This document shows positions 1 to 64,000 of a stretch of 64,000 nt of DNA, piece by piece. Within the stretch, counting starts at the first letter, position 1, and the number at the start of each line of letters is the position of its first letter. A program made the position numbers and the translations under genes. Origin of the DNA: Anaerorhabdus furcosa (GTDB taxonomy: Bacteria; Bacillota_I; Bacilli_A; Erysipelotrichales; Erysipelotrichaceae); NCBI RefSeq assembly GCF_900167375.1, contig NZ_FUWY01000004.1:186001-250000 (forward strand), read 5' to 3'. The notes under the pieces were generated by a model. The model did no database searches, was not told where the DNA came from, and saw only the letters and a list, made by a program, of their open reading frames with translations.

Positions 1-281
1 TGTTTATTTATTTGTTTAATTGCAATTTCAGAATCTGCTTCTACTACTTCTAGTACTGGAAAACCTACCTCAACATCCAAGTTCTCTAAATCCATATTGT
101 GAAAGTAAACCATGGGTCCATCCATTATTAACCTATTTTGCTTATTCAAGTATTCTTGAATTGAATGAAGCGATATTTCACTAAACAAACTAAACTCTTT
201 CATAAAATCAATGTTCTTTCGAATCGCAACAAAATAATGTTGTGGGTATTCTTTAATTGTAATATTTGATATTCTTACCAT
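1..281 (-). CDS. GyrI-like / effector-binding domain protein, 3' part cut by window edge
   Basis: Minus-strand frame opening at an ATG at 281 behind a GGAG ribosome site (ACGGAGAATATT before the ATG). It stays open to base 1, so about 93 residues are seen and the C-terminus is missing. The text begins MVRISNITIKEYPQ, then shows YFVAIRKN and a stretch VEVGFPVLEV near residue 80. This resembles the beta-strand pattern of GyrI-like or AraC effector-binding domains, which bind small hydrophobic ligands. There is no sign of an N-terminal DNA-binding part, so it may be a stand-alone ligand-binding protein. Assignment rests on pattern only. Confidence 0.55.
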   Translation of the reverse strand, partial: MVRISNITIKEYPQHYFVAIRKNIDFMKEFSLFSEISLHSIQEYLNKQNRLIMDGPMVYFHNMDLENLDVEVGFPVLEVVEADSEIAIKQINK

Positions 282-369
282 AATATTCTCCGTTTCTAAC
301 ATTATTCTACTAAAGTTCAGTTGTCATCTTCTGTCAGGTTTAAAGAAAAGAATGAATTATTATTCATTC

Positions 370-963
370 TTACTTAAATACAATAAATCGATTTTCAATT
401 GGATCAAATTCTTTCTCACCTGCTCCTGCAGTAATGCCTCCTATTGGCATTTGAGACATCAAGCGCCATGAAGTAGGTAAATTGAATGTTGCATGAACTT
501 CTTCATCAATAAGGGGATTGTAGTGTTGTAAATTTGCACCTAGTCCTCTTTCTTCCAATGCTGTCCATACAGCCCATTGAACCATGCCACTACTTTGTGT
601 TGACCACAATGGGAAGTTATCTTTATAAAGAGGGAAATCTTTTTGTAACTCACTTACCTTTTCTTGATCTTCAAAGAATAAAACTGTTCCATGTGCTGAT
701 GCAAACCCTGCAATCTTTTCATCAGTAGGTTGCCACTTATCCTCGGGTATCATCCTGTGTAATGTTTCAAGTACAATATCCCAAATTTTCTTATGATTAT
801 CACCTAATGCTAAGACAACGCGAGCTGTTTGAGAATTAAATGCAGATGGTACATGCAATACGCATTCCTTAATAATCTTTTCTACTTCCTCATCACTGAT
901 GGGTAATTCATTATTTAAACCATAAATAGTTCTTCTATTTTTCATTGCTTCAATAAACTCCAT
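370..963 (-). CDS. Nitroreductase family protein (Frm2/CinD-like)
   Basis: 197 aa, the usual length for the small nitroreductase-like FMN oxidoreductases. The N-terminus has the family's RRTIYGL motif (residues 10-16; RRS/T-x-R/Y in relatives). PSAFNSQTARVVLALG at 40-54 is the FMN-binding turn, and GLGANLQHYNP at about 140-150 is typical of the Frm2/Hbn1/CinD branch. That branch reduces quinones or nitro-aromatics with NAD(P)H and in lactococci is linked to metal and oxidative stress. An AAAGGA site precedes the ATG. It is probably monocistronic: the flanking genes have their own ribosome sites and gaps. The substrate cannot be read from sequence. A second, different nitroreductase lies at 59120-59629. 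Confidence 0.85.
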   Translation of the reverse strand: MEFIEAMKNRRTIYGLNNELPISDEEVEKIIKECVLHVPSAFNSQTARVVLALGDNHKKIWDIVLETLHRMIPEDKWQPTDEKIAGFASAHGTVLFFEDQEKVSELQKDFPLYKDNFPLWSTQSSGMVQWAVWTALEERGLGANLQHYNPLIDEEVHATFNLPTSWRLMSQMPIGGITAGAGEKEFDPIENRFIVFK

Positions 964-1049
964 AAAATCACATCCTTTCTTGTTTGATATGTTGTTTATA
1001 CTCTAACCATAACAAACTAATTTCTTTTATCAAGAAAAGTGCTCTTTTA

Positions 1050-1394
1050 TTAGAAGTAGGTACATTCAAATCCATGGTCAATAAAGAATTTGTGAATCCC
1101 TTTTACGCTTTTGTTTTCAGCACCCCATGATAAATCTAATATACCCGAACCTGCTCCAAGTGAAACAACAAGTACTTCAATTTTTTGCTCACTCGCAAGT
1201 AGCGAAACAGAAACACCTGTCGATGAATTATTTCTAAAAAAGTATTGTTCCATAAAAATATTGATTGAAATTACATCATTGATTGATGTGGATTCAATAA
1301 AACAATCTGGAAATTCACGCTTATAATCTGATTTTATTATTTGAATCAATTGTAGACCGTTTTCCTTTTCAATTTTAAACTTCTCTATTTTCAT
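1050..1394 (-). CDS. Hypothetical protein, 114 aa
   Basis: Small soluble-looking protein starting MKIEKFKIEKENG and ending HGFECTYF. The middle is a hydrophobic beta-like stretch (VSVSLLASEQKIEVLVVSLGAGSG, about 61-84) with a glycine turn. There is no signal peptide, membrane helix or recognisable catalytic motif. It lies just upstream of the MFS transporter gap and may share its transcript or be separate. The general look (SxxDVISINIFMEQYFFR, then a small-residue turn) recalls the small DUF6054-type proteins of Firmicutes, but I cannot confirm that. Length and codon use are those of a real gene. Confidence 0.6.
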   Translation of the reverse strand: MKIEKFKIEKENGLQLIQIIKSDYKREFPDCFIESTSINDVISINIFMEQYFFRNNSSTGVSVSLLASEQKIEVLVVSLGAGSGILDLSWGAENKSVKGIHKFFIDHGFECTYF

Positions 1395-1428
1395 AACTCT
1401 CCCTGACTTTCTATTTAACTCGTTTATA

Positions 1429-2679
1429 CTAATTTCTCTTCATCATTGCAAGATACACTCTTTTACTACACATTGTAAAGAAGAAAATAATACTGATTAA
1501 AGCACAACCCATTAAGACCATTTCAGTACTCATTACATTGACTGCAAGACTTACAAGAAAAGAAGCGACTGGTATTGATGCTGAAGACAATGCATAAATA
1601 ATCGAATTAATGCGTCCTAAATATTCTGGTTTTACTGATTGAATTGTAAGAACGCCTACAAAAGTATAAAGCAAAGCAACTGCTCCTCCACAAAATACAC
1701 CAAACACAAAGACTACAAAATACATTAGTTTGTCATTTGCAATCAGTCGTCCAAAAATAAGTGGTCCCAAATACATGATAATTAGTGCAAAAGCTCCCAA
1801 TCGAATTAAGCGATACTCTGTTAACTTCTTTTTTACTTTAGGAAACAGGAATGAACCCATAACACCACCTAGTGTTAAGCTAAGTCCAATCACAGATAAC
1901 ATGATTTCACCAGAGTGCAATATTTCTTTAACAAGCGGTGCCTCCAATGCGTTTAAAGGTGCATAGATGCCATTCATAAACGTTGCAAGAATCAAAATAT
2001 AAGTAATGACCTTGTTGTTTTTAATGATACTAAATCCTTCTTTTAAGCGATCAAAATAATGTTCACTTTCTTCTAAAACCTGATGCACCTTTGGTTTCAT
2101 TTTTACAAATACCATCAACAATGCACAAATAAAGAAAGTAATCGTATCAATGATAACAGCACTTAGCATACCAAATAGTCCAATAATGACACCTGCACTA
2201 GCAAGACCACTAAATTCTATTGTCCGCATCAATCCATTGTTTAAGGATACTCCTTGTTCAAACTTATCCGGACTTAGTAAACTAGGTAACATCGAAGCTG
2301 CAGCTGGCATACGAAAAGCTTCTGCTGTTGAGATAATAATCGTCGCAAATAACAAATGATACTCATTAAGCCATCCTGAATAAATACCTATCGCAATTAT
2401 CGTGACACAAATTCCACGCACAATATCAGAACCAATTAAAATCATCTTCTTATTTAATTTATCCACATATACACCAATAAAGGGTTGAAGTAAGATTGTC
2501 GGTAAACGATTGATTCCAAATATGAGAGCTGACCAAAATGCACTTCCAGTAATTGTATAAATAATCCATGTAAAAGCGATACTATCTAGTGAATCTCCAA
2601 AGCGGTTAATTAAATTAGCACTTAGATATAGCAGGAAGTTTTTATCTTTTAAAAACTCTCCATAACTCTTTTTATCCAT
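1429..2679 (-). CDS. MFS transporter, macrolide-efflux (MefA) type
   Basis: 416 aa with about 12 hydrophobic segments. The N-terminus YGEFLKDKNFLLYLSANLINRFGDSLDSIAF matches the start of the MFS_3/Mef-type family, where FxxxWxxxxxSxxGDxxxxIA is conserved. The loop between helices 2 and 3 reads PFIGVYVDKLNKK, the family equivalent of the MFS motif A (GxxxDrxxrk). A second-half loop LGGVMGSFLFPKVKKK repeats it. Such proteins export drugs or metabolites by proton antiport in the cytoplasmic membrane. An AAGGAG site precedes the ATG. No regulator is adjacent, so the substrate is unknown. Confidence 0.85.
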   Translation of the reverse strand: MDKKSYGEFLKDKNFLLYLSANLINRFGDSLDSIAFTWIIYTITGSAFWSALIFGINRLPTILLQPFIGVYVDKLNKKMILIGSDIVRGICVTIIAIGIYSGWLNEYHLLFATIIISTAEAFRMPAAASMLPSLLSPDKFEQGVSLNNGLMRTIEFSGLASAGVIIGLFGMLSAVIIDTITFFICALLMVFVKMKPKVHQVLEESEHYFDRLKEGFSIIKNNKVITYILILATFMNGIYAPLNALEAPLVKEILHSGEIMLSVIGLSLTLGGVMGSFLFPKVKKKLTEYRLIRLGAFALIIMYLGPLIFGRLIANDKLMYFVVFVFGVFCGGAVALLYTFVGVLTIQSVKPEYLGRINSIIYALSSASIPVASFLVSLAVNVMSTEMVLMGCALISIIFFFTMCSKRVYLAMMKRN

Positions 2680-2759
2680 AAATCGTGTTGCTCCTTATCA
2701 AGTACTACTCTTTCAATCTACATCTAAGTCATTGAATATGCAATCCTCTTGCAAAACAA

Positions 2760-2777
2760 AAGGATGTTTCCATCCTT
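2760..2777 (-). terminator. Hairpin downstream of the MazG-like gene
   Basis: Perfect 7-bp stem AAGGATG / CATCCTT with a GAAA tetraloop on the minus strand, followed by TTGTTTT. It would end the transcript of the 2789-3100 gene before the MFS gene. Confidence 0.7.
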
Positions 2778-2788
2778 CGATACCTCTA

Positions 2789-3100
2789 TCATTCTTTTTT
2801 ACTTTTTTGAATTAAGAAGACTTTTTGTTCAAATCCTCCACGCTCTTTGTATTTGTGGTTTCTAATTTCTTCTAATGTAGTAATTGCTATTCCATCATTT
2901 TTTGAAAGTGCATAAACAACTTCCATAATATCTGCCAATTCTTCAACTTCACCACTTTCAAGATATTCATTCACTTCTTCAACTAATTTTCTTTTTAACT
3001 CCTCTTGAAATCTTTCATCAGAGAGTATCTCAGTTACTGGTATTTCATTCTGACTCACTATGATTTCAGGTATTTTATCTCGAACTAGTTTATTGTACAT
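2789..3100 (-). CDS. Phosphoribosyl-ATP pyrophosphohydrolase-like (MazG superfamily) protein
   Basis: 103 aa. It begins MYNKLVRDKIPEII, the signature start of the small PRA-PH-like family. The metal-binding MazG-type acidic pattern follows: KLVEEVNEYLES (about 38-49) then EELADIMEVVYAL (about 53-65), giving EExxE and ExxD ligands. Relatives hydrolyse nucleoside or phosphoribosyl triphosphates to monophosphate plus pyrophosphate. No histidine operon is present here, so it is more likely a house-cleaning NTP pyrophosphatase than HisE. It is set off by terminators on both sides. Confidence 0.8.
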   Translation of the reverse strand: MYNKLVRDKIPEIIVSQNEIPVTEILSDERFQEELKRKLVEEVNEYLESGEVEELADIMEVVYALSKNDGIAITTLEEIRNHKYKERGGFEQKVFLIQKSKKE

Positions 3101-3118
3101 TCCACTTCTCCTTTGAAA

Positions 3119-3143
3119 AAAGGCAATTTTTATGATTGCCTTT
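3119..3143 (-). terminator. recA terminator
   Basis: AAAGGCAAT / ATTGCCTTT stem with a short A/T-rich loop directly after the recA stop, followed by a T run on the minus strand. Confidence 0.8.
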
Positions 3144-3148
3144 AGTAT

Positions 3149-4180
3149 TTATGCTTCTTCTTTTTCAGTTACTTCTTCAGTTGCTGGTGCAAATAATTTT
3201 GCCTTAAGAAGTGTCATAATTTCTGCTTCAATTTCAGGATTTGCAATTAGGAAAGCACGAACTGCTTCTTTACCTTGCCCAATTTTTTCTCCCTTATAAC
3301 TAAACCAAGCACCTGCTTTTTGAATGATATCAAAGTCTGCAGACATTTGAATTAATTCACCTTGCCTTGATATTCCTTCACCATACATCATATCCACAGT
3401 TGCGATTTTAAATGGTGGAGCTACTTTATTTTTAACTACCTTAATGTTTACTTTATTCCCAATTACATCTGTACCATTTTTAATTGCTTCACCACGTCTT
3501 ACATCCAAACGAACAGAAGAATAGAATTTAAGTGCTCTTCCTCCTGGTGTTACCTCTGGATTACCAAACATGATTCCAACTTTTTCACGTAATTGATTAA
3601 TGAAAATAGCTGTTGTACTTGAACGATTCATAACTCCCGCAAGCTTACGCATCGCTTTTGACATTAAACGAGCTTGCAAACCTACATTGGCATCACCCAT
3701 TTCACCATCTAATTCCGCTTGTGGTACAAGTGCTGCAACAGAGTCAATTACGATTAAATCAATTGCCCCTGATTTAATTAAAACTTCTGTAATTTCTAAA
3801 GCTTGCTCACCCGAGTCTGGTTGAGAAAGAATTAATTCTTCAATATTAACCCCTAATGCTTTTGCATACATTGGATCAATTGCATTTTCCGCATCAATAA
3901 ATGCCGCACGACCACCCGCTTTTTGACACTCTGCAATCGCATGCAATGCAATTGTTGTCTTACCTGAAGATTCTGGTCCATAAACTTCTACAATTCTTCC
4001 CTTAGGATAACCACCAATACCCAATGCATAATCAAGTGCAATTGATCCACTACCAATCGCATCAATTTCAACATTAGCACGATCCCCTAATTTCATGATA
4101 CTTCCTTTACCATATTGTTTCTCAATTTGTTTTAACGCTTCTTCTAATAAAGCATCTTTTTTTACTTCTTTTTCAGCCAT
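3149..4180 (-). CDS. recA: Recombinase RecA
   Basis: 343 aa from the chosen ATG at 4180. An upstream in-frame ATG at 4198 exists, but AAGGAG lies between the two and fits only the second (MAEKEVKK). Clear RecA hallmarks are the Walker A GPESSGKT (about 63-70), [18 protein letters not shown] at the N-terminus, the Walker B region [15 protein letters not shown] and the loop-2 region [10 protein letters not shown]. The protein forms filaments on single-stranded DNA for strand exchange and stimulates LexA-type cleavage. It follows pgsA on the same strand with a 44-base gap, a common Firmicutes arrangement, and is probably read from the pgsA promoter. I saw no clear LexA box in the gap. Confidence 0.97.
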
Positions 4181-4224
4181 GTTTTTCTCCTTCAACATAT
4201 TTTATGCAATAGGTGGTATTTCCC

Positions 4225-4818
4225 CTATTTACTTTCGAAAATATACTCTTTCATTTGATTAAAATATGAAACTCCACTTGCAAGTGATACAAATGCTGCA
4301 AACCATAAGACAAAATCAGATATTGGTAAACGATACATTTCAAATGGAATATTATTTAATAAGATAAGAATGATGCTTACCATTTGTAAAACTGTTTTTA
4401 CTTTACCTAAGTAACCAGCTGCTACAACAACACCATTTTGTGATGCAATCATACGACATCCATCCACGATGGTATCACGTATAACCATAATTAATACTGG
4501 AATTACTGGAATAATTCCTTGAGCTGCAAATAAGATAAACATTGTTGTTACTAGTAGTTTATCTGCAATTGGATCTGCAAATTTACCAAAAGTAGTCACT
4601 AAGTTTCTTTTTCTAGCAATTGCACCATCCAAGTAATCAGTAAAACTTGCAGCTGCAAAAATAACTAAGCAAATTATATTCACTAATGAAATTGATACCT
4701 GCCCAACATAAAATGTTGGAAGTACAATATTAAACTGTGCATATGGAAATATCCAAATCAAAACAATGATTGGAATTAATAATATACGGATAACGGTTAA
4801 TCGATTGGGTAAATTCAT
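4225..4818 (-). CDS. pgsA: CDP-diacylglycerol--glycerol-3-phosphate 3-phosphatidyltransferase
   Basis: 197 aa integral membrane enzyme that makes phosphatidylglycerophosphate, the first step to phosphatidylglycerol and cardiolipin. It starts MNLPNRLTVIRILLIPI, typical of PgsA. It carries the CDP-alcohol phosphotransferase signature D(x2)DG(x2)AR(x8)G(x3)D(x3)D as DYLDGAIAR...GKFADPIAD (about 82-107). About five hydrophobic helices follow the usual pattern. It sits directly upstream of recA. A second, divergent CDP-alcohol transferase occurs at 36801-37355. Confidence 0.95.
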   Translation of the reverse strand: MNLPNRLTVIRILLIPIIVLIWIFPYAQFNIVLPTFYVGQVSISLVNIICLVIFAAASFTDYLDGAIARKRNLVTTFGKFADPIADKLLVTTMFILFAAQGIIPVIPVLIMVIRDTIVDGCRMIASQNGVVVAAGYLGKVKTVLQMVSIILILLNNIPFEMYRLPISDFVLWFAAFVSLASGVSYFNQMKEYIFESK

Positions 4819-4879
4819 GTTATATCTCCTTACTCTTCCTGCTTGAAATTATATCAAGTTTCCCTTTGAAAGTAAAACA

Positions 4880-4903
4880 AAAGAGACATTTTAATGTCTC
4901 TTT
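4880..4903 (-). terminator. rnpB terminator
   Basis: AAAGAGACATT / AATGTCTCTTT, a near-continuous palindrome at the 3' end of the RNase P RNA, followed by T-rich sequence on the minus strand (TTTTGTTTT). Confidence 0.8.
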
Positions 4904-4904
4904 A

Positions 4905-5259
4905 ATTTTCACACTCTGTAAGCCATGTTCTGTCCCCTTGCGGGTGGCAACCATTTATCTATACTTTTCAGTATCCTTTCATTTCTTCAAGTTAGTCATG
5001 AAAGATTCCCCTACCAAATTTGGGTTTCTCGCTTATGGGGTTTATCTCGTTCCACTCTATAAGTTTCCCTATAGACTCCGTCACTGTGACACTTTTAAAG
5101 CCTTTTACCATAGTTTCCCTTAGGTAATTGGTCAGCCGTTAGGTTTTTTCCCTACCTAGCCTTATTGATTGGGCTAGCATAAACACTACAATCATCGCAG
5201 ATTGTGCGAGCATGGACTTTCCTCTAATGCCGAAACATCAGCGATTGCCCGAGTGAGAT
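4905..5259 (-). ncRNA. rnpB: RNase P RNA, type B
   Basis: Catalytic RNA that trims tRNA 5' leaders together with RnpA. Read on the minus strand, it has the universal core block GAGGAAAGUCCAUGCUCGCAC (complement near 5188-5225), the type-B internal text GCGAGAAACCCAAAUUU (near 5015-5032), GUGCCACAGUGACG-like sequence near 5080-5095, and the 3' core ACAGAACAUGGCUUACAGA (near 4915-4935). The order matches the Bacillus RNA as I remember it. Ends are estimated from the flanking gpsB stop and the terminator. It follows gpsB by a few bases. Confidence 0.95.
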
Positions 5260-5262
5260 GAT

Positions 5263-5580
5263 TTATTCTTTTGAATAAACTGCTTGTTCTAAACGAGAAA
5301 GACGTTTAAGAATATCCAATTGAGATACACTTTGTCCACCTTCGTCATTTAAACGTGATTTTCCTTCTAACTCAATACATTGAGCACGAAGTGTTGCGTT
5401 GATACGTTCAAGTTCAACAACTTTATCATTTAAGGATTTTGCTACATCTTGAAAAGTTTCATAATCTTCTAAGACCATATCCAAGAAGCTATCTACTTCT
5501 GTTGCACTATACCCTTTAAAATCGATATTAAATTGTTTATCAAGGATTGTTTGAATATCAAGATTTAATTTAGTTGACAT
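5263..5580 (-). CDS. gpsB: Cell-cycle protein GpsB
   Basis: 105 aa DivIVA-family coiled-coil protein. The N-terminal membrane-binding domain shows LDIQTILDKQF and the conserved FDFKGYSATEVDSFLDMV-type text (here FNIDFKGYSATEVDSFLDMV, about 17-36). A coiled coil covers roughly 37-75 and a short C-terminal helix ends in RLEQAVYSKE. GpsB shuttles penicillin-binding proteins between septum and side wall. This fits its place beside recU-ponA and upstream of rnpB, as in Bacillus. Confidence 0.92.
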   Translation of the reverse strand: MSTKLNLDIQTILDKQFNIDFKGYSATEVDSFLDMVLEDYETFQDVAKSLNDKVVELERINATLRAQCIELEGKSRLNDEGGQSVSQLDILKRLSRLEQAVYSKE

Positions 5581-5683
5581 ACCTTTTTTCCTCCATACTT
5601 AACATTATGACAAACCCACCCACTAAAATCAATATATCTTCCAATTTTTCACTTCAAAATGTATAATAGTACAAGGTGATAAT

Positions 5684-6262
5684 ATGATTAATTACCCAAA
5701 TGGTAAGAAACAAAAAAACACAACAGATAAAACTCTTTCTGCAACCAACCGCGGAATGACATTAGAGAATGATATCAATCTTTCTAATGATTTTTATTTA
5801 GAAGTGGAAAAAGCCAATATTCATAAGAAGCCTACACCAGTACAAATTGTTACAGTAGACTACCCTAAACGAAGTGCTGCAAAGATATCAGAGGCTTATT
5901 TTAAGGTTCCTAGTACTACCGATTACAATGGTGTTTATAAAGGAAAAGCAATCGATTTTGAAGCTAAAGAATGTTCAAGCAAAACATCATTTCCTTTCTC
6001 AAGTATTCATCCTCACCAAATAAAACATTTAAAGAGTGTTTTATCCCATGGCGCAATAGCTTTTGTCATAATTCGATTTTCGAAGTATAATGAAACTTAC
6101 TTTGTTGAAGCACACAAAGTAATAGAAGCATATTCTGGTGAAAAAAGATCTTTGCCTTATGATTGGTTTAAACAAGAGGCAATTTTGATACCAACGGGCT
6201 TATGCCCTCGGGTTGATTACTTAAAGGTAATTGACCAACTCTATTTAGGAGGACAAAAATGA
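5684..6262 (+). CDS. recU: Holliday junction resolvase RecU
   Basis: 192 aa. It starts MINYPNGKK, typical of RecU, and has NRGMTLENDINLSN (about 23-36). The nuclease core reads GKAIDFEAKEC, with D and ExK of the PD-(D/E)xK-like fold at about 88-94, then PFSSIHPHQIKHL. It cuts four-way junctions and works with RecA/RuvAB. It is divergent from gpsB, and its stop overlaps the start of ponA by 4 bases, the conserved Firmicutes recU-ponA operon. Confidence 0.95.
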   Translation: MINYPNGKKQKNTTDKTLSATNRGMTLENDINLSNDFYLEVEKANIHKKPTPVQIVTVDYPKRSAAKISEAYFKVPSTTDYNGVYKGKAIDFEAKECSSKTSFPFSSIHPHQIKHLKSVLSHGAIAFVIIRFSKYNETYFVEAHKVIEAYSGEKRSLPYDWFKQEAILIPTGLCPRVDYLKVIDQLYLGGQK

Positions 6263-9033
6263 CACTGAAAAAAAGAAAAACTACAAAAACAGCACCAAAT
6301 AAAACACAAAAACCAAAACAAAAAAGAAAAGTAAATCAAAGAAATCTCGTTGCACTGATTATCACAATTTTAGTTACATGTGAAATTATTGTTGGATGTG
6401 CAGGATTATTCCTTCTGTTTAATATGCTCTCTGACAAACCTGCATTTGATATCAATCAATATGAGAGTAAAGAATCATCTCAAATCTACGATCAAAACGG
6501 TGAACTCATTGCCGATGTTGGTAAACAAATTCGTACAAATGTTACCTATGATCAAATTCCTACTTCATTAATTGATGCCTTTGTATCCATTGAAGACTCT
6601 CGTTTCTTTGGACACAATGGATTTGATATGGCTCGTTTTGGTAAAGCGATGTTAGAGAACTTAAAATCTTTAAGTTTCTCTCAAGGTGGTTCTACCCTAA
6701 CCATGCAGCTTACAAAAATGACTTACTTTATGGATGATGAAAGTGGAATTGGTGCTGCTAAGAGTGTTGCCCGTAAAGTTCAAGAAATCGCATTGGCTTT
6801 AGAACTAGAAAACAACACAAATAAAAAAGCCATCTTTGAAATGTATTTAAACAAATCAAACTTCGGTGGAACTGGTAATATTCGTGGTGTTCAAAAAGCC
6901 GCAAATTATTATTTTAATAAAGATGTTAGTGAATTAACATTACCTGAATCAGCAATGCTTGCAGGTGTTGTCAATGCTCCAGGTCTTTATAATCCATTTA
7001 GATACTTAGACTATGCTACAAATCGTCGTAACACTGTTCTTAATATGATGTTGCGTCATGGTTATATTACCAAAGAAGAAGCAGAACTTGCAAAATCTAT
7101 CAAAGTTGAAGATTTGCTTGTTGATCCAAATACAAGAAAATCTGATGCAAACACATCCGAAGAATATGCGTATCAATCCTACATCGATACAGTAATCCGT
7201 GAAGTACAAGAATTAACTGGACTTGATCCTACATCATCATCTATGAAAATCTATACTTACATGGATAGAGATGTACAAGCTACAATGGACCAAATCCAAT
7301 CCGATTCATATGAAGGTATTGAATTCCCTGATGAATTAATGGAAATCGGTATGGTTTCTATGAATAACCAAAATGGGCAAGTCATTGCCGTGGGTGGTGG
7401 ACGTAACTATGGTCGTGGTGGAAGTTTATTACTAAACCATGCAACTGACCAATACAAACAACCAGGATCTGCTGTAAAACCTTTCCTAGATTATGCATTA
7501 GCCTTTGAATATTTAGGTTGGTCAACAAGTCATGTCGTTACTGATAGACCTATCGCATATCGTGGTACAAACAAAGTTATTAAGAACTTTAATGGTAAGT
7601 ATTATGGACAAATTACGCTTGAATCAGCATTAGGTAATTCATGGAATACCCCTGCTATGCAAGCGTTAGATGATGTTATTCTATCAATAGGTAGAGATAA
7701 AGTTGTAGATTACCTACAAAATTTAGGTTTCTCAAAAGTAACACTTGATAAATTCGATCTTGGATACGCTATTGGTGGTTCAAGTTTCGAATGTAATGTA
7801 TTTGAAATGGCTGCAGCTCAAGCTGCAATGATGAATGGTGGTAATTATTATAAACCACATACAGTATCACGTATTGAATTCTCAGATGGTAGAGAACCAC
7901 TAGAACCTGTATACCAAGGTACACAAGTACTTAGTGCAGAAGCTGCTTACCAAACTGCTTACTTAATGAGTAAAGCACCTTATGCACCTTATACAAACTA
8001 TATGCAAATGGTTAGTAAGGGTAAAGATTACCAAGTCTATGGTAAGACAGGGACAACTGACTGGGGAACTGATGGATTGCAATTCAACATTCCTAAGGGT
8101 GCTGCCAAAGATAAATGGATGGTCATTGAAACCTCAGAAGTAACCAATGTTGTTTGGGTTGGATATGAAAAAGGGGTTAAGGACAAAGAGACTTGGTTCA
8201 CATCCGCAAAAAGTAATATGAATATTCCTGGTAAAATTAGTAGAGCATTACTTAGCGTTACCAGCGATGAATCTAAACCTGCAGCAATAGCAAAACCTGA
8301 AGGGGTTACTCAAATTACTCACATCTTAGGTACATGGCCTTATGCTGCAACGATTGAAGGCATGGATCCTCGCTTTGTAACTACGGGATATATTAAAAAT
8401 GAATTCGCAACACTTGTATCACCTGAAACCGCAAATGTTGAGCAGTTAAATAGTTTCAATGCTTCTGGAAGTAATGATGGTACTGTATCGATACAATGGG
8501 GTGCTTACCCTAATCCAGATCAACTTCAAGTAGCACCAGAAACAATGGATTTGAGTCTAAATGCAAATGGTACCTATGTAGAAGCATGGGGAGCTCGTAT
8601 CTTCGATTACACTTGGATTTTTGGACCAATTCGTTATAAAGCTAGAATTAGTGAAGGTGGATCTGTCATTAAAGAAGTTGTATCTGAAACAGATACATGG
8701 TCAGAAAACCTAGGACTTGGTGGTGGTAATCATACACTTCAAGTTTGTGGTTTCTATGCCTACGACTGGTTAGGAACACCAAGTAATGAAATTTGCCAAG
8801 ATGTACAAGTCAATATTGCACATGATACATCAAATCAAGAAGGATGTGTTGCCTCTGGAAAATTCTGGTGGAACAATACCTGTAATGAGAAACAACCAGA
8901 TGAAACAAGCGAACCTGGTTGTATCGCTCTAGGTAAATATTGGTATGATGGTGGTTGCCACACTGATAAAAAACCTGAACCAACACCTACTGATCCAGCA
9001 GTAACACCCCCAACACCGACAACGACACCGTGA
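6259..9033 (+). CDS. ponA: Class A penicillin-binding protein PBP1a (transglycosylase/transpeptidase)
   Basis: 924 aa. A lysine-rich cytoplasmic tail is followed by one membrane helix at about 30-57 (LVALIITILVTCEII...). The GT51 glycosyltransferase domain has EDSRFFGHNG (about 113-122), GGSTLTMQLTK (about 146-156) and later QEIALALELE. The transpeptidase has the SxxK serine in PGSAVKPF (about 411-418), SxN as GNSWNTP (about 458-464) and KTG as YGKTGTTD (about 594-601). It polymerises and cross-links peptidoglycan outside the membrane. The C-terminus is unusual: a fibronectin-like part, two cysteine-bracketed aromatic repeats (about 857-908) and a PT-rich tail. It overlaps recU and a hairpin follows. 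Confidence 0.96.
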   Translation: MTLKKRKTTKTAPNKTQKPKQKRKVNQRNLVALIITILVTCEIIVGCAGLFLLFNMLSDKPAFDINQYESKESSQIYDQNGELIADVGKQIRTNVTYDQIPTSLIDAFVSIEDSRFFGHNGFDMARFGKAMLENLKSLSFSQGGSTLTMQLTKMTYFMDDESGIGAAKSVARKVQEIALALELENNTNKKAIFEMYLNKSNFGGTGNIRGVQKAANYYFNKDVSELTLPESAMLAGVVNAPGLYNPFRYLDYATNRRNTVLNMMLRHGYITKEEAELAKSIKVEDLLVDPNTRKSDANTSEEYAYQSYIDTVIREVQELTGLDPTSSSMKIYTYMDRDVQATMDQIQSDSYEGIEFPDELMEIGMVSMNNQNGQVIAVGGGRNYGRGGSLLLNHATDQYKQPGSAVKPFLDYALAFEYLGWSTSHVVTDRPIAYRGTNKVIKNFNGKYYGQITLESALGNSWNTPAMQALDDVILSIGRDKVVDYLQNLGFSKVTLDKFDLGYAIGGSSFECNVFEMAAAQAAMMNGGNYYKPHTVSRIEFSDGREPLEPVYQGTQVLSAEAAYQTAYLMSKAPYAPYTNYMQMVSKGKDYQVYGKTGTTDWGTDGLQFNIPKGAAKDKWMVIETSEVTNVVWVGYEKGVKDKETWFTSAKSNMNIPGKISRALLSVTSDESKPAAIAKPEGVTQITHILGTWPYAATIEGMDPRFVTTGYIKNEFATLVSPETANVEQLNSFNASGSNDGTVSIQWGAYPNPDQLQVAPETMDLSLNANGTYVEAWGARIFDYTWIFGPIRYKARISEGGSVIKEVVSETDTWSENLGLGGGNHTLQVCGFYAYDWLGTPSNEICQDVQVNIAHDTSNQEGCVASGKFWWNNTCNEKQPDETSEPGCIALGKYWYDGGCHTDKKPEPTPTDPAVTPPTPTTTP

Positions 9034-9064
9034 TTTGGGTATTGATAATACAACAAATAATAAG

Positions 9065-9090
9065 AAAACCAATTCAACTGAATTGGTTTT
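9065..9090. terminator. Bidirectional terminator between ponA and the pilin-like gene
   Basis: AACCAATTCA / TGAATTGGTT stem, flanked by A's on the left and a run of T's on the right. It can end both the plus-strand ponA transcript and the minus-strand dnaD-nth-pilin transcript. Confidence 0.85.
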
Positions 9091-9096
9091 TTTACT

Positions 9097-9396
9097 TTAA
9101 TTATCGAGATAACTTCCATGTTTAGAACAAGATAATTTATTATCTATTCTACTTATTAAACCGTTATTAGGACAAATTTCATTTGCATTTTCTACTAAAA
9201 TCTCTCCCAAGATATCTCCTGATGTATAGGGTGCTTTTGCATAGTATTCACTCATTATTGCTTTTTGGTGGTCTTTACACACTTGAGCATTACTTGATTC
9301 AATAGTAGACATAATTTCAGGTGCACTTAATAATGCTAAGATGGAAATAATCGCAATAATCACAATCATTTCAACTAATGTAAATCCCTTTTTCAT
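9097..9396 (-). CDS. Type IV pilin-like protein (prepilin-type N-terminal domain)
   Basis: 99 aa from the ATG at 9396. A TTG three codons earlier is too close to the ribosome site. It begins MKKGFTLVEMIVIIAIISILALL: the G/F cleavage site with E at +5 and a hydrophobic helix are diagnostic of prepilins cut by a PilD/ComC-type peptidase. The rest is a small domain with three cysteines (CKDH, CPNN, CSKH). It starts one base after the nth stop, so it is the last gene of dnaD-nth-pilin. No assembly ATPase, platform protein or prepilin peptidase lies in the window, so it needs a machine encoded elsewhere. It could be a ComGC-like minor pilin. Confidence 0.85.
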   Translation of the reverse strand: MKKGFTLVEMIVIIAIISILALLSAPEIMSTIESSNAQVCKDHQKAIMSEYYAKAPYTSGDILGEILVENANEICPNNGLISRIDNKLSCSKHGSYLDN

Positions 9397-9397
9397 A

Positions 9398-10039
9398 CTA
9401 CACAATTCCTTTCATTTTTTTTGCTTTCGTATCACAACATTGTTCAGTAAATGGACATTCATCACATTTTGGATTTCTAGCAGTACAGAAGTAGCGTCCA
9501 AAGAAAATAAACAAATGATGTGCACGATTCCAACGACTCTTATCTATCTTTCTCATAAGTTTTTTTTCAACTTCTAAGACTGTATCATTTTTATAAGCAA
9601 ATTTTAAACGTTTTGAAATTCTTTCAACATGTGTATCGACTGCAATTGCAGGCACTTCAAAACATACCGACAAAATAACATTCGCACTTTTTCTTCCAAC
9701 CCCTGGAAGTGTGATTAGCTCATCCATTGTTTGAGGCATTACACCATCGAACTCACCAACTAAACCTTGCGCTAATCCCAAAATACTTTTTGCTTTGTTG
9801 TGATAAAGACCGATTGTTTTAATGTATTTCTCAATGTCTTTTATATCCGCCTTTGCCATCGTCTGTGGTGTTGGATATTTTTTAAATAATTCCGGAGTCA
9901 CTTTATTAACAGAAACATCAGTTGCTTGTGCTGATAGTACTACAGCTACTGCAAGTTGAAATGGATTTTCATGAATAAGTTCACACTCAGCATTTGGAAA
10001 CATTTCCTCAAGCTTGTCCAAGATTTCATTCGATGTCAA
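9398..10039 (-). CDS. nth: Endonuclease III (DNA glycosylase/AP lyase)
   Basis: 213 aa base-excision repair enzyme for oxidised pyrimidines. It has the helix-hairpin-helix LPGVGRKSANVILS (about 109-122) with catalytic Lys (about 115), the catalytic Asp in VDTHVERIS (about 133-141), and the iron-sulfur cluster pattern C-x6-C-x2-C-x5-C near the C-terminus (CTARNPKCDECPFTEQC). The start is a TTG at 10039 behind AGAGGG; the dnaD coding region overlaps it by 14 bases. dnaD-nth pairing is a Firmicutes standard. Confidence 0.95.
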   Translation of the reverse strand: MTSNEILDKLEEMFPNAECELIHENPFQLAVAVVLSAQATDVSVNKVTPELFKKYPTPQTMAKADIKDIEKYIKTIGLYHNKAKSILGLAQGLVGEFDGVMPQTMDELITLPGVGRKSANVILSVCFEVPAIAVDTHVERISKRLKFAYKNDTVLEVEKKLMRKIDKSRWNRAHHLFIFFGRYFCTARNPKCDECPFTEQCCDTKAKKMKGIV

Positions 10040-10574
10040 TTTTAGTTCCCTCTTCTATCATTTTAGCAGTTATCCCTTTATCATTCCACGCTTGCAAAAT
10101 CTTTTGAATATAATTCATACTTACTTTTTGATACATTGATGATTCACGAAGTGCATAAATAATTAGTTTTGAATCATACATTTTTACCCAATCACTTAAT
10201 TTCATCATTTCTGCATTACTTAATGGTCTTGCGAATTCTGTTTCAAATAAATCAAATAGTGAACTATTTAAAGCATTTTGTGTTTTCGCAACCTCAATAT
10301 CAAATAACCCATCAAGAATAAATGAAACTTGTTTATTGGTTGCTCTTATTTCCAAATATTTTTTAGCTGCTAATACACTTAATATTTTATCCAAATCTTC
10401 TTGTGATATCGCTGCTTTTTTTGATAAAATATCCATCGTAATCTTAATTTGATTACAATTTAAGAAATCAATTAATAAGACAATGATTGCTTCTTGATTT
10501 GATAAACCTAATACTTCTAAATTCTCAAGAATCCAATCACGATGATTTACATATGTTTGTTTATACCATTTCAT
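10026..10574 (-). CDS. dnaD: DnaD-family replication initiation protein
   Basis: About 182 aa. Of two ATGs six bases apart (10580, 10574), the second is better spaced from AGAGG. The N-terminal winged-helix region holds LGLSNQEAIIVLLIDFLNCNQ. The C-terminal DnaD domain has FETEFARPLSNAEMMKLSDW and ends with the family motif YIQKILQAWNDKGI (YxxxIL..W...G), which contacts single-stranded DNA. DnaD acts with DnaB/DnaI at oriC and in PriA-dependent restart. A TATAAT box lies about 25 bases upstream, and the 10670 gene is divergent. Confidence 0.88.
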   Translation of the reverse strand: MKWYKQTYVNHRDWILENLEVLGLSNQEAIIVLLIDFLNCNQIKITMDILSKKAAISQEDLDKILSVLAAKKYLEIRATNKQVSFILDGLFDIEVAKTQNALNSSLFDLFETEFARPLSNAEMMKLSDWVKMYDSKLIIYALRESSMYQKVSMNYIQKILQAWNDKGITAKMIEEGTKIDIE

Positions 10575-10669
10575 TTTCATACCTCTACCTAGTATTATAC
10601 TAGACTTCTTCACAAAATTGCACTATTTAAAGAAAAGTGATACACTATTACAACCGAGGTGACAAATAA

Positions 10670-11215
10670 ATGATAAAAAAGCTTTTAATTTCTTTAATGA
10701 GTTTATGCACAGTAATTAGCCTTTTATTAGTTTTCTATTGTTTTTTCACTCCTAAAAATAACGACAATATCGTACAGGCATATAGTAATACACTAATTAT
10801 TCCATATCCTGCACTCAATGAATATTTATTAACAAATGGTGATTCTTCTACATCTTATTTATTTTTCTGTAAACCAGATAGTGCTGATTGCCAATATATT
10901 CAAAATACAGTAATGAAAACTTTAGAAGCTGAACAAGGAAGTAGTTTAAGTGAGTTAATTGACTATGTTGATGTAACTGAACTTGAAGATAACCTAATGA
11001 TTAATCAATTAACAGATGACTGGGGAATTAAAAACTATCCTGCATTTGTATCTGTAACAACCGCAAATGGTGAATTAACAATCAACAACTCCATTCAATG
11101 GGATATTGAAAACCCAATGAGTGCACGAGAATTAAAACAATGGATGATGACAAATAAAATTTGGTCTGGCCTCTTCGAAGAAAAAGATGCTGAAGTCTTA
11201 GTGCCTACAAACTAA
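10670..11215 (+). CDS. Membrane-anchored thioredoxin-fold-like protein
   Basis: 181 aa. The N-terminus is a positively charged start with one strong hydrophobic helix (about 4-26), so it is secreted or membrane-anchored with the rest outside. The outer part has SYLFFCKPDSADCQYIQ (about 62-78), where a thioredoxin beta strand would lead into the active-site turn. The two cysteines are six residues apart, not CxxC. IKNYPAFVSV (about 119-128) looks like the cis-proline loop. It may be a structural or disulfide-holding relative and not a classical oxidoreductase. A palindromic terminator follows. Confidence 0.6.
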   Translation: MIKKLLISLMSLCTVISLLLVFYCFFTPKNNDNIVQAYSNTLIIPYPALNEYLLTNGDSSTSYLFFCKPDSADCQYIQNTVMKTLEAEQGSSLSELIDYVDVTELEDNLMINQLTDDWGIKNYPAFVSVTTANGELTINNSIQWDIENPMSARELKQWMMTNKIWSGLFEEKDAEVLVPTN

Positions 11216-11242
11216 AAAGATTGCGAATATTCGCAATCTTTT
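11215..11242. terminator. Palindromic terminator after the thioredoxin-like gene
   Basis: AAAAGATTGCGAATATTCGCAATCTTTT is a complete 28-base palindrome (14-base arms), followed on the plus strand by CTTT. Confidence 0.85.
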
Positions 11243-11328
11243 CTTTAAGTTCTCACCTTTATTATCAACAATTACATTTATTAATAAATCTAATGAAAAA
11301 TCCAGATTTTTCATTATCACATACTTTT

Positions 11329-12012
11329 TTATTTTTCATAAACTTGAATGAATTTCTCACACCAAATAGCACTTCTTGATGAAGCTTTTTCAGCGTACTC
11401 ATCAAAAGTCATCTCGTTTCCTTCTTTATGGGTAATATCTGAAAGTGAGCGAATAATAACAAACGGGCAAGCATAGTGACGACATACTTGAGCAATTGCA
11501 GCACCTTCCATTTCAGCACAAAGTGCTGTAGCATAGTCTTTTTTAATACGTGCTATTTGATCATCACGGTAAATAAAACAATCTCCTGTGACAATATCCC
11601 CAAACCAAACACGGTCATTACCTTCTGTAACATTACGCAAAGCATTGATCATCTTTTCATCTGCTTTAAATGAATTTCTTTCTTGATCAAAGCCAACTTC
11701 CCAATCAGGTACATCAATATCATGGTGTGCCACTCTTGTCGATACAACTACATCTAATACTTCTTCACGCTCATCTAGACCACCTGCAGTACCTATGTTG
11801 ACTACACCATCAATATCAAAGTGTTCAAACATGATCGTTGTACTTATTGCCGCTGATACCTTTGCGATACCACTTCTCATAAGTAAACATGGTTTATTCG
11901 CTAACTCCCCTGTATAGAAATCAATATTGCTTATCACATGTTTTTCTACATGTTGCATTCGTTTTAAAAATTCTTGTACTTCTAATTCCATTGCTCCAAT
12001 AAATGCTAACAT
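11329..12012 (-). CDS. mtnN: 5'-methylthioadenosine/S-adenosylhomocysteine nucleosidase
   Basis: 227 aa. It starts MLAFIGAMELEVQEF, with the catalytic glutamate of the IGAMxxE motif. It has VNIGTAGGLD (about 75-84), EMEGAAIAQVC with the ribose-binding Glu pair (about 170-180), and RSLSDIT with the catalytic Asp (about 193-199). It cleaves adenine from MTA and SAH, clearing methylation by-products, and is the Pfs step toward AI-2 if LuxS is present. Its start overlaps the yqeM stop by 7 bases, so it is the last gene of the yqe operon. A methyltransferase directly upstream fits SAH recycling. Confidence 0.95.
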   Translation of the reverse strand: MLAFIGAMELEVQEFLKRMQHVEKHVISNIDFYTGELANKPCLLMRSGIAKVSAAISTTIMFEHFDIDGVVNIGTAGGLDEREEVLDVVVSTRVAHHDIDVPDWEVGFDQERNSFKADEKMINALRNVTEGNDRVWFGDIVTGDCFIYRDDQIARIKKDYATALCAEMEGAAIAQVCRHYACPFVIIRSLSDITHKEGNEMTFDEYAEKASSRSAIWCEKFIQVYEK

Positions 12013-12701
12013 TTTTCTCTCCTTGCAACTATAAATAGTTTTTCACCCTCTTGTATTCCCTCTTTTTCAAAATCTGTATAGGCTTCACACCTAAAACCCA
12101 ATTCATACAAACTTGTCATGATATCGTTTGGATGAAACACGGTTTGAATATGTTGTTCCTGAATGATTCGATCTTCTTCAAAAAAGGCAAAGTGTTGATG
12201 GATTTCATTATCAATGCTTTGTATTGTCCATTGATAAGGTACATCCAATTCTCCCTCTTCAATATAAAGTTCACTAAATTCTTCTAAGCGATCTAATGTG
12301 TGCATATCAAAGATAAAAATACCCTCATCACTAAGACAGTCTTTAACTGATTGAAACATACGTTTTACTTCTTCCATTGAATTTAAATAATTGATGCTAT
12401 CACAATAACAAATCACACCATCAAATTTCTTATCCAATGTAAATTCTCTCATATCAAGTACTTGTGTCGCTACACTTGGATATTTTGAATTAAGACGTTC
12501 AATCATAGATGAAGAAAAGTCAGTCGCAAGTAAATCATAACCCTCCTGTTGAAGTTTGTAGGATATTTCACCAGAACCACAGGCTAATTCTAAAAGATTT
12601 CCCTTTGGACAAAACTTCTTTGTCAAGTCAACCCATTTTAAAGTTGCTTCCTCATCACCTACTAAATCATCATAGTATTTTGCTAGCCCTTCATAAATCA
12701 T
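12006..12701 (-). CDS. yqeM: Class I SAM-dependent methyltransferase, YqeM family
   Basis: 231 aa. SAM motif I is LLELACGSGEISYKL (about 36-50), followed by ATDFSSSMIERL (about 58-69), the acidic motif II. FDGVICYCDSINYL (about 92-105) is the motif IV region. The N-terminus YEGLAKYYDDLVGDEE resembles B. subtilis YqeM. Position, right after rsfS and joined by a 4-base ATGA overlap, is that of yqeM in B. subtilis. The substrate is not established as far as I know. Confidence 0.88.
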   Translation of the reverse strand: MIYEGLAKYYDDLVGDEEATLKWVDLTKKFCPKGNLLELACGSGEISYKLQQEGYDLLATDFSSSMIERLNSKYPSVATQVLDMREFTLDKKFDGVICYCDSINYLNSMEEVKRMFQSVKDCLSDEGIFIFDMHTLDRLEEFSELYIEEGELDVPYQWTIQSIDNEIHQHFAFFEEDRIIQEQHIQTVFHPNDIMTSLYELGFRCEAYTDFEKEGIQEGEKLFIVARREKC

Positions 12702-13036
12702 ACTTGAACCTCAATTCTTGGTAAATCTCCCCATAATCGCTCCAGTTGATATACTTGACGCTCTGATCCAACAAATATATGAACAACAACTTCAAAGCAA
12801 TCAATTAATTGCCAATCACTATCACTATTACCATCTATTGCACGTATTTGTCCACCACACGCAATTACTTTTTCTTCTACTTGGTCAATAATGGATTTAG
12901 CCATGCGGTGATTTAATGCAGTCGCAATTACAAAATAATCATAAAAAGGATGCTGGTTTTTAAAGTCCAGCACAGTAATTTCTTCACCCAATCGATCATC
13001 AATTGCCTTAACAATCACATCTAATAACTCACTCAA
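12698..13036 (-). CDS. rsfS: Ribosomal silencing factor RsfS
   Basis: 112 aa DUF143/Iojap protein. Features are AIDDRLGEEITVLDFKN near the N-terminus, DYFVIATALNHRMAKSI (about 33-49), and the conserved WQLIDCFEVVVHIF (about 75-88; DWxLIDxGdVvVHiF in relatives). It binds uL14 and blocks subunit joining in starvation. It overlaps the NadD-YqeK stop by 8 bases. The last segment YQLERLWGDLP is standard. Confidence 0.94.
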   Translation of the reverse strand: MSELLDVIVKAIDDRLGEEITVLDFKNQHPFYDYFVIATALNHRMAKSIIDQVEEKVIACGGQIRAIDGNSDSDWQLIDCFEVVVHIFVGSERQVYQLERLWGDLPRIEVQV

Positions 13037-14057
13037 CTGGTCGACCCTCCTTTATTAAATATTCATCTCTTTCTCGTAAAACTCGTTGATAGCCTTCCTT
13101 TAAATCCTTGCACGATAGATCATATAATTCTTGACTATCATACCCTCTTCCAGGATCAATTTTATCGGCAATAAACACAATTTTACTTAACTTACTTTTA
13201 CTATTACATATTGTATGATTAAAAATTGCATTCAATACTTTTTTATTGGTATATCCCATATTCGCCTTAATCCATGGTATTGCGGTAAATGAATGATATA
13301 TACTAGGAGAATAATGTAGTTTATCCTTAAAGTAGATATTCATTAGATGCAATGTTTCATCATAATTCATCTCTTTGCATAAATCATGCAACATCCCTGC
13401 CATTTTAGCCTCATGTACACTTACATGATGACATTTCGCAAGATGAATACAAACTTGAGTCATTGATAGTACATGTTTTGCACGTTTCTCACTACAATGT
13501 GCATAGACAACTTCTTCTAAATATAATTCGTTTTGTAAAATATAATTCCGTACACCCTTTGGACAATCATTAAAATATCCTGAGCGAACTCGTGTACTAC
13601 TTTCTTTTCTATTTAAATCACTAATTACCCATAATCGTTTGTCATTAATTTCTACATGATTACGATTAACCGCAATAAATTGAATCATCTCTAATAACTC
13701 ATCAATGCTTTTCCAAGCATTGAATTGTGCAACTTGATCATCGCCAACAATCCAATGAAATTGAATTTCTGGATAACGTTTTTTTAGTTCTTTAACTGTT
13801 TGTATGGTATAGGATGGCGTAGGTAATTCATTTTCAATTGTACAAACTTTAAATTTACGATACGGTTTACACGCTATTTTAAGCATGTTTACACGAACAG
13901 AAAAAGGAGTACATGTTCTGTCTTTAAGCGGTGTATCTTTGGCAGGAATAAACCAAATCTCATCCAACTTAAATGTTTTCATGACTCTTTTTGCTAGTTC
14001 TAAATGCCCTGAATGAACAGGGTCAAATGTACCACCTAAACACCCTACTTTAATCAT
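13029..14057 (-). CDS. nadD: NadD-YqeK fusion: nicotinate-nucleotide adenylyltransferase + HD-domain Ap4A hydrolase-like
   Basis: 342 aa, too long for NadD alone (about 190-200). Residues 1 to about 185 are NadD, with GGTFDPVHSGH nucleotidyltransferase motif (9-19) and the C-terminal SSTRVR signature (about 153-158). It joins ATP and nicotinate mononucleotide in NAD synthesis. Residues from about 190 are YqeK: SEKRAKHVLSMTQ with the first His, MLHDLCKEM (HD motif, about 225-233), a later HS pair, IFNHTICN and IVFIADKIDPGRG (about 295-307). YqeK hydrolyses diadenosine tetraphosphate symmetrically in other Firmicutes. In Bacillus these are two adjacent genes; here no stop separates them. Confidence 0.93.
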   Translation of the reverse strand: MIKVGCLGGTFDPVHSGHLELAKRVMKTFKLDEIWFIPAKDTPLKDRTCTPFSVRVNMLKIACKPYRKFKVCTIENELPTPSYTIQTVKELKKRYPEIQFHWIVGDDQVAQFNAWKSIDELLEMIQFIAVNRNHVEINDKRLWVISDLNRKESSTRVRSGYFNDCPKGVRNYILQNELYLEEVVYAHCSEKRAKHVLSMTQVCIHLAKCHHVSVHEAKMAGMLHDLCKEMNYDETLHLMNIYFKDKLHYSPSIYHSFTAIPWIKANMGYTNKKVLNAIFNHTICNSKSKLSKIVFIADKIDPGRGYDSQELYDLSCKDLKEGYQRVLRERDEYLIKEGRPVE

Positions 14058-14341
14058 GGTAATTGTATTTTTTGTTCCTTACTCTTACGATATAAAACCA
14101 CTGTACGACCAATTGTTTGTACAACTTCACTATGCGTATTCATTGCCAAATCAAATGCTAATTCTTTGAAATCTTCAGTACATGTTTTAAGAACACTTAC
14201 TTTTACAAGTTCATGTGCTTCTAATGAATCTTCAATTGTTTTATACAAATTGTAAGATAATCCATCTTTACCAACTTGAAATAATGCATTTCTTGTATTC
14301 GCTAAACCTCTTAAATAACTTTTTTGTTTTCCTGTTAACAT
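14054..14341 (-). CDS. yhbY: YhbY-family RNA-binding protein (CRM domain)
   Basis: 95 aa single CRM domain. It begins MLTGKQKSYLRGLANTRNALFQVGKDG, with the GxxG-like turn (GKDG at about 24-27) typical of YhbY/YqeI, and ends QTIGRTVVLYRKS. These bind pre-50S particles. It sits between yqeH and nadD with 1-base and 4-base overlaps, in the operon position of yqeI in B. subtilis. Confidence 0.93.
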   Translation of the reverse strand: MLTGKQKSYLRGLANTRNALFQVGKDGLSYNLYKTIEDSLEAHELVKVSVLKTCTEDFKELAFDLAMNTHSEVVQTIGRTVVLYRKSKEQKIQLP

Positions 14342-15390
14342 TACAACATTGCCTTTCTAAATGTCACATGGACATTTCTTGGATATGATACAACAATTTC
14401 ACTGATATTACCACTAACACTTACCCAACCAAGTCCATCAATTACTATATCCATTTTATCAGCTATTTTTTGAGTTTTTGTTTTTGTGAAATCTTTTTCG
14501 ATTGGTGTTGGTTGATACAATGTGCCATAGTGATTTAACCATCGCTCATCAGCACCCTCTACCTTACCACGATGAATTTCACATTCATCAAATATATAGA
14601 ACACGATTGATGCCGATTGACAGCCAATAAAATCTAATCTTACAAGTCCTCCAATCGCAAAGCTTTGATCATCTTTGCATTGAAATACTAACGGTTTCAA
14701 ACGACGAGTAGGCAAAATTGTCTTTAAATCTTGCTCATGGACAGCCATTAACATTGTTTTATTTCCTTCAATACCTGGTGTATCAATGAAAGTATAGCCA
14801 TTTGCTTCAATCTTATTAAAATCTAGTGTAGTTCCAGGATATCTTGAGCTTGTTAATACATTTTGATTTAAAAGTGCATTTAGCAATGTACTTTTCCCTG
14901 CATTTGCTTTTCCCATGACAATGATATCTCTGCCTTTTGCTAAAACATCTAAAACATGGTAAACCTCATCCACACCCTCTTTGATATTCTTGCCTGTTAC
15001 AACTAAACCTTGAATTGTGATATTCAATTCTTTCAAGCGATGAAAGATAAATTTAGCTATCTTTTCATTACCTAATGTTTCAGGTAATAAATCTCTTTTG
15101 GTTGCCACCATCACAATATCTCGATTCATTAAATGACGATTTAATCCATCAATCATGCTTGCTTCAAAATCAAATAAATCCACAACCCATAAGATGAGTC
15201 CATCCATTTTATTGATTTTATCAAGAACAAGATCTGGATCAATCCCCGTTTTCATAGAAATCATTAAATCATCATAATGCATTAAGCGAAAGCATCGCTT
15301 GCAATACTCACTATTCTCTTTTGGTGTATACCCTAATTCTTTAGGATTAGTTGTTTGCAGTTTGATACCACATCCCTTACAAATTGTCAT
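14341..15390 (-). CDS. yqeH: Ribosome biogenesis GTPase YqeH
   Basis: 349 aa circularly permuted GTPase for 30S assembly. The N-terminal zinc finger is CKGCG...CKRC (about 4-35). Because of permutation, the G4 motif TKRD (about 97-100) comes before G1 GKANAGKST (about 159-167), then GTTLDF and G3 DTPG (about 198-201). The C-terminal domain ends in a lysine/arginine-rich RNA-binding part (VHVTFRKAML). It overlaps yqeG by 14 bases and abuts yhbY through a TAATG junction. No aroE gene lies between yqeH and yhbY, unlike B. subtilis. Confidence 0.95.
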   Translation of the reverse strand: MTICKGCGIKLQTTNPKELGYTPKENSEYCKRCFRLMHYDDLMISMKTGIDPDLVLDKINKMDGLILWVVDLFDFEASMIDGLNRHLMNRDIVMVATKRDLLPETLGNEKIAKFIFHRLKELNITIQGLVVTGKNIKEGVDEVYHVLDVLAKGRDIIVMGKANAGKSTLLNALLNQNVLTSSRYPGTTLDFNKIEANGYTFIDTPGIEGNKTMLMAVHEQDLKTILPTRRLKPLVFQCKDDQSFAIGGLVRLDFIGCQSASIVFYIFDECEIHRGKVEGADERWLNHYGTLYQPTPIEKDFTKTKTQKIADKMDIVIDGLGWVSVSGNISEIVVSYPRNVHVTFRKAML

Positions 15391-15913
15391 AATATTGTTG
15401 TTTCCTCCATTTATTTTTCTTTTCTAAATAATTAAATATCATCGTTTCAATAAAACGAGTTACTTTCCCCGAAGTGTTGTCTTTGTTTGAGATTGGATCT
15501 TGAAGAATAGTAATAAACTTCATACGATTTCCACCCAATACATCCGTAATGAGTTGATCACCAATAACACATACTTCACTCGATTTACAATTGTATTTTC
15601 TTAAAATTGCTTTATATTTACGTTTTAATGGTTTTAGTGCAAAGCTAAAGTAATCGCATTGTCCTTGTTTTGCTACCTCACTCACGCGCTCTTTTACATT
15701 ATTAGAAACTATCACTGGAATCATGTGATGTTTTTTTATTGCTTGAATAAATGAAATAGCCTCATTATCCAATTCATGAACTTCATGAGAAATTAATGTA
15801 TTATCCACATCAACAATAAAAATCTTTATTCCCCTTGATTCAAGTTGATTTAAGTCTAGGTCTTTGTAGTGTTTTATATAACAGGTTGGTAAGAAATATT
15901 TAGCTATCATCAT
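15377..15913 (-). CDS. yqeG: YqeG-family HAD IIIA phosphatase
   Basis: 178 aa. The HAD nucleophile motif is FIVDVDNTLI (about 32-41), motif II IPVIVSNN (about 65-72), Lys in LKPLKRKY (about 93-100), and motif III CVIGDQLITDVLGGNRM (about 115-131). It is first in the yqe operon. Two ATGs in tandem follow GGAGCGTGA, so the start could be one codon later. Upstream lies a TATAAT box on each strand between this gene and the divergent HAD gene at 16004. Confidence 0.92.
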   Translation of the reverse strand: MMIAKYFLPTCYIKHYKDLDLNQLESRGIKIFIVDVDNTLISHEVHELDNEAISFIQAIKKHHMIPVIVSNNVKERVSEVAKQGQCDYFSFALKPLKRKYKAILRKYNCKSSEVCVIGDQLITDVLGGNRMKFITILQDPISNKDNTSGKVTRFIETMIFNYLEKKNKWRKQQYYDNL

Positions 15914-16003
15914 TCACGCTCCACGGTATTATTATACACTATTTTGCATTTTATTAGAGATTAGATATAATAGTTGTTGTAAAACTGGATGAGGAAAAGA
16001 AAA

Positions 16004-16648
16004 ATGATAAAATGTGTAATTTTGGATTGTGATGGAACAATGTTTGATACAGAAAGATTAGCTAAGAAAGCCTATGAAGACTTCGCAAGTCAACATGGTG
16101 TTAACTTGGACCAAGAGTTTTGGAGAGGAATATGTGGAACTGGTTTAGAATTCGCAAAACCACAGCTTGATCGCTTTCCAATCATTCGTGATAATATCAA
16201 GGAAATATCAGCTTTGCGCTTAAAAAATATCACCCATGGTTCTGCTTCTAAAGACAATTTAGTAAAGAAAGGCTTATATGATTTATTAGATTATTGCAAA
16301 GAGAATCAAATTAAAGTTGCAATTGCTTCAAGTAGTCACTTTGACTATGTCAACATGTTACTCGATCATATGTCAAAACCCTATGAGTTTGATTTCATTT
16401 TATGTGGGGATATGATTACCCATAAGAAACCAGATCCTGAAATTTTCAATACTGTCATTGAAAAATTAAATGTGAAACCAGAAGAAACTCTTATTTTAGA
16501 AGATTCATTAATGGGTTTAATCGCCGCAAAAGAAGCCAATGCAATTGCTGGATTCATCGAAGACCAAGTAATAAAGAATGAAAAAATCGAAGAACTACTT
16601 GATGTAGAGTTCCCCGATTTTACTTTTGTACCTCAATATTTAGTATAG
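16004..16648 (+). CDS. HAD-superfamily hydrolase (beta-phosphoglucomutase/phosphatase-like)
   Basis: 214 aa from the ATG at 16004, chosen because GAGGA at 15991-15995 fits it. An earlier in-frame ATG at 15989 overlaps the ribosome site. Motif I is ILDCDGTMFDTE (about 5-16), motif II IASSSHF, then a Lys in THKKPDPEIF, and motif III LILEDSLMGLIAA. The cap domain is the helical type of the PGM/phosphatase subgroup, so it likely acts on a small sugar phosphate or nucleotide; specificity is unreadable. A TATAAT box is at about 15966-15971. Its stop abuts the convergent gene's stop with no space between. Confidence 0.85.
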   Translation: MIKCVILDCDGTMFDTERLAKKAYEDFASQHGVNLDQEFWRGICGTGLEFAKPQLDRFPIIRDNIKEISALRLKNITHGSASKDNLVKKGLYDLLDYCKENQIKVAIASSSHFDYVNMLLDHMSKPYEFDFILCGDMITHKKPDPEIFNTVIEKLNVKPEETLILEDSLMGLIAAKEANAIAGFIEDQVIKNEKIEELLDVEFPDFTFVPQYLV

Positions 16649-16966
16649 TTATTTAAAATCAGAATACTTTGTAGAATTGCCTTTAGCTTTTTCTACAGGG
16701 TATTTTTTTGCGTTCTTTTCCATCTTTGAGCGAATAATTTCTTCAGGATTTACATCCAAAGCAATGCACATTTGTAATCCATAAATTAGAACATCCGCTA
16801 CTTCTTCTAATACATGTTCTTTATCGTAATCATTGTTCCATTGAAAACATTCTAGAAGTTCACCTGCTTCTATGCTAATTGATTTTGCTAAACAATCCGG
16901 AGTATGAAATTGACGCCAATTTCTCTTTTCAATAAATTCTTTAATATCATCGACTATTTTTTCCAT
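16649..16966 (-). CDS. MazG-type nucleotide pyrophosphohydrolase
   Basis: 105 aa. It resembles the RS21-C6/iMazG group: KRNWRQFHTPDCLAKSISIEAGELLECFQW (about 15-44), with the ExxE metal ligands, then VLEEVADVLIYGL (about 51-63) with ExxD, and KMEKNAKKYPVEKAKG at the end. It hydrolyses non-canonical or excess dNTPs to dNMP and PPi. Single gene with its own ATG; the stop touches that of the HAD gene. Confidence 0.88.
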   Translation of the reverse strand: MEKIVDDIKEFIEKRNWRQFHTPDCLAKSISIEAGELLECFQWNNDYDKEHVLEEVADVLIYGLQMCIALDVNPEEIIRSKMEKNAKKYPVEKAKGNSTKYSDFK

Positions 16967-17023
16967 AATACTTACCTCATTGCACTTATTATATCACAAG
17001 AAAACAGGAGTGTTATCCTTTGA

Positions 17024-17662
17024 TTAATGGTGAATAAACACCAATAATTTCTTTTCTATTACACTGAGTAGATAATCTAGCATTACTGCCATAAAAGCTG
17101 TTGGTAATGCCCCTGCCCAAATAATTACACTACCATTTGTAACATTAATTCCTCTAGAAATGATATCACCCAAGCCACCTGCTCCAATAAATGTACCAAT
17201 TGCAGTAACTCCAATCGCAATAACAATAGCATTTCGAATACCTGCCATAATGATGGATAAGGATAAAGGCAATTCTACTTTAAATAGAATTTGTTGGTTT
17301 GTCATTCCCATACCTTTTGCAACATCGATTAAGTTAGTATCTACTTCACGAATAGCGGTAATTGTATTCTTTAAAATAGGAAGCAGGGAATAAAAGAATA
17401 CAGTTGCGATAACAGTATTTACACCCAAACCTAGAAATATCATTAAGATTGATAATAAAGCCAGTGAGGGTATCGTTTGTAATATATTTGCCAGACTAAT
17501 GAAGATTGTTGATAACTTAATTCTTCTTGCTAGATAAATCCCCAAAGGTATACAGACAATGCAGGCAATCATTACACCATAAAATGAAATTAAAAAATGT
17601 CGTACACATTGCATCCAAATATAACCTGCATTTTGAAGGAAATAATTCATAAATAGTGTCAT
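17024..17662 (-). CDS. opuCD: Osmoprotectant ABC transporter permease (OpuCD/OpuBD-like)
   Basis: 212 aa with about five to six membrane helices. It has the permease EAA loop as DVAKGMGMTNQQILFKVELPLSLSII and the Opu-type IGAGGLGDIISRGI. It is a membrane channel subunit for glycine betaine, carnitine or choline uptake. It starts in a TAATG junction with the binding protein and ends the operon. It shares the helix pattern of the 18647-19300 gene, the normal two-permease OpuC layout. Confidence 0.9.
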   Translation of the reverse strand: MTLFMNYFLQNAGYIWMQCVRHFLISFYGVMIACIVCIPLGIYLARRIKLSTIFISLANILQTIPSLALLSILMIFLGLGVNTVIATVFFYSLLPILKNTITAIREVDTNLIDVAKGMGMTNQQILFKVELPLSLSIIMAGIRNAIVIAIGVTAIGTFIGAGGLGDIISRGINVTNGSVIIWAGALPTAFMAVMLDYLLSVIEKKLLVFIHH

Positions 17663-18654
17663 TATTGTTTCTCCTTCACTAAAGGTAGTACATCTTGAAT
17701 TAACGCTTTATAAAGCGTTCTATCCACTAAAGGCACTACATTCTTTGATTCAAAATAATTATTTTCTTCAAGAAAATTCTTCGCAACAGTATAAGGTTCA
17801 AGGTGCTCATCATCTGATTGACGATTCAATTCTTGCATTTGTCCACTGCTAATTTCACCTTCTAGTTTTAATAATATCGTTTCAAGTTCCGGATAAATAC
17901 GAAGTATCTTTTTTGTAACAACAGGACTTGTTTCATAAGGAGGAAATAGCTTTTTATCATCAACTAACAAAACAAGGTCATAGGAAGCAATTCGACCATC
18001 TGTTGAATAACCTAAAACCACATCCATTTTGTTTGCATAGACAGCGTTATAAACTAAACCAATCTCCATTGAATTGATATGTTCCAATTCAAATCCATAA
18101 ATTGTCTTAAACTGTTCATATCCATCACCCTGCCTTTTTATCCATGCATTATCAACACCCACTCGAATTTTGTCTTTTACTTTTTCAAGGTCACTTACAT
18201 TTATCAATTGATATTTATCCGCAATATCTTTTGTTACCATAAAAGCATAGGTATTCTCAAATCCATAAGAAGGAAACCAGATACTATCATATTGGTTAGC
18301 ATAGCCTTCTACAACACCCTTCATTGCTTCTTTTGGATCTGTTGTAGAAGCTAACCCCAATTCTCCAGTTAATGATGTCCCTGTATACATTGCACCTGAT
18401 ATATTGGCATATTCTTTTTCTAATGATTGCACAATTAAAAGTGTAGAGCCTAAATTATTAATTAATGAAGTATTTGCACTAGGTATATAATGCATAATCA
18501 TTTGCGATACAATCTCAGATAAAATCTGTCTTTCTGTTGTATTTCCACTGGCAATAACAATGCCATTCTCACTTACATTTTTTCCAAGTCCTGGAAAACT
18601 ACATCCTGTAATCAAAAGAAGAAGCATAAGGTACTTACTTATTTTTCTAACCAT
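17662..18654 (-). CDS. opuCC: Osmoprotectant-binding lipoprotein (OpuCC-like)
   Basis: 330 aa. The signal peptide has a lipobox LLLITGC (Cys about 18), so it is anchored to the outer face of the membrane. It reads VIASGNTTERQILSEIVSQM near the start and VVLGYSTDGRIASYDLVLLVDD (about 212-233), a typical OpuAC/QAT-domain text (xxxTDxxIxxxdlxxLxDD). It delivers quaternary amines to the two permeases. It overlaps the upstream permease by 8 bases. Confidence 0.9.
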   Translation of the reverse strand: MVRKISKYLMLLLLITGCSFPGLGKNVSENGIVIASGNTTERQILSEIVSQMIMHYIPSANTSLINNLGSTLLIVQSLEKEYANISGAMYTGTSLTGELGLASTTDPKEAMKGVVEGYANQYDSIWFPSYGFENTYAFMVTKDIADKYQLINVSDLEKVKDKIRVGVDNAWIKRQGDGYEQFKTIYGFELEHINSMEIGLVYNAVYANKMDVVLGYSTDGRIASYDLVLLVDDKKLFPPYETSPVVTKKILRIYPELETILLKLEGEISSGQMQELNRQSDDEHLEPYTVAKNFLEENNYFESKNVVPLVDRTLYKALIQDVLPLVKEKQ

Positions 18655-19300
18655 TACTCATGCCTCCAATTTTTTTAGATGAAGTTCGAGGTGCCAGTCT
18701 TTTCTCAAGTTTCCCTAACATTAAATCCACAAACAAGGCCATTGTTGTAACCGATAATGTTCCTAGAATAATTAGAGGAATATCAAAATTTGCTAAACCT
18801 GAAAATATTAAATCACCAATTCCTCCTGCACCAATAAATGAGGCAAGTGTTGTCCACCCAATCACATAAACAGCACTCAAGCGAATACCTGCCATAATGA
18901 CAGGGAGTGCCAATGACATCTGAACTTGTATGATAATTTGCTTCTCACTCATTCCCATTCCTTTGGCCGCATCTATTAAGCTAGGATCAATGCTACGCAT
19001 TCCTAATACAGTATTACGTAAAATAGGTAACAAAGAATAAATAAATAAGGCAATTACTGCAGGGAGGATACCAATTCCAAACAAGGGCACCATAATCGCA
19101 AGTAACGCAAGGGAAGGAATTGTTTGAAGAATGGTACATATTGATATTGCAAATTGTGCTAACTTCTTTTTATTCGCTAATAAGATTGCGATAGGAAGTG
19201 CTACAACTATACCCATGACTAATGCTATAGATGCGATAAACAAGTGTTCAGCCATTTTATCAAATACAATAACGCCTAATTCAGATAAGTAATTAAACAC
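18647..19300 (-). CDS. opuCB: Osmoprotectant ABC transporter permease (OpuCB/OpuBB-like)
   Basis: 217 aa with a GTG start at 19300, supported by GGAAAGAG eight to ten bases upstream. The EAA-loop is DAAKGMGMSEKQIIIQVQMSLALPVIMAG, followed by IGAGGIGDLIFSG. About six helices. It pairs with the 17024-17662 permease. Gene order ATPase-permease-binding protein-permease is the OpuC/OpuB order of Bacillus and Listeria. Confidence 0.9.
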   Translation of the reverse strand: MFNYLSELGVIVFDKMAEHLFIASIALVMGIVVALPIAILLANKKKLAQFAISICTILQTIPSLALLAIMVPLFGIGILPAVIALFIYSLLPILRNTVLGMRSIDPSLIDAAKGMGMSEKQIIIQVQMSLALPVIMAGIRLSAVYVIGWTTLASFIGAGGIGDLIFSGLANFDIPLIILGTLSVTTMALFVDLMLGKLEKRLAPRTSSKKIGGMSNG

Positions 19301-20483
19301 GATCTGCTCTTTCCAAATCAGAGTAATTAGTTGTACTTACAATATCCTCTTCACTTTCAGCAGGTTCATAATCTCCCATTAAGCTAGAACTCATCACATC
19401 CAAAATAGAAGTTCTTGTGACAAGTCCAACCATTCTGTGTTCATCATCAACAATGGGTATATTTCGATATCCTAATTCATTAATATAATATACTGCATCA
19501 CGAATCACTGTATCTTGATGCATGTATGTACTTTCTTTAATGTATTCGGATATTTTGGAATTATCTGATCGTTTTCTTTCAATATGAAAAATATCAACGA
19601 CACCCAGTAATTTCTTATTCTCATCTGTTATAAATAAAGAATCTACTCTTTTATCACGCATCATACTAATCGCTTCTGTTGTTGAACAAGTAACCTCTGC
19701 AGTAATAGGATTCTTAATCATGATTTTACTTACTGTTTGATAATCAAATTGCGCTTGATTTAAACGATGCTCACCTATTAAACTTCTTACAAATTCATTT
19801 TTCGAATGCATCATAATATTTTCTGGACTATCAAATTGTACAACCTCTCCCTTATCCATAATAACGATGCGATCTGCTAACTGCAGTGCTTCATCCATAT
19901 CATGGGTAACAAAAATAATTGTCTTCTTAAGTTCTTTTTGTAATTCTTTGATTAATTTTTGAAGATTGGATCTTGTGATTGGATCAAGAGCTCCGAATGG
20001 TTCATCCATTAAGATAATACTTTGATTTGCAGCTAATGCACGAATTACACCAATTCGTTGTTGTTGCCCACCTGATAATTCCGAGGGATACATATCAAAT
20101 ATATTTTCAGTTAAACCTACTTTCTTAACTAAACTTACCGCAACTTCATGCATTTTATCTTGTGGCCATTTCAATAATTTGGGAACAGTACAGATATTTT
20201 CATATATTGTCATGTGTGGCATCAACCCAATTTGTTGTATTACATAACCAATTTGTCTTCTTAACTCGATAAGATTCATTTTCTTGATATTTCTGTTATC
20301 AATAAAAATATCTCCCTGCGTTGGAATGTTCATTCCATTGATCATACGCATACAAGTTGTTTTACCACTACCTGATGTTCCAATGAGACATATAAATTCA
20401 CCCGTTTTAAAATGTAAACTAATATTCTTAACTGCTATCTTATCATTTTGATAAACTTTTGTTACATTTTTAAACTCTATCAT
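19293..20483 (-). CDS. opuCA: Osmoprotectant ABC transporter ATP-binding protein with CBS pair (OpuCA-like)
   Basis: 396 aa. Walker A is GTSGSGKTT (about 35-43), the signature LSGGQQQR (about 137-144), Walker B IILMDEPFGALD (about 155-166), and the H-loop VTHD. The C-terminal half has two CBS motifs (about 250-370: KIMIKNPITAEV..., DTVIRDAVYYINELG), which sense ionic strength in the OpuA/OpuC family and gate transport. An acidic tail follows. An AGGAGGAGA site precedes the ATG. No GbsR-type regulator is adjacent. Confidence 0.93.
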   Translation of the reverse strand: MIEFKNVTKVYQNDKIAVKNISLHFKTGEFICLIGTSGSGKTTCMRMINGMNIPTQGDIFIDNRNIKKMNLIELRRQIGYVIQQIGLMPHMTIYENICTVPKLLKWPQDKMHEVAVSLVKKVGLTENIFDMYPSELSGGQQQRIGVIRALAANQSIILMDEPFGALDPITRSNLQKLIKELQKELKKTIIFVTHDMDEALQLADRIVIMDKGEVVQFDSPENIMMHSKNEFVRSLIGEHRLNQAQFDYQTVSKIMIKNPITAEVTCSTTEAISMMRDKRVDSLFITDENKKLLGVVDIFHIERKRSDNSKISEYIKESTYMHQDTVIRDAVYYINELGYRNIPIVDDEHRMVGLVTRTSILDVMSSSLMGDYEPAESEEDIVSTTNYSDLERADRV

Positions 20484-20617
20484 TTAGTCTCCTCCTTTTA
20501 CGTACTATAACACGTTAAGACTTGAAGTCAAAATTAGTTAAAGTGATTTTCTTTACATCAAACCTCATTATCAGGATATCTTTTTGTTATTATTGCAATA
20601 AATCACAAAATAAAAAA

Positions 20618-20646
20618 ATACCCATTCTCTACTTGAGAATAGGTAT
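20618..20646 (-). terminator. Terminator after the Arc-like gene
   Basis: ATACCTATTCTC / GAGAATGGGTAT stem (one G-T pair) with loop AAGTA on the minus strand, then seven T's. Confidence 0.85.
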
Positions 20647-20663
20647 ATTGTTTCTCTCACGCT

Positions 20664-20837
20664 TCACACATCGCTTTTCTTGGTTTTCTTTTTTCGCTTT
20701 ACTGCATCGGTTAAAATATACTCGATTTGTCCATTGATAGATCTAAAGTCATCCTCTGCCCACTTGTTTATCTCTTCCCATAGGGTTGGTGATAAACGAA
20801 GTAAGATTGGCTTCTTACCATCTTTTTTTTCAGACAC
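20664..20837 (-). CDS. Arc-like (ribbon-helix-helix) DNA-binding protein, 57 aa
   Basis: A small gene with GTG start whose first base is the last base of the SPFH gene's TAG stop (TAGTG junction), so translation is probably coupled. It reads [20 protein letters not shown]..., then INKWAEDDFRSINGQIEYIL, and a lysine-rich tail. ILLRLSPTL is the DNA-binding beta strand and SINGQIEYILTDAV is the second helix of the Arc/MetJ fold (R-S-x-N-x-x-I). It likely acts as a dimer or tetramer on short DNA repeats. The tandem TGATATCA sites at the SPFH promoter are an obvious candidate target (inference). Confidence 0.85.
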   Translation of the reverse strand: MSEKKDGKKPILLRLSPTLWEEINKWAEDDFRSINGQIEYILTDAVKRKKKTKKSDV

Positions 20838-21811
20838 TAATAAATAGTTCCACTATTCACGATTGGTTGAGCATCTTTATTTCCACAAAGGACAACAAGC
20901 AAGTTAGAAACCATTTGTGCTTTACGTTCATCATCTAACTCTACTACATTATTGTCACTTAATTTCTTAAGTGCCATTTCAACCATGCCTACAGCTCCCT
21001 CTACAATCTTTTGTCGTGCAGCAATGATTGCACTAGCTTGTTGACGTTGTAGCATCGCTGCAGCAATCTCAGGCGCATAGGCTAAATGCGCAATTCTTGC
21101 TTCTAGTATTTCAATACCTGCAAACTCAACACGTTTTTGAATTTCTTTTTGAAGTTCTAATGCTACTTCTTGTGCTGAACCACGAAGTGATTTTTCATCT
21201 CCTTCATCAGAAATATCATATGGATATTGACGAGCTACTTGACGAATTGATGCATCACATTGAGTACTGATGTATTTAATATAGTTATCTACTTCAAATA
21301 CTGCTTTAGTTGCATTAATTACTTTCCAGATTACGATTACACCAATTTCAATTGGATTACCTTCACTGTCATTTACTTTTTGTTTCTCATTGTTAAGTGT
21401 CATTGCTTTTAATGATACTTTTTTAGTCACTGCCAAATTTACATTTACTTTAACGTTTTCCTTTTCATCTAAAGAAACGCCACTGTTGTTGATTTGGGTG
21501 TTATTGAATGCAGCACAGAAAGGATTTAACCAATAGAATCCTTCTTTATTAATTGTTCCATAATAACTACCAAACAATGTATAGACAGCTGCTTCATTTG
21601 GATTAATTACTTTTAACCCACCCAACATAATAGGGAATACAATAAATGAAATGAATGCTGTAGGAACAATAATCAAGACACTCTCTTCTACACATCCATA
21701 GATAAATAGCGCAATCATCACAACAAAGCCAATTAGAATGAATAGTAACATCGGTATACCATTCATAGGTTTTAGAATTTTTTCTTCTCTTAATTTCATT
21801 TGTTCACTCAT
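20837..21811 (-). CDS. SPFH/Band-7 domain membrane protein
   Basis: 324 aa. Two hydrophobic segments lie near the N-terminus (about 18-37 and 43-62), followed by the SPFH domain with [12 protein letters not shown]-like text ([12 protein letters not shown] at about 71-82), [10 protein letters not shown] and [17 protein letters not shown]. The C-terminal coiled part has [37 protein letters not shown], typical of the stomatin/flotillin fold. These proteins oligomerise in the membrane and organise membrane domains or proteases. No NfeD or FtsH partner is adjacent; its only partner is the Arc-like gene. A GAGGAGG site precedes the ATG. Confidence 0.88.
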
Positions 21812-21826
21812 TCAAGTACCTCCTCT

Positions 21827-21864
21827 TGATATCATTATGATATCATTTTGTAATTCTTTGTCAA
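21827..21864 (-). promoter_or_regulatory. SPFH-Arc promoter with tandem TGATATCA operator-like sites
   Basis: A minus-strand TTGACA lies at 21864-21859. Two copies of the 8-base palindrome TGATATCA occur at 21827-21834 and 21838-21845, exactly 11 bases apart, across the -10 zone (CATAAT/TCATAA). The 11-base period puts both sites on one face of the helix, as ribbon-helix-helix repressors need. Promoter role is inferred. Confidence 0.6.
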
Positions 21865-21889
21865 GCGAAATAAAAGACTAGAATTTCTC

Positions 21890-24418
21890 CTAGTCTTCAA
21901 ATAAATCAATCATTTCAAAGTCATCATGAACTTTTTCTTCAACCTCGGCACTTTGATCCATCAATAACATATCTCCCATTGGCCCATCAACAATCTTACA
22001 CTCTTCAATACCTTTTACATAGTACCATCCATTTTTTAAAACTAGTGGATTAGAGAAGGTTGCATCTTTTGCCATAAGTGGAATATCTTTTGCTTGTAAT
22101 ACTTGTTTATCTGGATCTAAGAATATACATTCATCATATGGAACAACTGCTACTGCGTTTTCAATAAGTGAAGGATTACTCTTGACCTTCTTACATATCA
22201 TTTCACCTTTTACAGTTCTTGATGTTTGCGTAATATCAGGTGTTCTCAAACGCTTCATAGCACCTTTCTCAGTTAAGACAAACAAGCTATGATTTTCATC
22301 TGGAAGCACACAAGCTGTAGCCAAACGATCTTCTTTTCCAAAATTCATCGATTTAACACCTTGTGATTTTGTGTTTGTACTTGGTACAACATCCACATCA
22401 TATCGTGTACAGAATCCATTTTGTGACATACATACAATTTCTTGATTACCATAAGCAATGAATGCTTTGATCATTTCATCTTTCGCTTTTAATTTCATAG
22501 CAGGCATTACTTTGTTATTACGTTGTACAACCCATTGATTCATTGGTGTCTTCTTAATGTTTCCTGAAGCACTAATTGTTACAACCCAAGCATATGTTTC
22601 AAAATTCTTTACAACAATAGCATTGATGATTTTATCATCCGCATCAATTTTCATGATGTTATTTAAATGTGACCCAACATCTTTCCACTTTGCTTCTTCC
22701 ATTTGATACACTGGCAAGAATCCATAGTTTCCTTTTGATGTAAAGAGTAACATAGTATCTAACGTATCTGCTTCAAGTGAACCAATTAGTTGATCACCTT
22801 CTTTAATACCAGTAACTTGTCCCTCACTAGCAGTATAAGAGCGAAGTGATACACGCTTAATATACCCATCACGAGAAACAGTAATCATTACTCTTTCATT
22901 GGTAATCATACTTAATTTATCAATTACGATTTCTTCAACTTCATCTTGAATTTCAGTACGACGATCATCACCATATTCTTTTTTAACTTCTCTTAATTCT
23001 TTTACTATGGTGCTTCTAAGGACATTTTTATTTTCAATAATTGTCTTCGTGATTTCCATCTCGTTAACAAGTTGTGCAAATTCTTCTCTAAGTGCAACTA
23101 TATCCGTAGAACTTAAACGATACAATCTTAAGTTTACAATTGCTTCTGCTTGAGCATCACTAAATCCAAATGCTTCAGATAGTCTTAACTTTGAATCCGC
23201 TTTATCTTTAGATCCACGAATGATTTCAATTACTTCATCCATCACAGAGACTGCTTTCATTAGTCCTTCCAAGATATGACAACGTACTTCCATTTTATTG
23301 TATTCAAAGTGACTTCTACGAAGAACTACTTCTTGACGATAGTTAATGAATGCATCTAAGCATTGTAGTAAACCCAATTGCATAGGTCTTTTCTCTACAA
23401 TGGCTACTACATTATAGTTGTAATAAACTTGTAGATCGGTATTTTTATAGAAATAATTTAAAACTAAATTTGGATCAATGTCTTTCTTTAAATCAATCAC
23501 AATTCTTAATCCATTACGGTCAGATTCATCACGAACATCCATAATACCATCAATGTCTTTCGAGATACGGATGTCATCCATCTTCTTTACAAGATTCATC
23601 TTAATCACTTCATATGGAATTTCTGTGATGATGATTTGATTCATTGTTTTCGCTTCTTCAATGATAGCCTTACCACGAACTACAATTCTACCTTTACCAC
23701 TACGGAATGCATCTTCAATACCTTTACTTCCCTGCACGATACCACCTGTAGGAAAATCAGGACCTGGAATAATTTCCATAACTTCTTCCAATGTACAATT
23801 TGGATTTTGTAAACGATAGATTGTTGCTTCCACAACTTCACCTAAATTTGAAGGTGGAATGTTTGTTGCATAACCGGATGCAATACCAGTAGCACCATTG
23901 ACAAGTAGTGTTGGAAATCTTGAAGGTAAGACAGTAGGTTCTTCAATGGTATCATCAAAGTTTGGTGAAAACTCTACTGTTTCTTTTTCAATGTCCGTCA
24001 TCATTGTACTTGATACTTTGGATAAACGTGCTTCAGTATAACGCATTGCTGCAGCTGGATCATCATCAATAGATCCATTATTACCATGCATATCAATCAA
24101 GGGAACACGAACTTTCCAATCTTGTGACATACGTACCATAGCATCATAAACGGATGAATCACCATGGGGATGATAATTACCAATAACTAAACCTACAGTT
24201 TTAGCAGATTTACGATGAGCACGTTCAAAAACATTCCCATCATTATACATCGCATAAAGAATACGACGTTGTACTGGTTTTAATCCATCACGTGCATCTG
24301 GTAATGCACGTTCTTGAATAATATATTTTGAGTATCGTCCAAAACGATCCCCCATAATATCTTCTAGGGGCATCGGTAAAAAAATTGTTTGTCCCTCTTC
24401 AATCTTTTTCTTAGCCAT
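21890..24418 (-). CDS. parC: DNA topoisomerase IV subunit A
   Basis: 842 aa. The catalytic-region text is RALPDARDGLKPVQRRILYAM (about 36-56). The quinolone-determining region is KTVGLVIGNYHPHGDSSVYDAMVRMSQDW (about 73-101), with the catalytic Tyr in AMRYTEARLSK (about 120). FPTGGIVQG follows. The C-terminal beta-propeller holds four to five degenerate repeats and lacks a clear GyrA box (QRRGGKG), favouring ParC over GyrA. parE lies upstream with a one-base TAATG junction and plsY is divergent, as in many Firmicutes. It decatenates daughter chromosomes. Confidence 0.92.
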   Translation of the reverse strand: MAKKKIEEGQTIFLPMPLEDIMGDRFGRYSKYIIQERALPDARDGLKPVQRRILYAMYNDGNVFERAHRKSAKTVGLVIGNYHPHGDSSVYDAMVRMSQDWKVRVPLIDMHGNNGSIDDDPAAAMRYTEARLSKVSSTMMTDIEKETVEFSPNFDDTIEEPTVLPSRFPTLLVNGATGIASGYATNIPPSNLGEVVEATIYRLQNPNCTLEEVMEIIPGPDFPTGGIVQGSKGIEDAFRSGKGRIVVRGKAIIEEAKTMNQIIITEIPYEVIKMNLVKKMDDIRISKDIDGIMDVRDESDRNGLRIVIDLKKDIDPNLVLNYFYKNTDLQVYYNYNVVAIVEKRPMQLGLLQCLDAFINYRQEVVLRRSHFEYNKMEVRCHILEGLMKAVSVMDEVIEIIRGSKDKADSKLRLSEAFGFSDAQAEAIVNLRLYRLSSTDIVALREEFAQLVNEMEITKTIIENKNVLRSTIVKELREVKKEYGDDRRTEIQDEVEEIVIDKLSMITNERVMITVSRDGYIKRVSLRSYTASEGQVTGIKEGDQLIGSLEADTLDTMLLFTSKGNYGFLPVYQMEEAKWKDVGSHLNNIMKIDADDKIINAIVVKNFETYAWVVTISASGNIKKTPMNQWVVQRNNKVMPAMKLKAKDEMIKAFIAYGNQEIVCMSQNGFCTRYDVDVVPSTNTKSQGVKSMNFGKEDRLATACVLPDENHSLFVLTEKGAMKRLRTPDITQTSRTVKGEMICKKVKSNPSLIENAVAVVPYDECIFLDPDKQVLQAKDIPLMAKDATFSNPLVLKNGWYYVKGIEECKIVDGPMGDMLLMDQSAEVEEKVHDDFEMIDLFED

Positions 24419-26337
24419 TAATCTACCACCTTAAATGTATCTTCTAATGTAAACGCAACATTTTCTTCAATCCAATCACGTCTTAAGTTCGCTTTATCAC
24501 CCATGAGAACTGAAACTCTTCGTTCCGCAATGACTGCATCTTCTATTGTCACTTGGATTAAAGTACGAGATTCAGGACACATCGTTGTATCCCAAAGTTG
24601 AGTTGCATTCATTTCTCCAAGCCCTTTATAACGCTGAAGTTCAACTTTTCCCCACTTATCTCTTACTTCATTTAATTCATCATCTGTATAGCAATAGGTC
24701 ATTTCTTTCCCTTTACTTACCTTGTATAGAGGCGGTAGTGCAATATACACCATACCTGCTTCTACTAGAGGTCGCATATAACGATAAAAGAATGTTAAGA
24801 GTAAGACTTGAATATGAGCACCATCTGTATCCGCATCGGTCATGATGATAACTTTACCATAGTTACTATCTTTTGCTTCAAAACTTGGTCCAACCCCTGC
24901 TCCTAATGCATGAATAATTGTATTTAACTCTTCGTTTTTCTCAATATCACCCATTGAACATTTTTCAGTATTCAATACTTTACCACGTAAAGGTAGAATA
25001 GCTTGATATTTTGAATCACGACCTTGTTTAGCACTACCACCTGCAGAATCTCCTTCGACTAAGAATAATTCTTTACGTGCACTATCTTTTGATTGAGCAG
25101 GAGATAATTTACCAGAAAGAATCTTTTCAGTCTTACCTGTTTTCTTTCCTTTTCTAGCTTCTTCTCTTGCTTTACGTGCTGCTTCACGTGCTAATGCAGC
25201 CTTTTGCATTTTCTTAATCAAGGCTGTGGATAAATCTTTATTTTCTTCTAGGAAGTAGGTCATTTTTTCTAAGACTGTTTGTTCTACTGCTGGTTTTGCT
25301 TCAGCTGTCCCTAACTTTCCTTTTGTTTGCCCTTCAAATTGAAGTAAATTTTCTGGAATTGAAACAGAGATAATTGATGTTAATCCCTCACGTACATCAT
25401 TTCCCTCAAAGTTTTTATCCTTCTCTTTCAATAACCCCATTTTACGAGCATAGTCATTAAACGCTTTGGTTATAGCTGATTTAAATCCAATTTCATGTGA
25501 TCCTCCATCTGGAGTACGTACTAAGTTAACAAAACTATAGGTATTCTCTTGATAACTATCTGTATATTGGAATGCACAATCAACCACAATTCCTTTAAAC
25601 TCACCTTTAAAACATACTGGATCATGTAAAACATCACGATCTTCATGTAAATAATCCAAGAACGCTGTCAATCCATTGTCATAATGAAACACATCTTTCT
25701 TGTTATTTCTTTCATCATTGACAATCATTGTGATGCCATTTAATAAAAACGCTGTTTCTTGAGCTCTTTCACAAACTTGTTTATAGTGAAAATCAATTAC
25801 AGAGAATATTTTTGAATCAGGTTTAAATCTCACTTTTGAACCTGTTTTTGTTGATTTACCAATAACCTCTAATTTACTTACTTTTTTACCACCATTTTCA
25901 AAACGCATTTGATACAGTTTTCCATCACTTGCAACAGTAACTTCTACCCATTCACTTAACGCATTGACAACAGAAGCACCTACACCATGAAGTCCTCCTG
26001 ATGTTTTATATCCACCTTCTGCTGAAAACTTTCCTCCAGCATGTAATACTGAAAAGATGACTTCAAGCGCAGGTTTCCCTGTCTTATGAAGACCTACAGG
26101 CATACCACGACCCTCATCTTCAACACAACAAACGTTACCCTTTTCTAAAGTAATCGTTATTTTATTCCCAAATCCATTTAAAGCTTCATCAACAGCGTTA
26201 TCTACAATTTCCCAAATTAAATGATGTAATCCTCTACTATCAGTAGATCCAATGTACATCCCTGGTCTTTTGCGGACTGCTTCCAAACCTTCTAAGACTT
26301 GTATGCTATCAGCATCATAATTTTGATTATTTGCCAT
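24418..26337 (-). CDS. parE: DNA topoisomerase IV subunit B
   Basis: 639 aa. The GHKL ATPase shows VRKRPGMYIGSTDSRGLHHLIWEIVDNAVDEA (about 21-52) and GRGMPVG, GGLHGVGASVVNALS (about 114-128). The TOPRIM domain has LFLVEGDSAGGSAKQGRD (about 424-441) and IMTDADTDGAHIQ (about 498-510). It ends with YKGLGEMNATQLWDTTM. The insertion RKAREEARKGKK is the usual lysine-rich linker of ParE/GyrB. It forms an A2B2 enzyme with ParC. Confidence 0.94.
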   Translation of the reverse strand: MANNQNYDADSIQVLEGLEAVRKRPGMYIGSTDSRGLHHLIWEIVDNAVDEALNGFGNKITITLEKGNVCCVEDEGRGMPVGLHKTGKPALEVIFSVLHAGGKFSAEGGYKTSGGLHGVGASVVNALSEWVEVTVASDGKLYQMRFENGGKKVSKLEVIGKSTKTGSKVRFKPDSKIFSVIDFHYKQVCERAQETAFLLNGITMIVNDERNNKKDVFHYDNGLTAFLDYLHEDRDVLHDPVCFKGEFKGIVVDCAFQYTDSYQENTYSFVNLVRTPDGGSHEIGFKSAITKAFNDYARKMGLLKEKDKNFEGNDVREGLTSIISVSIPENLLQFEGQTKGKLGTAEAKPAVEQTVLEKMTYFLEENKDLSTALIKKMQKAALAREAARKAREEARKGKKTGKTEKILSGKLSPAQSKDSARKELFLVEGDSAGGSAKQGRDSKYQAILPLRGKVLNTEKCSMGDIEKNEELNTIIHALGAGVGPSFEAKDSNYGKVIIMTDADTDGAHIQVLLLTFFYRYMRPLVEAGMVYIALPPLYKVSKGKEMTYCYTDDELNEVRDKWGKVELQRYKGLGEMNATQLWDTTMCPESRTLIQVTIEDAVIAERRVSVLMGDKANLRRDWIEENVAFTLEDTFKVVD

Positions 26338-26475
26338 TTATTCACACCTAGATTAGAATCTAAGATACCCCTTTCTTGGTTAAACACTACCTGACTCATT
26401 ATACTAAAATTTAAGCAAAAGTTAAAGTTCAAGAGCCAAAAGTGTGATAAAATATGACCAGGAGAACAAAACACT

Positions 26476-27093
26476 ATGACGAATTTATTTACTTTAGAAA
26501 ACATACTTGTAATACTAGCTGCTTATTTATTTGGATCAATCCCTTGGGCACTTGTAATTGGTAAGGTATTTTATAAAACTGATGTTAGAGAACATGGTTC
26601 AGGAAACTTAGGTGGTAGTAATGCAGGAAGAGTACTTGGTAAGGCAGCAGGTATTAGTGTAACGATACTGGATGCCTTAAAATCAACTTTCACTGTCCTT
26701 ATATGTGCTACATGGTTTCCATCTGCTACAATTGTTGCAGGACTAGCAGTTTGCTTTGGACATTGCTTCCCAATCTTTGCAAAATTCAAAGGAGGAAAAG
26801 CAGTTGCTACCACTATGGGTTATTTCCTTGGGATTGGACTTGTAACTGGACAATTTATTTCAATCTTCCTTTTACCGATTATCTTATTCTTTGGAATTTT
26901 ATATTTATGTAAAATGGTTTCCTTGAGTAGTATCCTTGCTATTGGAACTGAAGCCGTTGTTTCATTCTTTATTCAACCTGATTTGGTCTTATCTTTCTCA
27001 TTTGTAGCCTTATTCTTATTTGTAACTTATCGCCACAAATCAAATATTAAACGTATCTTCAATCACGAAGAAAAGAAAATCACTTGGATGTAA
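26476..27093 (+). CDS. plsY: Glycerol-3-phosphate acyltransferase PlsY
   Basis: 205 aa, about five membrane helices. Family motifs are YLFGSIPWALVIGK (about 17-30), REHGSGNLGGSNAGRVLGK (about 37-55; the first motif is SGNxGxTN in relatives), and CFGHCFPIFAKFKGGKAVATTMG (about 92-114), the phosphate-binding GGKGVAT loop. It transfers acyl groups from acyl phosphate to G3P, starting phospholipid synthesis. Divergent from parE. Note that the usual FxGGKGVAT Gly reads Ala here (GGKAVAT). Confidence 0.95.
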   Translation: MTNLFTLENILVILAAYLFGSIPWALVIGKVFYKTDVREHGSGNLGGSNAGRVLGKAAGISVTILDALKSTFTVLICATWFPSATIVAGLAVCFGHCFPIFAKFKGGKAVATTMGYFLGIGLVTGQFISIFLLPIILFFGILYLCKMVSLSSILAIGTEAVVSFFIQPDLVLSFSFVALFLFVTYRHKSNIKRIFNHEEKKITWM

Positions 27094-27108
27094 TTTCCAA
27101 GTGATTTT
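27076..27108. terminator. Bidirectional terminator at the plsY end
   Basis: AAAATCACTTGG / CCAAGTGATTTT, 12-base arms. The plsY stop codon sits in the loop, and the last base touches the stop of the convergent acetyltransferase gene. Confidence 0.85.
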
Positions 27109-27608
27109 TAAAATATTATTTTATCAAATGCTATTTTTTCACTATAATCAAACCAAATTGTTCCTCTATAGGTAAAACCATTTTTCGTAAGAATGTGTTG
27201 CATTTTTAGATTATCTTTATCTGTATCTACACGAAATGCGCAAACACCTCTAAGCTTACTCATTTCCTCAACAAGTTGAAATACAATCGTACTTATTCCT
27301 TTGCCTTTTGCACTTTCTCTAAATGCCATACGGTGAACAACGACATAGTTTTCATCAGTATGCCACTGACCATTTAAATGTTTATATGCAGGTTCTCCAT
27401 CATAATCAATACAAAGATAACCCAAAATATTTTGCTCATCAACTACAAAATATCCTTTCCCATATTGAATATCTCCTTGTATACACTCTATATCTGGATA
27501 CCCTTCTTGCCATTGGTTTATTCCTTGTTTCTTTAAATCTTCTTTTGCTCCATTAATGATGCTCATTGCATCTTGTAACTCATGATTTTCAACTAATCTT
27601 AACTTCAT
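27108..27608 (-). CDS. GNAT family N-acetyltransferase
   Basis: 166 aa from the ATG at 27608 (GGAGAAAAAGT upstream). The acetyl-CoA motif is VVHRMAFRESAKGKGISTIVFQLVEEM, a variant of RxxGxG/A (KGKGIS at about 101-106), followed by FRVDTDKDNLKMQHILTKNGF (motif B, about 122-142). It starts in an ATGA overlap with the M24 gene, so the two are cotranscribed. The substrate is unknown; relatives act on amino acids, peptides or drugs. Confidence 0.82.
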   Translation of the reverse strand: MKLRLVENHELQDAMSIINGAKEDLKKQGINQWQEGYPDIECIQGDIQYGKGYFVVDEQNILGYLCIDYDGEPAYKHLNGQWHTDENYVVVHRMAFRESAKGKGISTIVFQLVEEMSKLRGVCAFRVDTDKDNLKMQHILTKNGFTYRGTIWFDYSEKIAFDKIIF

Positions 27609-29005
27609 ACTTTTTCTCCATTGTATATATAGCAAAGGGCACATTGATGATTCAAAAGATATGGTCTAAAATAAGCCAGTGTACTACACATCGGTAAGAC
27701 ATCTGGTGATAATTCAATTCCAAGCCTAGTTTCAATATATTCTCTTCGCTTTTCCATTCTTTTCCACATCTCTGGATAAGCTTTTTTTATTTCCGCTTTC
27801 AAGTTATCATCCGCTAATACAATTGTACTTTCAGCATTTGCACCCGCATAGCCATCAATAGATGGAATAATATCTACCTGAAAAATCATTCCACTTTGTA
27901 TGATATCCGTTGAATCTTTGTAGATTGGTGAGGTTAACCATTCCTCCTCCGCGCTAAGATGTCCTGGATTTAGTGTCCAATTATAAATTGATTGAGGCAG
28001 TACATGTTCTACAAGATCAAACATCTCACTACCTGTCATTCCAATTCTAATTTGATTCAACCAAGTTATATAAGCACGAAAATATGGAATCGCAATTTGA
28101 TCTAAATAATCTTCTTTTCCTTTTGGTAACTCATGAAGACCATGTACGGCATAACCAGCTCTACTCGATAATCCACCACGATATCCGATTGTTAATGATA
28201 TTGGATCACCAAGTTGAACTTTTTTATTAGTAGGATACATATTTCCTCTTATGTATCGAGTACCACTTGCCGCTATAGTAACAACACTATGATGTTGTCC
28301 ATTCTTTTCTAAATGACTTCCTAATTCAAATTCTGTAACTCCTTCTACTACATGATTCATTGCATCCAAAATACAATCTGACGCAAGTGAAGCTCCATAT
28401 TCATAGTGAGCTATTTCATTTGCATTATTTGTAACACGCACTCCGTTTTCACCGATAAACAAACTAATCTCATTACTTACTAAATCTTTATTCGCCACAA
28501 TATTCATGACTGTATCCACGATGAAATAAGGTACATCAAACATATTTTGATTCTCTTTTTTGCTAGTAAACATCTTCCAACCAACAATGCCTGTCTTCAC
28601 ATTACTTTCTAATCCTGCATCAATTAATAACTCTGCAAATGTTCGATCTTCTCTATTTGGTTGATGTGGAAGTGAGAAAAGTGAAACATGGATCGGTGTG
28701 TTCTTGATTCTTGCTTTAGCTGCCTTATTCAAATTTTCATTTCCTAGAATTAAACTAACTTCACCAGTATCTTTTATTAAAAGAAGTGCTTCTTCAAATC
28801 GAGGAAAATAACCTACAAGATATTCAAAATTACCACCATGTTCGCTATCACCATAAACTAGTAATTGTCTAAGTTTCCTTCTTTTCATTTCAAGTAAGAT
28901 CTTCGATAATCTTTCTTGAATTGTAGCATCACTTAGTTCAACACAAACTTCAGGATTATCAAATTTTGGTTCTTCTACTTCAATCAATTTAATTGTTTTA
29001 TTCAT
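27605..29005 (-). CDS. M24 (Xaa-Pro peptidase) family protein, metal ligands apparently lost
   Basis: 466 aa from the ATG at 29005 (AGAGG ten bases upstream). The N-terminal creatinase-like domain runs to about 180 (ERLSKILLEMKRRKLRQLLVYGDSEHGGNFEYLVGYFPRFEE). The C-terminal pita-bread-like half has TIAASGTRYIRGNMYPTNK, DPISLTIGYRGGLSSRAGYAVHG and GMIFQVDIIPSIDGYAGANAESTIVLAD. In active M24 peptidases the corresponding sites carry Asp, Asp, His, Glu, Glu metal ligands (for example vDxGaxxxgYxsDitR). Here the first Asp pair is absent (SLTIGYRGGLSSRAGY). It may be a binding protein or altered hydrolase. ATGA overlap with the GNAT gene. Confidence 0.7.
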   Translation of the reverse strand: MNKTIKLIEVEEPKFDNPEVCVELSDATIQERLSKILLEMKRRKLRQLLVYGDSEHGGNFEYLVGYFPRFEEALLLIKDTGEVSLILGNENLNKAAKARIKNTPIHVSLFSLPHQPNREDRTFAELLIDAGLESNVKTGIVGWKMFTSKKENQNMFDVPYFIVDTVMNIVANKDLVSNEISLFIGENGVRVTNNANEIAHYEYGASLASDCILDAMNHVVEGVTEFELGSHLEKNGQHHSVVTIAASGTRYIRGNMYPTNKKVQLGDPISLTIGYRGGLSSRAGYAVHGLHELPKGKEDYLDQIAIPYFRAYITWLNQIRIGMTGSEMFDLVEHVLPQSIYNWTLNPGHLSAEEEWLTSPIYKDSTDIIQSGMIFQVDIIPSIDGYAGANAESTIVLADDNLKAEIKKAYPEMWKRMEKRREYIETRLGIELSPDVLPMCSTLAYFRPYLLNHQCALCYIYNGEKV

Positions 29006-29090
29006 TATGTATATACCTCTATTTGCTATTATCATACCATAGCTTAATTAATTAATTTTTATAAATGAAAAGCAAGTAAATATTATAAGA

Positions 29091-29115
29091 AAACCTGATG
29101 AATTTCACCAGGTTT
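29091..29115 (-). terminator. Terminator after the M18 aminopeptidase
   Basis: AAACCTG / CAGGTTT stem with an 11-base loop that can extend pairing (GTGAAATTCAT), then TTCTTATA on the minus strand. Confidence 0.7.
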
Positions 29116-29124
29116 ACCAAACTT

Positions 29125-30495
29125 CTATTTCATTTTTTCTAAGAATGCTTTGTAACCACGATATGCTTCATAGATATCTGCTTTAGATGCTACTTCATAA
29201 GGTGCATGCATATTTTGAACTGCAATTCCTGCATCAATAACTTCCATGTTTAGATTTGCTAAGATGTAGGCAATTGTTCCTCCACCTCCAGCATCTACTC
29301 TTCCAAGCTCTGCTGTTTGGAATTGAACTTTTGCTGTATCAAATAGATTACGTATTTGAGCAATAAATTCTGGATTTGCATCACTGCTTCCACCTTTACC
29401 ACGAGAGCCAGTATATTTATTTAAACATAAACCCATTCCTAAGAATGCAGTATTTTTCTTTTCGAATACACTTGGATAATTAGGATCAAATCCAGCTGAA
29501 ACATCACTTGATAACATCTTTGAATTCTCTAATGTTTTTCTGAATTTCAAATCTGCAAATCCACTTGTTGCTTCTAATAATTCTGCAATTGTATTTTCAA
29601 AGAAACGTGATTGCATTCCAGTATTTCCAGTAGAACCAATTTCTTCTTTATCTACTAAAATGCAGCAGCTAGTACGTTTTGGTTTATTCATTTCTAAAAT
29701 AGCGATTAGTGAAGTATAAGCACAAATACGATCATCATGACCATATCCCATCACCATACTACGATCTAAACCATAATCTCTTGCTTTACCAGCAGGTACG
29801 ATTTCTAATTCAGCACTAATGAAATCATCTTCTTCAATGTTATAATCTTTCTTTAATAAATCTAGTAAATACGCTTTTACTTTATTTTCTTTTGCTTTAG
29901 CACTTGGAATTGATCCAACAAGTAAATTTAAATCTTCTCCTTCAACTACTTTAGATGCAGTTTTAGTAAGTTGTTCTTGTGCTAAGTGAATTAAAAGATC
30001 ACTAATTCCCACAACTGGATCTGATTCTTTTTCTCCAATTGCTACTACAATTTTAGTTCCATCTTTTTTACATATAACACCATGAAGTGCCATAGGTTGT
30101 GCAACCCATTGATATTTTTTAATACCACCATAGTAGTGAGTATCCATGAGAACTAAACCATCTTGTTCATATAGAGGTACTTGTTTCACATCAATACGAG
30201 GTGAATCAATGTGTGCTCCTAAAATGTTTAGCCCATTTACTAAAGGTTCACTACCTATTACGTATAAGCAAAGATTTTTTTCTTTATTAATAAAATAAAC
30301 TTTATCTCCTGCTTTTAATTTTTTGTTTTTCATTGCCGCAAAGTCTTTAAACCCTGATTTTTTTGCTAATGCTACTGCAGATGTAACACATTCTCTTTCT
30401 GTCTTACCTGCATCAAGATATTTCTTATATCCTTCACTAAACTCAAATACTGCTTTCATTTCAGCATTTGATAATTTTTCCCATACTGTTTTCAT
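29125..30495 (-). CDS. M18 family aminopeptidase
   Basis: 456 aa. Zinc-ligand and active-site motifs are LGAHIDSPRIDVK (about 92-104; His and Asp), LVDKEEIGSTGNTG (about 282-295; Glu pair), MLSSDVSAGFDPNYPSVFE (about 332-350), GSRGKGGSSDANPEF (about 368-382) and the last His in NMHAPYEVASKAD (about 433-445). It removes N-terminal amino acids, often acidic or neutral, as a cytoplasmic dodecamer. A strong GGAGG-like site precedes the ATG. Its terminator separates it from the M24 gene. Confidence 0.93.
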   Translation of the reverse strand: MKTVWEKLSNAEMKAVFEFSEGYKKYLDAGKTERECVTSAVALAKKSGFKDFAAMKNKKLKAGDKVYFINKEKNLCLYVIGSEPLVNGLNILGAHIDSPRIDVKQVPLYEQDGLVLMDTHYYGGIKKYQWVAQPMALHGVICKKDGTKIVVAIGEKESDPVVGISDLLIHLAQEQLTKTASKVVEGEDLNLLVGSIPSAKAKENKVKAYLLDLLKKDYNIEEDDFISAELEIVPAGKARDYGLDRSMVMGYGHDDRICAYTSLIAILEMNKPKRTSCCILVDKEEIGSTGNTGMQSRFFENTIAELLEATSGFADLKFRKTLENSKMLSSDVSAGFDPNYPSVFEKKNTAFLGMGLCLNKYTGSRGKGGSSDANPEFIAQIRNLFDTAKVQFQTAELGRVDAGGGGTIAYILANLNMEVIDAGIAVQNMHAPYEVASKADIYEAYRGYKAFLEKMK

Positions 30496-30547
30496 AATTA
30501 AGCCTCCTTGTATAATTGTACACCGTATTATTAATGAAATTCAATTC

Positions 30548-32104
30548 CTATAATCTAGAATAAACAGTTTTACCATTAAAAATGGTTCGATTTACTTTAA
30601 TTGTATGTAAGTCGGTTGTATTTATTTCATATGGATCTTGATTTAAGATGATGATATCCGCAACCATACCCTCTTTTAATTGCCCTTTGTTATTCTCTTC
30701 AAACGATGCATAGGCACCATCCTTTGTATAGGAGTCAATTGCTTCTTGCAGTGTTAACGCTTCCTCTAAACGATATGTATCTTTACTACCAATACTTGAT
30801 CGTGTTATTGCACATTCAATGCCTTTAAAACAATCCACTGGTTCTACTGGTGAATCTGAACCATTTGAGATTGTTGTAAACTTTGACAAGGTTTTAAAAG
30901 CATAGGAAGTATTCGCTGTTTCACCTACACGATTTCTTACAATACGACAATCATAATCAATAAAACAAGATTGTATGTAGCAATGTAGTTTTAATTGACC
31001 GATTAATTCCAATTGATCATTACGCGTAATTTGAACATGAACAAGCCCCGAACGAGTCGAATTCTTATCGTCTAGATATTTCTTAAAACTTTCTAATACC
31101 ATATCCAAACATCCATCACCTATCGTATGAATAATTGTACCCATTTTATAATCTTGTCCCATCTTAACAAAATAATCAAAATCATCTTGAGGATAATTTA
31201 CCATCCCTGTAGTTGAAGCGTCATCATGATAAGGTTTAGACATCTTCGCAGTTCTAGCACCTAATGAACCATCTCCAACTACTTTAATTGGACCTAATGT
31301 AAATAGTTCATTGGAATTTTGATTCAATTGATCTTCATTGATAAATTGTTGAAAATCTTTTCTTTCTATAAACTGACATTGTTGATGAACTCTTAATTTT
31401 AATAATCCATCTTTTTCAAGTTCTCGATACGCTTGAAGTGGTAAATGATAATCTTTAGTAAGTGATACAAAGTCATCACTTTGTACTGAGGTTATTCCAT
31501 ATTGATGACACTCTTTTGTCGCTTCTTGTATATAATCCTTTAAATCGGATACAGTTACCTCTGGAAAAGCATGATGCATTAATTCAATTGCCATTTCTTT
31601 AAATAATCCTGTTTCCAAATCAAAATCACCACCATCAATTGTTGTTTCACTTGTAACATGAGCACATTCAATTGCTTTGGAATTCGCAACCGCTATATGA
31701 CCACAACAACGGGTTAATAGGATTGGATGATCACGTGTAATTTCATCGAGCATTGCTTTTGTTGGATACTTAACATCAACAAAATTATCTTGATTCCATC
31801 CTCTACCAATAATCCATTCACCTTTATTCTTTTGCATCGCTTTTTCTTTTACTTTATCTAAAACTTCATCAAGTGATGTACAGTCTTGAAGTTGTAGATT
31901 AGAAAGGAATGCACCTGTTCCAATTAAATGAAGATGTGAGTCATTAAACCCAGGCAGTATTCGCGAGCCTTGACAATCAATGATTTCATCCATTTCATCA
32001 AGATTAAAATCGCAAAGAAAACCTATCTTTGCGATTTTATCATCTACTATTAAAAGCGAATCATGTTCTTGATTTATCTTTGCATGAATACATAGTGTTT
32101 TCAT
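30548..32104 (-). CDS. Amidohydrolase family protein (YtcJ-like)
   Basis: 518 aa. The metal motif HxH is in PGFNDSHLHLIGTG (about 54-67), followed by the YtcJ pattern GWNQDNF (about 103-109), HPILLTRCCGHIAVANSKA, a Lys/His region DGSLGARTAKMS (about 276-287) and NGSDSPVEPVDCFKGIECAITR near 414-435, all diagnostic of the exoenzyme-regulatory-like amidohydrolase 3 branch. The C-terminus has GMVADIIILNQDPYEI. Substrate unknown; relatives act on N-substituted amides or formamides. It starts two bases from the Gfo/Idh/MocA stop, so the pair is likely one operon. Confidence 0.85.
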   Translation of the reverse strand: MKTLCIHAKINQEHDSLLIVDDKIAKIGFLCDFNLDEMDEIIDCQGSRILPGFNDSHLHLIGTGAFLSNLQLQDCTSLDEVLDKVKEKAMQKNKGEWIIGRGWNQDNFVDVKYPTKAMLDEITRDHPILLTRCCGHIAVANSKAIECAHVTSETTIDGGDFDLETGLFKEMAIELMHHAFPEVTVSDLKDYIQEATKECHQYGITSVQSDDFVSLTKDYHLPLQAYRELEKDGLLKLRVHQQCQFIERKDFQQFINEDQLNQNSNELFTLGPIKVVGDGSLGARTAKMSKPYHDDASTTGMVNYPQDDFDYFVKMGQDYKMGTIIHTIGDGCLDMVLESFKKYLDDKNSTRSGLVHVQITRNDQLELIGQLKLHCYIQSCFIDYDCRIVRNRVGETANTSYAFKTLSKFTTISNGSDSPVEPVDCFKGIECAITRSSIGSKDTYRLEEALTLQEAIDSYTKDGAYASFEENNKGQLKEGMVADIIILNQDPYEINTTDLHTIKVNRTIFNGKTVYSRL

Positions 32105-32106
32105 AA

Positions 32107-33123
32107 CTATTTTCTTTCATCTGCTGGATAAACAACACCCATTTGCTTTCTTGCTTCAGTACAAACTTCCATGATATCTAAAGACATTTGGTGAGGGAAG
32201 ACAACTGACTCAATTCTACCCGCTTCAACATTCTTTATAAAATCTCTTAATTGATATGTGAAACCTTCTAAACTTGGTTTTGAAATTAACGTTTTCTCTC
32301 CTGGTTTTACACCTAGAGTACATCCTTCTGTTTTATTTCTAGCTGTTACCCAAATATCTTGAACACGGCTTAATAAATTAATTTGAATTATGCCTTCTTC
32401 TCCTTGTATTTCTGATACAACCTCTGTATCTGTTACCTTTGAGTGTTGAATTGTAACTTCAAAGCCATCATATTGCATTAAAACTGTACCCAGTCCATCT
32501 ACTCCAGTATCAAGGAGTAAAGCTGTTGCGATAATTGACTTTGGTTTACCAAACAATGCAACCGCATCACCAATGCAATATACACCTAAGTCCATTAATG
32601 ATCCATTGCTCATTTCACGTCTAAATGTAGTTGGATTTTCACCTCTTAAATATGCATCATAACGTGAAGAGTATTTTCCAAATGTGAAAACTGCGCGACG
32701 CAATTTACCTATTAAAGGCATTGCATCTTTTACAATTTGAAGATTCTCTGTATACATTGGAATTAATCCATCTTGTAAATACGTATTGTATTCTTTAGAT
32801 AAGTCCATCATTTCCTTTGCTTCACGATAATTTGTAGCAAATGGTTTTTCAGTTAATGTGGGCATTTTTCTTCTCATGCACTCACAAGTCATTTCATAGT
32901 GTAAATGATTTGGTACAGCTAAATAAATCGCATCTATTTTTCCAGATTCAATCATCTCAATGTAGTTATCAAATACATGTTCAATATTATATTTTTCTTG
33001 AAACTTAAGTGCATTCTCTTTTCTACCACTACATACTGCGACTACTTCAATTTCCGGTACCTCTTTTACACCACTCATAAAGAAATCTGATACAAAGTTT
33101 GTTCCTACTACTCCAAAACGCAT
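32107..33123 (-). CDS. Gfo/Idh/MocA family oxidoreductase
   Basis: 338 aa from the ATG at 33123 (AGAGGTAGAATT upstream). NAD(P)-binding Rossmann start MRFGVVGTNFVSDFF, then IYLAVPNHLHYEM (about 72-84) and the EKPFAT motif (about 98-103) with catalytic Lys. The second half is the alpha/beta substrate domain. It oxidises or isomerises a sugar, inositol or related alcohol, but no pathway genes are beside it other than the amidohydrolase. Predicted cytoplasmic. Confidence 0.88.
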   Translation of the reverse strand: MRFGVVGTNFVSDFFMSGVKEVPEIEVVAVCSGRKENALKFQEKYNIEHVFDNYIEMIESGKIDAIYLAVPNHLHYEMTCECMRRKMPTLTEKPFATNYREAKEMMDLSKEYNTYLQDGLIPMYTENLQIVKDAMPLIGKLRRAVFTFGKYSSRYDAYLRGENPTTFRREMSNGSLMDLGVYCIGDAVALFGKPKSIIATALLLDTGVDGLGTVLMQYDGFEVTIQHSKVTDTEVVSEIQGEEGIIQINLLSRVQDIWVTARNKTEGCTLGVKPGEKTLISKPSLEGFTYQLRDFIKNVEAGRIESVVFPHQMSLDIMEVCTEARKQMGVVYPADERK

Positions 33124-33191
33124 AATTCTACCTCTCATTCTTACTGATAGGATAGCATAATTCCCTTTTTATTTGTACAGTTTTTTGGTTA

Positions 33192-33887
33192 TTAAACTAA
33201 ATTATTCGTTAATTGAACTTGATTCATTATTTTCTTCATTTTCTTACTTACTTTTTGTTCCCGAATTGGTTTTAACCCACAATGGTTGATTGCTTCAACT
33301 AACCACTCAGGAAGAAATTCTCCCTTTACTTCAAGGATTGTTGTTTCATCATTAAATAAAGGTTTATTCACTGGTAAATCACATAGCCTAAAATCTTCTT
33401 TGCGATATCTCATATTCATAGAAAATGTGAGTCTTACTTGTGGATTGAATTTACTACAATACGCTACTCGTTCATACCCAATAAACATTTTGGGAATAAG
33501 TCCATGATTTCTAAGTAGTTCATCAATTTCATTATCACCACATTCATGTTGCTTTGATAATAGTTCATCCGCTTCTTCCAAATTCATTTCTAACCTTCGC
33601 TTCACAACTGAATCTTGATGCTGTTCCTTCATTTCAATATAGACAGAATCGTGTATTGAAGGAATACCATAACTCCTTAACCGAATTCTTTCTTTCATTG
33701 CTCTATGTTTAAATACTTTTGAAACTAAATCTTCACTTACATCAGCGTAGTATATGTTATAAACGGTATATTTAAAATGTTCATCTTCTTCGATATTGTT
33801 TGAAACACATTTTAAGAACTTCTCTATTTGTTCTTCACTTACAATAAACTTTTGTTCAACGAAATGACTCTTAGATAAAATCTTCAT
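33192..33887 (-). CDS. VTC-domain (polyphosphate polymerase-like) protein
   Basis: 231 aa. It has the basic strand pattern of the VTC/CYTH tunnel: MKERIRLRSYG (about 64-74), DSVYIEMKEQ (about 80-89) then VVKRR (about 94-98), YERVAYCSKFN (about 138-148), LRY-type MRYRKEDFRL, and TTILEVKGEFLPEWLVEAI (about 183-201). The paired R/K-x-R and E-x-K residues line the triphosphate-binding tunnel. In bacteria such genes often sit by a DUF4956 membrane protein; none is here. It may make or bind polyphosphate or hydrolyse triphosphates. Monocistronic. Confidence 0.75.
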   Translation of the reverse strand: MKILSKSHFVEQKFIVSEEQIEKFLKCVSNNIEEDEHFKYTVYNIYYADVSEDLVSKVFKHRAMKERIRLRSYGIPSIHDSVYIEMKEQHQDSVVKRRLEMNLEEADELLSKQHECGDNEIDELLRNHGLIPKMFIGYERVAYCSKFNPQVRLTFSMNMRYRKEDFRLCDLPVNKPLFNDETTILEVKGEFLPEWLVEAINHCGLKPIREQKVSKKMKKIMNQVQLTNNLV

Positions 33888-33973
33888 GCATGTTTCCTCC
33901 TAGTAATACTTTAAACAAAAATTATGGGAAACAAATGGGTTTCACATGAAATTTATGTGAACGCTCACATAAA

Positions 33974-33994
33974 AGGTAGAGTCAGCCTCTACCT
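33974..33994 (-). terminator. Strong hairpin AGGTAGAG / CTCTACCT
   Basis: 8-bp perfect stem with a 5-base loop, then TTTTATG on the minus strand. The stop codon of the decayed frame at 33989-34065 lies inside the stem. It looks like the terminator of a gene that is no longer intact. Confidence 0.55.
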
Positions 33995-34065
33995 GATGTT
34001 TTTGAGGAGTATATCCAATAGCTTGGGATTCTTCATGGTAACACAAAAACCTGTGGTGAATAATC
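33989..34065 (-). pseudogene. Tail of a decayed coding region
   Basis: A minus-strand frame ends ...FTTGFCVTMKNPKLLDILLKNIR-stop within the hairpin at 33974-33994, but two stops lie just upstream of the FTT, so only about 25 residues are open. The LLDILLKNIR text with a following hairpin looks like the C-terminus of a former gene, perhaps a mobile-element protein. I cannot name it. Confidence 0.3.
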
Positions 34066-34436
34066 ACTAAGAGTAATTAGGTCAATACGGAAGCTAAATC
34101 ATAATAACTATGAAGTAATCTTCATTTCATAATTCTTGTAATTTTTATTAAAATTTCCTCATTTTAATTAAATTTTTAATGAATCAATTAGAATATTTGA
34201 ATATTACAGTGACTAAAATCAATTTTTATGACTTGAATACTTTACATAGATGTTAATAAAAACTAGGTTTCCAACGAGATAACATTACAATAGGCTATGT
34301 TCTTTTTATTTTCATTCACTTAAGAATTAATAGGATACTGTAAATAACTATTTAGATCAACATTTTATTCATATAACAACCAAGTATGATTCGCAATAAT
34401 ATATAAGAAATCTAGTGGTAATTTAAACTTCAAACA

Positions 34437-34772
34437 TTATTCAATAATTTCTAAATTTATTAATTTTGGCTCAATGGCAACCGATACATTCTTAGTATTT
34501 TTATTTAGAAAACGATACTGTAAAGCCACTGTACATTTACTTTCTTTGACTTGACAATCATTCATATCAAAATAAATTTCTATATCACTATCACTCATTA
34601 TTTCGTCAGATTTAATAGTAACATTCGCTTCAGTGATTTCTTCAACAACTTTGAATCGTTTACTTTCATCATTATTTATAAACGATATTGTCTTTGAAAA
34701 ATCAGTGGTAACTTTTTCATTACATCCTACAAGTAACACAAACATCAATAAAAACAATATCTTATAGCGCAT
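34437..34772 (-). CDS. Small putative lipoprotein
   Basis: 111 aa from the ATG at 34772, which opens MRYKILFLLMFVLLVGC. The hydrophobic run and LVGC lipobox (Cys 17) make this start better than the in-frame start at 34805, whose extra residues are hydrophilic. The rest is a beta-rich outer domain with two further cysteines (DCQVKESKC, about 77-85) that could form a disulfide. No known family recognised. It overlaps the 206-aa secreted protein by 11 bases, so both come from one transcript with the 44-aa peptide gene. Confidence 0.7.
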   Translation of the reverse strand: MRYKILFLLMFVLLVGCNEKVTTDFSKTISFINNDESKRFKVVEEITEANVTIKSDEIMSDSDIEIYFDMNDCQVKESKCTVALQYRFLNKNTKNVSVAIEPKLINLEIIE

Positions 34773-35382
34773 AGTCAGTAAATGTCCTAGTTGATGTTCC
34801 ACCATTATCTTTAACCGTTACCTTCGACGTAAATTTTATATAACTGGAATAATTAGTTCTAGTTAATGATTTTGATTGAACAGTACAACTCGAAGTATCA
34901 ACACTTTGATAAACATTTATATCTGAAAATGTGCTAGATGATGGGTAATACAAATAACTACCAGAAACAGTAATTTTAACTGTAAATAGTGTTCCAGATG
35001 AGGCACCGCCCCAATAATCAGGATGATTAAATGTTTGGTCTACATATTTTTCTACAACAGCCGCTCTTGTGGCATTTGATTTTGTGTAACTTCTATCAAT
35101 TTCAAACCACACTTCATTGTCTCTCATATATTGAAATACTTCTGCGTAATTATTATTTAAGTATTCATCCTTAGTATCTAAATAAAATTGTTCTGTGATA
35201 ATATTATTGCTTCCATTATAGATTGTATAATTTTTATATTCATTGTCATAGAATCCTCTAAGATCATTTACTATCGTATTGTTATCAAAATCATTTTTTT
35301 CCTCCGCAAATATTTTGAACCCCGGTAGCAATAATGATATAGTTATTAAACAACAAGTTAATAAATTTATTAATTTTTTCAT
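34762..35382 (-). CDS. Secreted protein of unknown function, 206 aa
   Basis: Clear signal peptide (KKLINLLTCCLITISLLLPGFKIFAEEK; cleavage probably after FA at about 26). The mature part is rich in Asn, Tyr, Thr and Ser. NHPDYWGGASSGTLFTVKITVSGSYLYYP (about 119-147) and the C-terminal KVTVKDNGGTSTRTFTDY look like beta-strand surface or adhesin-like repeats. No enzyme motif. Start behind AAAGGAG, with its ATG overlapping the stop of the peptide gene (ATGA). Exported product of the peptide-linked unit. Confidence 0.75.
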   Translation of the reverse strand: MKKLINLLTCCLITISLLLPGFKIFAEEKNDFDNNTIVNDLRGFYDNEYKNYTIYNGSNNIITEQFYLDTKDEYLNNNYAEVFQYMRDNEVWFEIDRSYTKSNATRAAVVEKYVDQTFNHPDYWGGASSGTLFTVKITVSGSYLYYPSSSTFSDINVYQSVDTSSCTVQSKSLTRTNYSSYIKFTSKVTVKDNGGTSTRTFTDYAL

Positions 35383-35513
35383 ATAAGATTTTCTCCTTTC
35401 AATTTTCTCAAATCCAGATGATAAATTCCTCTATAGGAAGTAGTATGCAAAGACTTCTTTGCATTTTTTATCAATTGGTTTACAACTAGATCAATTACTT
35501 TCTTTGATTTCAT
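35379..35513 (-). CDS. 44-aa AgrD-like peptide precursor candidate
   Basis: Opens at an ATG at 35513 behind the very strong site AAAGGGAGG (7 bases spacing) and ends in a TGA overlapping the next ATG. It reads MKSKKVIDLVVNQLIKNAKK, an amphipathic N-terminal helix of the type that targets AgrD to membrane, then SLHTTSYRGIYHLDLRKLKGENLI. The small S-Y-R-G-I-Y core and charged tail resemble cyclic lactone autoinducer precursors (core, then acidic/basic tail). The expected ring Cys is absent; Ser would have to make a lactone, as known for one staphylococcal AIP. No AgrB is near. That it is translated is likely; that it signals is inference. Confidence 0.6.
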   Translation of the reverse strand: MKSKKVIDLVVNQLIKNAKKSLHTTSYRGIYHLDLRKLKGENLI

Positions 35514-35570
35514 AATAGTACCTCCCTTTGATTAATACATATCATTGTTTTTTGGTTATCGCAATACATT

Positions 35571-35598
35571 TGGGCTAACTTGCATTATTATGGGCTAA
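35571..35598. promoter_or_regulatory. Direct repeat TGGGCTAA, 20-base period
   Basis: TGGGCTAA at 35571-35578 and again at 35591-35598 (on the minus strand TTAGCCCA twice), with 12 bases between the copies. LytTR-family response regulators (AgrA, ComE) bind paired 9-base direct repeats separated by 12-13 bases, so this looks like such a site about 57 bases upstream of the peptide start. The regulator is not in the window. Confidence 0.45.
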
Positions 35599-35677
35599 AT
35601 AACATATAAATTGATTTCTTATAGATATTTCTTCACGTTTTAAAAAACCAATGTTAAACTTTCATTAGGTAATGAAT

Positions 35678-36543
35678 ATGAAAAAAATATTGATTAATTA
35701 TTTGAAAAATAAAGATACTGACGAAAATCAATTGTCCTTGCTTGTCATGGGTATGATATTTTCGTTAGTGATTTAATTAATTTTATTCAAATGTTCTTTG
35801 AAAGTCTCATATTTACAAATAAGATCAATAAACTACCTCTATTTATTTCATAATTGTCTTTAATTATTTCACTGCTTCTATTATTTGTAATTGTATCTAA
35901 AATGAATCAAAATTTAAAAGAGTTAAATAAACAAAAACTTGACGTAGCACTTTTAAATAATCGAATAGAACACAATGAAGAAGTACTGCAGTTTCAACAA
36001 GAAATTTATAACTTAAAGCACGATATGAAACATTTGTTACAATTAAAAGACTGTGGTAAAGGAGATTTCCCTATTGATGATTTTTTAACTAATTATTCTA
36101 ATAAAATTGATGAATTACCCTTTTCTTATAATACAAATAATAAAGTTATTAATTATGTTTTAAAAATAAAAAAAGAAGAAGCACTCCTGAGTAAAATTGA
36201 TTTTACAGTCACTACAAACTTAGTAGAAACACTTCCAATCGAAGACATTGATCTATACTTGCTTCTAATGAATTTATTTGATAATGCAATAGAAAATATT
36301 GGAGGAAATAAATTAATCAAAACAACTATCTCTTCAAGCAATCGTTCACTAATAATAAAATCGATTAACTCAACATCTCCTACTCTTCCATCAATGGTGC
36401 AAGATATTCAAAGTAAAAAGAAAGAAACAGGACATGGTTATGGATTAAAAACAATGAAAAAAAATAGCTGAAAAATATAATGGAAGTATAATTATTGCTC
36501 AAAAACAAAACGAGTTTGTTGTGATATAGAATTAAAAATTTAA
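35678..36543 (+). pseudogene. GHKL sensor histidine kinase (AgrC/ComD-like), broken
   Basis: Start MKKILINYLKNKDTD at 35678. After about 33 codons (VMGMIFSLVI) a stop is met; the next frame continues LINFIQMFFESLIF...LPLFIS, then a TAA, then LSLIISLLLLFVIVSK in the same frame, which is the open part (35854-36471). That part has the H-box LKHDMKHLLQL, the N-box LFDNAIENI and the G-box GHGYGLKTM. An 8-A run (about 36455-36463) shifts the frame so the tail IAEKYNGSIIIAQKQNEF and, after another shift, DIELKI are out of frame. So at least three frameshifts and one stop break it. Membrane domain is short (about two helices). Confidence 0.8.
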
Positions 36544-36556
36544 ATCCGCAATATTT

Positions 36557-36757
36557 TTAAACACCCATTGAATTCCTTGAATACTGGTATATTCCATTTC
36601 TATTTATATTTGTTGAAGATGGTTTTCCAAAATCATAAGTTGTTAGTGCACATAGGATTAAGCCTATACAATAAATTATAACTAGTATATTCAACAACTT
36701 GGAGTTTCTAGGGCAACATGAAAATTTAAGGCGTGTTTTACCTCGTCTAATTTAGTT
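36557..36757 (-). pseudogene. Remnant of a small membrane protein
   Basis: A minus-strand frame of about 65 codons with no good start reads RGKTRLKFSCCPRNSK, then a hydrophobic helix LLNILVIIYCIGLILCAL, then TTYDFGKPSSTN and a stop at 36557. A stop lies just upstream of the fragment. It could be the C-terminal piece of a multi-helix protein (AgrB was considered, see findings). No family assigned. The stretch 36544-36800 holds nothing else I can support. Confidence 0.35.
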
Positions 36758-36800
36758 GCATTTTTTTCTCAACCCAAAGTTATTTTAGATTACAATGATT

Positions 36801-37355
36801 TTATTCCTTATTTTCAATAAATATACTCTTTATGTCGCGATTCAATATTGGAGCTGTAGAGTTTATTAATAACTCTTCAAATGTAGCTATGCTTGCGATA
36901 AAACATAAGACGATCGCTGTTTTTTCTACATTTAAAAAGAAAAACAACACAGGAAATAAAACAAGGATTAATCCTGTAATCTTATTCATGATTGTATGCA
37001 AAAATGCAATTGCACGATATCTTATGATACCAATAAGAAGTGATAAAATTCTAAAGAGAAAAAGAAATCCTATCCAAGTAAATATCCAACTTGGTCCATC
37101 AACCATTGGTATCAATCGAATCATCATAACACATGCAAAAATAAAATCTGCAATACTATCAAATGTAGCACCAAGTGTTGTGGAACAGTTTAATTTTCTT
37201 GCTAAATATCCATCTAAAATATCACTAAGTATACACAGACTATACAAAAGAAAAAAGCTAATGGTTCTTATTTCTTGAAATAACAACATCAGTGAAAATA
37301 TTATTCTCAGTAGTGTTATTGCATTGGGTATACTTTTTCTAATACTTACCATCAT
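36801..37355 (-). CDS. CDP-alcohol phosphatidyltransferase family protein
   Basis: About 184 aa. The signature D(x2)DG(x2)AR(x8)G(x3)D(x3)D is complete: DILDGYLARKLNCSTTLGATFDSIAD (about 44-69 from this start). Five to six hydrophobic helices. The first ATG, at 37364, overlaps GGAG too closely; ATG at 37355 (9-10 bases after GGAG) is better, though 37352 is also possible. It overlaps the DUF1667 gene end and so is last in the glpK operon. Related to PgsA (compare 4225-4818) but diverged; may make another phospholipid headgroup from a CDP-linked substrate. Confidence 0.82.
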   Translation of the reverse strand: MMVSIRKSIPNAITLLRIIFSLMLLFQEIRTISFFLLYSLCILSDILDGYLARKLNCSTTLGATFDSIADFIFACVMMIRLIPMVDGPSWIFTWIGFLFLFRILSLLIGIIRYRAIAFLHTIMNKITGLILVLFPVLFFFLNVEKTAIVLCFIASIATFEELLINSTAPILNRDIKSIFIENKE

Positions 37356-37728
37356 TGACTTCATGCTCCATCTTATTCATTGATCTTGATGCAAGAATAT
37401 CTACACCCAAGCTACAAACATCTTGAATGATAACATCCTTCACGTTGATTGGAGCTTGTACTTTAATTTTATCTATTTCCCTCATCACATCCATCATTTT
37501 ATCTTTTGGAATTGGTTTACTTGTAATAACAGGTAATCGTGGATATAGAGCATTTTCAATGATTACCGTTGAGGTAAGAACACGTACTGGACTAGTAATT
37601 TCATTTATTGCATATTCTTTACCACGAGGACAAGCATTTCCAGTTACTTCAATCACTTGTTTTCCTTCAACTTCAATTAGTAAATGACAACTCATTGGAC
37701 ATGTAATGCATATCATTTCTTGTTTCAT
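37339..37728 (-). CDS. DUF1667 domain protein
   Basis: 129 aa. Four cysteines: ICITCPMSCHLL (C7, C10, C14) and GNACPRGKEY (C33), spaced like a ferredoxin-type metal-binding CxxCxxxC...C, then ALYPRLPVITSKPIPKDK (about 59-76), all typical of DUF1667 proteins that accompany GlpA/GlpB-like FAD enzymes. Its start overlaps the FAD oxidoreductase stop (ATGA). Likely an iron-sulfur or electron-transfer subunit of the anaerobic glycerol-3-phosphate dehydrogenase complex (inference from linkage). Confidence 0.88.
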   Translation of the reverse strand: MKQEMICITCPMSCHLLIEVEGKQVIEVTGNACPRGKEYAINEITSPVRVLTSTVIIENALYPRLPVITSKPIPKDKMMDVMREIDKIKVQAPINVKDVIIQDVCSLGVDILASRSMNKMEHEVNDGKY

Positions 37729-38975
37729 TGTGCTACCTCTACTTGAATTCCTTCAGTTATGTTACTTATTTCATCTTTGGTAAGAATAATCTTTTCCATT
37801 TCTGATGGATTTAGATGTCTCTTCTTCACCTCTTTGATAATTCGTTGCCCATCTTTTACAAGAATAGTTGTATCCTTGCTTGGTTTGTTTACACGAAATA
37901 ATATCTCTAAATTTATTTCAATATTTTTAGGTTGAACTTGCATTGGTACAACATAGCCAATTCCTTGTCCACTGGAACATGGATAACCACAGTCCATATC
38001 TAAATCATGAGTTAGATAACGTGCAACAGCAAGACCAGTTTTACTTGCTTCATGACTTACAAAATCAACCAAATCATGGACATGGAGTACATTTCCACAC
38101 GCAAAGATTCCTGGAACACTTGTCATATAGGATTCATTAACAAGTGGACCCTTTGTCTTAGAATGAATTTTGATTTCTATTTCTTCACTTAAAGCATTTT
38201 CAGGAATTAAACCTACTGATAAAAGTACAGTATCCACATCAAATACTTTTTCGGTATTTTCAATGGGTTCAAATTTTGAATTGACTTGGTTGATTGTAAT
38301 TTGTTCAACTCGGTCAATTCCTTTAATATCGGTAATGGTATGACTCAAGTAGAGTGGTATATTAAAGTCTTCTAAGCACTGTTTGATGTTTCTCGGTAAT
38401 CCATTGGAATAGGGTTGAAGTTCCGCAACACCACATACAATAGCGCCCTCTAGTGTCATACGGCGAGCCATGATGAGTCCAATATCACCTGATCCTAGAA
38501 TAAATACTCTTTTACCACACAAATATCCTTCCAAGTTTAGGTATCTTTGTGCTGTACCCGCAGTCCATATACCCGCTGGACGATAACCAGGTATGGATAT
38601 TGCACCACGAGTTCTTTCACGACATCCCATTGCAAGAATGATTGAATCTGCTTGTATTTGTACATACCCTTCATTTGGATTTGTGTATTCAATGATTCTA
38701 TCTTGCGTTATTTTAATCACCATTGTGTTAAGTAGGACTTTAACCTTGGTTGTTTCCAACATTTGAATATAACGCTCAGCATAAGATGGACCAGATAATT
38801 CTTCATTAAATGTATGGAGTCCAAATCCATTATGAATGCATTGATTTAAAATACCACCCAATTCTTGATCACGTTCTAAAATAAGAATATCTTCAATTCC
38901 TTGTTTAACTAAAGACAAAGCAGCAGATAGCCCTGCCGATCCTCCACCAATAATGACACACTTAATCTTTCTCAT
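37725..38975 (-). CDS. FAD/NAD-dependent oxidoreductase (GlpA-linked)
   Basis: 416 aa from the ATG at 38975 (AAAGGACGAAGAGCC upstream). FAD fold GGGSAGLSAALSLV at about 9-22; ILERDQELGG; second Rossmann VFILGSGDIGLIMARRM (about 153-169); FAD-closing GIFACGNVLHVHDLVDF (about 283-299). It matches the pyridine nucleotide-disulfide-like enzymes that lie between GlpA-like and DUF1667 genes. Likely passes electrons between NAD(P)H and the GlpA-like enzyme. It overlaps the upstream gene by 14 bases. Confidence 0.88.
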   Translation of the reverse strand: MRKIKCVIIGGGSAGLSAALSLVKQGIEDILILERDQELGGILNQCIHNGFGLHTFNEELSGPSYAERYIQMLETTKVKVLLNTMVIKITQDRIIEYTNPNEGYVQIQADSIILAMGCRERTRGAISIPGYRPAGIWTAGTAQRYLNLEGYLCGKRVFILGSGDIGLIMARRMTLEGAIVCGVAELQPYSNGLPRNIKQCLEDFNIPLYLSHTITDIKGIDRVEQITINQVNSKFEPIENTEKVFDVDTVLLSVGLIPENALSEEIEIKIHSKTKGPLVNESYMTSVPGIFACGNVLHVHDLVDFVSHEASKTGLAVARYLTHDLDMDCGYPCSSGQGIGYVVPMQVQPKNIEINLEILFRVNKPSKDTTILVKDGQRIIKEVKKRHLNPSEMEKIILTKDEISNITEGIQVEVAQ

Positions 38976-40400
38976 GGCTCTTCGTCCTTTCAAAAAGTAA
39001 GTTTGATCCTAGATCATCCAATAAGATTTCTTCTTTTGTTTTCTTCAATTCTCTTGCGAGTATATCCAAAACTAAAGGTTCACAAAAACCTCCTTGGCAT
39101 CGTCCCATACCAGGTCTTACTCTTTTCTTAACTCCTTTAATTGTGGTTGCTCCACAAGTCCTGTGAATTGCATCAACAATTTCACCTTCAGTAATCTTTT
39201 CACATCGACAAATTATTCGTCCATAGCGAGCATCTTTTTTTACATACTCATTTCTTTGCTCAATGGATAATTCACTTAGTACGATTTGTTTTCTACAATA
39301 TGGATTGTAATCACTTTTAAATTTCAGTGGATGATTGTTTAAATAAAGTTCTTCCACCATTTTAGCAATCGCAGGAGCACTTGCAAGTCCTGGTGATTCA
39401 ATAGCTGCAACATTATAAAAATCTTTGAATCGCTTGCTTTCTTCAATAATAAAATCATGAGTGGTCCCAGTAGGACGATTTCCCGCAAAAGTACGAATGA
39501 CTTTATCAAAAGGAATATAATCTATTAATTTACCTACTTGATTTCTTACATAGTCAAGACCTGCATGCGTATTATTAATCGCAGATTTATCATCAATTTC
39601 AAAACTCGTTGGTCCAAGTAAGGTATTGTTATGTGTCGTAGGTACTATTAAAACACCTTTTCCTTTCGATGAAGGTACTGGATAAATCACATGATTCACA
39701 AGAGGTTTATTTAAATGATCTAAAACAAAATATTCCCCTTTTCTTGCAGTAATTGAAAAATCTATTACAGGATTAATTAATTGATATATTTCATCTGCAT
39801 AAACCCCTGCAGTATTAATAATCGCTTTTGCATGAAATTCACTTTGCTTTGTTTTAACTGTATAAAAATCAGAATGTGTTATTCCCACAACCTCTTCATT
39901 TAGTTTTAATACAACCCCATTTTCAATTGCATTTTCCATACTTCGTATCGCAACTTCCCAAGGATAAATAATTCCTGTTGTTGGTAACCATAAACCTTGG
40001 ACTACAGCATCATTTATGTTGGGTTCACTTTGTTTTATTTGTTTGCGATCATGGAGCTGACAAGGAATATTTCGATCTTTAGCTCGTTTATATAAAATTA
40101 ATAGTTGTTCTACTTCTTCATCACTAGTCGCTAGTACATACGCTCCAATACGTTTAAAAGAACAGTTTAACTCTTTGCAAACTGATTCATACATTTGGTT
40201 ACCTTCAACATTTAGTTTTGCTTTTAAAGTTCCATCCAATGGATCATGACCGCTATGTATGATTGCACTGTTAGCCATTGTTGCACCAATTGCAACATCA
40301 TTCCCTTTTTCAAGAACGACTACATTTATTTCGTATTTACTTAAAGCCCTTGCAATTAAACTACCTACAATACCTGAACCGATGATGATAACATCAAACA

Positions 40401-40401
<1 letters not shown>
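38962..40401 (-). CDS. GlpA-like FAD-dependent glycerol-3-phosphate dehydrogenase with BFD domain
   Basis: 479 aa. FAD Rossmann IIIGSGIVGSLIARAL (about 5-20), DAO-type GATMANSAIIHSGHDP (about 38-53). The C-terminal about 70 residues are a BFD-like [2Fe-2S] domain: GRIICRCEKITEGEIVDAI and VRPGMGRCQGGFCEP (about 400-455), giving CxC...CxxxxC. That matches anaerobic GlpA-type enzymes, which oxidise glycerol-3-phosphate to dihydroxyacetone phosphate. Position one base after glpK supports this. Could also be called GlpO-like, but the BFD domain argues against a plain oxidase. Confidence 0.85.
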
Positions 40402-41927
<1,526 letters not shown>

Positions 41928-41929
41928 TT

Positions 41930-41960
41930 ATTATACAAGAACTTTTTAAAAGTTTATAAT
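41930..41960. promoter_or_regulatory. Divergent glpK / glucosidase promoter region with a dyad
   Basis: TATAAT boxes on both strands: minus-strand at 41935-41930 (for glpK) and plus-strand at 41955-41960 (for the glucosidase). Between them lies AACTTTT-T-AAAAGTT (41940-41954), a 7-bp dyad that could be an operator for both. Inferred. Confidence 0.45.
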
Positions 41961-41984
41961 AAATCTAAAGATAGGAGTAAATTC

Positions 41985-43700
41985 ATGATTGATTTTAAAC
42001 ATTCAGTAATTTATCAAATATGGCCACGATCATTCAAAGATAGTAATCATGATGGTATTGGCGATATTCAAGGAATAATTAGTAAACTTGATTATTTAAA
42101 AGAATTAGGTATTAACTGTATTTGGCTAAGCCCAATCTACGCATCACCAAATGATGACTATGGTTATGATATAAGTGATTATTATCGCATCGCTTTAGAG
42201 TATGGCACAATGGAAGATTTTGATGAATTGGTTCTTGAATTAAAGAAGCGCAATATTTCTTTACTCATGGATTTAGTCGCAAATCACACTTCAACAAAGC
42301 ATACCTGGTTTCTTGATGCATTAAATAATCCAAGTAGCATCTACCGTGATTATTACTACTTTAAAGAAGGAAAAAATGGGAATCCACCCAACAATTGGTT
42401 AAGTTTTTTTGGTGGAAGTTCATGGACAAAAGAAAGTGATAATTCTTATTACTTAACTTCTTTTGCACCCACGCAAGCTGATTTAAACTGGAAGAATGAA
42501 AACGTTCGAAATGAAATTTATAAGGTCATGGAATTCTATTTAAAAAAAGGTGTTGATGGATTTAGAATGGATGTCATCAATTGCATTGATAAAAAAGAAG
42601 GACTTCCAGATAAAAATCCAGAGAAGAAAGGTTATCAATTCCCTGATGATTATATATTAAATGGTCCATTAGTTCATGAATATTTAAAAGAAATGAATGA
42701 AAAAGTTTTATCAAAATATGATGCCTTAGGCCTTGCGGAAGGATGCCTAGTAACTTTGGATGATGCCATGAATTATACAAATCCTGCAAACAAAGAAATT
42801 CATATGACTTTTCACTTTGATATCTCCATGTTAGGTTATGGCAAGTTGGGTAAATATGATTTTAGGAAACTGTATCGCCATACCACAAAAGAATTTAAAG
42901 AAATCACTCGCAAATGGCAAACAGCGATGATGGAAAAAGGTGGTTATGTTGGAAATTTCCTATCAAATCATGATAACAAACGACACATTGAACGCTTTGG
43001 TAATATTCAACTTTATTATTTAGAATCCGCTAAAGCTTTGGCGTTATATAATTTCACATTATATGGAACTCCTTTTATTTATCAAGGTGAAGAAATTGGT
43101 ATGACCAATTTAAAACTTGACTACAAGGATTGGAAGGATTTCGAAGCAATCAATAGTGTTCAAGCAATGCATGATATGTTACACGTTCCTTTACCCATCG
43201 CAAAGAAGATTGGTGCATTTGTTACTCGTGATAACGCAAGAACACCTGTACAATGGTCTAATGAAGATTATGCTGGATTTTCTACAGTGATACCTTGGAT
43301 AAGGTTAAATCCAAATTATATTTATATCAACGTACAAGATAACTTAAGGGATCCTCAATCTATTTATCATTTCTATAAAAAATTAATTGAACTTCGCAAA
43401 CAACATGAAGCACTTTGTACCGGGAAGTTTATCGAACTTAACAAAGAGCATAAACATATACTCTGTTTCAAACGTATTAATGAAGATGAAGAATTATTAA
43501 TTCTTATCAATCTTACAAAGCAAGCAGCGGATATCACATTCGATAAACCATTTCATGGTATTGAGTTACTACACAACGGATTAGATAAAGAACTTCAAAA
43601 AGTGATGAAACTTGCACCATTTGAAGCACATATTTATCAAATCATAAAAAAAGAAGAACCTATAAAAGTTCCACTTCATACAAGCAAATATCGAGTCTAA
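41985..43700 (+). CDS. GH13 alpha-glucosidase (oligo-1,6-glucosidase type)
   Basis: 571 aa. GH13 region I DLVANHTS (about 95-102), region II GVDGFRMDVIN with catalytic Asp (about 189-199), region III GLAEGC with the acid Glu (about 248-253), region IV NFLSNHDNKRHIERFG (about 323-338). The N-terminus VIYQIWPRSFKDSNHDGIGDIQGI is the standard start. The +1 subsite text VDGFRMDVIN matches alpha-1,6 cleaving enzymes, but maltose- or trehalose-6-phosphate hydrolysis is also possible. Cytoplasmic. The next gene follows after 34 bases. Confidence 0.9.
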   Translation: MIDFKHSVIYQIWPRSFKDSNHDGIGDIQGIISKLDYLKELGINCIWLSPIYASPNDDYGYDISDYYRIALEYGTMEDFDELVLELKKRNISLLMDLVANHTSTKHTWFLDALNNPSSIYRDYYYFKEGKNGNPPNNWLSFFGGSSWTKESDNSYYLTSFAPTQADLNWKNENVRNEIYKVMEFYLKKGVDGFRMDVINCIDKKEGLPDKNPEKKGYQFPDDYILNGPLVHEYLKEMNEKVLSKYDALGLAEGCLVTLDDAMNYTNPANKEIHMTFHFDISMLGYGKLGKYDFRKLYRHTTKEFKEITRKWQTAMMEKGGYVGNFLSNHDNKRHIERFGNIQLYYLESAKALALYNFTLYGTPFIYQGEEIGMTNLKLDYKDWKDFEAINSVQAMHDMLHVPLPIAKKIGAFVTRDNARTPVQWSNEDYAGFSTVIPWIRLNPNYIYINVQDNLRDPQSIYHFYKKLIELRKQHEALCTGKFIELNKEHKHILCFKRINEDEELLILINLTKQAADITFDKPFHGIELLHNGLDKELQKVMKLAPFEAHIYQIIKKEEPIKVPLHTSKYRV

Positions 43701-43734
43701 GTTAATCATCAATTCAATGAGAAGGAAGAAGAGA

Positions 43735-44634
43735 ATGTTAAATCAACGGATTTTAGAAGAAATGTCAAAAGTAATGGAAAATCAGTTTATAACCAATATG
43801 AACAAAAATATATTTTGCAATACAAACCAGCTTTCTTTTGACAAAGACACATTGTCATCTTTATCTAAATTAAGAAAATATATTCATCTTCTTTCAAAAG
43901 AACAAATTGATTTTATGGCTTATAACTACCAGCATCAATTTTTAGATCAATTCTATAAAGTCAATCAATATCTCTATTTTAACAAAAACTCAAAACAATA
44001 TATTCGCTCATTGTATCTTACTTTACTAAATGAGTTAAAAGATCTTACTCAACCAGTAGATGAAATTGAAGATAGGCATTACCAACGAATTTCAACATTT
44101 ATCAAAAATAGTAACCCGTCTGTTTATCAGATGAATCACAATAACAAGAAAATCGCACAACAATTTGTTTGTGCACAATATTCTGGAGAATTCTTATGTA
44201 ACTTATTAAAGCTTAGTCAAAATGAAATCAAAGGACCTGTACTCGATATTGGATGTGGCCTTCATGGAAATCTTGTCACATATCTTCAAAAGTTGAACAT
44301 AGAGGCCTATGGTATTGATCGAGAAACATCGGCAAATGAATGTTCCTCCATTGATTGGTTTGCGTTTGATTATGGAAGTAATCAATGGAACACAATTATT
44401 TCTAATCTATCCTTTACTAGTCATTTTCTTTATCATCATTTACAAAACGAAGAAATCGCTAATCAATATGCAAGTACCTACATGAAAATACTAGAGTCAC
44501 TCACACAGAATGGGCAATGGATTTATGCACCTTCCATTGATTTCTTTGAGGAACTTTTACCTAAAGAAAGATATCAAATAGAAAGAACTCCCATTCATAA
44601 AGATTTCTCAAAAACTGTCATTACTAAACTTTAA
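43735..44634 (+). CDS. Class I SAM methyltransferase-like protein
   Basis: 299 aa from the ATG at 43735 (GGAAGAAGAGA upstream). The SAM-binding motif I is GPVLDIGCGLHGNLVTYLQKLNIEAYGIDRE (about 166-196), with a following acidic D/E. NTIISNLSFTSHFLYHHL (about 219-236) suits motif IV of the family. The N-terminal 150 residues are helical and not recognised. Probably cotranscribed with the glucosidase; the substrate is unknown. Confidence 0.72.
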   Translation: MLNQRILEEMSKVMENQFITNMNKNIFCNTNQLSFDKDTLSSLSKLRKYIHLLSKEQIDFMAYNYQHQFLDQFYKVNQYLYFNKNSKQYIRSLYLTLLNELKDLTQPVDEIEDRHYQRISTFIKNSNPSVYQMNHNNKKIAQQFVCAQYSGEFLCNLLKLSQNEIKGPVLDIGCGLHGNLVTYLQKLNIEAYGIDRETSANECSSIDWFAFDYGSNQWNTIISNLSFTSHFLYHHLQNEEIANQYASTYMKILESLTQNGQWIYAPSIDFFEELLPKERYQIERTPIHKDFSKTVITKL

Positions 44635-44670
44635 ATAAACATGTAGAAATACATCGTCATCTAACATAAT

Positions 44671-44701
44671 AAGGGGCTCATCTTTAAAAGATGAACCCCT
44701 T
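44671..44701. terminator. Bidirectional terminator
   Basis: AAGGGG-C-TCATCTTT / AAAGATGA-A-CCCCTT, a 14-bp stem with one mismatch, A/T-rich on both sides. It ends both the methyltransferase (plus) and XRE regulator (minus) transcripts. Confidence 0.85.
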
Positions 44702-44705
44702 ATTT

Positions 44706-45233
44706 CTATTGTAATTTAAATAAAGAGAGTAACCCATTCTCTTTGAAGTCTACCGCATACTTTAATTCATAGCTTGATTCATGATTTTGCATTGCAATTA
44801 AAATATCATTGATTTCTTTTTGAATACTTTCTTCATCTTGATACCAACCAAGAACCGTTGTATTATCTCCCCAAAAAGATGAACCATCTACCCCAAACAA
44901 GGCATACTTCGGTTGATCTTTTTTGGTTCTAAATCTTCCCGATGAAATAACTTTATAACAACTCACAATGGATTTACTATTAAAACTTTTTATTAGTATT
45001 CTTGTTTTATCAGTACTATGATTATTTTCTTTTGCTGTTGTATTTCCCATTAAATAATCCAGTGATACATTTAACTTATTTGCGATTAAAAGTAGTTTTT
45101 CAACTTCAGGATAACCTTCATCTAGTTCCCATTTGGATACTGCTTGTCGACTTACATCTAACATCGCCGCTAACTCTTCTTGCGATAAATTTCTTTGTTT
45201 TCTTAATTCTCTTAAGTTTTCTGAAAATGTCAT
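44706..45233 (-). CDS. XRE-family transcriptional regulator
   Basis: 175 aa. The N-terminal HTH_3 is textbook: NLRELRKQRNLSQEELAAMLDVSRQAVSKWELDEGYPEVEKLLLIANKLNVSLDYLMG (about 6-63). The C-terminal 100 residues (GRFRTKKDQPKYALFGVDGSS..., SYELKYAVDFKENGLLSLF) look like a beta-rich sensing domain I do not recognise. AGGAGG precedes the ATG. Its target may be its own gene or a neighbour. Confidence 0.88.
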   Translation of the reverse strand: MTFSENLRELRKQRNLSQEELAAMLDVSRQAVSKWELDEGYPEVEKLLLIANKLNVSLDYLMGNTTAKENNHSTDKTRILIKSFNSKSIVSCYKVISSGRFRTKKDQPKYALFGVDGSSFWGDNTTVLGWYQDEESIQKEINDILIAMQNHESSYELKYAVDFKENGLLSLFKLQ

Positions 45234-45322
45234 AAACTTTCCTCCTATGATATCTTCATCATAGATTATATTAAATTATTATCCACCAACCTCAACTTGC
45301 ACTTACGCAACTTCAAGTAGAA

Positions 45323-45805
45323 TTATATTTTATCTTTTTGATTCTTTAGTATTTCTTCTTGATTTTTAAGTAATTGATCAATTTTCACATGTAAATCAGA
45401 TAAAATAATCTCCGTTTTAACATTAACACGATAATCATTTTCAGCACGTGCTCTATCTTTTTCTTCTTGTCTATTTTGACTCATCATGATAATAGGTGCT
45501 TGAATTGCAGCCAAACAAGATAAAATTAAGTTTAATAGAATAAAAGGATATGGATCAAAGTGCTTTGATGTCATTGAGTTGTACATCATCCAAATGACTA
45601 AGACTGTCATGAAGATAATAATGAATGTCCAACTTCCTGCAAACTTCGCTAAATTATCTGCCGTCTTTTCGCCAACTGTTAATTTTGTTTTGATTTCTTT
45701 TTTCGCTAATTTTCGATCAAGCAACAAATGAATAATTTCTTCATCCGTCATTTCTTCATCTACATCTTCTAATATCTCTTCTAATAATTTGTTTTTGTCT
45801 TCCAT
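45323..45805 (-). CDS. DUF1003 membrane protein
   Basis: 160 aa. Two membrane helices: AGSWTFIIIFMTVLVIWMMYNS (about 52-73) and YPFILLNLILSCLAAIQAPIIMMSQ (about 83-107), followed by the DUF1003 tail RQEEKDRARAENDYRVNVKTEIILSDLHVKIDQL (about 109-142). Function not established. Separated from CorA by 12 bases and so likely in its operon. Confidence 0.88.
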   Translation of the reverse strand: MEDKNKLLEEILEDVDEEMTDEEIIHLLLDRKLAKKEIKTKLTVGEKTADNLAKFAGSWTFIIIFMTVLVIWMMYNSMTSKHFDPYPFILLNLILSCLAAIQAPIIMMSQNRQEEKDRARAENDYRVNVKTEIILSDLHVKIDQLLKNQEEILKNQKDKI

Positions 45806-45817
45806 GCCATTCTTCTC

Positions 45818-46738
45818 CTATAAAAGTTTCCTCTTTCTAAAATAATATAAGCTAGCGACTACAACTACAACACTTATGCAAATAACAGTAATATAACCAT
45901 ATTCCCAATCTAGTTCTGGCATATGGGCAAAGTTCATCCCATACCACCCAACAATCAATGTTAGGGGCAAGAAAATTGTTGTGATAACAGTAAACAACTT
46001 CATAATATTGTTCAACTGATAATCGAGCATTGCATCCAGTGCTTCTCGTAGATGAATTAAGTCTTCTTGTTTTGAAATGCACGCATTTAGCAACCGATTA
46101 CTCTTATTTGTAAAATGCTTGAAATGATTGAGTTCTGCATGATTAAACAAGTTATTATCATTATCTTGCAAGCATGTACCAATTTCTTCGAGTTGTTGAT
46201 AATAATTCTTTAAGATACTCAATTGATCTTTTAGTGCAAAAATTCCTCGATTTAATCGTGAACTTGCTTTTTCTTCCACAACACTTTCTTCCATCAAAGA
46301 AATCTTTTTATCAATTTCATCCAAGACTTCATAACCATTTTGAAGTAGTGTTTCAAGAATTAGCGCAATCATTTTCTCAAATTCAGCATTTTCTTGATGA
46401 ACTTGAACTACTGATAAGAAAGTATCCAAGATACTCTTATTTTCATCGACCAATTCAATAAGATAAAATTTATCTTTCATGATTACAAAAGCAATACGAT
46501 CTTTGTTAGTATAAAGATTAAATACATCTACAATATTAATAATACCAAAACTAAAATCATCGTAATCATCTACACTATTCTTGTACTGTGCTTGATCACT
46601 ATTGCATAAATCTATTACTAATGGTGGCAAGTTTTCAGTTTGATTTAACTCCTCTAAAGTTAAATAGGCAATGCTTGGATGTTTTCCATCACATTGGTCA
46701 ACCTGAATTAGTTTTTTATTAATAATTTCGTAGATCAT
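45818..46738 (-). CDS. CorA-family magnesium/metal transporter
   Basis: 306 aa from the ATG at 46738, chosen because AGGGTG sits eight bases upstream; an earlier ATG at 46756 is inside that site. The long helical cytoplasmic domain is followed by two C-terminal helices. The selectivity motif YGMNF (in [17 protein letters not shown]) is present at the end of TM1. It overlaps the GNAT gene's end region (46749 stop) only upstream. CorA channels take up Mg2+ or Co2+, gated by intracellular Mg2+. Confidence 0.9.
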
Positions 46739-46748
46739 TTTATTCACC

Positions 46749-47429
46749 CTATCCATTTCCCCATGTAACTATATTTTGATCTTCTTTTAAACCAAGTTTT
46801 TCTTGTAGATTCTTTGATGCAACATTATCTGGATGAACTTGGGCAAAAGGAAGTCGGCCTTGTTTTAATGTTTTATCAATTAAATACTTTTCCATGTATG
46901 TTCCTAAACCCAAACGCTTGTACTGGTCTAAAATAACAAGTAATCCCATTGATCCTTCATCATGATATCCAATAAAACCCATACAAACATCTTCTTTAAA
47001 AACGCCCCATAAGTTTCCTGATGCAAGCCTTGATTGAATGTAGTTCGGATCATCATATCCATGATAATGTTCAAGAACAAAGTCATAGTAACTATCATCT
47101 AGTTCTCTTATTTCAACATCATCTCTTACTTCAAAATCTATGGAATCTTTTTCATACAAATAATTCCAACACTCAAATGCATCCTCCATTCCTGGTAAAT
47201 ATGGTCTTAGTTCTTTCGTATTAATGCAGAAGCCATTGTTTTTACTTGTATCGATAACCGCTAAGATTTGATCTACTTCACTCATCATTTCACATGCAAT
47301 GAAATAGCATTCCATATCTCTTTTATACAATACTATGGATGTTTCAGTTTCTAGTAAATTACTCACCATTGGATCACTCTTTAAGTGAATTAAATTACAA
47401 TATTTTCTTTTATTTTTATCTAAATTCAT
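46749..47429 (-). CDS. GNAT family N-acetyltransferase
   Basis: 226 aa from the ATG at 47429 (AGTAGGTGATAAGA upstream; a GTG three codons earlier is less likely). The C-terminal GNAT motif is [25 protein letters not shown] (about 175-199), with RxxGxG/T, then [18 protein letters not shown]. The N-terminal half is another partly recognisable GNAT-like fold (bilobal). The substrate is unknown. It precedes CorA and DUF1003 in a possible operon. Confidence 0.8.
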
Positions 47430-47471
47430 TCTTATCACCTACTGTAAGTATAGCATTTCAAAAGAAAAAGA

Positions 47472-47490
47472 TGTACATATTTCATGTACA
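47472..47490 (-). terminator. PTS operon terminator
   Basis: TGTACAT / ATGTACA stem with a 5-base loop followed on the minus strand by CTTTTTCTTTT. Confidence 0.75.
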
Positions 47491-47512
47491 CCTTTACTTG
47501 GAAAGGGATAGA

Positions 47513-48310
47513 TTATAGTAATCCAATAAATGAACAAACAATTGCAAGAACGATTGTTCCAATGATAAGAATTACTGGGCTTACTTGTTTCTTCTTTAAT
47601 AGATAGAACATTAATAATGTATATCCTAGAGGAAGTAATTTAGGGAAAATTGTATCTAAGAATGCTTCTTGAATACTAACTTCGATACCACCTGCAACAC
47701 TAATTACAGGAAGTAAATTAATATTTACATAAGATGCGATTAAAGCACCAATAACAGTAATACCTAGAATTGTTGCAGAGTTTGCAATAATATCTGAGTT
47801 TTCTTGTAACATTTCAAATGATTTTGTTCCCAAACGATATCCCATGTGTGTCCACACAATACGTAATACCCAAATTGTTAAGTATGCACCAACGAAAATG
47901 ATTGGTCCAATAATTAATCCTTGTGAAGCAAATGAACAAGAGATACCTGCGATAATTGGAAGGAATGTGAACCAGAAGATTGCATCCCCAATACCTGCGA
48001 TAGGTCCAAATAGTGCTAGTTTTAAACCTTTAATTAAACTACGGTCTTCTCCGTTTTCTTCAAGAGAGATAAGTAATCCCATCAAGAATCCAACTAAGTT
48101 TGGATGTGTATTGATAAATTCAAGGTTATCTGTCATTGCAAGTGATAAACCTTCTTTATCATCTGCATAGATTTTTTCTAATGCTGGAAGTTGAGCTAAT
48201 AGCCATCCACCTGCTTGCATTCTTTCATAGTTAAATGAAGCTTGTAGGAAAGATGAACGTAAACCTAGCATTGTTATATCTTTTTTAGTAAGTTTTTTAG
48301 ATGCCGACAT
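47513..48310 (-). CDS. PTS mannose/fructose/sorbose-family IID component
   Basis: 265 aa from the ATG at 48310 (CAGGAGGAAATAAAA upstream; ATG at 48415 belongs to IIC coding). KKDITMLGLRSSFLQASFNYERMQAGGWLLAQLPALEKIY (about 8-47) is the classic IID start. The remainder has GPIAGIGDAIFWFTFLPIIAGI and several helices. Membrane translocation subunit with IIC. The start overlaps IIC's 3' end by 14 bases. Confidence 0.93.
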   Translation of the reverse strand: MSASKKLTKKDITMLGLRSSFLQASFNYERMQAGGWLLAQLPALEKIYADDKEGLSLAMTDNLEFINTHPNLVGFLMGLLISLEENGEDRSLIKGLKLALFGPIAGIGDAIFWFTFLPIIAGISCSFASQGLIIGPIIFVGAYLTIWVLRIVWTHMGYRLGTKSFEMLQENSDIIANSATILGITVIGALIASYVNINLLPVISVAGGIEVSIQEAFLDTIFPKLLPLGYTLLMFYLLKKKQVSPVILIIGTIVLAIVCSFIGLL

Positions 48311-49103
48311 TTTTATTTCCTCCTGTGCTTCCTGAATTATTTGCGATTGCTTCTTCGATTGCAGTTCTTCTAGCTTTTGCATTGAAGAAATCAAACAATG
48401 CGAATGCAGTACCAAGCATTGCTACTGGTAATAAGTTGTTCATTGGAATAAAGTTCATCATTAAGAATCCAGCGATAAAGAATGGGATGTATTTTGCTTT
48501 CATCATAACGCGTAATAACATACCGAATCCGATAGCAGGTAAGATACCTCCTGCAACTTCTAATCCATGGATTAACCATGCAGGCATAGATGTAACAAAG
48601 TTAGCCATTGGTTCTTGTGCTAAGTAAGTACAAGCAAATACGATAACTCCGTATGATAATGCTACGATTAAAGTTGTAGTAATATTGATACGACGAATTT
48701 TTGCAACATTTCCTTCTTCAGCTGCTTTATCCGCACCAGCCATAAAGAATGAGAATGAAGAATAGAAGAATAAAATAACGTATTGCATTAAGAATGAGAA
48801 TGGTAAACATAAACCTAATGCTGTTTCAGCACTCACACCTGCTGTGTAAGCGATTGTTGTTGACATAAATCCAGCTAAAACTGGGTTAGGAGGTTGTGTT
48901 CCTCCAGCAGGTGTTAATCCTGCGAACGCTAGTTCTGTTAAAGCCCCTGTTGCTAAACCTAGTTGAACATTACCTAAAATAATTCCTGTCACTGTTGATA
49001 CAACAAGTGGACGGAAGATAAATAATGCTTCTAACCAGTAATCCACACCGATAATAATAGCGGCAATTGCAAGCATTAAGCCTTGCATTAATGTGATTTG
49101 CAT
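48297..49103 (-). CDS. PTS mannose/fructose/sorbose-family IIC component
   Basis: 268 aa, about six to eight helices. It reads LMLAIAAIIIGVDYWLEALFIFRPLVVSTVTGIILG (about 6-41) and LAFAGLTPAGGTQPPNPVLAGFMSTTIAY (about 58-86), the conserved IIC substrate-channel motif. It forms the sugar pore with IID. Ribosome site AAGGAGAAAG. Between IIB and IID in a compact three-gene operon. Confidence 0.93.
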   Translation of the reverse strand: MQITLMQGLMLAIAAIIIGVDYWLEALFIFRPLVVSTVTGIILGNVQLGLATGALTELAFAGLTPAGGTQPPNPVLAGFMSTTIAYTAGVSAETALGLCLPFSFLMQYVILFFYSSFSFFMAGADKAAEEGNVAKIRRINITTTLIVALSYGVIVFACTYLAQEPMANFVTSMPAWLIHGLEVAGGILPAIGFGMLLRVMMKAKYIPFFIAGFLMMNFIPMNNLLPVAMLGTAFALFDFFNAKARRTAIEEAIANNSGSTGGNKNVGI

Positions 49104-49125
49104 TTTTCTTTCTCCTTTTTATTTT

Positions 49126-49596
49126 TTATATTTTTTCGATTGAATCTCCTGGAACATCTTGACAATATACGTTAGAGCCATGATCTCTAGCAAATACTAA
49201 ATCTGCCATGTCTTGATCATCAACATATACTTTCTTTGTAAGTGCACGTTTTCCATTTGAGAAGTGCATGTTACCTACATTGACGTCCTTTAAAGTCACA
49301 CCATATTCAATTAGGCGCCTAACAGTTTCTGGTGTTCTAACTACAAGGAAAATTTTTTGTTCAGGTGCAGCATTACCGATAATATCTGCTGTATATTCAA
49401 CTGTGAAAAAACGAATTCCAACACCACTAGATTTTGCAGTAAATGTCATTAATTGTTGTTGAATTTGATCATTGGCAACTTCATCATCACAAACAACGAT
49501 TAAGTTTGCTCCAATTGTTTTTGTCCAAGTCACCCCTACTTGTCCATGTACCAAACGATTATCGATACGTGTCAAAAGAATATTTTCTCCTTTCAT
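49126..49596 (-). CDS. PTS mannose/fructose/sorbose-family IIB component (first copy)
   Basis: 156 aa. It starts ILLTRIDNRLVHGQVGVTWTKTIGANLIVV (about 5-34); the His of LVHGQV is the phosphorylated residue. First gene of the operon, directly downstream of a sigma-54 promoter, with a long perfect ribosome site AAGGAGGTGAAAGA. A separate IIA is not found in the window. A second IIB is at 53695-54198. Confidence 0.94.
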   Translation of the reverse strand: MKGENILLTRIDNRLVHGQVGVTWTKTIGANLIVVCDDEVANDQIQQQLMTFTAKSSGVGIRFFTVEYTADIIGNAAPEQKIFLVVRTPETVRRLIEYGVTLKDVNVGNMHFSNGKRALTKKVYVDDQDMADLVFARDHGSNVYCQDVPGDSIEKI

Positions 49597-49629
49597 TCTT
49601 TCACCTCCTTTTCCTTCACCTAAATACCT

Positions 49630-49646
49630 AGCAAAAAGCGTGCCAA
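49630..49646 (-). promoter_or_regulatory. Sigma-54 (-24/-12) promoter for the PTS operon
   Basis: On the minus strand: TTGGCACGCTTTTTGCT. GG and GC are ten bases apart, and both hexamer cores (TGGCAC, TTGC) match the consensus TGGCAC-N5-TTGCW exactly. It is 34 bases upstream of the IIB ATG (GC to ATG). LevR and rpoN genes just upstream make it functional in context. It lies inside the hairpin at 49636-49664. Confidence 0.88.
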
Positions 49647-49664
49647 CTTTATCTTAGCACGCCT
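49636..49664 (-). terminator. levR terminator hairpin (shared with the sigma-54 promoter)
   Basis: AAGGCGTGC / GCACGCTT arms about 13 bases apart with a T run behind on the minus strand. It follows the levR stop by 13 bases. Its right arm is part of the -24 element. Confidence 0.7.
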
Positions 49665-49676
49665 TAAATCCTTTGT

Positions 49677-52400
49677 TTATAAGTAATTTTCAATATAATT
49701 AAATATATAATAAATTTCTGAAACAGGGATTTCGACACTATAATTCATTTCTACGACACTAAATATTTCTTTTACTGTATTAATAAAATCACCATGTTGT
49801 TCTATAAATTCTACTGGCTCTTCTATTAATTGAACTTCATTTTTAAGGATTAATCGCTCAATTAAGCAAGACAGGTGTACATAAAGTCCTACTTTACTAG
49901 CTGCAGGAAGTGGTGTACTTAGATGCTCTTCCATTTCAATAACTAGTTGTTCAACATCATCCAACACCTTTTCAGCATTCAATATCGTTAAATGATTTAC
50001 GATGTTATTGAGTGTAAAGTTCTTGATGATGTTTTGTTTCATCACTTCAATATCTTCTTCTTGTAAGAAATCTTTCATAAGTGAACTCAATTGATCCATT
50101 TCTGAATTCAAAACTAAATCCTCAATTGCAATGAATGGAATATCTTCTATGTACGGATTCATTGTTCCCAAAATAAAGGAAACATCATACTTTTCAAAGA
50201 TATAATCATTTTTACCATTTTCAACGAGTTTATTATAGTCATAACTCACAATTTCTGCATCAATGTTTTTTGGTAAACTCCTCTTATACAGATCCACAAT
50301 TTTTTCAGCTGCACCCACACCTGTTGCACAAACAGATAGAATGGCTTTCTTCTTCAATCGATTTTGAATGTATTTGTATTGAGATGTAGTGTCAAGACAA
50401 GCAGTTTCTAGTATTTTAGATATATCTTCACCTTGTTTGATTTTACTTCCAATAATAAGAGCTAGCTTTGTGTTTACATTGTTGATAATGCTTATGTTTA
50501 CATTTGGAATTTGTTTAATTCCTTTATAAATTTCTTCTAATGATCCCATATCAACTAATAAAACCAAATCATCAAAGTAGTTCTTCATCTTTAAATAATC
50601 ATTTAATTGATTTGTTATCTTATCCACACTCACATCCAATTGCATATCGATGGCGTCAAAAATATTCTCGTTGAGCATTTTATTGACTGCATCAGCCAAA
50701 GATGAAGCGGTAGAATAACCATGACATAAGATGACAGCAATGGTTTTATTGCTTGATTCTTCTCGATGCATATCACATATCATCAGCATCAATCTAATCT
50801 TCATCATCTCATCAATTTCAATATCCAAGTTAATTCCTACATTGTCCACAATCTCTGTAGCAATCGCATACTCACGAGGATATTTCATTTGAAATAGTTC
50901 TGAGAAATCATGAATTTCTTGTGTATGATTACTTAACCAGTTTTTAAGTTCATGGCTTAATCGTGCATATTCACTTAAATATCTTGATACAAGTAAGATA
51001 TCATTATTACTTATTTTTAAGTTGTAACGATTCATAACAATAGAGAATATTTTATCAGTAATCTTTTTTGTAAACTCATGATTTGGACTTGATGCTTGAT
51101 TTCGATCAAACATCAAATAATCACTATATTGATCAATAACTTCTTTCAAAGATTCACTTAATAAACGATTGGTTAATGGATTCTCTAAGTATTTACGATA
51201 ACTTTCTAACATTCTTTCATAAACTCCAATTAACTTCGCATCATATGGATTAGGTTGATATGGAAAACAGAGTTTAACCATTTTCTTATCTTTTGTACCT
51301 TGTAGCTTAAAGTTAATGACAGGTGCTAGTTGAAGTACATATTCAGGTAAGTTATTTACATGGATTTCTAATAAATCTCTTTCTTGATTATCCTCAAGAA
51401 ACGCATTTGCACAAGTTGCACGTATGCTGTTCATTAATCCCCCAACATTACCTGGAATTGAAGTATCCATAAAGATTTGATAAGCAAGTGAACTAATTTC
51501 AATTGTTTTTCCAATTTCCTTGGATTCATTTTTAAATATTGAAGACAATAAAGCCGCCTTTTCATTTCGTGGTCGCTCATCCAAGGCAGGTATTTTTACA
51601 ACAATCGGTATTCTTCGAAGCAATGTTTTAAGTAAAACATCTTCTGGATTTTCAGTAGTCGCAAAAATTAAACGTACATCTGAATGAAACCAATTTTCAT
51701 TGTCACCAACACGATGATAAACACCTTTATCCATAAATAAGAACAATTTTTCTTGGCATTCTGCTTTTAAACAATGAACTTCATCTAAAAATAGTACACC
51801 ACCATCTGCAAGTTGAATCAAACCTGGATTATCTTTATCCGCACCTGTATAAGCACCTTTTTTATGCCCAAACAAGTTCGCAGTTAATAACTCAGGGTTA
51901 TTGGCATATTCACTGCAGTTAACCACAATAAATTTACTTTCAGGTTCAATGATTTTTGCACAAATCGCATACTCATAAGTTGTTTGCGCAATTCTACTCT
52001 TACCTGTACCTGTAGCACCATTTAATAAAATTGGTAATCCTAAAGGAGGATAGCTAATTGCTGCTTTGCACTGCTCAATTGCATGTCTCAAAGAATCTCT
52101 TGAACCAATAAGACGATCAAAATCTTCTTTTTTAAATGTTAAATCTTCAAAAGATTCAAATACACTATTCTCAAGTTCAATTCCTTGTTTCTCTAATTCA
52201 CTTATTCCATAGAAATAAACAGGTCGTGAATTAATCTTTACGACCTTATTGTCTTGAATGAACTCATTTAAATATTGTGAAACACTGTTACGACTAAGTG
52301 ATAATTCATTCGCAAGATAGGACGCAGTAAAACATTCCATCGGAACTGGACCATTCTTTTCTGTATAACTATTCAATAATTCTAGTAGTTTCTCTTTCAT
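49677..52400 (-). CDS. levR: LevR-type sigma-54 transcriptional activator with PTS regulatory domains
   Basis: 907 aa. An N-terminal winged-helix reads LSRNSVSQYLNEFI (about 33-46). The AAA+ domain has Walker A GATGTGKS (about 127-134), the sigma-54 loop GAYTGADKDNPGLI (about 176-189; GAFTGA type), Walker B GGVLFLDEVHCL (about 195-206) and arginine fingers. PRD1 at about 440-550. An EIIA-Man-like domain starts near 555 with AVILCHGYSTASSLADA (His of LevR). An EIIB-Gat-like ILSVCATGVGAAEKI (about 690-704) has its Cys. PRD2 with HLSCLIERL and SVEIPVSEIYYI ends it. LevR couples PTS phosphorylation to activation of sigma-54 RNA polymerase. The symbol is by architecture. Confidence 0.9.
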   Translation of the reverse strand: MKEKLLELLNSYTEKNGPVPMECFTASYLANELSLSRNSVSQYLNEFIQDNKVVKINSRPVYFYGISELEKQGIELENSVFESFEDLTFKKEDFDRLIGSRDSLRHAIEQCKAAISYPPLGLPILLNGATGTGKSRIAQTTYEYAICAKIIEPESKFIVVNCSEYANNPELLTANLFGHKKGAYTGADKDNPGLIQLADGGVLFLDEVHCLKAECQEKLFLFMDKGVYHRVGDNENWFHSDVRLIFATTENPEDVLLKTLLRRIPIVVKIPALDERPRNEKAALLSSIFKNESKEIGKTIEISSLAYQIFMDTSIPGNVGGLMNSIRATCANAFLEDNQERDLLEIHVNNLPEYVLQLAPVINFKLQGTKDKKMVKLCFPYQPNPYDAKLIGVYERMLESYRKYLENPLTNRLLSESLKEVIDQYSDYLMFDRNQASSPNHEFTKKITDKIFSIVMNRYNLKISNNDILLVSRYLSEYARLSHELKNWLSNHTQEIHDFSELFQMKYPREYAIATEIVDNVGINLDIEIDEMMKIRLMLMICDMHREESSNKTIAVILCHGYSTASSLADAVNKMLNENIFDAIDMQLDVSVDKITNQLNDYLKMKNYFDDLVLLVDMGSLEEIYKGIKQIPNVNISIINNVNTKLALIIGSKIKQGEDISKILETACLDTTSQYKYIQNRLKKKAILSVCATGVGAAEKIVDLYKRSLPKNIDAEIVSYDYNKLVENGKNDYIFEKYDVSFILGTMNPYIEDIPFIAIEDLVLNSEMDQLSSLMKDFLQEEDIEVMKQNIIKNFTLNNIVNHLTILNAEKVLDDVEQLVIEMEEHLSTPLPAASKVGLYVHLSCLIERLILKNEVQLIEEPVEFIEQHGDFINTVKEIFSVVEMNYSVEIPVSEIYYIFNYIENYL

Positions 52401-52469
52401 GGCATTCCCTCACGAACATATTTTATCGCAAATGAACTTATGTTACAATCTTGTTAAGGTTGAAGTCAC

Positions 52470-53705
52470 ATGAAAACTAAATTAATTCAAACATTAAAAC
52501 CAACACATAAGATTACTATTAAGCAAGTGCAATCACTTGCAATTTTAGTTATGAATCAAAAAGAGATAGAAACCATGGTGATGGAGATGGTTCAAGAAAA
52601 CCCATTACTTGAAATACATCCTGATTTTTACCAGGGGACGGTTGACTACGATTTTAACCAACTAGCTGATAATCATGAGAAAACACTTACTGATGAATTA
52701 CTTGAACAAATCAATACAAGTAAATATAAAAATAAAAACTGTATGAAAGCCATTGTTTATCATTTAGATTCAAATGGATACTTGCAAGTACCTTTATCAG
52801 AAATAAAAAGAGCAACTCATTTTCCAATTAAGGATTTAAAGGAAGCTCTTCATCATGTTCAAACTCTTCAACCAAGTGGTGTCGGAGCAAGAGATTTAAA
52901 AGAATGCCTTGCAATTCAATGCAAGAGAATATCCATTAAGAATCAAGATATCTTACTGAAATGCATAGATTACCTTGAAGATTTATCCAAAGGTCATTTC
53001 AATAAAGTTGCGAAATGCTTAGAAACAGATGAGCATACAATTAAAGAATGCTTGAATAGAATTAAGCAATGCAATCCAAAACCGGGTGCAATGTACTCAC
53101 AATCAATCCCCTACCTTTATCCAGAAATTTTTGTCACTGAAGAAGATGGAAATTATACAATTCAGACAAAGAATCTAAGTCAATACTTATCCATCAATCA
53201 AGATATCACTGATGTCTCTGACCCTGAAGTAAAAAAATACATTAAACAACAAACAAAAGTCCTACAAGAACTATTTGCTTCTTTATCAAAGCGATACTCA
53301 ACACTGCATACCATTAGTACCGTGTTATTCCAAATTCAAAAAGAGCACATTCTTCATGATTCACCACTTATTCCATGTACCTACAAACAAGTTGGAGAAC
53401 TTGTTTCTCGTCATCCTTCAACTGTGTTTAGATCAATTCAAAACAAGGCATTGCAATATGAACACAAAACAATTTTACTTTCTTCATTATTTACAAACGA
53501 AAGTAAAGATGGTTTAAGCAGTGATCAAATAAAGAAAGAACTTAATACACTCATTAAAGAGGAAAATAAAACACGCCCCTTTAGTGATGAACAACTCGTT
53601 CAACTCCTAAAAGAGCGAGATATTACAATTTCTAGACGATGTGTTTCAAAATATAGAGAACAATGTCGTATCCCTAATTCATCAAGAAGAAAGATTATTT
53701 CTTGA
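52470..53705 (+). CDS. rpoN: RNA polymerase sigma-54 factor
   Basis: 411 aa, at the short end of the family. Region I (activator-interacting, Gln/Leu-rich) is PTHKITIKQVQSLAILVMNQKEIETMVMEMVQENPLLEI (about 11-49). The core-binding middle has GVGARDLKECLAIQ (about 135-148). The DNA-binding C-terminus holds an HTH (RPFSDEQLVQLLKERDITISRRCVSKYREQ), with the RpoN box ARRTVAKYR here as SRRCVSKYR (about 388-396). Divergent from levR. It ends 11 bases inside the convergent IIB gene. Confidence 0.95.
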   Translation: MKTKLIQTLKPTHKITIKQVQSLAILVMNQKEIETMVMEMVQENPLLEIHPDFYQGTVDYDFNQLADNHEKTLTDELLEQINTSKYKNKNCMKAIVYHLDSNGYLQVPLSEIKRATHFPIKDLKEALHHVQTLQPSGVGARDLKECLAIQCKRISIKNQDILLKCIDYLEDLSKGHFNKVAKCLETDEHTIKECLNRIKQCNPKPGAMYSQSIPYLYPEIFVTEEDGNYTIQTKNLSQYLSINQDITDVSDPEVKKYIKQQTKVLQELFASLSKRYSTLHTISTVLFQIQKEHILHDSPLIPCTYKQVGELVSRHPSTVFRSIQNKALQYEHKTILLSSLFTNESKDGLSSDQIKKELNTLIKEENKTRPFSDEQLVQLLKERDITISRRCVSKYREQCRIPNSSRRKIIS

Positions 53706-54198
53706 ATTTAACATGTGCTAACGTCGTTAACTCTTCTCGATATGTTCCAGGAACATCTTGCATAAAACAAATTACTTGATGATCCAATAAATTTTGAATA
53801 CCTTCTGCATCCTCATTATTAATATAAACTTTTCGCGATAAAGGGACTTTGCCTTTTTCATAATGCATATTTCCAAAGTTCACTGTATCAATAGGGACCC
53901 CTGCATCAACTAACTCTGATACAGTTTGAACATTTCTAACAACCACAAACATCTTTGAATGAGGGCTACTATTTGTTAGTGCCTCAATGAAATCTTGCAC
54001 AGAAAAGAATAAAATACGAATATTATTAGAATTCGCAACAAATTCCATTAATCGTTGTTGAAGTGGATCAAGTACAACCTCATTATCAACAACAACCAAC
54101 ACATTCACATCCAAACTTGCAGACCAAGGGCCACCCACCTGACCATGTACTAAGCGATTATCAATCCGCACTAAAACAATTTTACCTTCAATCTGCAT
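53695..54198 (-). CDS. PTS mannose/fructose/sorbose-family IIB component (second copy)
   Basis: 167 aa. KIVLVRIDNRLVHGQVGGPWSASLDVNVLVVVDNE (about 5-39) with the phosphoryl His in LVHGQV. Similar to the other IIB (49126-49596) but clearly different in sequence. No IIC/IID beside it. Its stop overlaps rpoN by 11 bases. Thirteen bases after the TspO-related gene, so probably cotranscribed with that from the promoter at 55004-55033. It might feed the same IIC/IID or act as a regulatory phosphate donor for LevR (inference). Confidence 0.88.
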   Translation of the reverse strand: MQIEGKIVLVRIDNRLVHGQVGGPWSASLDVNVLVVVDNEVVLDPLQQRLMEFVANSNNIRILFFSVQDFIEALTNSSPHSKMFVVVRNVQTVSELVDAGVPIDTVNFGNMHYEKGKVPLSRKVYINNEDAEGIQNLLDHQVICFMQDVPGTYREELTTLAHVKFKK

Positions 54199-54211
54199 AT
54201 CTTAATTAGCT

Positions 54212-54985
54212 CTATTTTAATTGTTTCGCTTGATTATAGAGACTTCCCTTCATTACTAAAAGTAATACCACAATTTCAATAGCGATGCAACCTGAGACTG
54301 TTCCAATGATCAGTGTATTTTGTGTGTCACTTAGATGAGCAATCAAGATTCCTATATAAGCCCAAATTGTAACCATCATATAATAAGGATTTCTAAACTT
54401 CCATGCTGTTAATGAAGTAATTACTAAGCCAACAATGGTAATAATTACCATCCATGTTTCAGGTGACTTACCAAATCCATCCCATTGAATCGACACTAAA
54501 TAAACCACAATGTTCGCAATGGTTGCGATAGTAATCCATCCAGTATAGATACCAAAACAACTTTTAAACCATAAATCTTGATGTACTTTTTTCAATTCAA
54601 AGAGAATTGCAAGTAAGGAAACCAAGATACCTAGCATAATAATCAAAGCAATTAAGATTTCATTCATATGCCAAAACAACATCCATATCCCATTTAAGAT
54701 ATTAGAGAAACTCAAGATATAACCTACTCGATTATACACTTTTGCCTCAGAATCACTGAGTTTATCCATTGTAAAGTATCGATAAACGACAACAATCAGT
54801 AAACCATAGATTAAAGTCCATATTAAAAATGTGATCGGAGCTGGGGTAAATAAATTAGGATATAGATCAGAAATATCCTTTGTTGAATACCCATTAAACT
54901 TAAATACATTTGCATATGTATTCGCAAATAAGGTAAACAAAGTAGTAACTAAAACTAGATAACGCGATGGTATTTTTTTATTCAT
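54212..54985 (-). CDS. TspO/MBR-related membrane protein
   Basis: 257 aa, about seven to eight helices. LFTPAPITFLIWTLIYGLLIVVVYRYF (about 45-71) and FSNILNGIWMLFWHMNEI (about 92-109) resemble the TspO-like pattern (FtPppwvFgiVWtilY, NxxWsxlFf). It lacks the tryptophan density of true TspO; some annotators call this group tryptophan-rich sensory or lantibiotic-associated proteins. AGGAGG before the ATG. Function unknown. Confidence 0.65.
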   Translation of the reverse strand: MNKKIPSRYLVLVTTLFTLFANTYANVFKFNGYSTKDISDLYPNLFTPAPITFLIWTLIYGLLIVVVYRYFTMDKLSDSEAKVYNRVGYILSFSNILNGIWMLFWHMNEILIALIIMLGILVSLLAILFELKKVHQDLWFKSCFGIYTGWITIATIANIVVYLVSIQWDGFGKSPETWMVIITIVGLVITSLTAWKFRNPYYMMVTIWAYIGILIAHLSDTQNTLIIGTVSGCIAIEIVVLLLVMKGSLYNQAKQLK

Positions 54986-55003
54986 AAAAACACCTCCTAT
55001 ATT

Positions 55004-55033
55004 TAATTACATCACTCCATTTCCAAATGTCAA
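55004..55033 (-). promoter_or_regulatory. SigA-type promoter for the TspO-related gene and second IIB
   Basis: Minus strand TTGACA (55033-55028), 18 bases, TAATTA (55009-55004), then TATAGGAGG of the ribosome site shortly after. Perfect -35, fair -10. Predicted by eye. Confidence 0.6.
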
Positions 55034-55113
55034 TTAGAACGATTTTCACAAGATGTTCAAAATACAATTTGGGTATTCTATGTTATGATAAGTATAGACG
55101 TAGGAGGTAACTT

Positions 55114-56475
55114 ATGATTTATCAAGATATAATAAATAGTCAAAGAAATTACTTTAATTCAAATAAAACAAAGAATGTTGAATTTAGGAAAGCACAACTG
55201 CTTAAACTAAAACATATGATAAAATCCCATGAAGATGATTTATGTGAAGCTTTACGCACAGATTTAAGCAAATCAAAGACAGAATCTTATTTAACTGAAA
55301 TCAGTATTGTCTATTCAGAAATCAATTCAGCACTAAAAACATTAGATCGATTCGCTAGACCTTCATATAAAAAGATTCCCCTTCACTTAATAGGATCACT
55401 TGGCTATACACTCAAAGAGCCTTATGGAACAGTTTTAATCTTAGCTCCATGGAACTATCCCGTACAATTAACACTTGCACCTTTAGTTGGAGCATTAGCT
55501 GCTGGTAATACTGCTATTGTAAAGAGTTCAGAAAGTAGCTTAGCAACTTCTACTTTATTACAAAAACTTCTTAACGAAACATTCCCAACAGAGGTTGTTT
55601 ATTGCCTAGATCCTAAAGTAGACCCTGAATTATTATTTAAATTTAAATATGATTATATTTTCTTTACAGGTAGTGAAAAAATTGGAAAACAAATCATGGC
55701 TCATGCCGCTAAATATTTAACTCCTGTTACACTTGAACTTGGTGGTAAGAGTCCTACTTTTGTAACCAGAAGTGCAAATATAACACAAGCAGCCAAACGT
55801 ATAGTTTGGGCTAAATTATTAAATGCTGGTCAAACTTGTGTTGCTCCTGATTATATCCTCGTAGATAAAAGTGTAAAAGATGAATTCATTGAACAAGTAC
55901 TTGATCAAATTCAAAGACAATGTCCAAAAGGAGTCTTAGAAGAAACTTATCCTTGTATGATTAATGCAAAACATTATCTTAGAATTAAGAAATTAATTGG
56001 CGAAGAAATGTATAAAACAGAAACATCCTTTGATGACAATACGCGTAAAATTGGTCTTACCCTCTTTACACACGCAACTTTCAATAGTCCTATAATGAAA
56101 GAAGAAATATTTGGTCCAATTCTCCCTATCATTGAATATGATGAAATTGGTGAGGTAATTGAAATAGTCAAATCAAAAGCTAAACCGTTAGCTTGCTACA
56201 TCTTTAGTAAGAACAAAGAAGTATCTAAACGAATCATTGAAGAAGTATCCTTTGGTGGAGGATGTATCAATGATTGTGTTATGCATCTTGCAAATCACCA
56301 TTTACCTTTTGGTGGTGTTGGACAAAGTGGTATGGGAAGTTATCACGGAAAATATAGTCTTGAAACATTCTCCCATACAAAATCAATTCAAAACAATACC
56401 TACTTAATTGACTTACCATTGCGTTATAGCAAGCAAGATAAAACACTAAATATAATTCGAAAAATAATGAAGTAA
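55114..56475 (+). CDS. Aldehyde dehydrogenase family protein (class 3-like)
   Basis: 453 aa. NAD motif LAPWNYPVQLTLAPLVGALAAGNTAIVKSSE (about 110-140), ELGGKSPTFV (about 209-218) with the catalytic Glu, and the nucleophile in NAGQTCVAPDYIL (about 237-249; Cys in GQTCVAP). The C-terminus has EIFGPILPIIEYDEI and HLPFGGVGQSGMGSYHGKYSLETFSH. The short 450-residue form without N-terminal extension is typical of ALDH3-like enzymes acting on fatty or medium-chain aldehydes. Strong AGGAGG start. Followed by a hairpin. Confidence 0.92.
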   Translation: MIYQDIINSQRNYFNSNKTKNVEFRKAQLLKLKHMIKSHEDDLCEALRTDLSKSKTESYLTEISIVYSEINSALKTLDRFARPSYKKIPLHLIGSLGYTLKEPYGTVLILAPWNYPVQLTLAPLVGALAAGNTAIVKSSESSLATSTLLQKLLNETFPTEVVYCLDPKVDPELLFKFKYDYIFFTGSEKIGKQIMAHAAKYLTPVTLELGGKSPTFVTRSANITQAAKRIVWAKLLNAGQTCVAPDYILVDKSVKDEFIEQVLDQIQRQCPKGVLEETYPCMINAKHYLRIKKLIGEEMYKTETSFDDNTRKIGLTLFTHATFNSPIMKEEIFGPILPIIEYDEIGEVIEIVKSKAKPLACYIFSKNKEVSKRIIEEVSFGGGCINDCVMHLANHHLPFGGVGQSGMGSYHGKYSLETFSHTKSIQNNTYLIDLPLRYSKQDKTLNIIRKIMK

Positions 56476-56487
56476 ACTACATAAATA

Positions 56488-56520
56488 TGGCACCTCAAAC
56501 AAACACAATTTGAGGTGCCA
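56488..56520. terminator. Terminator after the aldehyde dehydrogenase
   Basis: TGGCACCTCAAA / TTTGAGGTGCCA, 12-bp perfect stem with a 9-base loop, then TTTTA on the plus strand. Confidence 0.88.
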
Positions 56521-56568
56521 TTTTACTTGTTATTCAATCTCTGAATAATCCAAATCAAATTTTAGTAA

Positions 56569-56982
56569 TTAGCTTCTATAAGTATATTTTCTTGAAAACA
56601 ATACAATCCAGTAATAGATTACTGTTAAAACAATACCTATAGCAAATAAAACATAGGATAGAATTGAATTCAAGTAGTAAACTTCCACATAATAACTTAT
56701 AATACTTATCAATACACCTATAATTATAGCTCCATATAATTTCGAAATTCTAGAATCAAAATATTTCATTGGAATAAATAACGAAGCGATTTCTATCGCT
56801 TTGAGAGTAAAATATAACGCAGGATCAGAGTGATATTTTCTGATAAAAAATAAATCATTCAAATATGTCCAATTGGCTTTTGCAGGATATCCATCAGAAA
56901 TATAAAATAATAAACAAAGTATAGATACTCCAAAAACAACAAAAATAGCACTTAAAAATATTTTGTATTTTACCTCTTCCAA
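56569..56982 (-). CDS. Hypothetical four-helix membrane protein
   Basis: 137 aa. Hydrophobic spans: ILFLSAIFVVFGVSILCLLFYI-like near 8-29, SLFIPMKYF, KLYGAIIIGVLISIISYYV near 87-105, and YVLFAIGIVLTVIYYWIVLF near 111-130. A loop FFIRKYHSDPALYFTLKAIEIA is between. No family recognised. Unknown function; no partner genes on this side. Confidence 0.55.
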   Translation of the reverse strand: MEEVKYKIFLSAIFVVFGVSILCLLFYISDGYPAKANWTYLNDLFFIRKYHSDPALYFTLKAIEIASLFIPMKYFDSRISKLYGAIIIGVLISIISYYVEVYYLNSILSYVLFAIGIVLTVIYYWIVLFSRKYTYRS

Positions 56983-57308
56983 TAATTTATCCTCATTTCA
57001 TATATTACTCTATTCTGGTCTTGGTGTCATACCAACATAAATTGCAATTCTTATCGCTATTTTTTCATCACCAATTTTAAATAGATCTAGCTAAAATTAT
57101 AATTATTACTTATAGTTCGTAATTAAAAATGTACTGCTTTATGATTACATAATATCTCTTTTCATTTTTATATTCAATAGTAGAGGTTATTAATTCCATT
57201 TCCTTTAAACGATTATAAAAATAAAGATGAATCATGTAATGTTTTACTTTCATCTTGAAATTTTCTTAAATTACATATTCTATATTATTTATCAGCAAGT
57301 AAAATAAA
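56983..57308 (-). other. AT-rich gap with gene fragments
   Basis: No intact gene seen. Two minus-strand fragments: about 47 codons at 57110-57253 (MKVKHYMIHLYFYNRLKE..., no ribosome site), and an open tail at 57010-57087 reading FKIGDEKIAIRIAIYVGMTPRPE-stop. They lie in order and could be pieces of one former gene. No family named. Confidence 0.4.
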
Positions 57309-57340
57309 AGCATGAAATAGATTTTACTCTATGTCATGCT
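57309..57340 (-). terminator. purC terminator
   Basis: AGCATGA-CATAGA / TCTAT-TTCATGCT paired arms, then TTTATTTTA on the minus strand just after the purC stop. Confidence 0.75.
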
Positions 57341-57346
57341 AATTTT

Positions 57347-58030
57347 TTATTTTTCAAGAATAATTGATGTCAATTCGATTGGTTCAACAATTTTACCATC
57401 TTTGTAGACACGCATATTACCGCTTGCGATTTCATCAATCAAGATAACTTCATTGTTGTTATAGCCAAACTCAAATTTGATATCATATAAATCTAACCCT
57501 TTTTTCATTAAGTCTTCTGCAACAATCTTTGTGATTTCAAGAGTTTGTTTTTTCATGCTATCATACATTTCTTCACTCATTACACCTAATAATGCTAATG
57601 CATCTTTTGTAATTAGTGGATCTCCCTTTTCATCATCTTTCAATGTTGTTTCTACATAACCATTTGGGATTCTAGTTCCATCTTCAATATAAGCACCATA
57701 GCGACGAATGAAACTTCCTGTCGCAACAAGTCTACAAATTACTTCTAATCCTTTACCAAATACCGTAGCAGGTAAAACTTCCATTGTAGCTTCTTCTACA
57801 TTTGCACTCACATAATGAGTCTTGATTCCTTTTTCTTTTAGTATTTCAAAGAAATGGATAGATGTTTCAAGATTTGCTTTTCCAATACCATCGATTGTTA
57901 ATCCTACTGTATTTTCTCCTGGATCAAATACGCCATCTTTTCCTGTGCAATCATCTTTAAACTTCAATAGCACATTTCCATTGTCTAAAGAATAAACATC
58001 TTTAGTTTTCCCTTCGTAAACTTTTTTCAT
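57347..58030 (-). CDS. purC: Phosphoribosylaminoimidazole-succinocarboxamide synthase
   Basis: 227 aa SAICAR synthetase. [30 protein letters not shown] (about 1-30) is the ATP-binding start; [17 protein letters not shown] (about 92-108), IKFEFGYN (about 186-193), and [17 protein letters not shown] (about 197-213). It condenses CAIR and aspartate. No other pur gene is next to it, so it is isolated from any purine operon here. Own extended -10 promoter and a dyad upstream. Confidence 0.94.
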
Positions 58031-58047
58031 TAACCTTTTCCTCCATG

Positions 58048-58077
58048 TTTAGGGTGCCCTAAAACGTTATTATTATA
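58048..58077 (-). promoter_or_regulatory. purC promoter with a TTTAGGG-TG-CCCTAAA dyad
   Basis: Minus-strand TGCTATAAT (extended -10; TATAAT at 58077-58072) and, between it and the ribosome site, a perfect 7-bp dyad TTTAGGG / CCCTAAA at 58048-58063. A role as operator or leader hairpin is possible. Confidence 0.5.
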
Positions 58078-58155
58078 GCACGCACGTTACATCATGAAAA
58101 TATTTTTTTCATGTATCCTTCGTTTATTTATTCAAATATCAAATTCAAATAAAAA

Positions 58156-58177
58156 GCTAATCAATTCATTGACTAAC
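58156..58177 (-). terminator. Hairpin at the end of the 58173 gene
   Basis: GTTAGTCAAT / ATTGATTAGC arms (one mismatch) around GA, then TTTTTATTT on the minus strand. Confidence 0.65.
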
Positions 58178-58763
58178 TTTTACTAAACTGTACCTCTATC
58201 ATAGCTAACTGCCCTGTATTATACTTTTGTGTCTTTAAATCTTTACGTTCTAACAAATAGAAATCAACTGCTTCCCACAAAGCGAATGTACCTGCAATGG
58301 ACAAAAATTCCATAAAGATGTTACCTAAATTTGCTAGTTGCAATGAGAAATAAATACCTAACAATACAACACCAACAACGGTTAGGGCAATTACCTTAAT
58401 TTTATTTATCTTTAAATCTAGGATTTTATCTCTTAATTCAACACTATAGCGCTCAACAATTAGCTTTTGGATTAATTCCTGTTCACTTTTGGTAAACTCT
58501 CGATTGCAAAATCGAACAATGATTGGATACTTAACCGGAACTGGATAACTCTTTCGTTCTATAAATGCATACAACTCTTCATTCATTTCTATTTGATTAC
58601 CATAGGACAGTGGATCAAACAATTCCAATTGGCTTGCATCAACATAGATTATTGCCTTATCATCTTCTAAATATTCTTGATAAATATATTGGTTTAAATC
58701 TGGCATTTCTTTCTCAAACTTTTTAAGTTTTGTTAGAAATGTTTTTATTTCATCTTTTGCCAT
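58173..58763 (-). CDS. Hypothetical protein with two C-terminal membrane helices
   Basis: 196 aa. An N-terminal soluble part of about 120 residues (DEIKTFLTKLKKFEKEMPDLNQYIY..., YAFIERKSYPVPVKYPIIVRFCNREF), then helices KVIALTVVGVVLLGIYFSLQLA (about 122-143) and FMEFLSIAGTFALWEAVDFYLL (about 149-170), and an acidic/basic tail. No enzyme motif. The same strand and one-base gap to the rhodanese gene suggest an operon. Unknown. Confidence 0.6.
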   Translation of the reverse strand: MAKDEIKTFLTKLKKFEKEMPDLNQYIYQEYLEDDKAIIYVDASQLELFDPLSYGNQIEMNEELYAFIERKSYPVPVKYPIIVRFCNREFTKSEQELIQKLIVERYSVELRDKILDLKINKIKVIALTVVGVVLLGIYFSLQLANLGNIFMEFLSIAGTFALWEAVDFYLLERKDLKTQKYNTGQLAMIEVQFSKS

Positions 58764-58764
58764 A

Positions 58765-59139
58765 TTATTTAACTAATCCATAGCTCCAATTGTTTACACC
58801 ACCAAAATCAAAGACATGGCTAAAGCCAAGTTTTACTAATTCATTGGATGCTGTTTTACTACGATTACCGCTACGACAATAAACAAGAATTGTATCTTCC
58901 TTATTTAGTTCATTACTTCTTGTTCTAATTTCATCCAAGGGTATATTAATTGCACCTTCAATATGACCTTCTTGAAATTCTTCAACTGTTCTTACATCTA
59001 AAATAATAACCTTTTCTTCTTGCATCATTTTATATGCTTCCTTTGAATTAATTGTTTTATACCCATCACCACCTGAACATGATGATAGAAATCCAAGGGA
59101 TAGTGCAATAAGCATCGTTTTAAATAATGAACGTTTCAT
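58765..59139 (-). CDS. Rhodanese-like domain lipoprotein
   Basis: 124 aa from the ATG at 59139. Signal peptide ends in SLGFLSSC (lipobox, Cys about 20). The rhodanese domain has ILDVRTVEEFQEGHIEGAINIPLDEI (about 45-70) and the active loop VYCRSGNRSK with catalytic Cys (about 87-96). As an outside-anchored sulfurtransferase, it could handle persulfide or thiosulfate. Overlaps the nitroreductase stop by 20 bases. Start at 59187 would only add a charged leader. Confidence 0.88.
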   Translation of the reverse strand: MKRSLFKTMLIALSLGFLSSCSGGDGYKTINSKEAYKMMQEEKVIILDVRTVEEFQEGHIEGAINIPLDEIRTRSNELNKEDTILVYCRSGNRSKTASNELVKLGFSHVFDFGGVNNWSYGLVK

Positions 59140-59629
59140 AATGAACCTTTTCTTCTTCGTAACGATTGTCAACTTCTCTTTCTTCATCTGGATGACCTAT
59201 TGATATACACGCAATTGGAAGAATAGGAGAAGGCAATTTGAATTCAGTTTGATAAAATTCTTTCATTTCATCAATTTTAACACCTAACCAAACGGCTCCT
59301 AACCCAAGTTCATGAGCTGCCAGTAAAATATTCTCAACTGCAGCTGAACAATCATTAATTAAATAGTCACGTTCAAGTAACTCACTATCACCACACACTA
59401 AGATTGCCATGGGTGCTGATGCAAGCATTTTATAGTATTTACCAAATTCAGCTAATTTATTTAATTTTTCACGATCTTGAATGACTACAAAATGCCATGG
59501 TCTTCTGTTTCTTGCTGATGGTGCACAAAAACCTGCTTCAAGTAATGCATGAATCATTTCTTTGCTTACTAATTCATTTGTATATTTACGTATACTTCTT
59601 CTTGTTTTGATTGCATCTAATGTATTCAT
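59120..59629 (-). CDS. Nitroreductase family protein
   Basis: 169 aa. It begins MNTLDAIKTRRSIRKYTNEL with the FMN-binding RRSIRKY, then APSARNRRPWHFVVIQD (about 36-52) and LAAHELGLGAVWLGVKID (about 107-124). The small form, FMN-dependent. ATGA overlap with the ArsC-like gene upstream, so same operon with rhodanese and the 58173 gene. Unrelated in detail to the 370-963 nitroreductase. Confidence 0.9.
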   Translation of the reverse strand: MNTLDAIKTRRSIRKYTNELVSKEMIHALLEAGFCAPSARNRRPWHFVVIQDREKLNKLAEFGKYYKMLASAPMAILVCGDSELLERDYLINDCSAAVENILLAAHELGLGAVWLGVKIDEMKEFYQTEFKLPSPILPIACISIGHPDEEREVDNRYEEEKVHYETFII

Positions 59630-59979
59630 ACTAAATCAATCCATTCCTTTTCTTTAAATCCTACTAACACTTTGTCCTCTGTGATAACAATAGGTCTTTT
59701 CACTAACATACCATCAGTCGCAAGCAATTGAATTTGTTCTTCATCACTCATTGTAGGTAACTTTTTAGTTAATTCCAGCTCACGATATAACATTCCACTT
59801 GTATTAAAGAATCGCTTAATTGGATATCCACTTTTCTTAATCCATGCTTTTAATTCTTTTTCTGTTGGATGTTCAAGTTTAATATCTCTAAATTCATAAT
59901 CGATATTTCTTGCATCTAACCACGCTCTTGCTTTTTGACATGTTGTACATTTTGGATAACAGATAAATTTCATTTTCAT
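59626..59979 (-). CDS. ArsC/Spx-family thioredoxin-fold reductase
   Basis: 117 aa. FICYPKCTTCQKARAWLDARNIDYEFRDI (about 5-33), CxxC near the N-terminus (C10-C13 of MKMKFICYPKCTTC), LKAWIKKSGYPIKRFFNTSG (about 48-67), and RPIVITEDKVLVGFKEKEW at the end. That is the YffB/ArsC/Spx family; the residues for RNA polymerase binding of true Spx are not evident, so a reductase or glutaredoxin-like role is likelier. It abuts the DUF1905 gene (TAA then ATG). Confidence 0.85.
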   Translation of the reverse strand: MKMKFICYPKCTTCQKARAWLDARNIDYEFRDIKLEHPTEKELKAWIKKSGYPIKRFFNTSGMLYRELELTKKLPTMSDEEQIQLLATDGMLVKRPIVITEDKVLVGFKEKEWIDLV

Positions 59980-59980
59980 T

Positions 59981-60250
59981 TTATTCTCGCTCCTTTATTG
60001 TTACGCTTATTGTATCTCCTGCTTGTTTATTAATTTTAGCACGAATTTCTTTTCGAATGCCAATGATATGTCCTGGTGTTTTCATTCTTACTAAACTACC
60101 ATCATAAGATTCGCCATCAAAGGTTGCATGCACTTTAACTCTTCCTTTACCAAATTCAGTTTTCACATCATATGGAAATTCTATGTATGCACCATCAATA
60201 TCAGGAACTTTTTGTATAACTGCATCAAATTGATATTGTTTTGAATTCAT
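59981..60250 (-). CDS. DUF1905 domain protein
   Basis: 89 aa. It reads QFDAVIQKVPDIDGAYIEFPYDVKTEFGKGRVKVHATFDG (about 7-46), then LVRMKTPGHIIGIRKEIRAKINKQAGDTISVTIKE (about 53-87), the DUF1905 beta-barrel text. Function unknown; often fused to YdeI-type domains, absent here. First gene of the small thiol/redox operon. Confidence 0.88.
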   Translation of the reverse strand: MNSKQYQFDAVIQKVPDIDGAYIEFPYDVKTEFGKGRVKVHATFDGESYDGSLVRMKTPGHIIGIRKEIRAKINKQAGDTISVTIKERE

Positions 60251-60315
60251 AATTAACCCTCTTTCATTCTTATTATATGTTATTCTATTTAATTTTGTTC
60301 AATCATGCATTAGAA

Positions 60316-60333
60316 AAAGCGGTTTCCCGCTTT
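60316..60333 (-). terminator. Terminator after the M56-M23 gene
   Basis: AAAGCGG / CCGCTTT with GAAA loop on the minus strand, then TTCT. It overlaps the gene's stop by two bases. Confidence 0.78.
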
Positions 60334-61714
60334 ATTGAATTAATTCAAGGGTGTTACTTAATTTATTACCATCACTATCCATAATAGCGAAGTGCAAATG
60401 TTCACCTGATGCTTGTCCAGTCATTCCTGTTACACCAATGACATCGCCTTGCTTCACTGAATCTCCTTCTTTTAATGATGACTCATTCTTCATTTGTCCA
60501 TAGAATGATTTCGAATCACCATGATCAATAACTATGTAATTACCTGTCGATTTGTCAAATCCAACTTCTTCAACACTACCTTCTGCAATAGCGTAAATGT
60601 CAGCGTTTTTATTACTTGGATCTTTGATATCAATCGCATCATGCCCAGCGTAACATCCCCAACCACATGTTACTTCAAAATTCTTTAAAGGTGCAATATA
60701 ACTTACTTCTTTATTTTCTGTTTCAGCACTAGGGGTAGTTGATGGTTCAGTCGTTGGTGTAGTGCTTACTTCTGGTGTTGGTGTTACTTCAATTGTTGGT
60801 GTTGGTGAAGGCTTTGATTCTTTAGTTGGATTGCTTAATAGAGGTATAATTAATAAACCTCCTATTAAAAGACAAGCCAGTAATACCCAAAAACTTGGTT
60901 TTTTATAATTTAACATATGTTTAATTCTCTCTTTCGTATTAGATTCGCTAAATGAGACAACCATGATATATGGATTAATCGCAAATTCTAGTAAGGTCAT
61001 TCCAAATGATTGCTTACACTTATCACCAAGGCGACGAATTACTTTTTCATCACAAGAATATTCCATATCTTTGCTCATGACATAGAAACTAAGCCAAACA
61101 AACGGATTAAACCAGTGAATCATGGTAACAATCAAAGCAATTGATTTGATGAGTGTATCTTTTCTTTCAACATGAATAATTTCATGGGCAAGAATAATTT
61201 GCTTTTGTCGTTTATTTAAATTAAGAGGTATATATATTTTAGGTTTAAATATTCCAAATACAAATGGCATTGAGATGGATTCTGATTCATAGATGTTATC
61301 CACCATCTTTATTGAATACTTCAATGTTTTCTTAATTTTGATATAGCAAACTATTGTATATAGAATTAAGCCTAACATTCCACAAATCCATACAATCGAT
61401 AAAATATCTAGTAATGAAATTGAGTGGCTTGCAACAATTGTTTCTGTCATTGTACCTTTGATTACTTCTACAGTTACTGGTATGTCCTCAACGATTCGAT
61501 CTGATAGTGTTGAAGGTACACTTAAAATACTCGCTTTACTTTCAAATGTTATTGGAAAGATTAAGCGAATTAATACAAATAACCAAAGAGAGTAACTGAA
61601 TATTTTAGGGGCTTTTCTAAATAACAATCGAACCACTAATACAACTAGTATTACAACACTAGCGCCAATAGACATAGAGACTATTGTTTTAAATAGTGAT
61701 GTTATTGTTTCCAA
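60332..61714 (-). CDS. M56 (BlaR1-like) metallopeptidase fused to an M23 (LytM) domain
   Basis: 460 aa. N-terminal M56 half: four hydrophobic helices (about 13-31, 36-57, 100-125, 190-215) and the zinc motif AHEIIHVERKD (about 175-185) facing the cytoplasm, then MEYSCDEKVIRRL, typical of BlaR1/MecR1. A fifth helix (VLLACLLIGGLLIIPLL) leads to a PT-rich spacer (about 292-330) and an M23 domain: WGCYAGHDAIDIKD (about 355-368) and GEHLHFAIM with HxH. It may sense or cut peptidoglycan outside and cleave a repressor inside. BlaI-type gene upstream. Confidence 0.88.
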   Translation of the reverse strand: METITSLFKTIVSMSIGASVVILVVLVVRLLFRKAPKIFSYSLWLFVLIRLIFPITFESKASILSVPSTLSDRIVEDIPVTVEVIKGTMTETIVASHSISLLDILSIVWICGMLGLILYTIVCYIKIKKTLKYSIKMVDNIYESESISMPFVFGIFKPKIYIPLNLNKRQKQIILAHEIIHVERKDTLIKSIALIVTMIHWFNPFVWLSFYVMSKDMEYSCDEKVIRRLGDKCKQSFGMTLLEFAINPYIMVVSFSESNTKERIKHMLNYKKPSFWVLLACLLIGGLLIIPLLSNPTKESKPSPTPTIEVTPTPEVSTTPTTEPSTTPSAETENKEVSYIAPLKNFEVTCGWGCYAGHDAIDIKDPSNKNADIYAIAEGSVEEVGFDKSTGNYIVIDHGDSKSFYGQMKNESSLKEGDSVKQGDVIGVTGMTGQASGEHLHFAIMDSDGNKLSNTLELIQ

Positions 61715-61726
61715 CTAAAATCACCT

Positions 61727-62077
61727 CTATTCTTTGTAGTTATCAATTAATTTCTTTAAATCATCTACTTCTTTCTTAGATAACTTCTTATCTGATAAGA
61801 ATGCAGTTACAAACTTAGGTAATGATCCTGAGAATGTATTTTCAATTACATCTTCACTTTCAACCTTTTGAATTTCTTCCCTTTTCACAAGAGCAGATAC
61901 CATTGAATTATTATTCTTTACAGCACCTTTTTCTTGTAGACGTTTTAAGAAAGTGTACGTAGTTGATTTCTTCCAATCAAAAATATCAGCACAAATTGAT
62001 ACTAATTCTCCTGACGGAATAGGTTCATTATCCCAAATCAATGCCATGAACCGAATTTCAGTACTTGTAAGTTTCAT
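61727..62077 (-). CDS. BlaI/MecI-family repressor
   Basis: 116 aa. Winged helix KLTSTEIRFMALIWDNEPIPSGELVSICADIFDWKKSTTYTFLKRLQEKGAVK (about 2-54) is the BlaI/CopY pattern (DWkxxTvxTxLxRLxxKGxv). The C-terminal half dimerises (KLSKKEVDDLKKLIDNY). Represses its own operon and is cut by the M56 partner 12 bases downstream. A dyad at 62091-62106 is the probable operator. Confidence 0.9.
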   Translation of the reverse strand: MKLTSTEIRFMALIWDNEPIPSGELVSICADIFDWKKSTTYTFLKRLQEKGAVKNNNSMVSALVKREEIQKVESEDVIENTFSGSLPKFVTAFLSDKKLSKKEVDDLKKLIDNYKE

Positions 62078-62090
62078 TTTACCACCTCGA

Positions 62091-62106
62091 GTCTACCAAC
62101 GTAGTC
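62091..62106 (-). promoter_or_regulatory. BlaI-type operator dyad
   Basis: GACTAC-GTTG-GTAGAC on the minus strand, one mismatch in the outer arm, 14 bases upstream of the BlaI start. It resembles the TACA/TGTA-type BlaI box. Not scored. Confidence 0.55.
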
Positions 62107-62294
62107 TTATACACATGAAGTTTATCCCATTGTTTCCTCTTTGTCAATAATCAAATACTAGATAAATCCTTTTCTTTATTCATTACTATTCAAAATGTCA
62201 TAAATTCTTAAGTATTTATCATTCTTTCTATATATACATCACTAATTGTTCGTACTAAAATAGAACTATTATTCAAACTTAGAAAGGGGCATCT

Positions 62295-63134
62295 ATGAAA
62301 CGACTACGCCAAATTTTTCTTATGATGTTAGTTCTATTACTATGTGGATTAGGTATTCTATTTTATTCATATAAAATAGAACCAGCATCTCTTGTGATTA
62401 ATCAAATCGATCTGGATATCTCATCCCTCAATGAGAAACTTGTTATTGTGCAGTTATCTGATATTGAAATCAGTAAAAACTATAAACCGAATAATTTGAA
62501 AAATGTTGTAGAGAAAGTAAATCGATTGAATCCTGATCTTATTGTATTTACTGGTGATTTATTTAGTAATTATGCATTGTATAAGCCAACAACAGAAGTA
62601 ATCACCTACTTAAGTCAACTCGATGCATCTTTAGGAAAATACGCAATCTTTGGAAATAATGATCATGGTGGTGGTGCCGTTCGTCAATATGAAAATATAA
62701 TGAATCAGTCTGGATTTATTGTGTTAAAAAACGAAAGTCAAACCATTCAGTTGGCTTCTGGAGAAACGATTTATATGACAGGTTTAGATGATGATTTGTT
62801 AGGTAATTCAAATATTGTAGATGCTTTTGTAAATTATGATAAGCAATCCTCTCTTAATTTATTACTTATTCATGAACCCTATTTAATCGATCATTTATTA
62901 GATTATCCCTATGACCTTGCGTTATCTGGTCATACCCATGGTGGGCAAATTGATTTTCCTTTCATTGATACTTCTTTATTATTAAGTCCTCTTGAAAATA
63001 AATATTTATCTGGACTCTATTCCTTTGATAACCAAAGACAAACAACTCTTTATGTCAATCATGGTCTTGGTACATCTCGTCTTCCTCTACGCTTTATGGT
63101 GCCCCCAGAAATAACTATTTTTACATTGCATTAA
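62295..63134 (+). CDS. Calcineurin-like metallophosphoesterase, noncanonical metal motifs
   Basis: 279 aa. One N-terminal helix (about 4-26, FLMMLVLLLCGLGILFYSY) anchors it, catalytic part outside. Motif 1, normally DxH, reads QLSDIEISK (about 54-62): Asp kept, His replaced by Glu. Motif 2 is FTGDLF (about 88-93). Motif 3, normally GNHD/E, reads GNNDHGGG (about 118-125). Motif 4-5 are IHEPYLID and SGHTHGGQIDFP (about 209-220). So it belongs to the YaeI/YkoQ branch with altered ligands. A GGGG-type site precedes the ATG. Confidence 0.85.
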   Translation: MKRLRQIFLMMLVLLLCGLGILFYSYKIEPASLVINQIDLDISSLNEKLVIVQLSDIEISKNYKPNNLKNVVEKVNRLNPDLIVFTGDLFSNYALYKPTTEVITYLSQLDASLGKYAIFGNNDHGGGAVRQYENIMNQSGFIVLKNESQTIQLASGETIYMTGLDDDLLGNSNIVDAFVNYDKQSSLNLLLIHEPYLIDHLLDYPYDLALSGHTHGGQIDFPFIDTSLLLSPLENKYLSGLYSFDNQRQTTLYVNHGLGTSRLPLRFMVPPEITIFTLH

Positions 63135-63168
63135 TATGGATTCCCAATTCCATCGAGTCCATAAAGAA

Positions 63169-63195
63169 AAGAAAGTTCATTTATTGAACTTTCTT
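63169..63195. terminator. Bidirectional terminator
   Basis: AAGAAAGTTCA / TGAACTTTCTT, 11-bp perfect stem with loop TTTAT, overlapping the stop of the convergent PNPOx gene. Confidence 0.85.
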
Positions 63196-63613
63196 ATAGT
63201 GTGAAATCTTCATTACTGAAATTCGAATAATATCTACCTTTGCTTGCAGTAAACTTTAATACACAATAATCTGGATCGCTTACACCACCTGGATAATACA
63301 TCGTGTCACCTTCACGCCATATTCTCTTTTTTGATGCTTGATCTTCAAGAACTTCTATTGTACCAACTAAACTGCAACCTCTGAAGAAACGATTATCTAC
63401 AAAATAGATGCTTGCTTTAGGATTTTCTTTAAAATAATTTACTTTATTTGAAGAAGTATTGGTAGTGAAATAGAACTCTTTAATTCCATCTCTTTCTCTT
63501 GGTGCAAGCATTGCTTTAGTAATTGGATAGCCTTCCGTATCAACATAACTTATATAAGCTGTTTTGCATTTATCAATTAAGTTACCCAAAGTTTGCTCTT
63601 TATTTCTCATCAT
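63194..63613 (-). CDS. Pyridoxamine 5'-phosphate oxidase-family (FMN-binding split barrel) protein
   Basis: 139 aa. YISYVDTEGYPITKAML (about 21-37), EFYFTTNTSSNKVNYFKENPKASIYFVDN (about 46-74), and the C-terminal VLKFTASKGRYYSNF (about 121-135) fit the general-stress-protein 26-type flavin barrel. It lacks the residues of true PdxH as far as I see. Binds FMN or F420-like cofactors; role unknown. Either of two tandem ATGs may start it. Confidence 0.85.
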   Translation of the reverse strand: MMRNKEQTLGNLIDKCKTAYISYVDTEGYPITKAMLAPRERDGIKEFYFTTNTSSNKVNYFKENPKASIYFVDNRFFRGCSLVGTIEVLEDQASKKRIWREGDTMYYPGGVSDPDYCVLKFTASKGRYYSNFSNEDFTL

Positions 63614-63669
63614 AATTTAGCCCTCGCTCTACCATGATTTTATCATAAAATCACGTTAGAAGTCATAAA

Positions 63670-64000
63670 TTATTCAAGCTCAAATCGGTTCAAATTATAA
63701 CCGCTATTTTCCAATATTTCTTTTATTTCTTCTAGACGATATTCATCTAGTTGTATAGTTTCTCCATGCCCTCTATTTCCAGATTCAGTTGAATAAACTG
63801 TCTCTACTGCAAGAAACCCTCGTCTTTCATCGTATTCTATTAATGTTTCTAATTTATTTGTATGATAACTTACTATGTATTCTTGTATATAGTTTTTCAA
63901 GAATTCCATTTGCTTATCTGAAAATTGTGCCGTATATTTTCTTATTGCTGGACGAAAATTCTCATCATTTTCTTCTTCATATTCATACAACGTATAGCTT
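63670..64000 (-). CDS. Hypothetical protein, 5' end beyond window
   Basis: Open frame ends ...GYNLNRFELE at 63670 and is still open at 64000 (SYTLYEYEEENDENF read at the right edge), so the start is likely outside. A TTG at 63990 could also start it. Acidic, with IQEYIVSYHTNKLETLIEYDERRGFLAVETVYS in the middle. No family recognised; a small soluble beta/alpha protein. Confidence 0.5.
   Translation of the reverse strand, partial: SYTLYEYEEENDENFRPAIRKYTAQFSDKQMEFLKNYIQEYIVSYHTNKLETLIEYDERRGFLAVETVYSTESGNRGHGETIQLDEYRLEEIKEILENSGYNLNRFELE

Follow-up and report, generated by a model that had tools for sequence, protein, structure and literature searches.

Most AIP rings known so far consist of five residues; those of C. 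acetobutylicum and E. faecalis have six and nine, respectively, and in some AIPs Ser is found in place of Cys (PMC4916163). The AIP of Listeria is CFMFV (PMC4916163). In S. aureus, AgrA binds direct repeats located 5′ of its promoters (PMC4227749). Ser-lactone signals have also been described (PMC3673130), so this chemistry itself would not be new.

The analysis of a window of Anaerorhabdus furcosa DNA (the whole stretch analysed, 64,000 nucleotides) located a short gene, designated pep44, at positions 35379..35513 of the (−) strand. ORF analysis, a leave-one-out HMM and alignment identified it as the gene of a Ser-type AgrD-like precursor. It starts with ATG and encodes the 44-residue product MKSKKVIDLVVNQLIKNAKKSLHTTSYRGIYHLDLRKLKGENLI, which contains no Cys. 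The ribosome binding site AAGGGAGG (35521..35528, (−) strand) is situated 7 nt 5′ of the ATG, and the TGA stop codon shares the sequence ATGA with the start of a gene for a 206-residue exported protein with a signal peptide (34762..35382, (−) strand). A 44-codon ORF with a strong ribosome site and an ATGA overlap with a secreted protein had been reported in the preliminary description of this DNA, and all of these elements are present at 35513..35379 on the (−) strand. The product consists of a helix (residues 1–22), a predicted ring starting from Ser26 and a charged tail (H32–I44) with the motif D34-x-R36-x-L38-K39. The N-terminal helix was described earlier as amphipathic; it is cationic and its amphipathicity is of moderate strength (moment 0.53, P 0.03 against shuffles), being weak or not notable in several relatives. 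The ring Cys is indeed missing, as noted before, and Ser26 is found instead. A terminator-like hairpin at positions 35445–35464 of the window ((+) strand) lies within the pep44 coding sequence on the opposite strand and is probably due to chance.

Family membership was assessed with a profile of 16 relatives from which pep44 was excluded. Against this profile pep44 scored 38.5 bits (E 2.2e-10 over 6,312 ORFs); the best of 10,000 shuffles reached 12.8 bits and the next ORF of the window 9.0 bits. With the paralogue on contig C7 also excluded from the profile, the score was 34.7 bits. The preliminary description had made a signalling role depend on conservation among relatives, and this conservation was found: Ser26, Asp34, Arg36, Leu38 and Lys39 do not vary among the 17 aligned sequences and position 31 is Tyr, Phe or His in all 17, while ring positions 27, 28 and 30 vary like those of other AIPs. 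At position 32 pep44 has His, where Gln is near-invariant in its family. All 35 distinct family sequences have Ser at the ring position and none has Cys (in two, which the script left unparsed, the Ser was read by eye).

Comparison of the pep44 family with canonical AgrD by hhalign (93.1%, E 3.2e-7) placed Ser26 opposite the ring Cys; the target consisted of nine AgrDs adjoining agrB in related genomes, five of which pass TIGR04223. Two Ser-bearing peptides from related genomes, lying outside the pep44 family, pass this curated model as well. Searches of Pfam/NCBIfam gave no match for pep44 even at E 10, and none of the 17 family members scored over the cut-off of the curated AgrD models (TIGR04223 / PF05931). 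Because the family falls below the TIGR04223 cut-off, we call it AgrD-like and do not file it under that model. The AgrD-like character claimed for this peptide is supported by the profile comparison, though not at the level of the curated models. The tail is charged and conserved and differs from the usual P-containing motif. As in AgrD, there is a Cys or Ser nucleophile (the invariant Ser26) with a core of 5–6 residues. An adjoining intact agrB, a further AgrD feature, is absent at pep44 itself; most relatives and the C7 paralogue do adjoin agrB-agrA-agrC, as a check of neighbourhoods proposed earlier now confirms. A plasmid search found no relatives of pep44. Overall, pep44 is almost certainly a homologue of AgrD and, judged from its sequence, a member of an undescribed Ser-for-Cys family of AgrD-like signal precursors.

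Cyclisation of pep44 would likely proceed by Ser-lactone chemistry at Ser26. By analogy, the ring is most likely to comprise the five residues S-Y-R-G-I; possibly it has six, S-Y-R-G-I-Y, and ends in Tyr31. In Listeria the AgrD precursor reads Y-E-P after CFMFV, and for this reason the conserved aromatic residue of the pep44 family is probably the first residue of the tail, leaving S-Y-R-G-I as the ring. The AgrB residues His67 and Cys74 are invariant in nine divergent-type AgrBs.

The A. furcosa genome (2.4 Mb, 11 contigs) contains five AgrB loci besides a remnant in the window. Searching it with the peptide yielded one pep44 paralogue, at C7, which is 46% identical, has a ribosome site resembling that of pep44 and lies ~180 bp from an intact agrB-agrA-agrC operon, to which it is divergent and whose regulator (LytTR-type) and kinase (GHKL-type) are agrA and agrC. 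The agr locus at C2 and two at C5 encode AgrD-like peptides whose cores are without Cys (TSSRGLYQP, VSASNMHQP and KSKYRAYEP). Behind the AgrD-like peptide of C2 come a secreted protein and then a lipoprotein. This order matches the window, where a gene for a lipoprotein with the lipobox MRYKILFLLMFVLLVGC (34437..34772, (−) strand) overlaps the exported-protein gene; its start at 34772 (MRYKIL) was preferred over 34805. We also observed that the C2 agrB is broken by a frameshift and stops (L018, C2:52000-62000, positions 4459–5054), with agrA, agrC and the cassette of Ser-type agrD, secreted protein and lipoprotein all intact; this is a second agr locus in the genome losing its processing gene. 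A further agr-type locus (L016, C10:50000-69500, positions 10095–16744) has agrB, a LytTR-like regulator and a GHKL-like kinase, adjoined by a radical SAM/SPASM-like protein, an ABC transporter and a small CCCG-ending ORF (13783–13890). It also encodes a TIGR04223-positive peptide (..MSAFGWYQPEKY, 29.2 bits), followed by tandem secreted and membrane proteins.

Outside this genome, a search of 273 family genomes with the C7 AgrB gave a match in 24. In the neighbourhoods of these relatives small ORFs that share the core and tail are divergent to agrB, a layout which recurs across Erysipelotrichaceae. Of 316 genomes of the order, 22 were matched by the 17-peptide profile, and all of these are Erysipelotrichaceae. 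Named records matching some of the relatives belong to Solobacterium sp. and to Erysipelotrichaceae MAGs from sheep and goat gut.

According to the preliminary description no AgrB is present in the window. This is correct for intact genes but not for remnants. At 35678..35835 ((+) strand) the AgrB profile located an agrB start codon and ~50 N-terminal residues, interrupted by a frameshift and stop codons (..LACHGYDIFVSDLINF..), and at 35722..36540 ((+) strand) there is a truncated agrC, encoding a GHKL kinase, without its first ~160 residues and broken near both ends. Against the profile of nine divergent-type AgrBs the agrB remnant scored 13.6 bits (domain E 1.2e-5) across the frameshift, and it is the only stretch in the window that matches this profile; pairwise alignment of the first frame alone was not significant (best 43 of 2000 shuffles). 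The agrC remnant gave a tblastn match to the C7 AgrC from residue 164 (E 1.5e-20), and a GHKL domain was detected. No piece of agrA was found using tblastn. A fragment of an ICMT-like gene (36560..36682, (−) strand), with 78% protein and 89% DNA identity to C10, where the gene is intact and adjoins agrB, is a further mark of decay. The agrB-agrC remnant is divergent from pep44. From the divergent AgrC match and the match to the AgrB N-terminus we infer a lost operon: agrB-agrA-agrC very probably once stood here in the usual divergent arrangement of the family, and was very probably destroyed by frameshifts together with an internal deletion, which would have removed agrA entirely, along with the remainder of agrB and the beginning of agrC.

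Upstream of pep44 a pattern search located the direct repeat TTAGCCCA-N12-TTAGCCCA with a period of 20 bp (35571..35598, (−) strand), ~60–85 nt 5′ of the start codon. The TTAGCCCA pattern with its 12-base spacer has two exact sites and resembles a LytTR/AgrA site, for which it is a candidate. Tested alone the repeat did not reach significance (P about 0.1); what speaks for it is its shared position and an unchanged 44-bp block around it (35562..35605, (−) strand), 100% identical to C2:486102-486241 with diverged flanks. Repeats with a period of 20–21 bp start ~84–101 nt before the gene at C2, C5, C7, L057, L058, L069 and L078, and farther upstream at L055; their sequence differs locus by locus. 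No such repeat was seen at family members L059, L064 and L082. The repeat of the C2 agrD is close in sequence to that of pep44 (3 mismatches), hence our guess that the C2 regulator could act at the pep44 repeat. The second copy of the block (L099, C2:486102-486241 and downstream) forms part of a mosaic cassette, which combines the pep44 promoter block with a C10-like peptide, a secreted protein of 114 aa and a lipoprotein almost the same as the C7 one; this suggests recombination between cassettes.

Behind pep44, no known domain was found in the 206-aa exported protein with Pfam/NCBIfam, and a related-locus search with it returned no relatives. Its AlphaFold model, with no relatives in the input, was poor (pLDDT 42). 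A decayed second copy is present at C10:56981-57240. Between the two copies the synonymous fraction is 0.34 against 0.18 expected, base-composition and transition bias being uncorrected. For the lipoprotein that follows, a function as an immunity or partner protein is a guess.

We think it likely that pep44 encodes the Ser-lactone AIP precursor of an orphaned agr-type cassette, whose processing would take place in trans if the cassette is still active. The family membership, the invariant Ser and tail, the neighbourhoods and the decay can be read from the DNA itself. We infer cleavage, lactone formation, sensing and trans-processing as follows. The helix would place the precursor at the membrane. 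A peptidase of the AgrB family would cleave it behind the core, closing a lactone between Ser26 and the C-terminus so created, and the resulting peptide would be sensed by an AgrC/AgrA pair that acts on the upstream direct repeat. Translational coupling from precursor to exported protein to lipoprotein would mean that signal and exported protein are made together. As its own divergent agrB-agrA-agrC is lost, processing and control would have to come in trans, possibly from the paralogous agr systems at C7 (given the peptide similarity) and C2 (given the repeat similarity).

On whether this copy of pep44 is still active our judgement is evenly balanced. It may have become a relic, AgrD-type by descent and neither processed nor sensed since the loss of agrBAC, and this we regard as a serious possibility, if somewhat short of an even one. 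Activity is doubted because agrB and agrA of its own are gone and because His has replaced the near-invariant Gln32; the broken agrC, the ICMT-like gene reduced to a fragment and other decayed pieces of such cassettes elsewhere in the genome are also in keeping with a relic, and the decayed neighbours could mean that the pep44 cassette is dying too. Against this, all three ORFs of the cassette (pep44, exported protein, lipoprotein) are undamaged beside ~800 bp carrying several lesions, the repeat block is unchanged relative to its second copy, the exported protein shows a synonymous excess and orphan copies recur among relatives. These features and the intact ribosome site speak for activity.

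The relatives also bear on what the precursor does. The order of agrD, secreted protein and then lipoprotein, membrane protein or ABC transporter is repeated among them, and orphan cassettes are common. Genes overlap by ~1 nt at L065 and L160 and by four nt at L075. One genome (G142; L065, L072, L157, L159, L160) has six closely similar Ser-type precursors, each before a different exported protein; four share the core SHAGN, and several are far from agrB. At three loci of another genome (G161; L053, L056 and L156) the AgrD segment shares one reading frame with a hydrophobic segment and a domain that is exported. In L053 and L056 a start codon is absent between the AgrD tail and the hydrophobic segment, and L156 has the same layout. 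The separately encoded secreted protein behind the agrD of L160 is a homologue of the exported part of L056 (E 8e-18), which marks L056 as a real gene fusion; L056 and L156 are similar over their first 80 residues and differ later. All three fusions come from this one genome assembly. Two other candidates, L060 and L158, were rejected as fusions, having an internal ATG before the lipobox. The exported proteins are diverse and include one metalloprotease-like protein (L057; M10 below cut-off) and one C39-like peptidase; no known domain was found in most of them.

The in-frame fusions without a usable start codon and the tight overlaps at other loci would also fit an AgrD-like segment that is a removable header, cut by AgrB mainly so that the protein behind it can be exported or matured, with the released ring not being a signal. 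Most family members are separate genes, though, and L058, L059 and L064 precede no exported protein. Ring residues are hypervariable and the tail is fixed, as would be expected of signals, and agrC and agrA adjoin most intact loci; we consider a header of this kind improbable.

An amphipathic, cationic N-terminal helix could likewise belong to a membrane-active peptide, antimicrobial or modulin-like and unrelated to AgrD. This is very improbable, as conservation lies in Ser26 and the tail and not in the helix, several family members are without notable amphipathicity, and members of the family adjoin agrB. That pep44 is an ORF arisen by chance, with a ribosome site that happens to look good, short as it is and situated in an AT-rich window rich in ORFs of similar size, is ruled out by E 2e-10 against an independent profile and by 0 of 10,000 shuffles.

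The papers searched, a collection lacking most subscription journals, yielded no description of a Ser-only AgrD-like family, of the divergent arrangement, of a role at the head of cassettes or of the fusions; in the open-access collection searched, AgrD and Erysipelotrichaceae were named together only in a respiratory-tract microbiome review. The signal precursor proposed here would add to the agr-type precursors a Ser-only branch, in a gut-bacterial family, that current annotation models miss. A signal gene coupled, and even fused, to an exported protein points to a direct connection of the quorum signal with the secreted product, and near-identical precursors before different exported proteins of one genome make 'one signal, many effectors' testable. 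The pep44 locus illustrates the fate of a signal gene once its processing and sensing genes are lost. More speculatively, and in our estimate rather unlikely, the Ser-only AgrD family of Erysipelotrichaceae would be a swappable AgrB-cut header of exported-protein cassettes, in some cases lying on the same polypeptide, with the pep44 cassette kept after the loss of agrBAC. If true, signal release would go hand in hand with making the exported protein, and many different exported proteins of a genome could be controlled by a single signal.

With AgrD (TIGR04223, PF05931) pep44 shares the three-part layout, the nucleophile, a short variable core, the aromatic residue and a charged tail, and its paralogues and relatives likewise adjoin AgrB, a LytTR regulator and a GHKL kinase. 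Unlike AgrD, the pep44 family is Ser-only, has the tail D-x-R-x-L-K and not a P-containing one, and is missed by curated models; its gene is usually divergent from agrB and is coupled or fused to exported proteins. FsrD/GBAP of Enterococcus faecalis is also a Ser-lactone pheromone and governs secreted proteins, among them gelatinase, a metalloprotease (PMC3673130), with which the metalloprotease-like protein behind family member L057 may be compared. The GBAP ring exceeds the prototype by four residues, and fsrD sits inside fsrB (PMC3673130); in contrast to that nine-residue ring and gene arrangement, pep44 has a core of 5–6 residues and is a separate divergent gene. In Staphylococcus intermedius/pseudintermedius the AIP has Ser for Cys and is a lactone within an otherwise ordinary agr system (PMC3673130). 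There it is a lone substitution in a canonical AgrD, whereas the whole pep44 family is Ser-only. Finally, AgrD of Listeria monocytogenes, with its five-residue ring CFMFV (PMC4916163), is the model for the predicted S-Y-R-G-I ring, but it forms a Cys thiolactone and belongs to a canonical agr operon, unlike the Ser-type, divergent arrangement of pep44.
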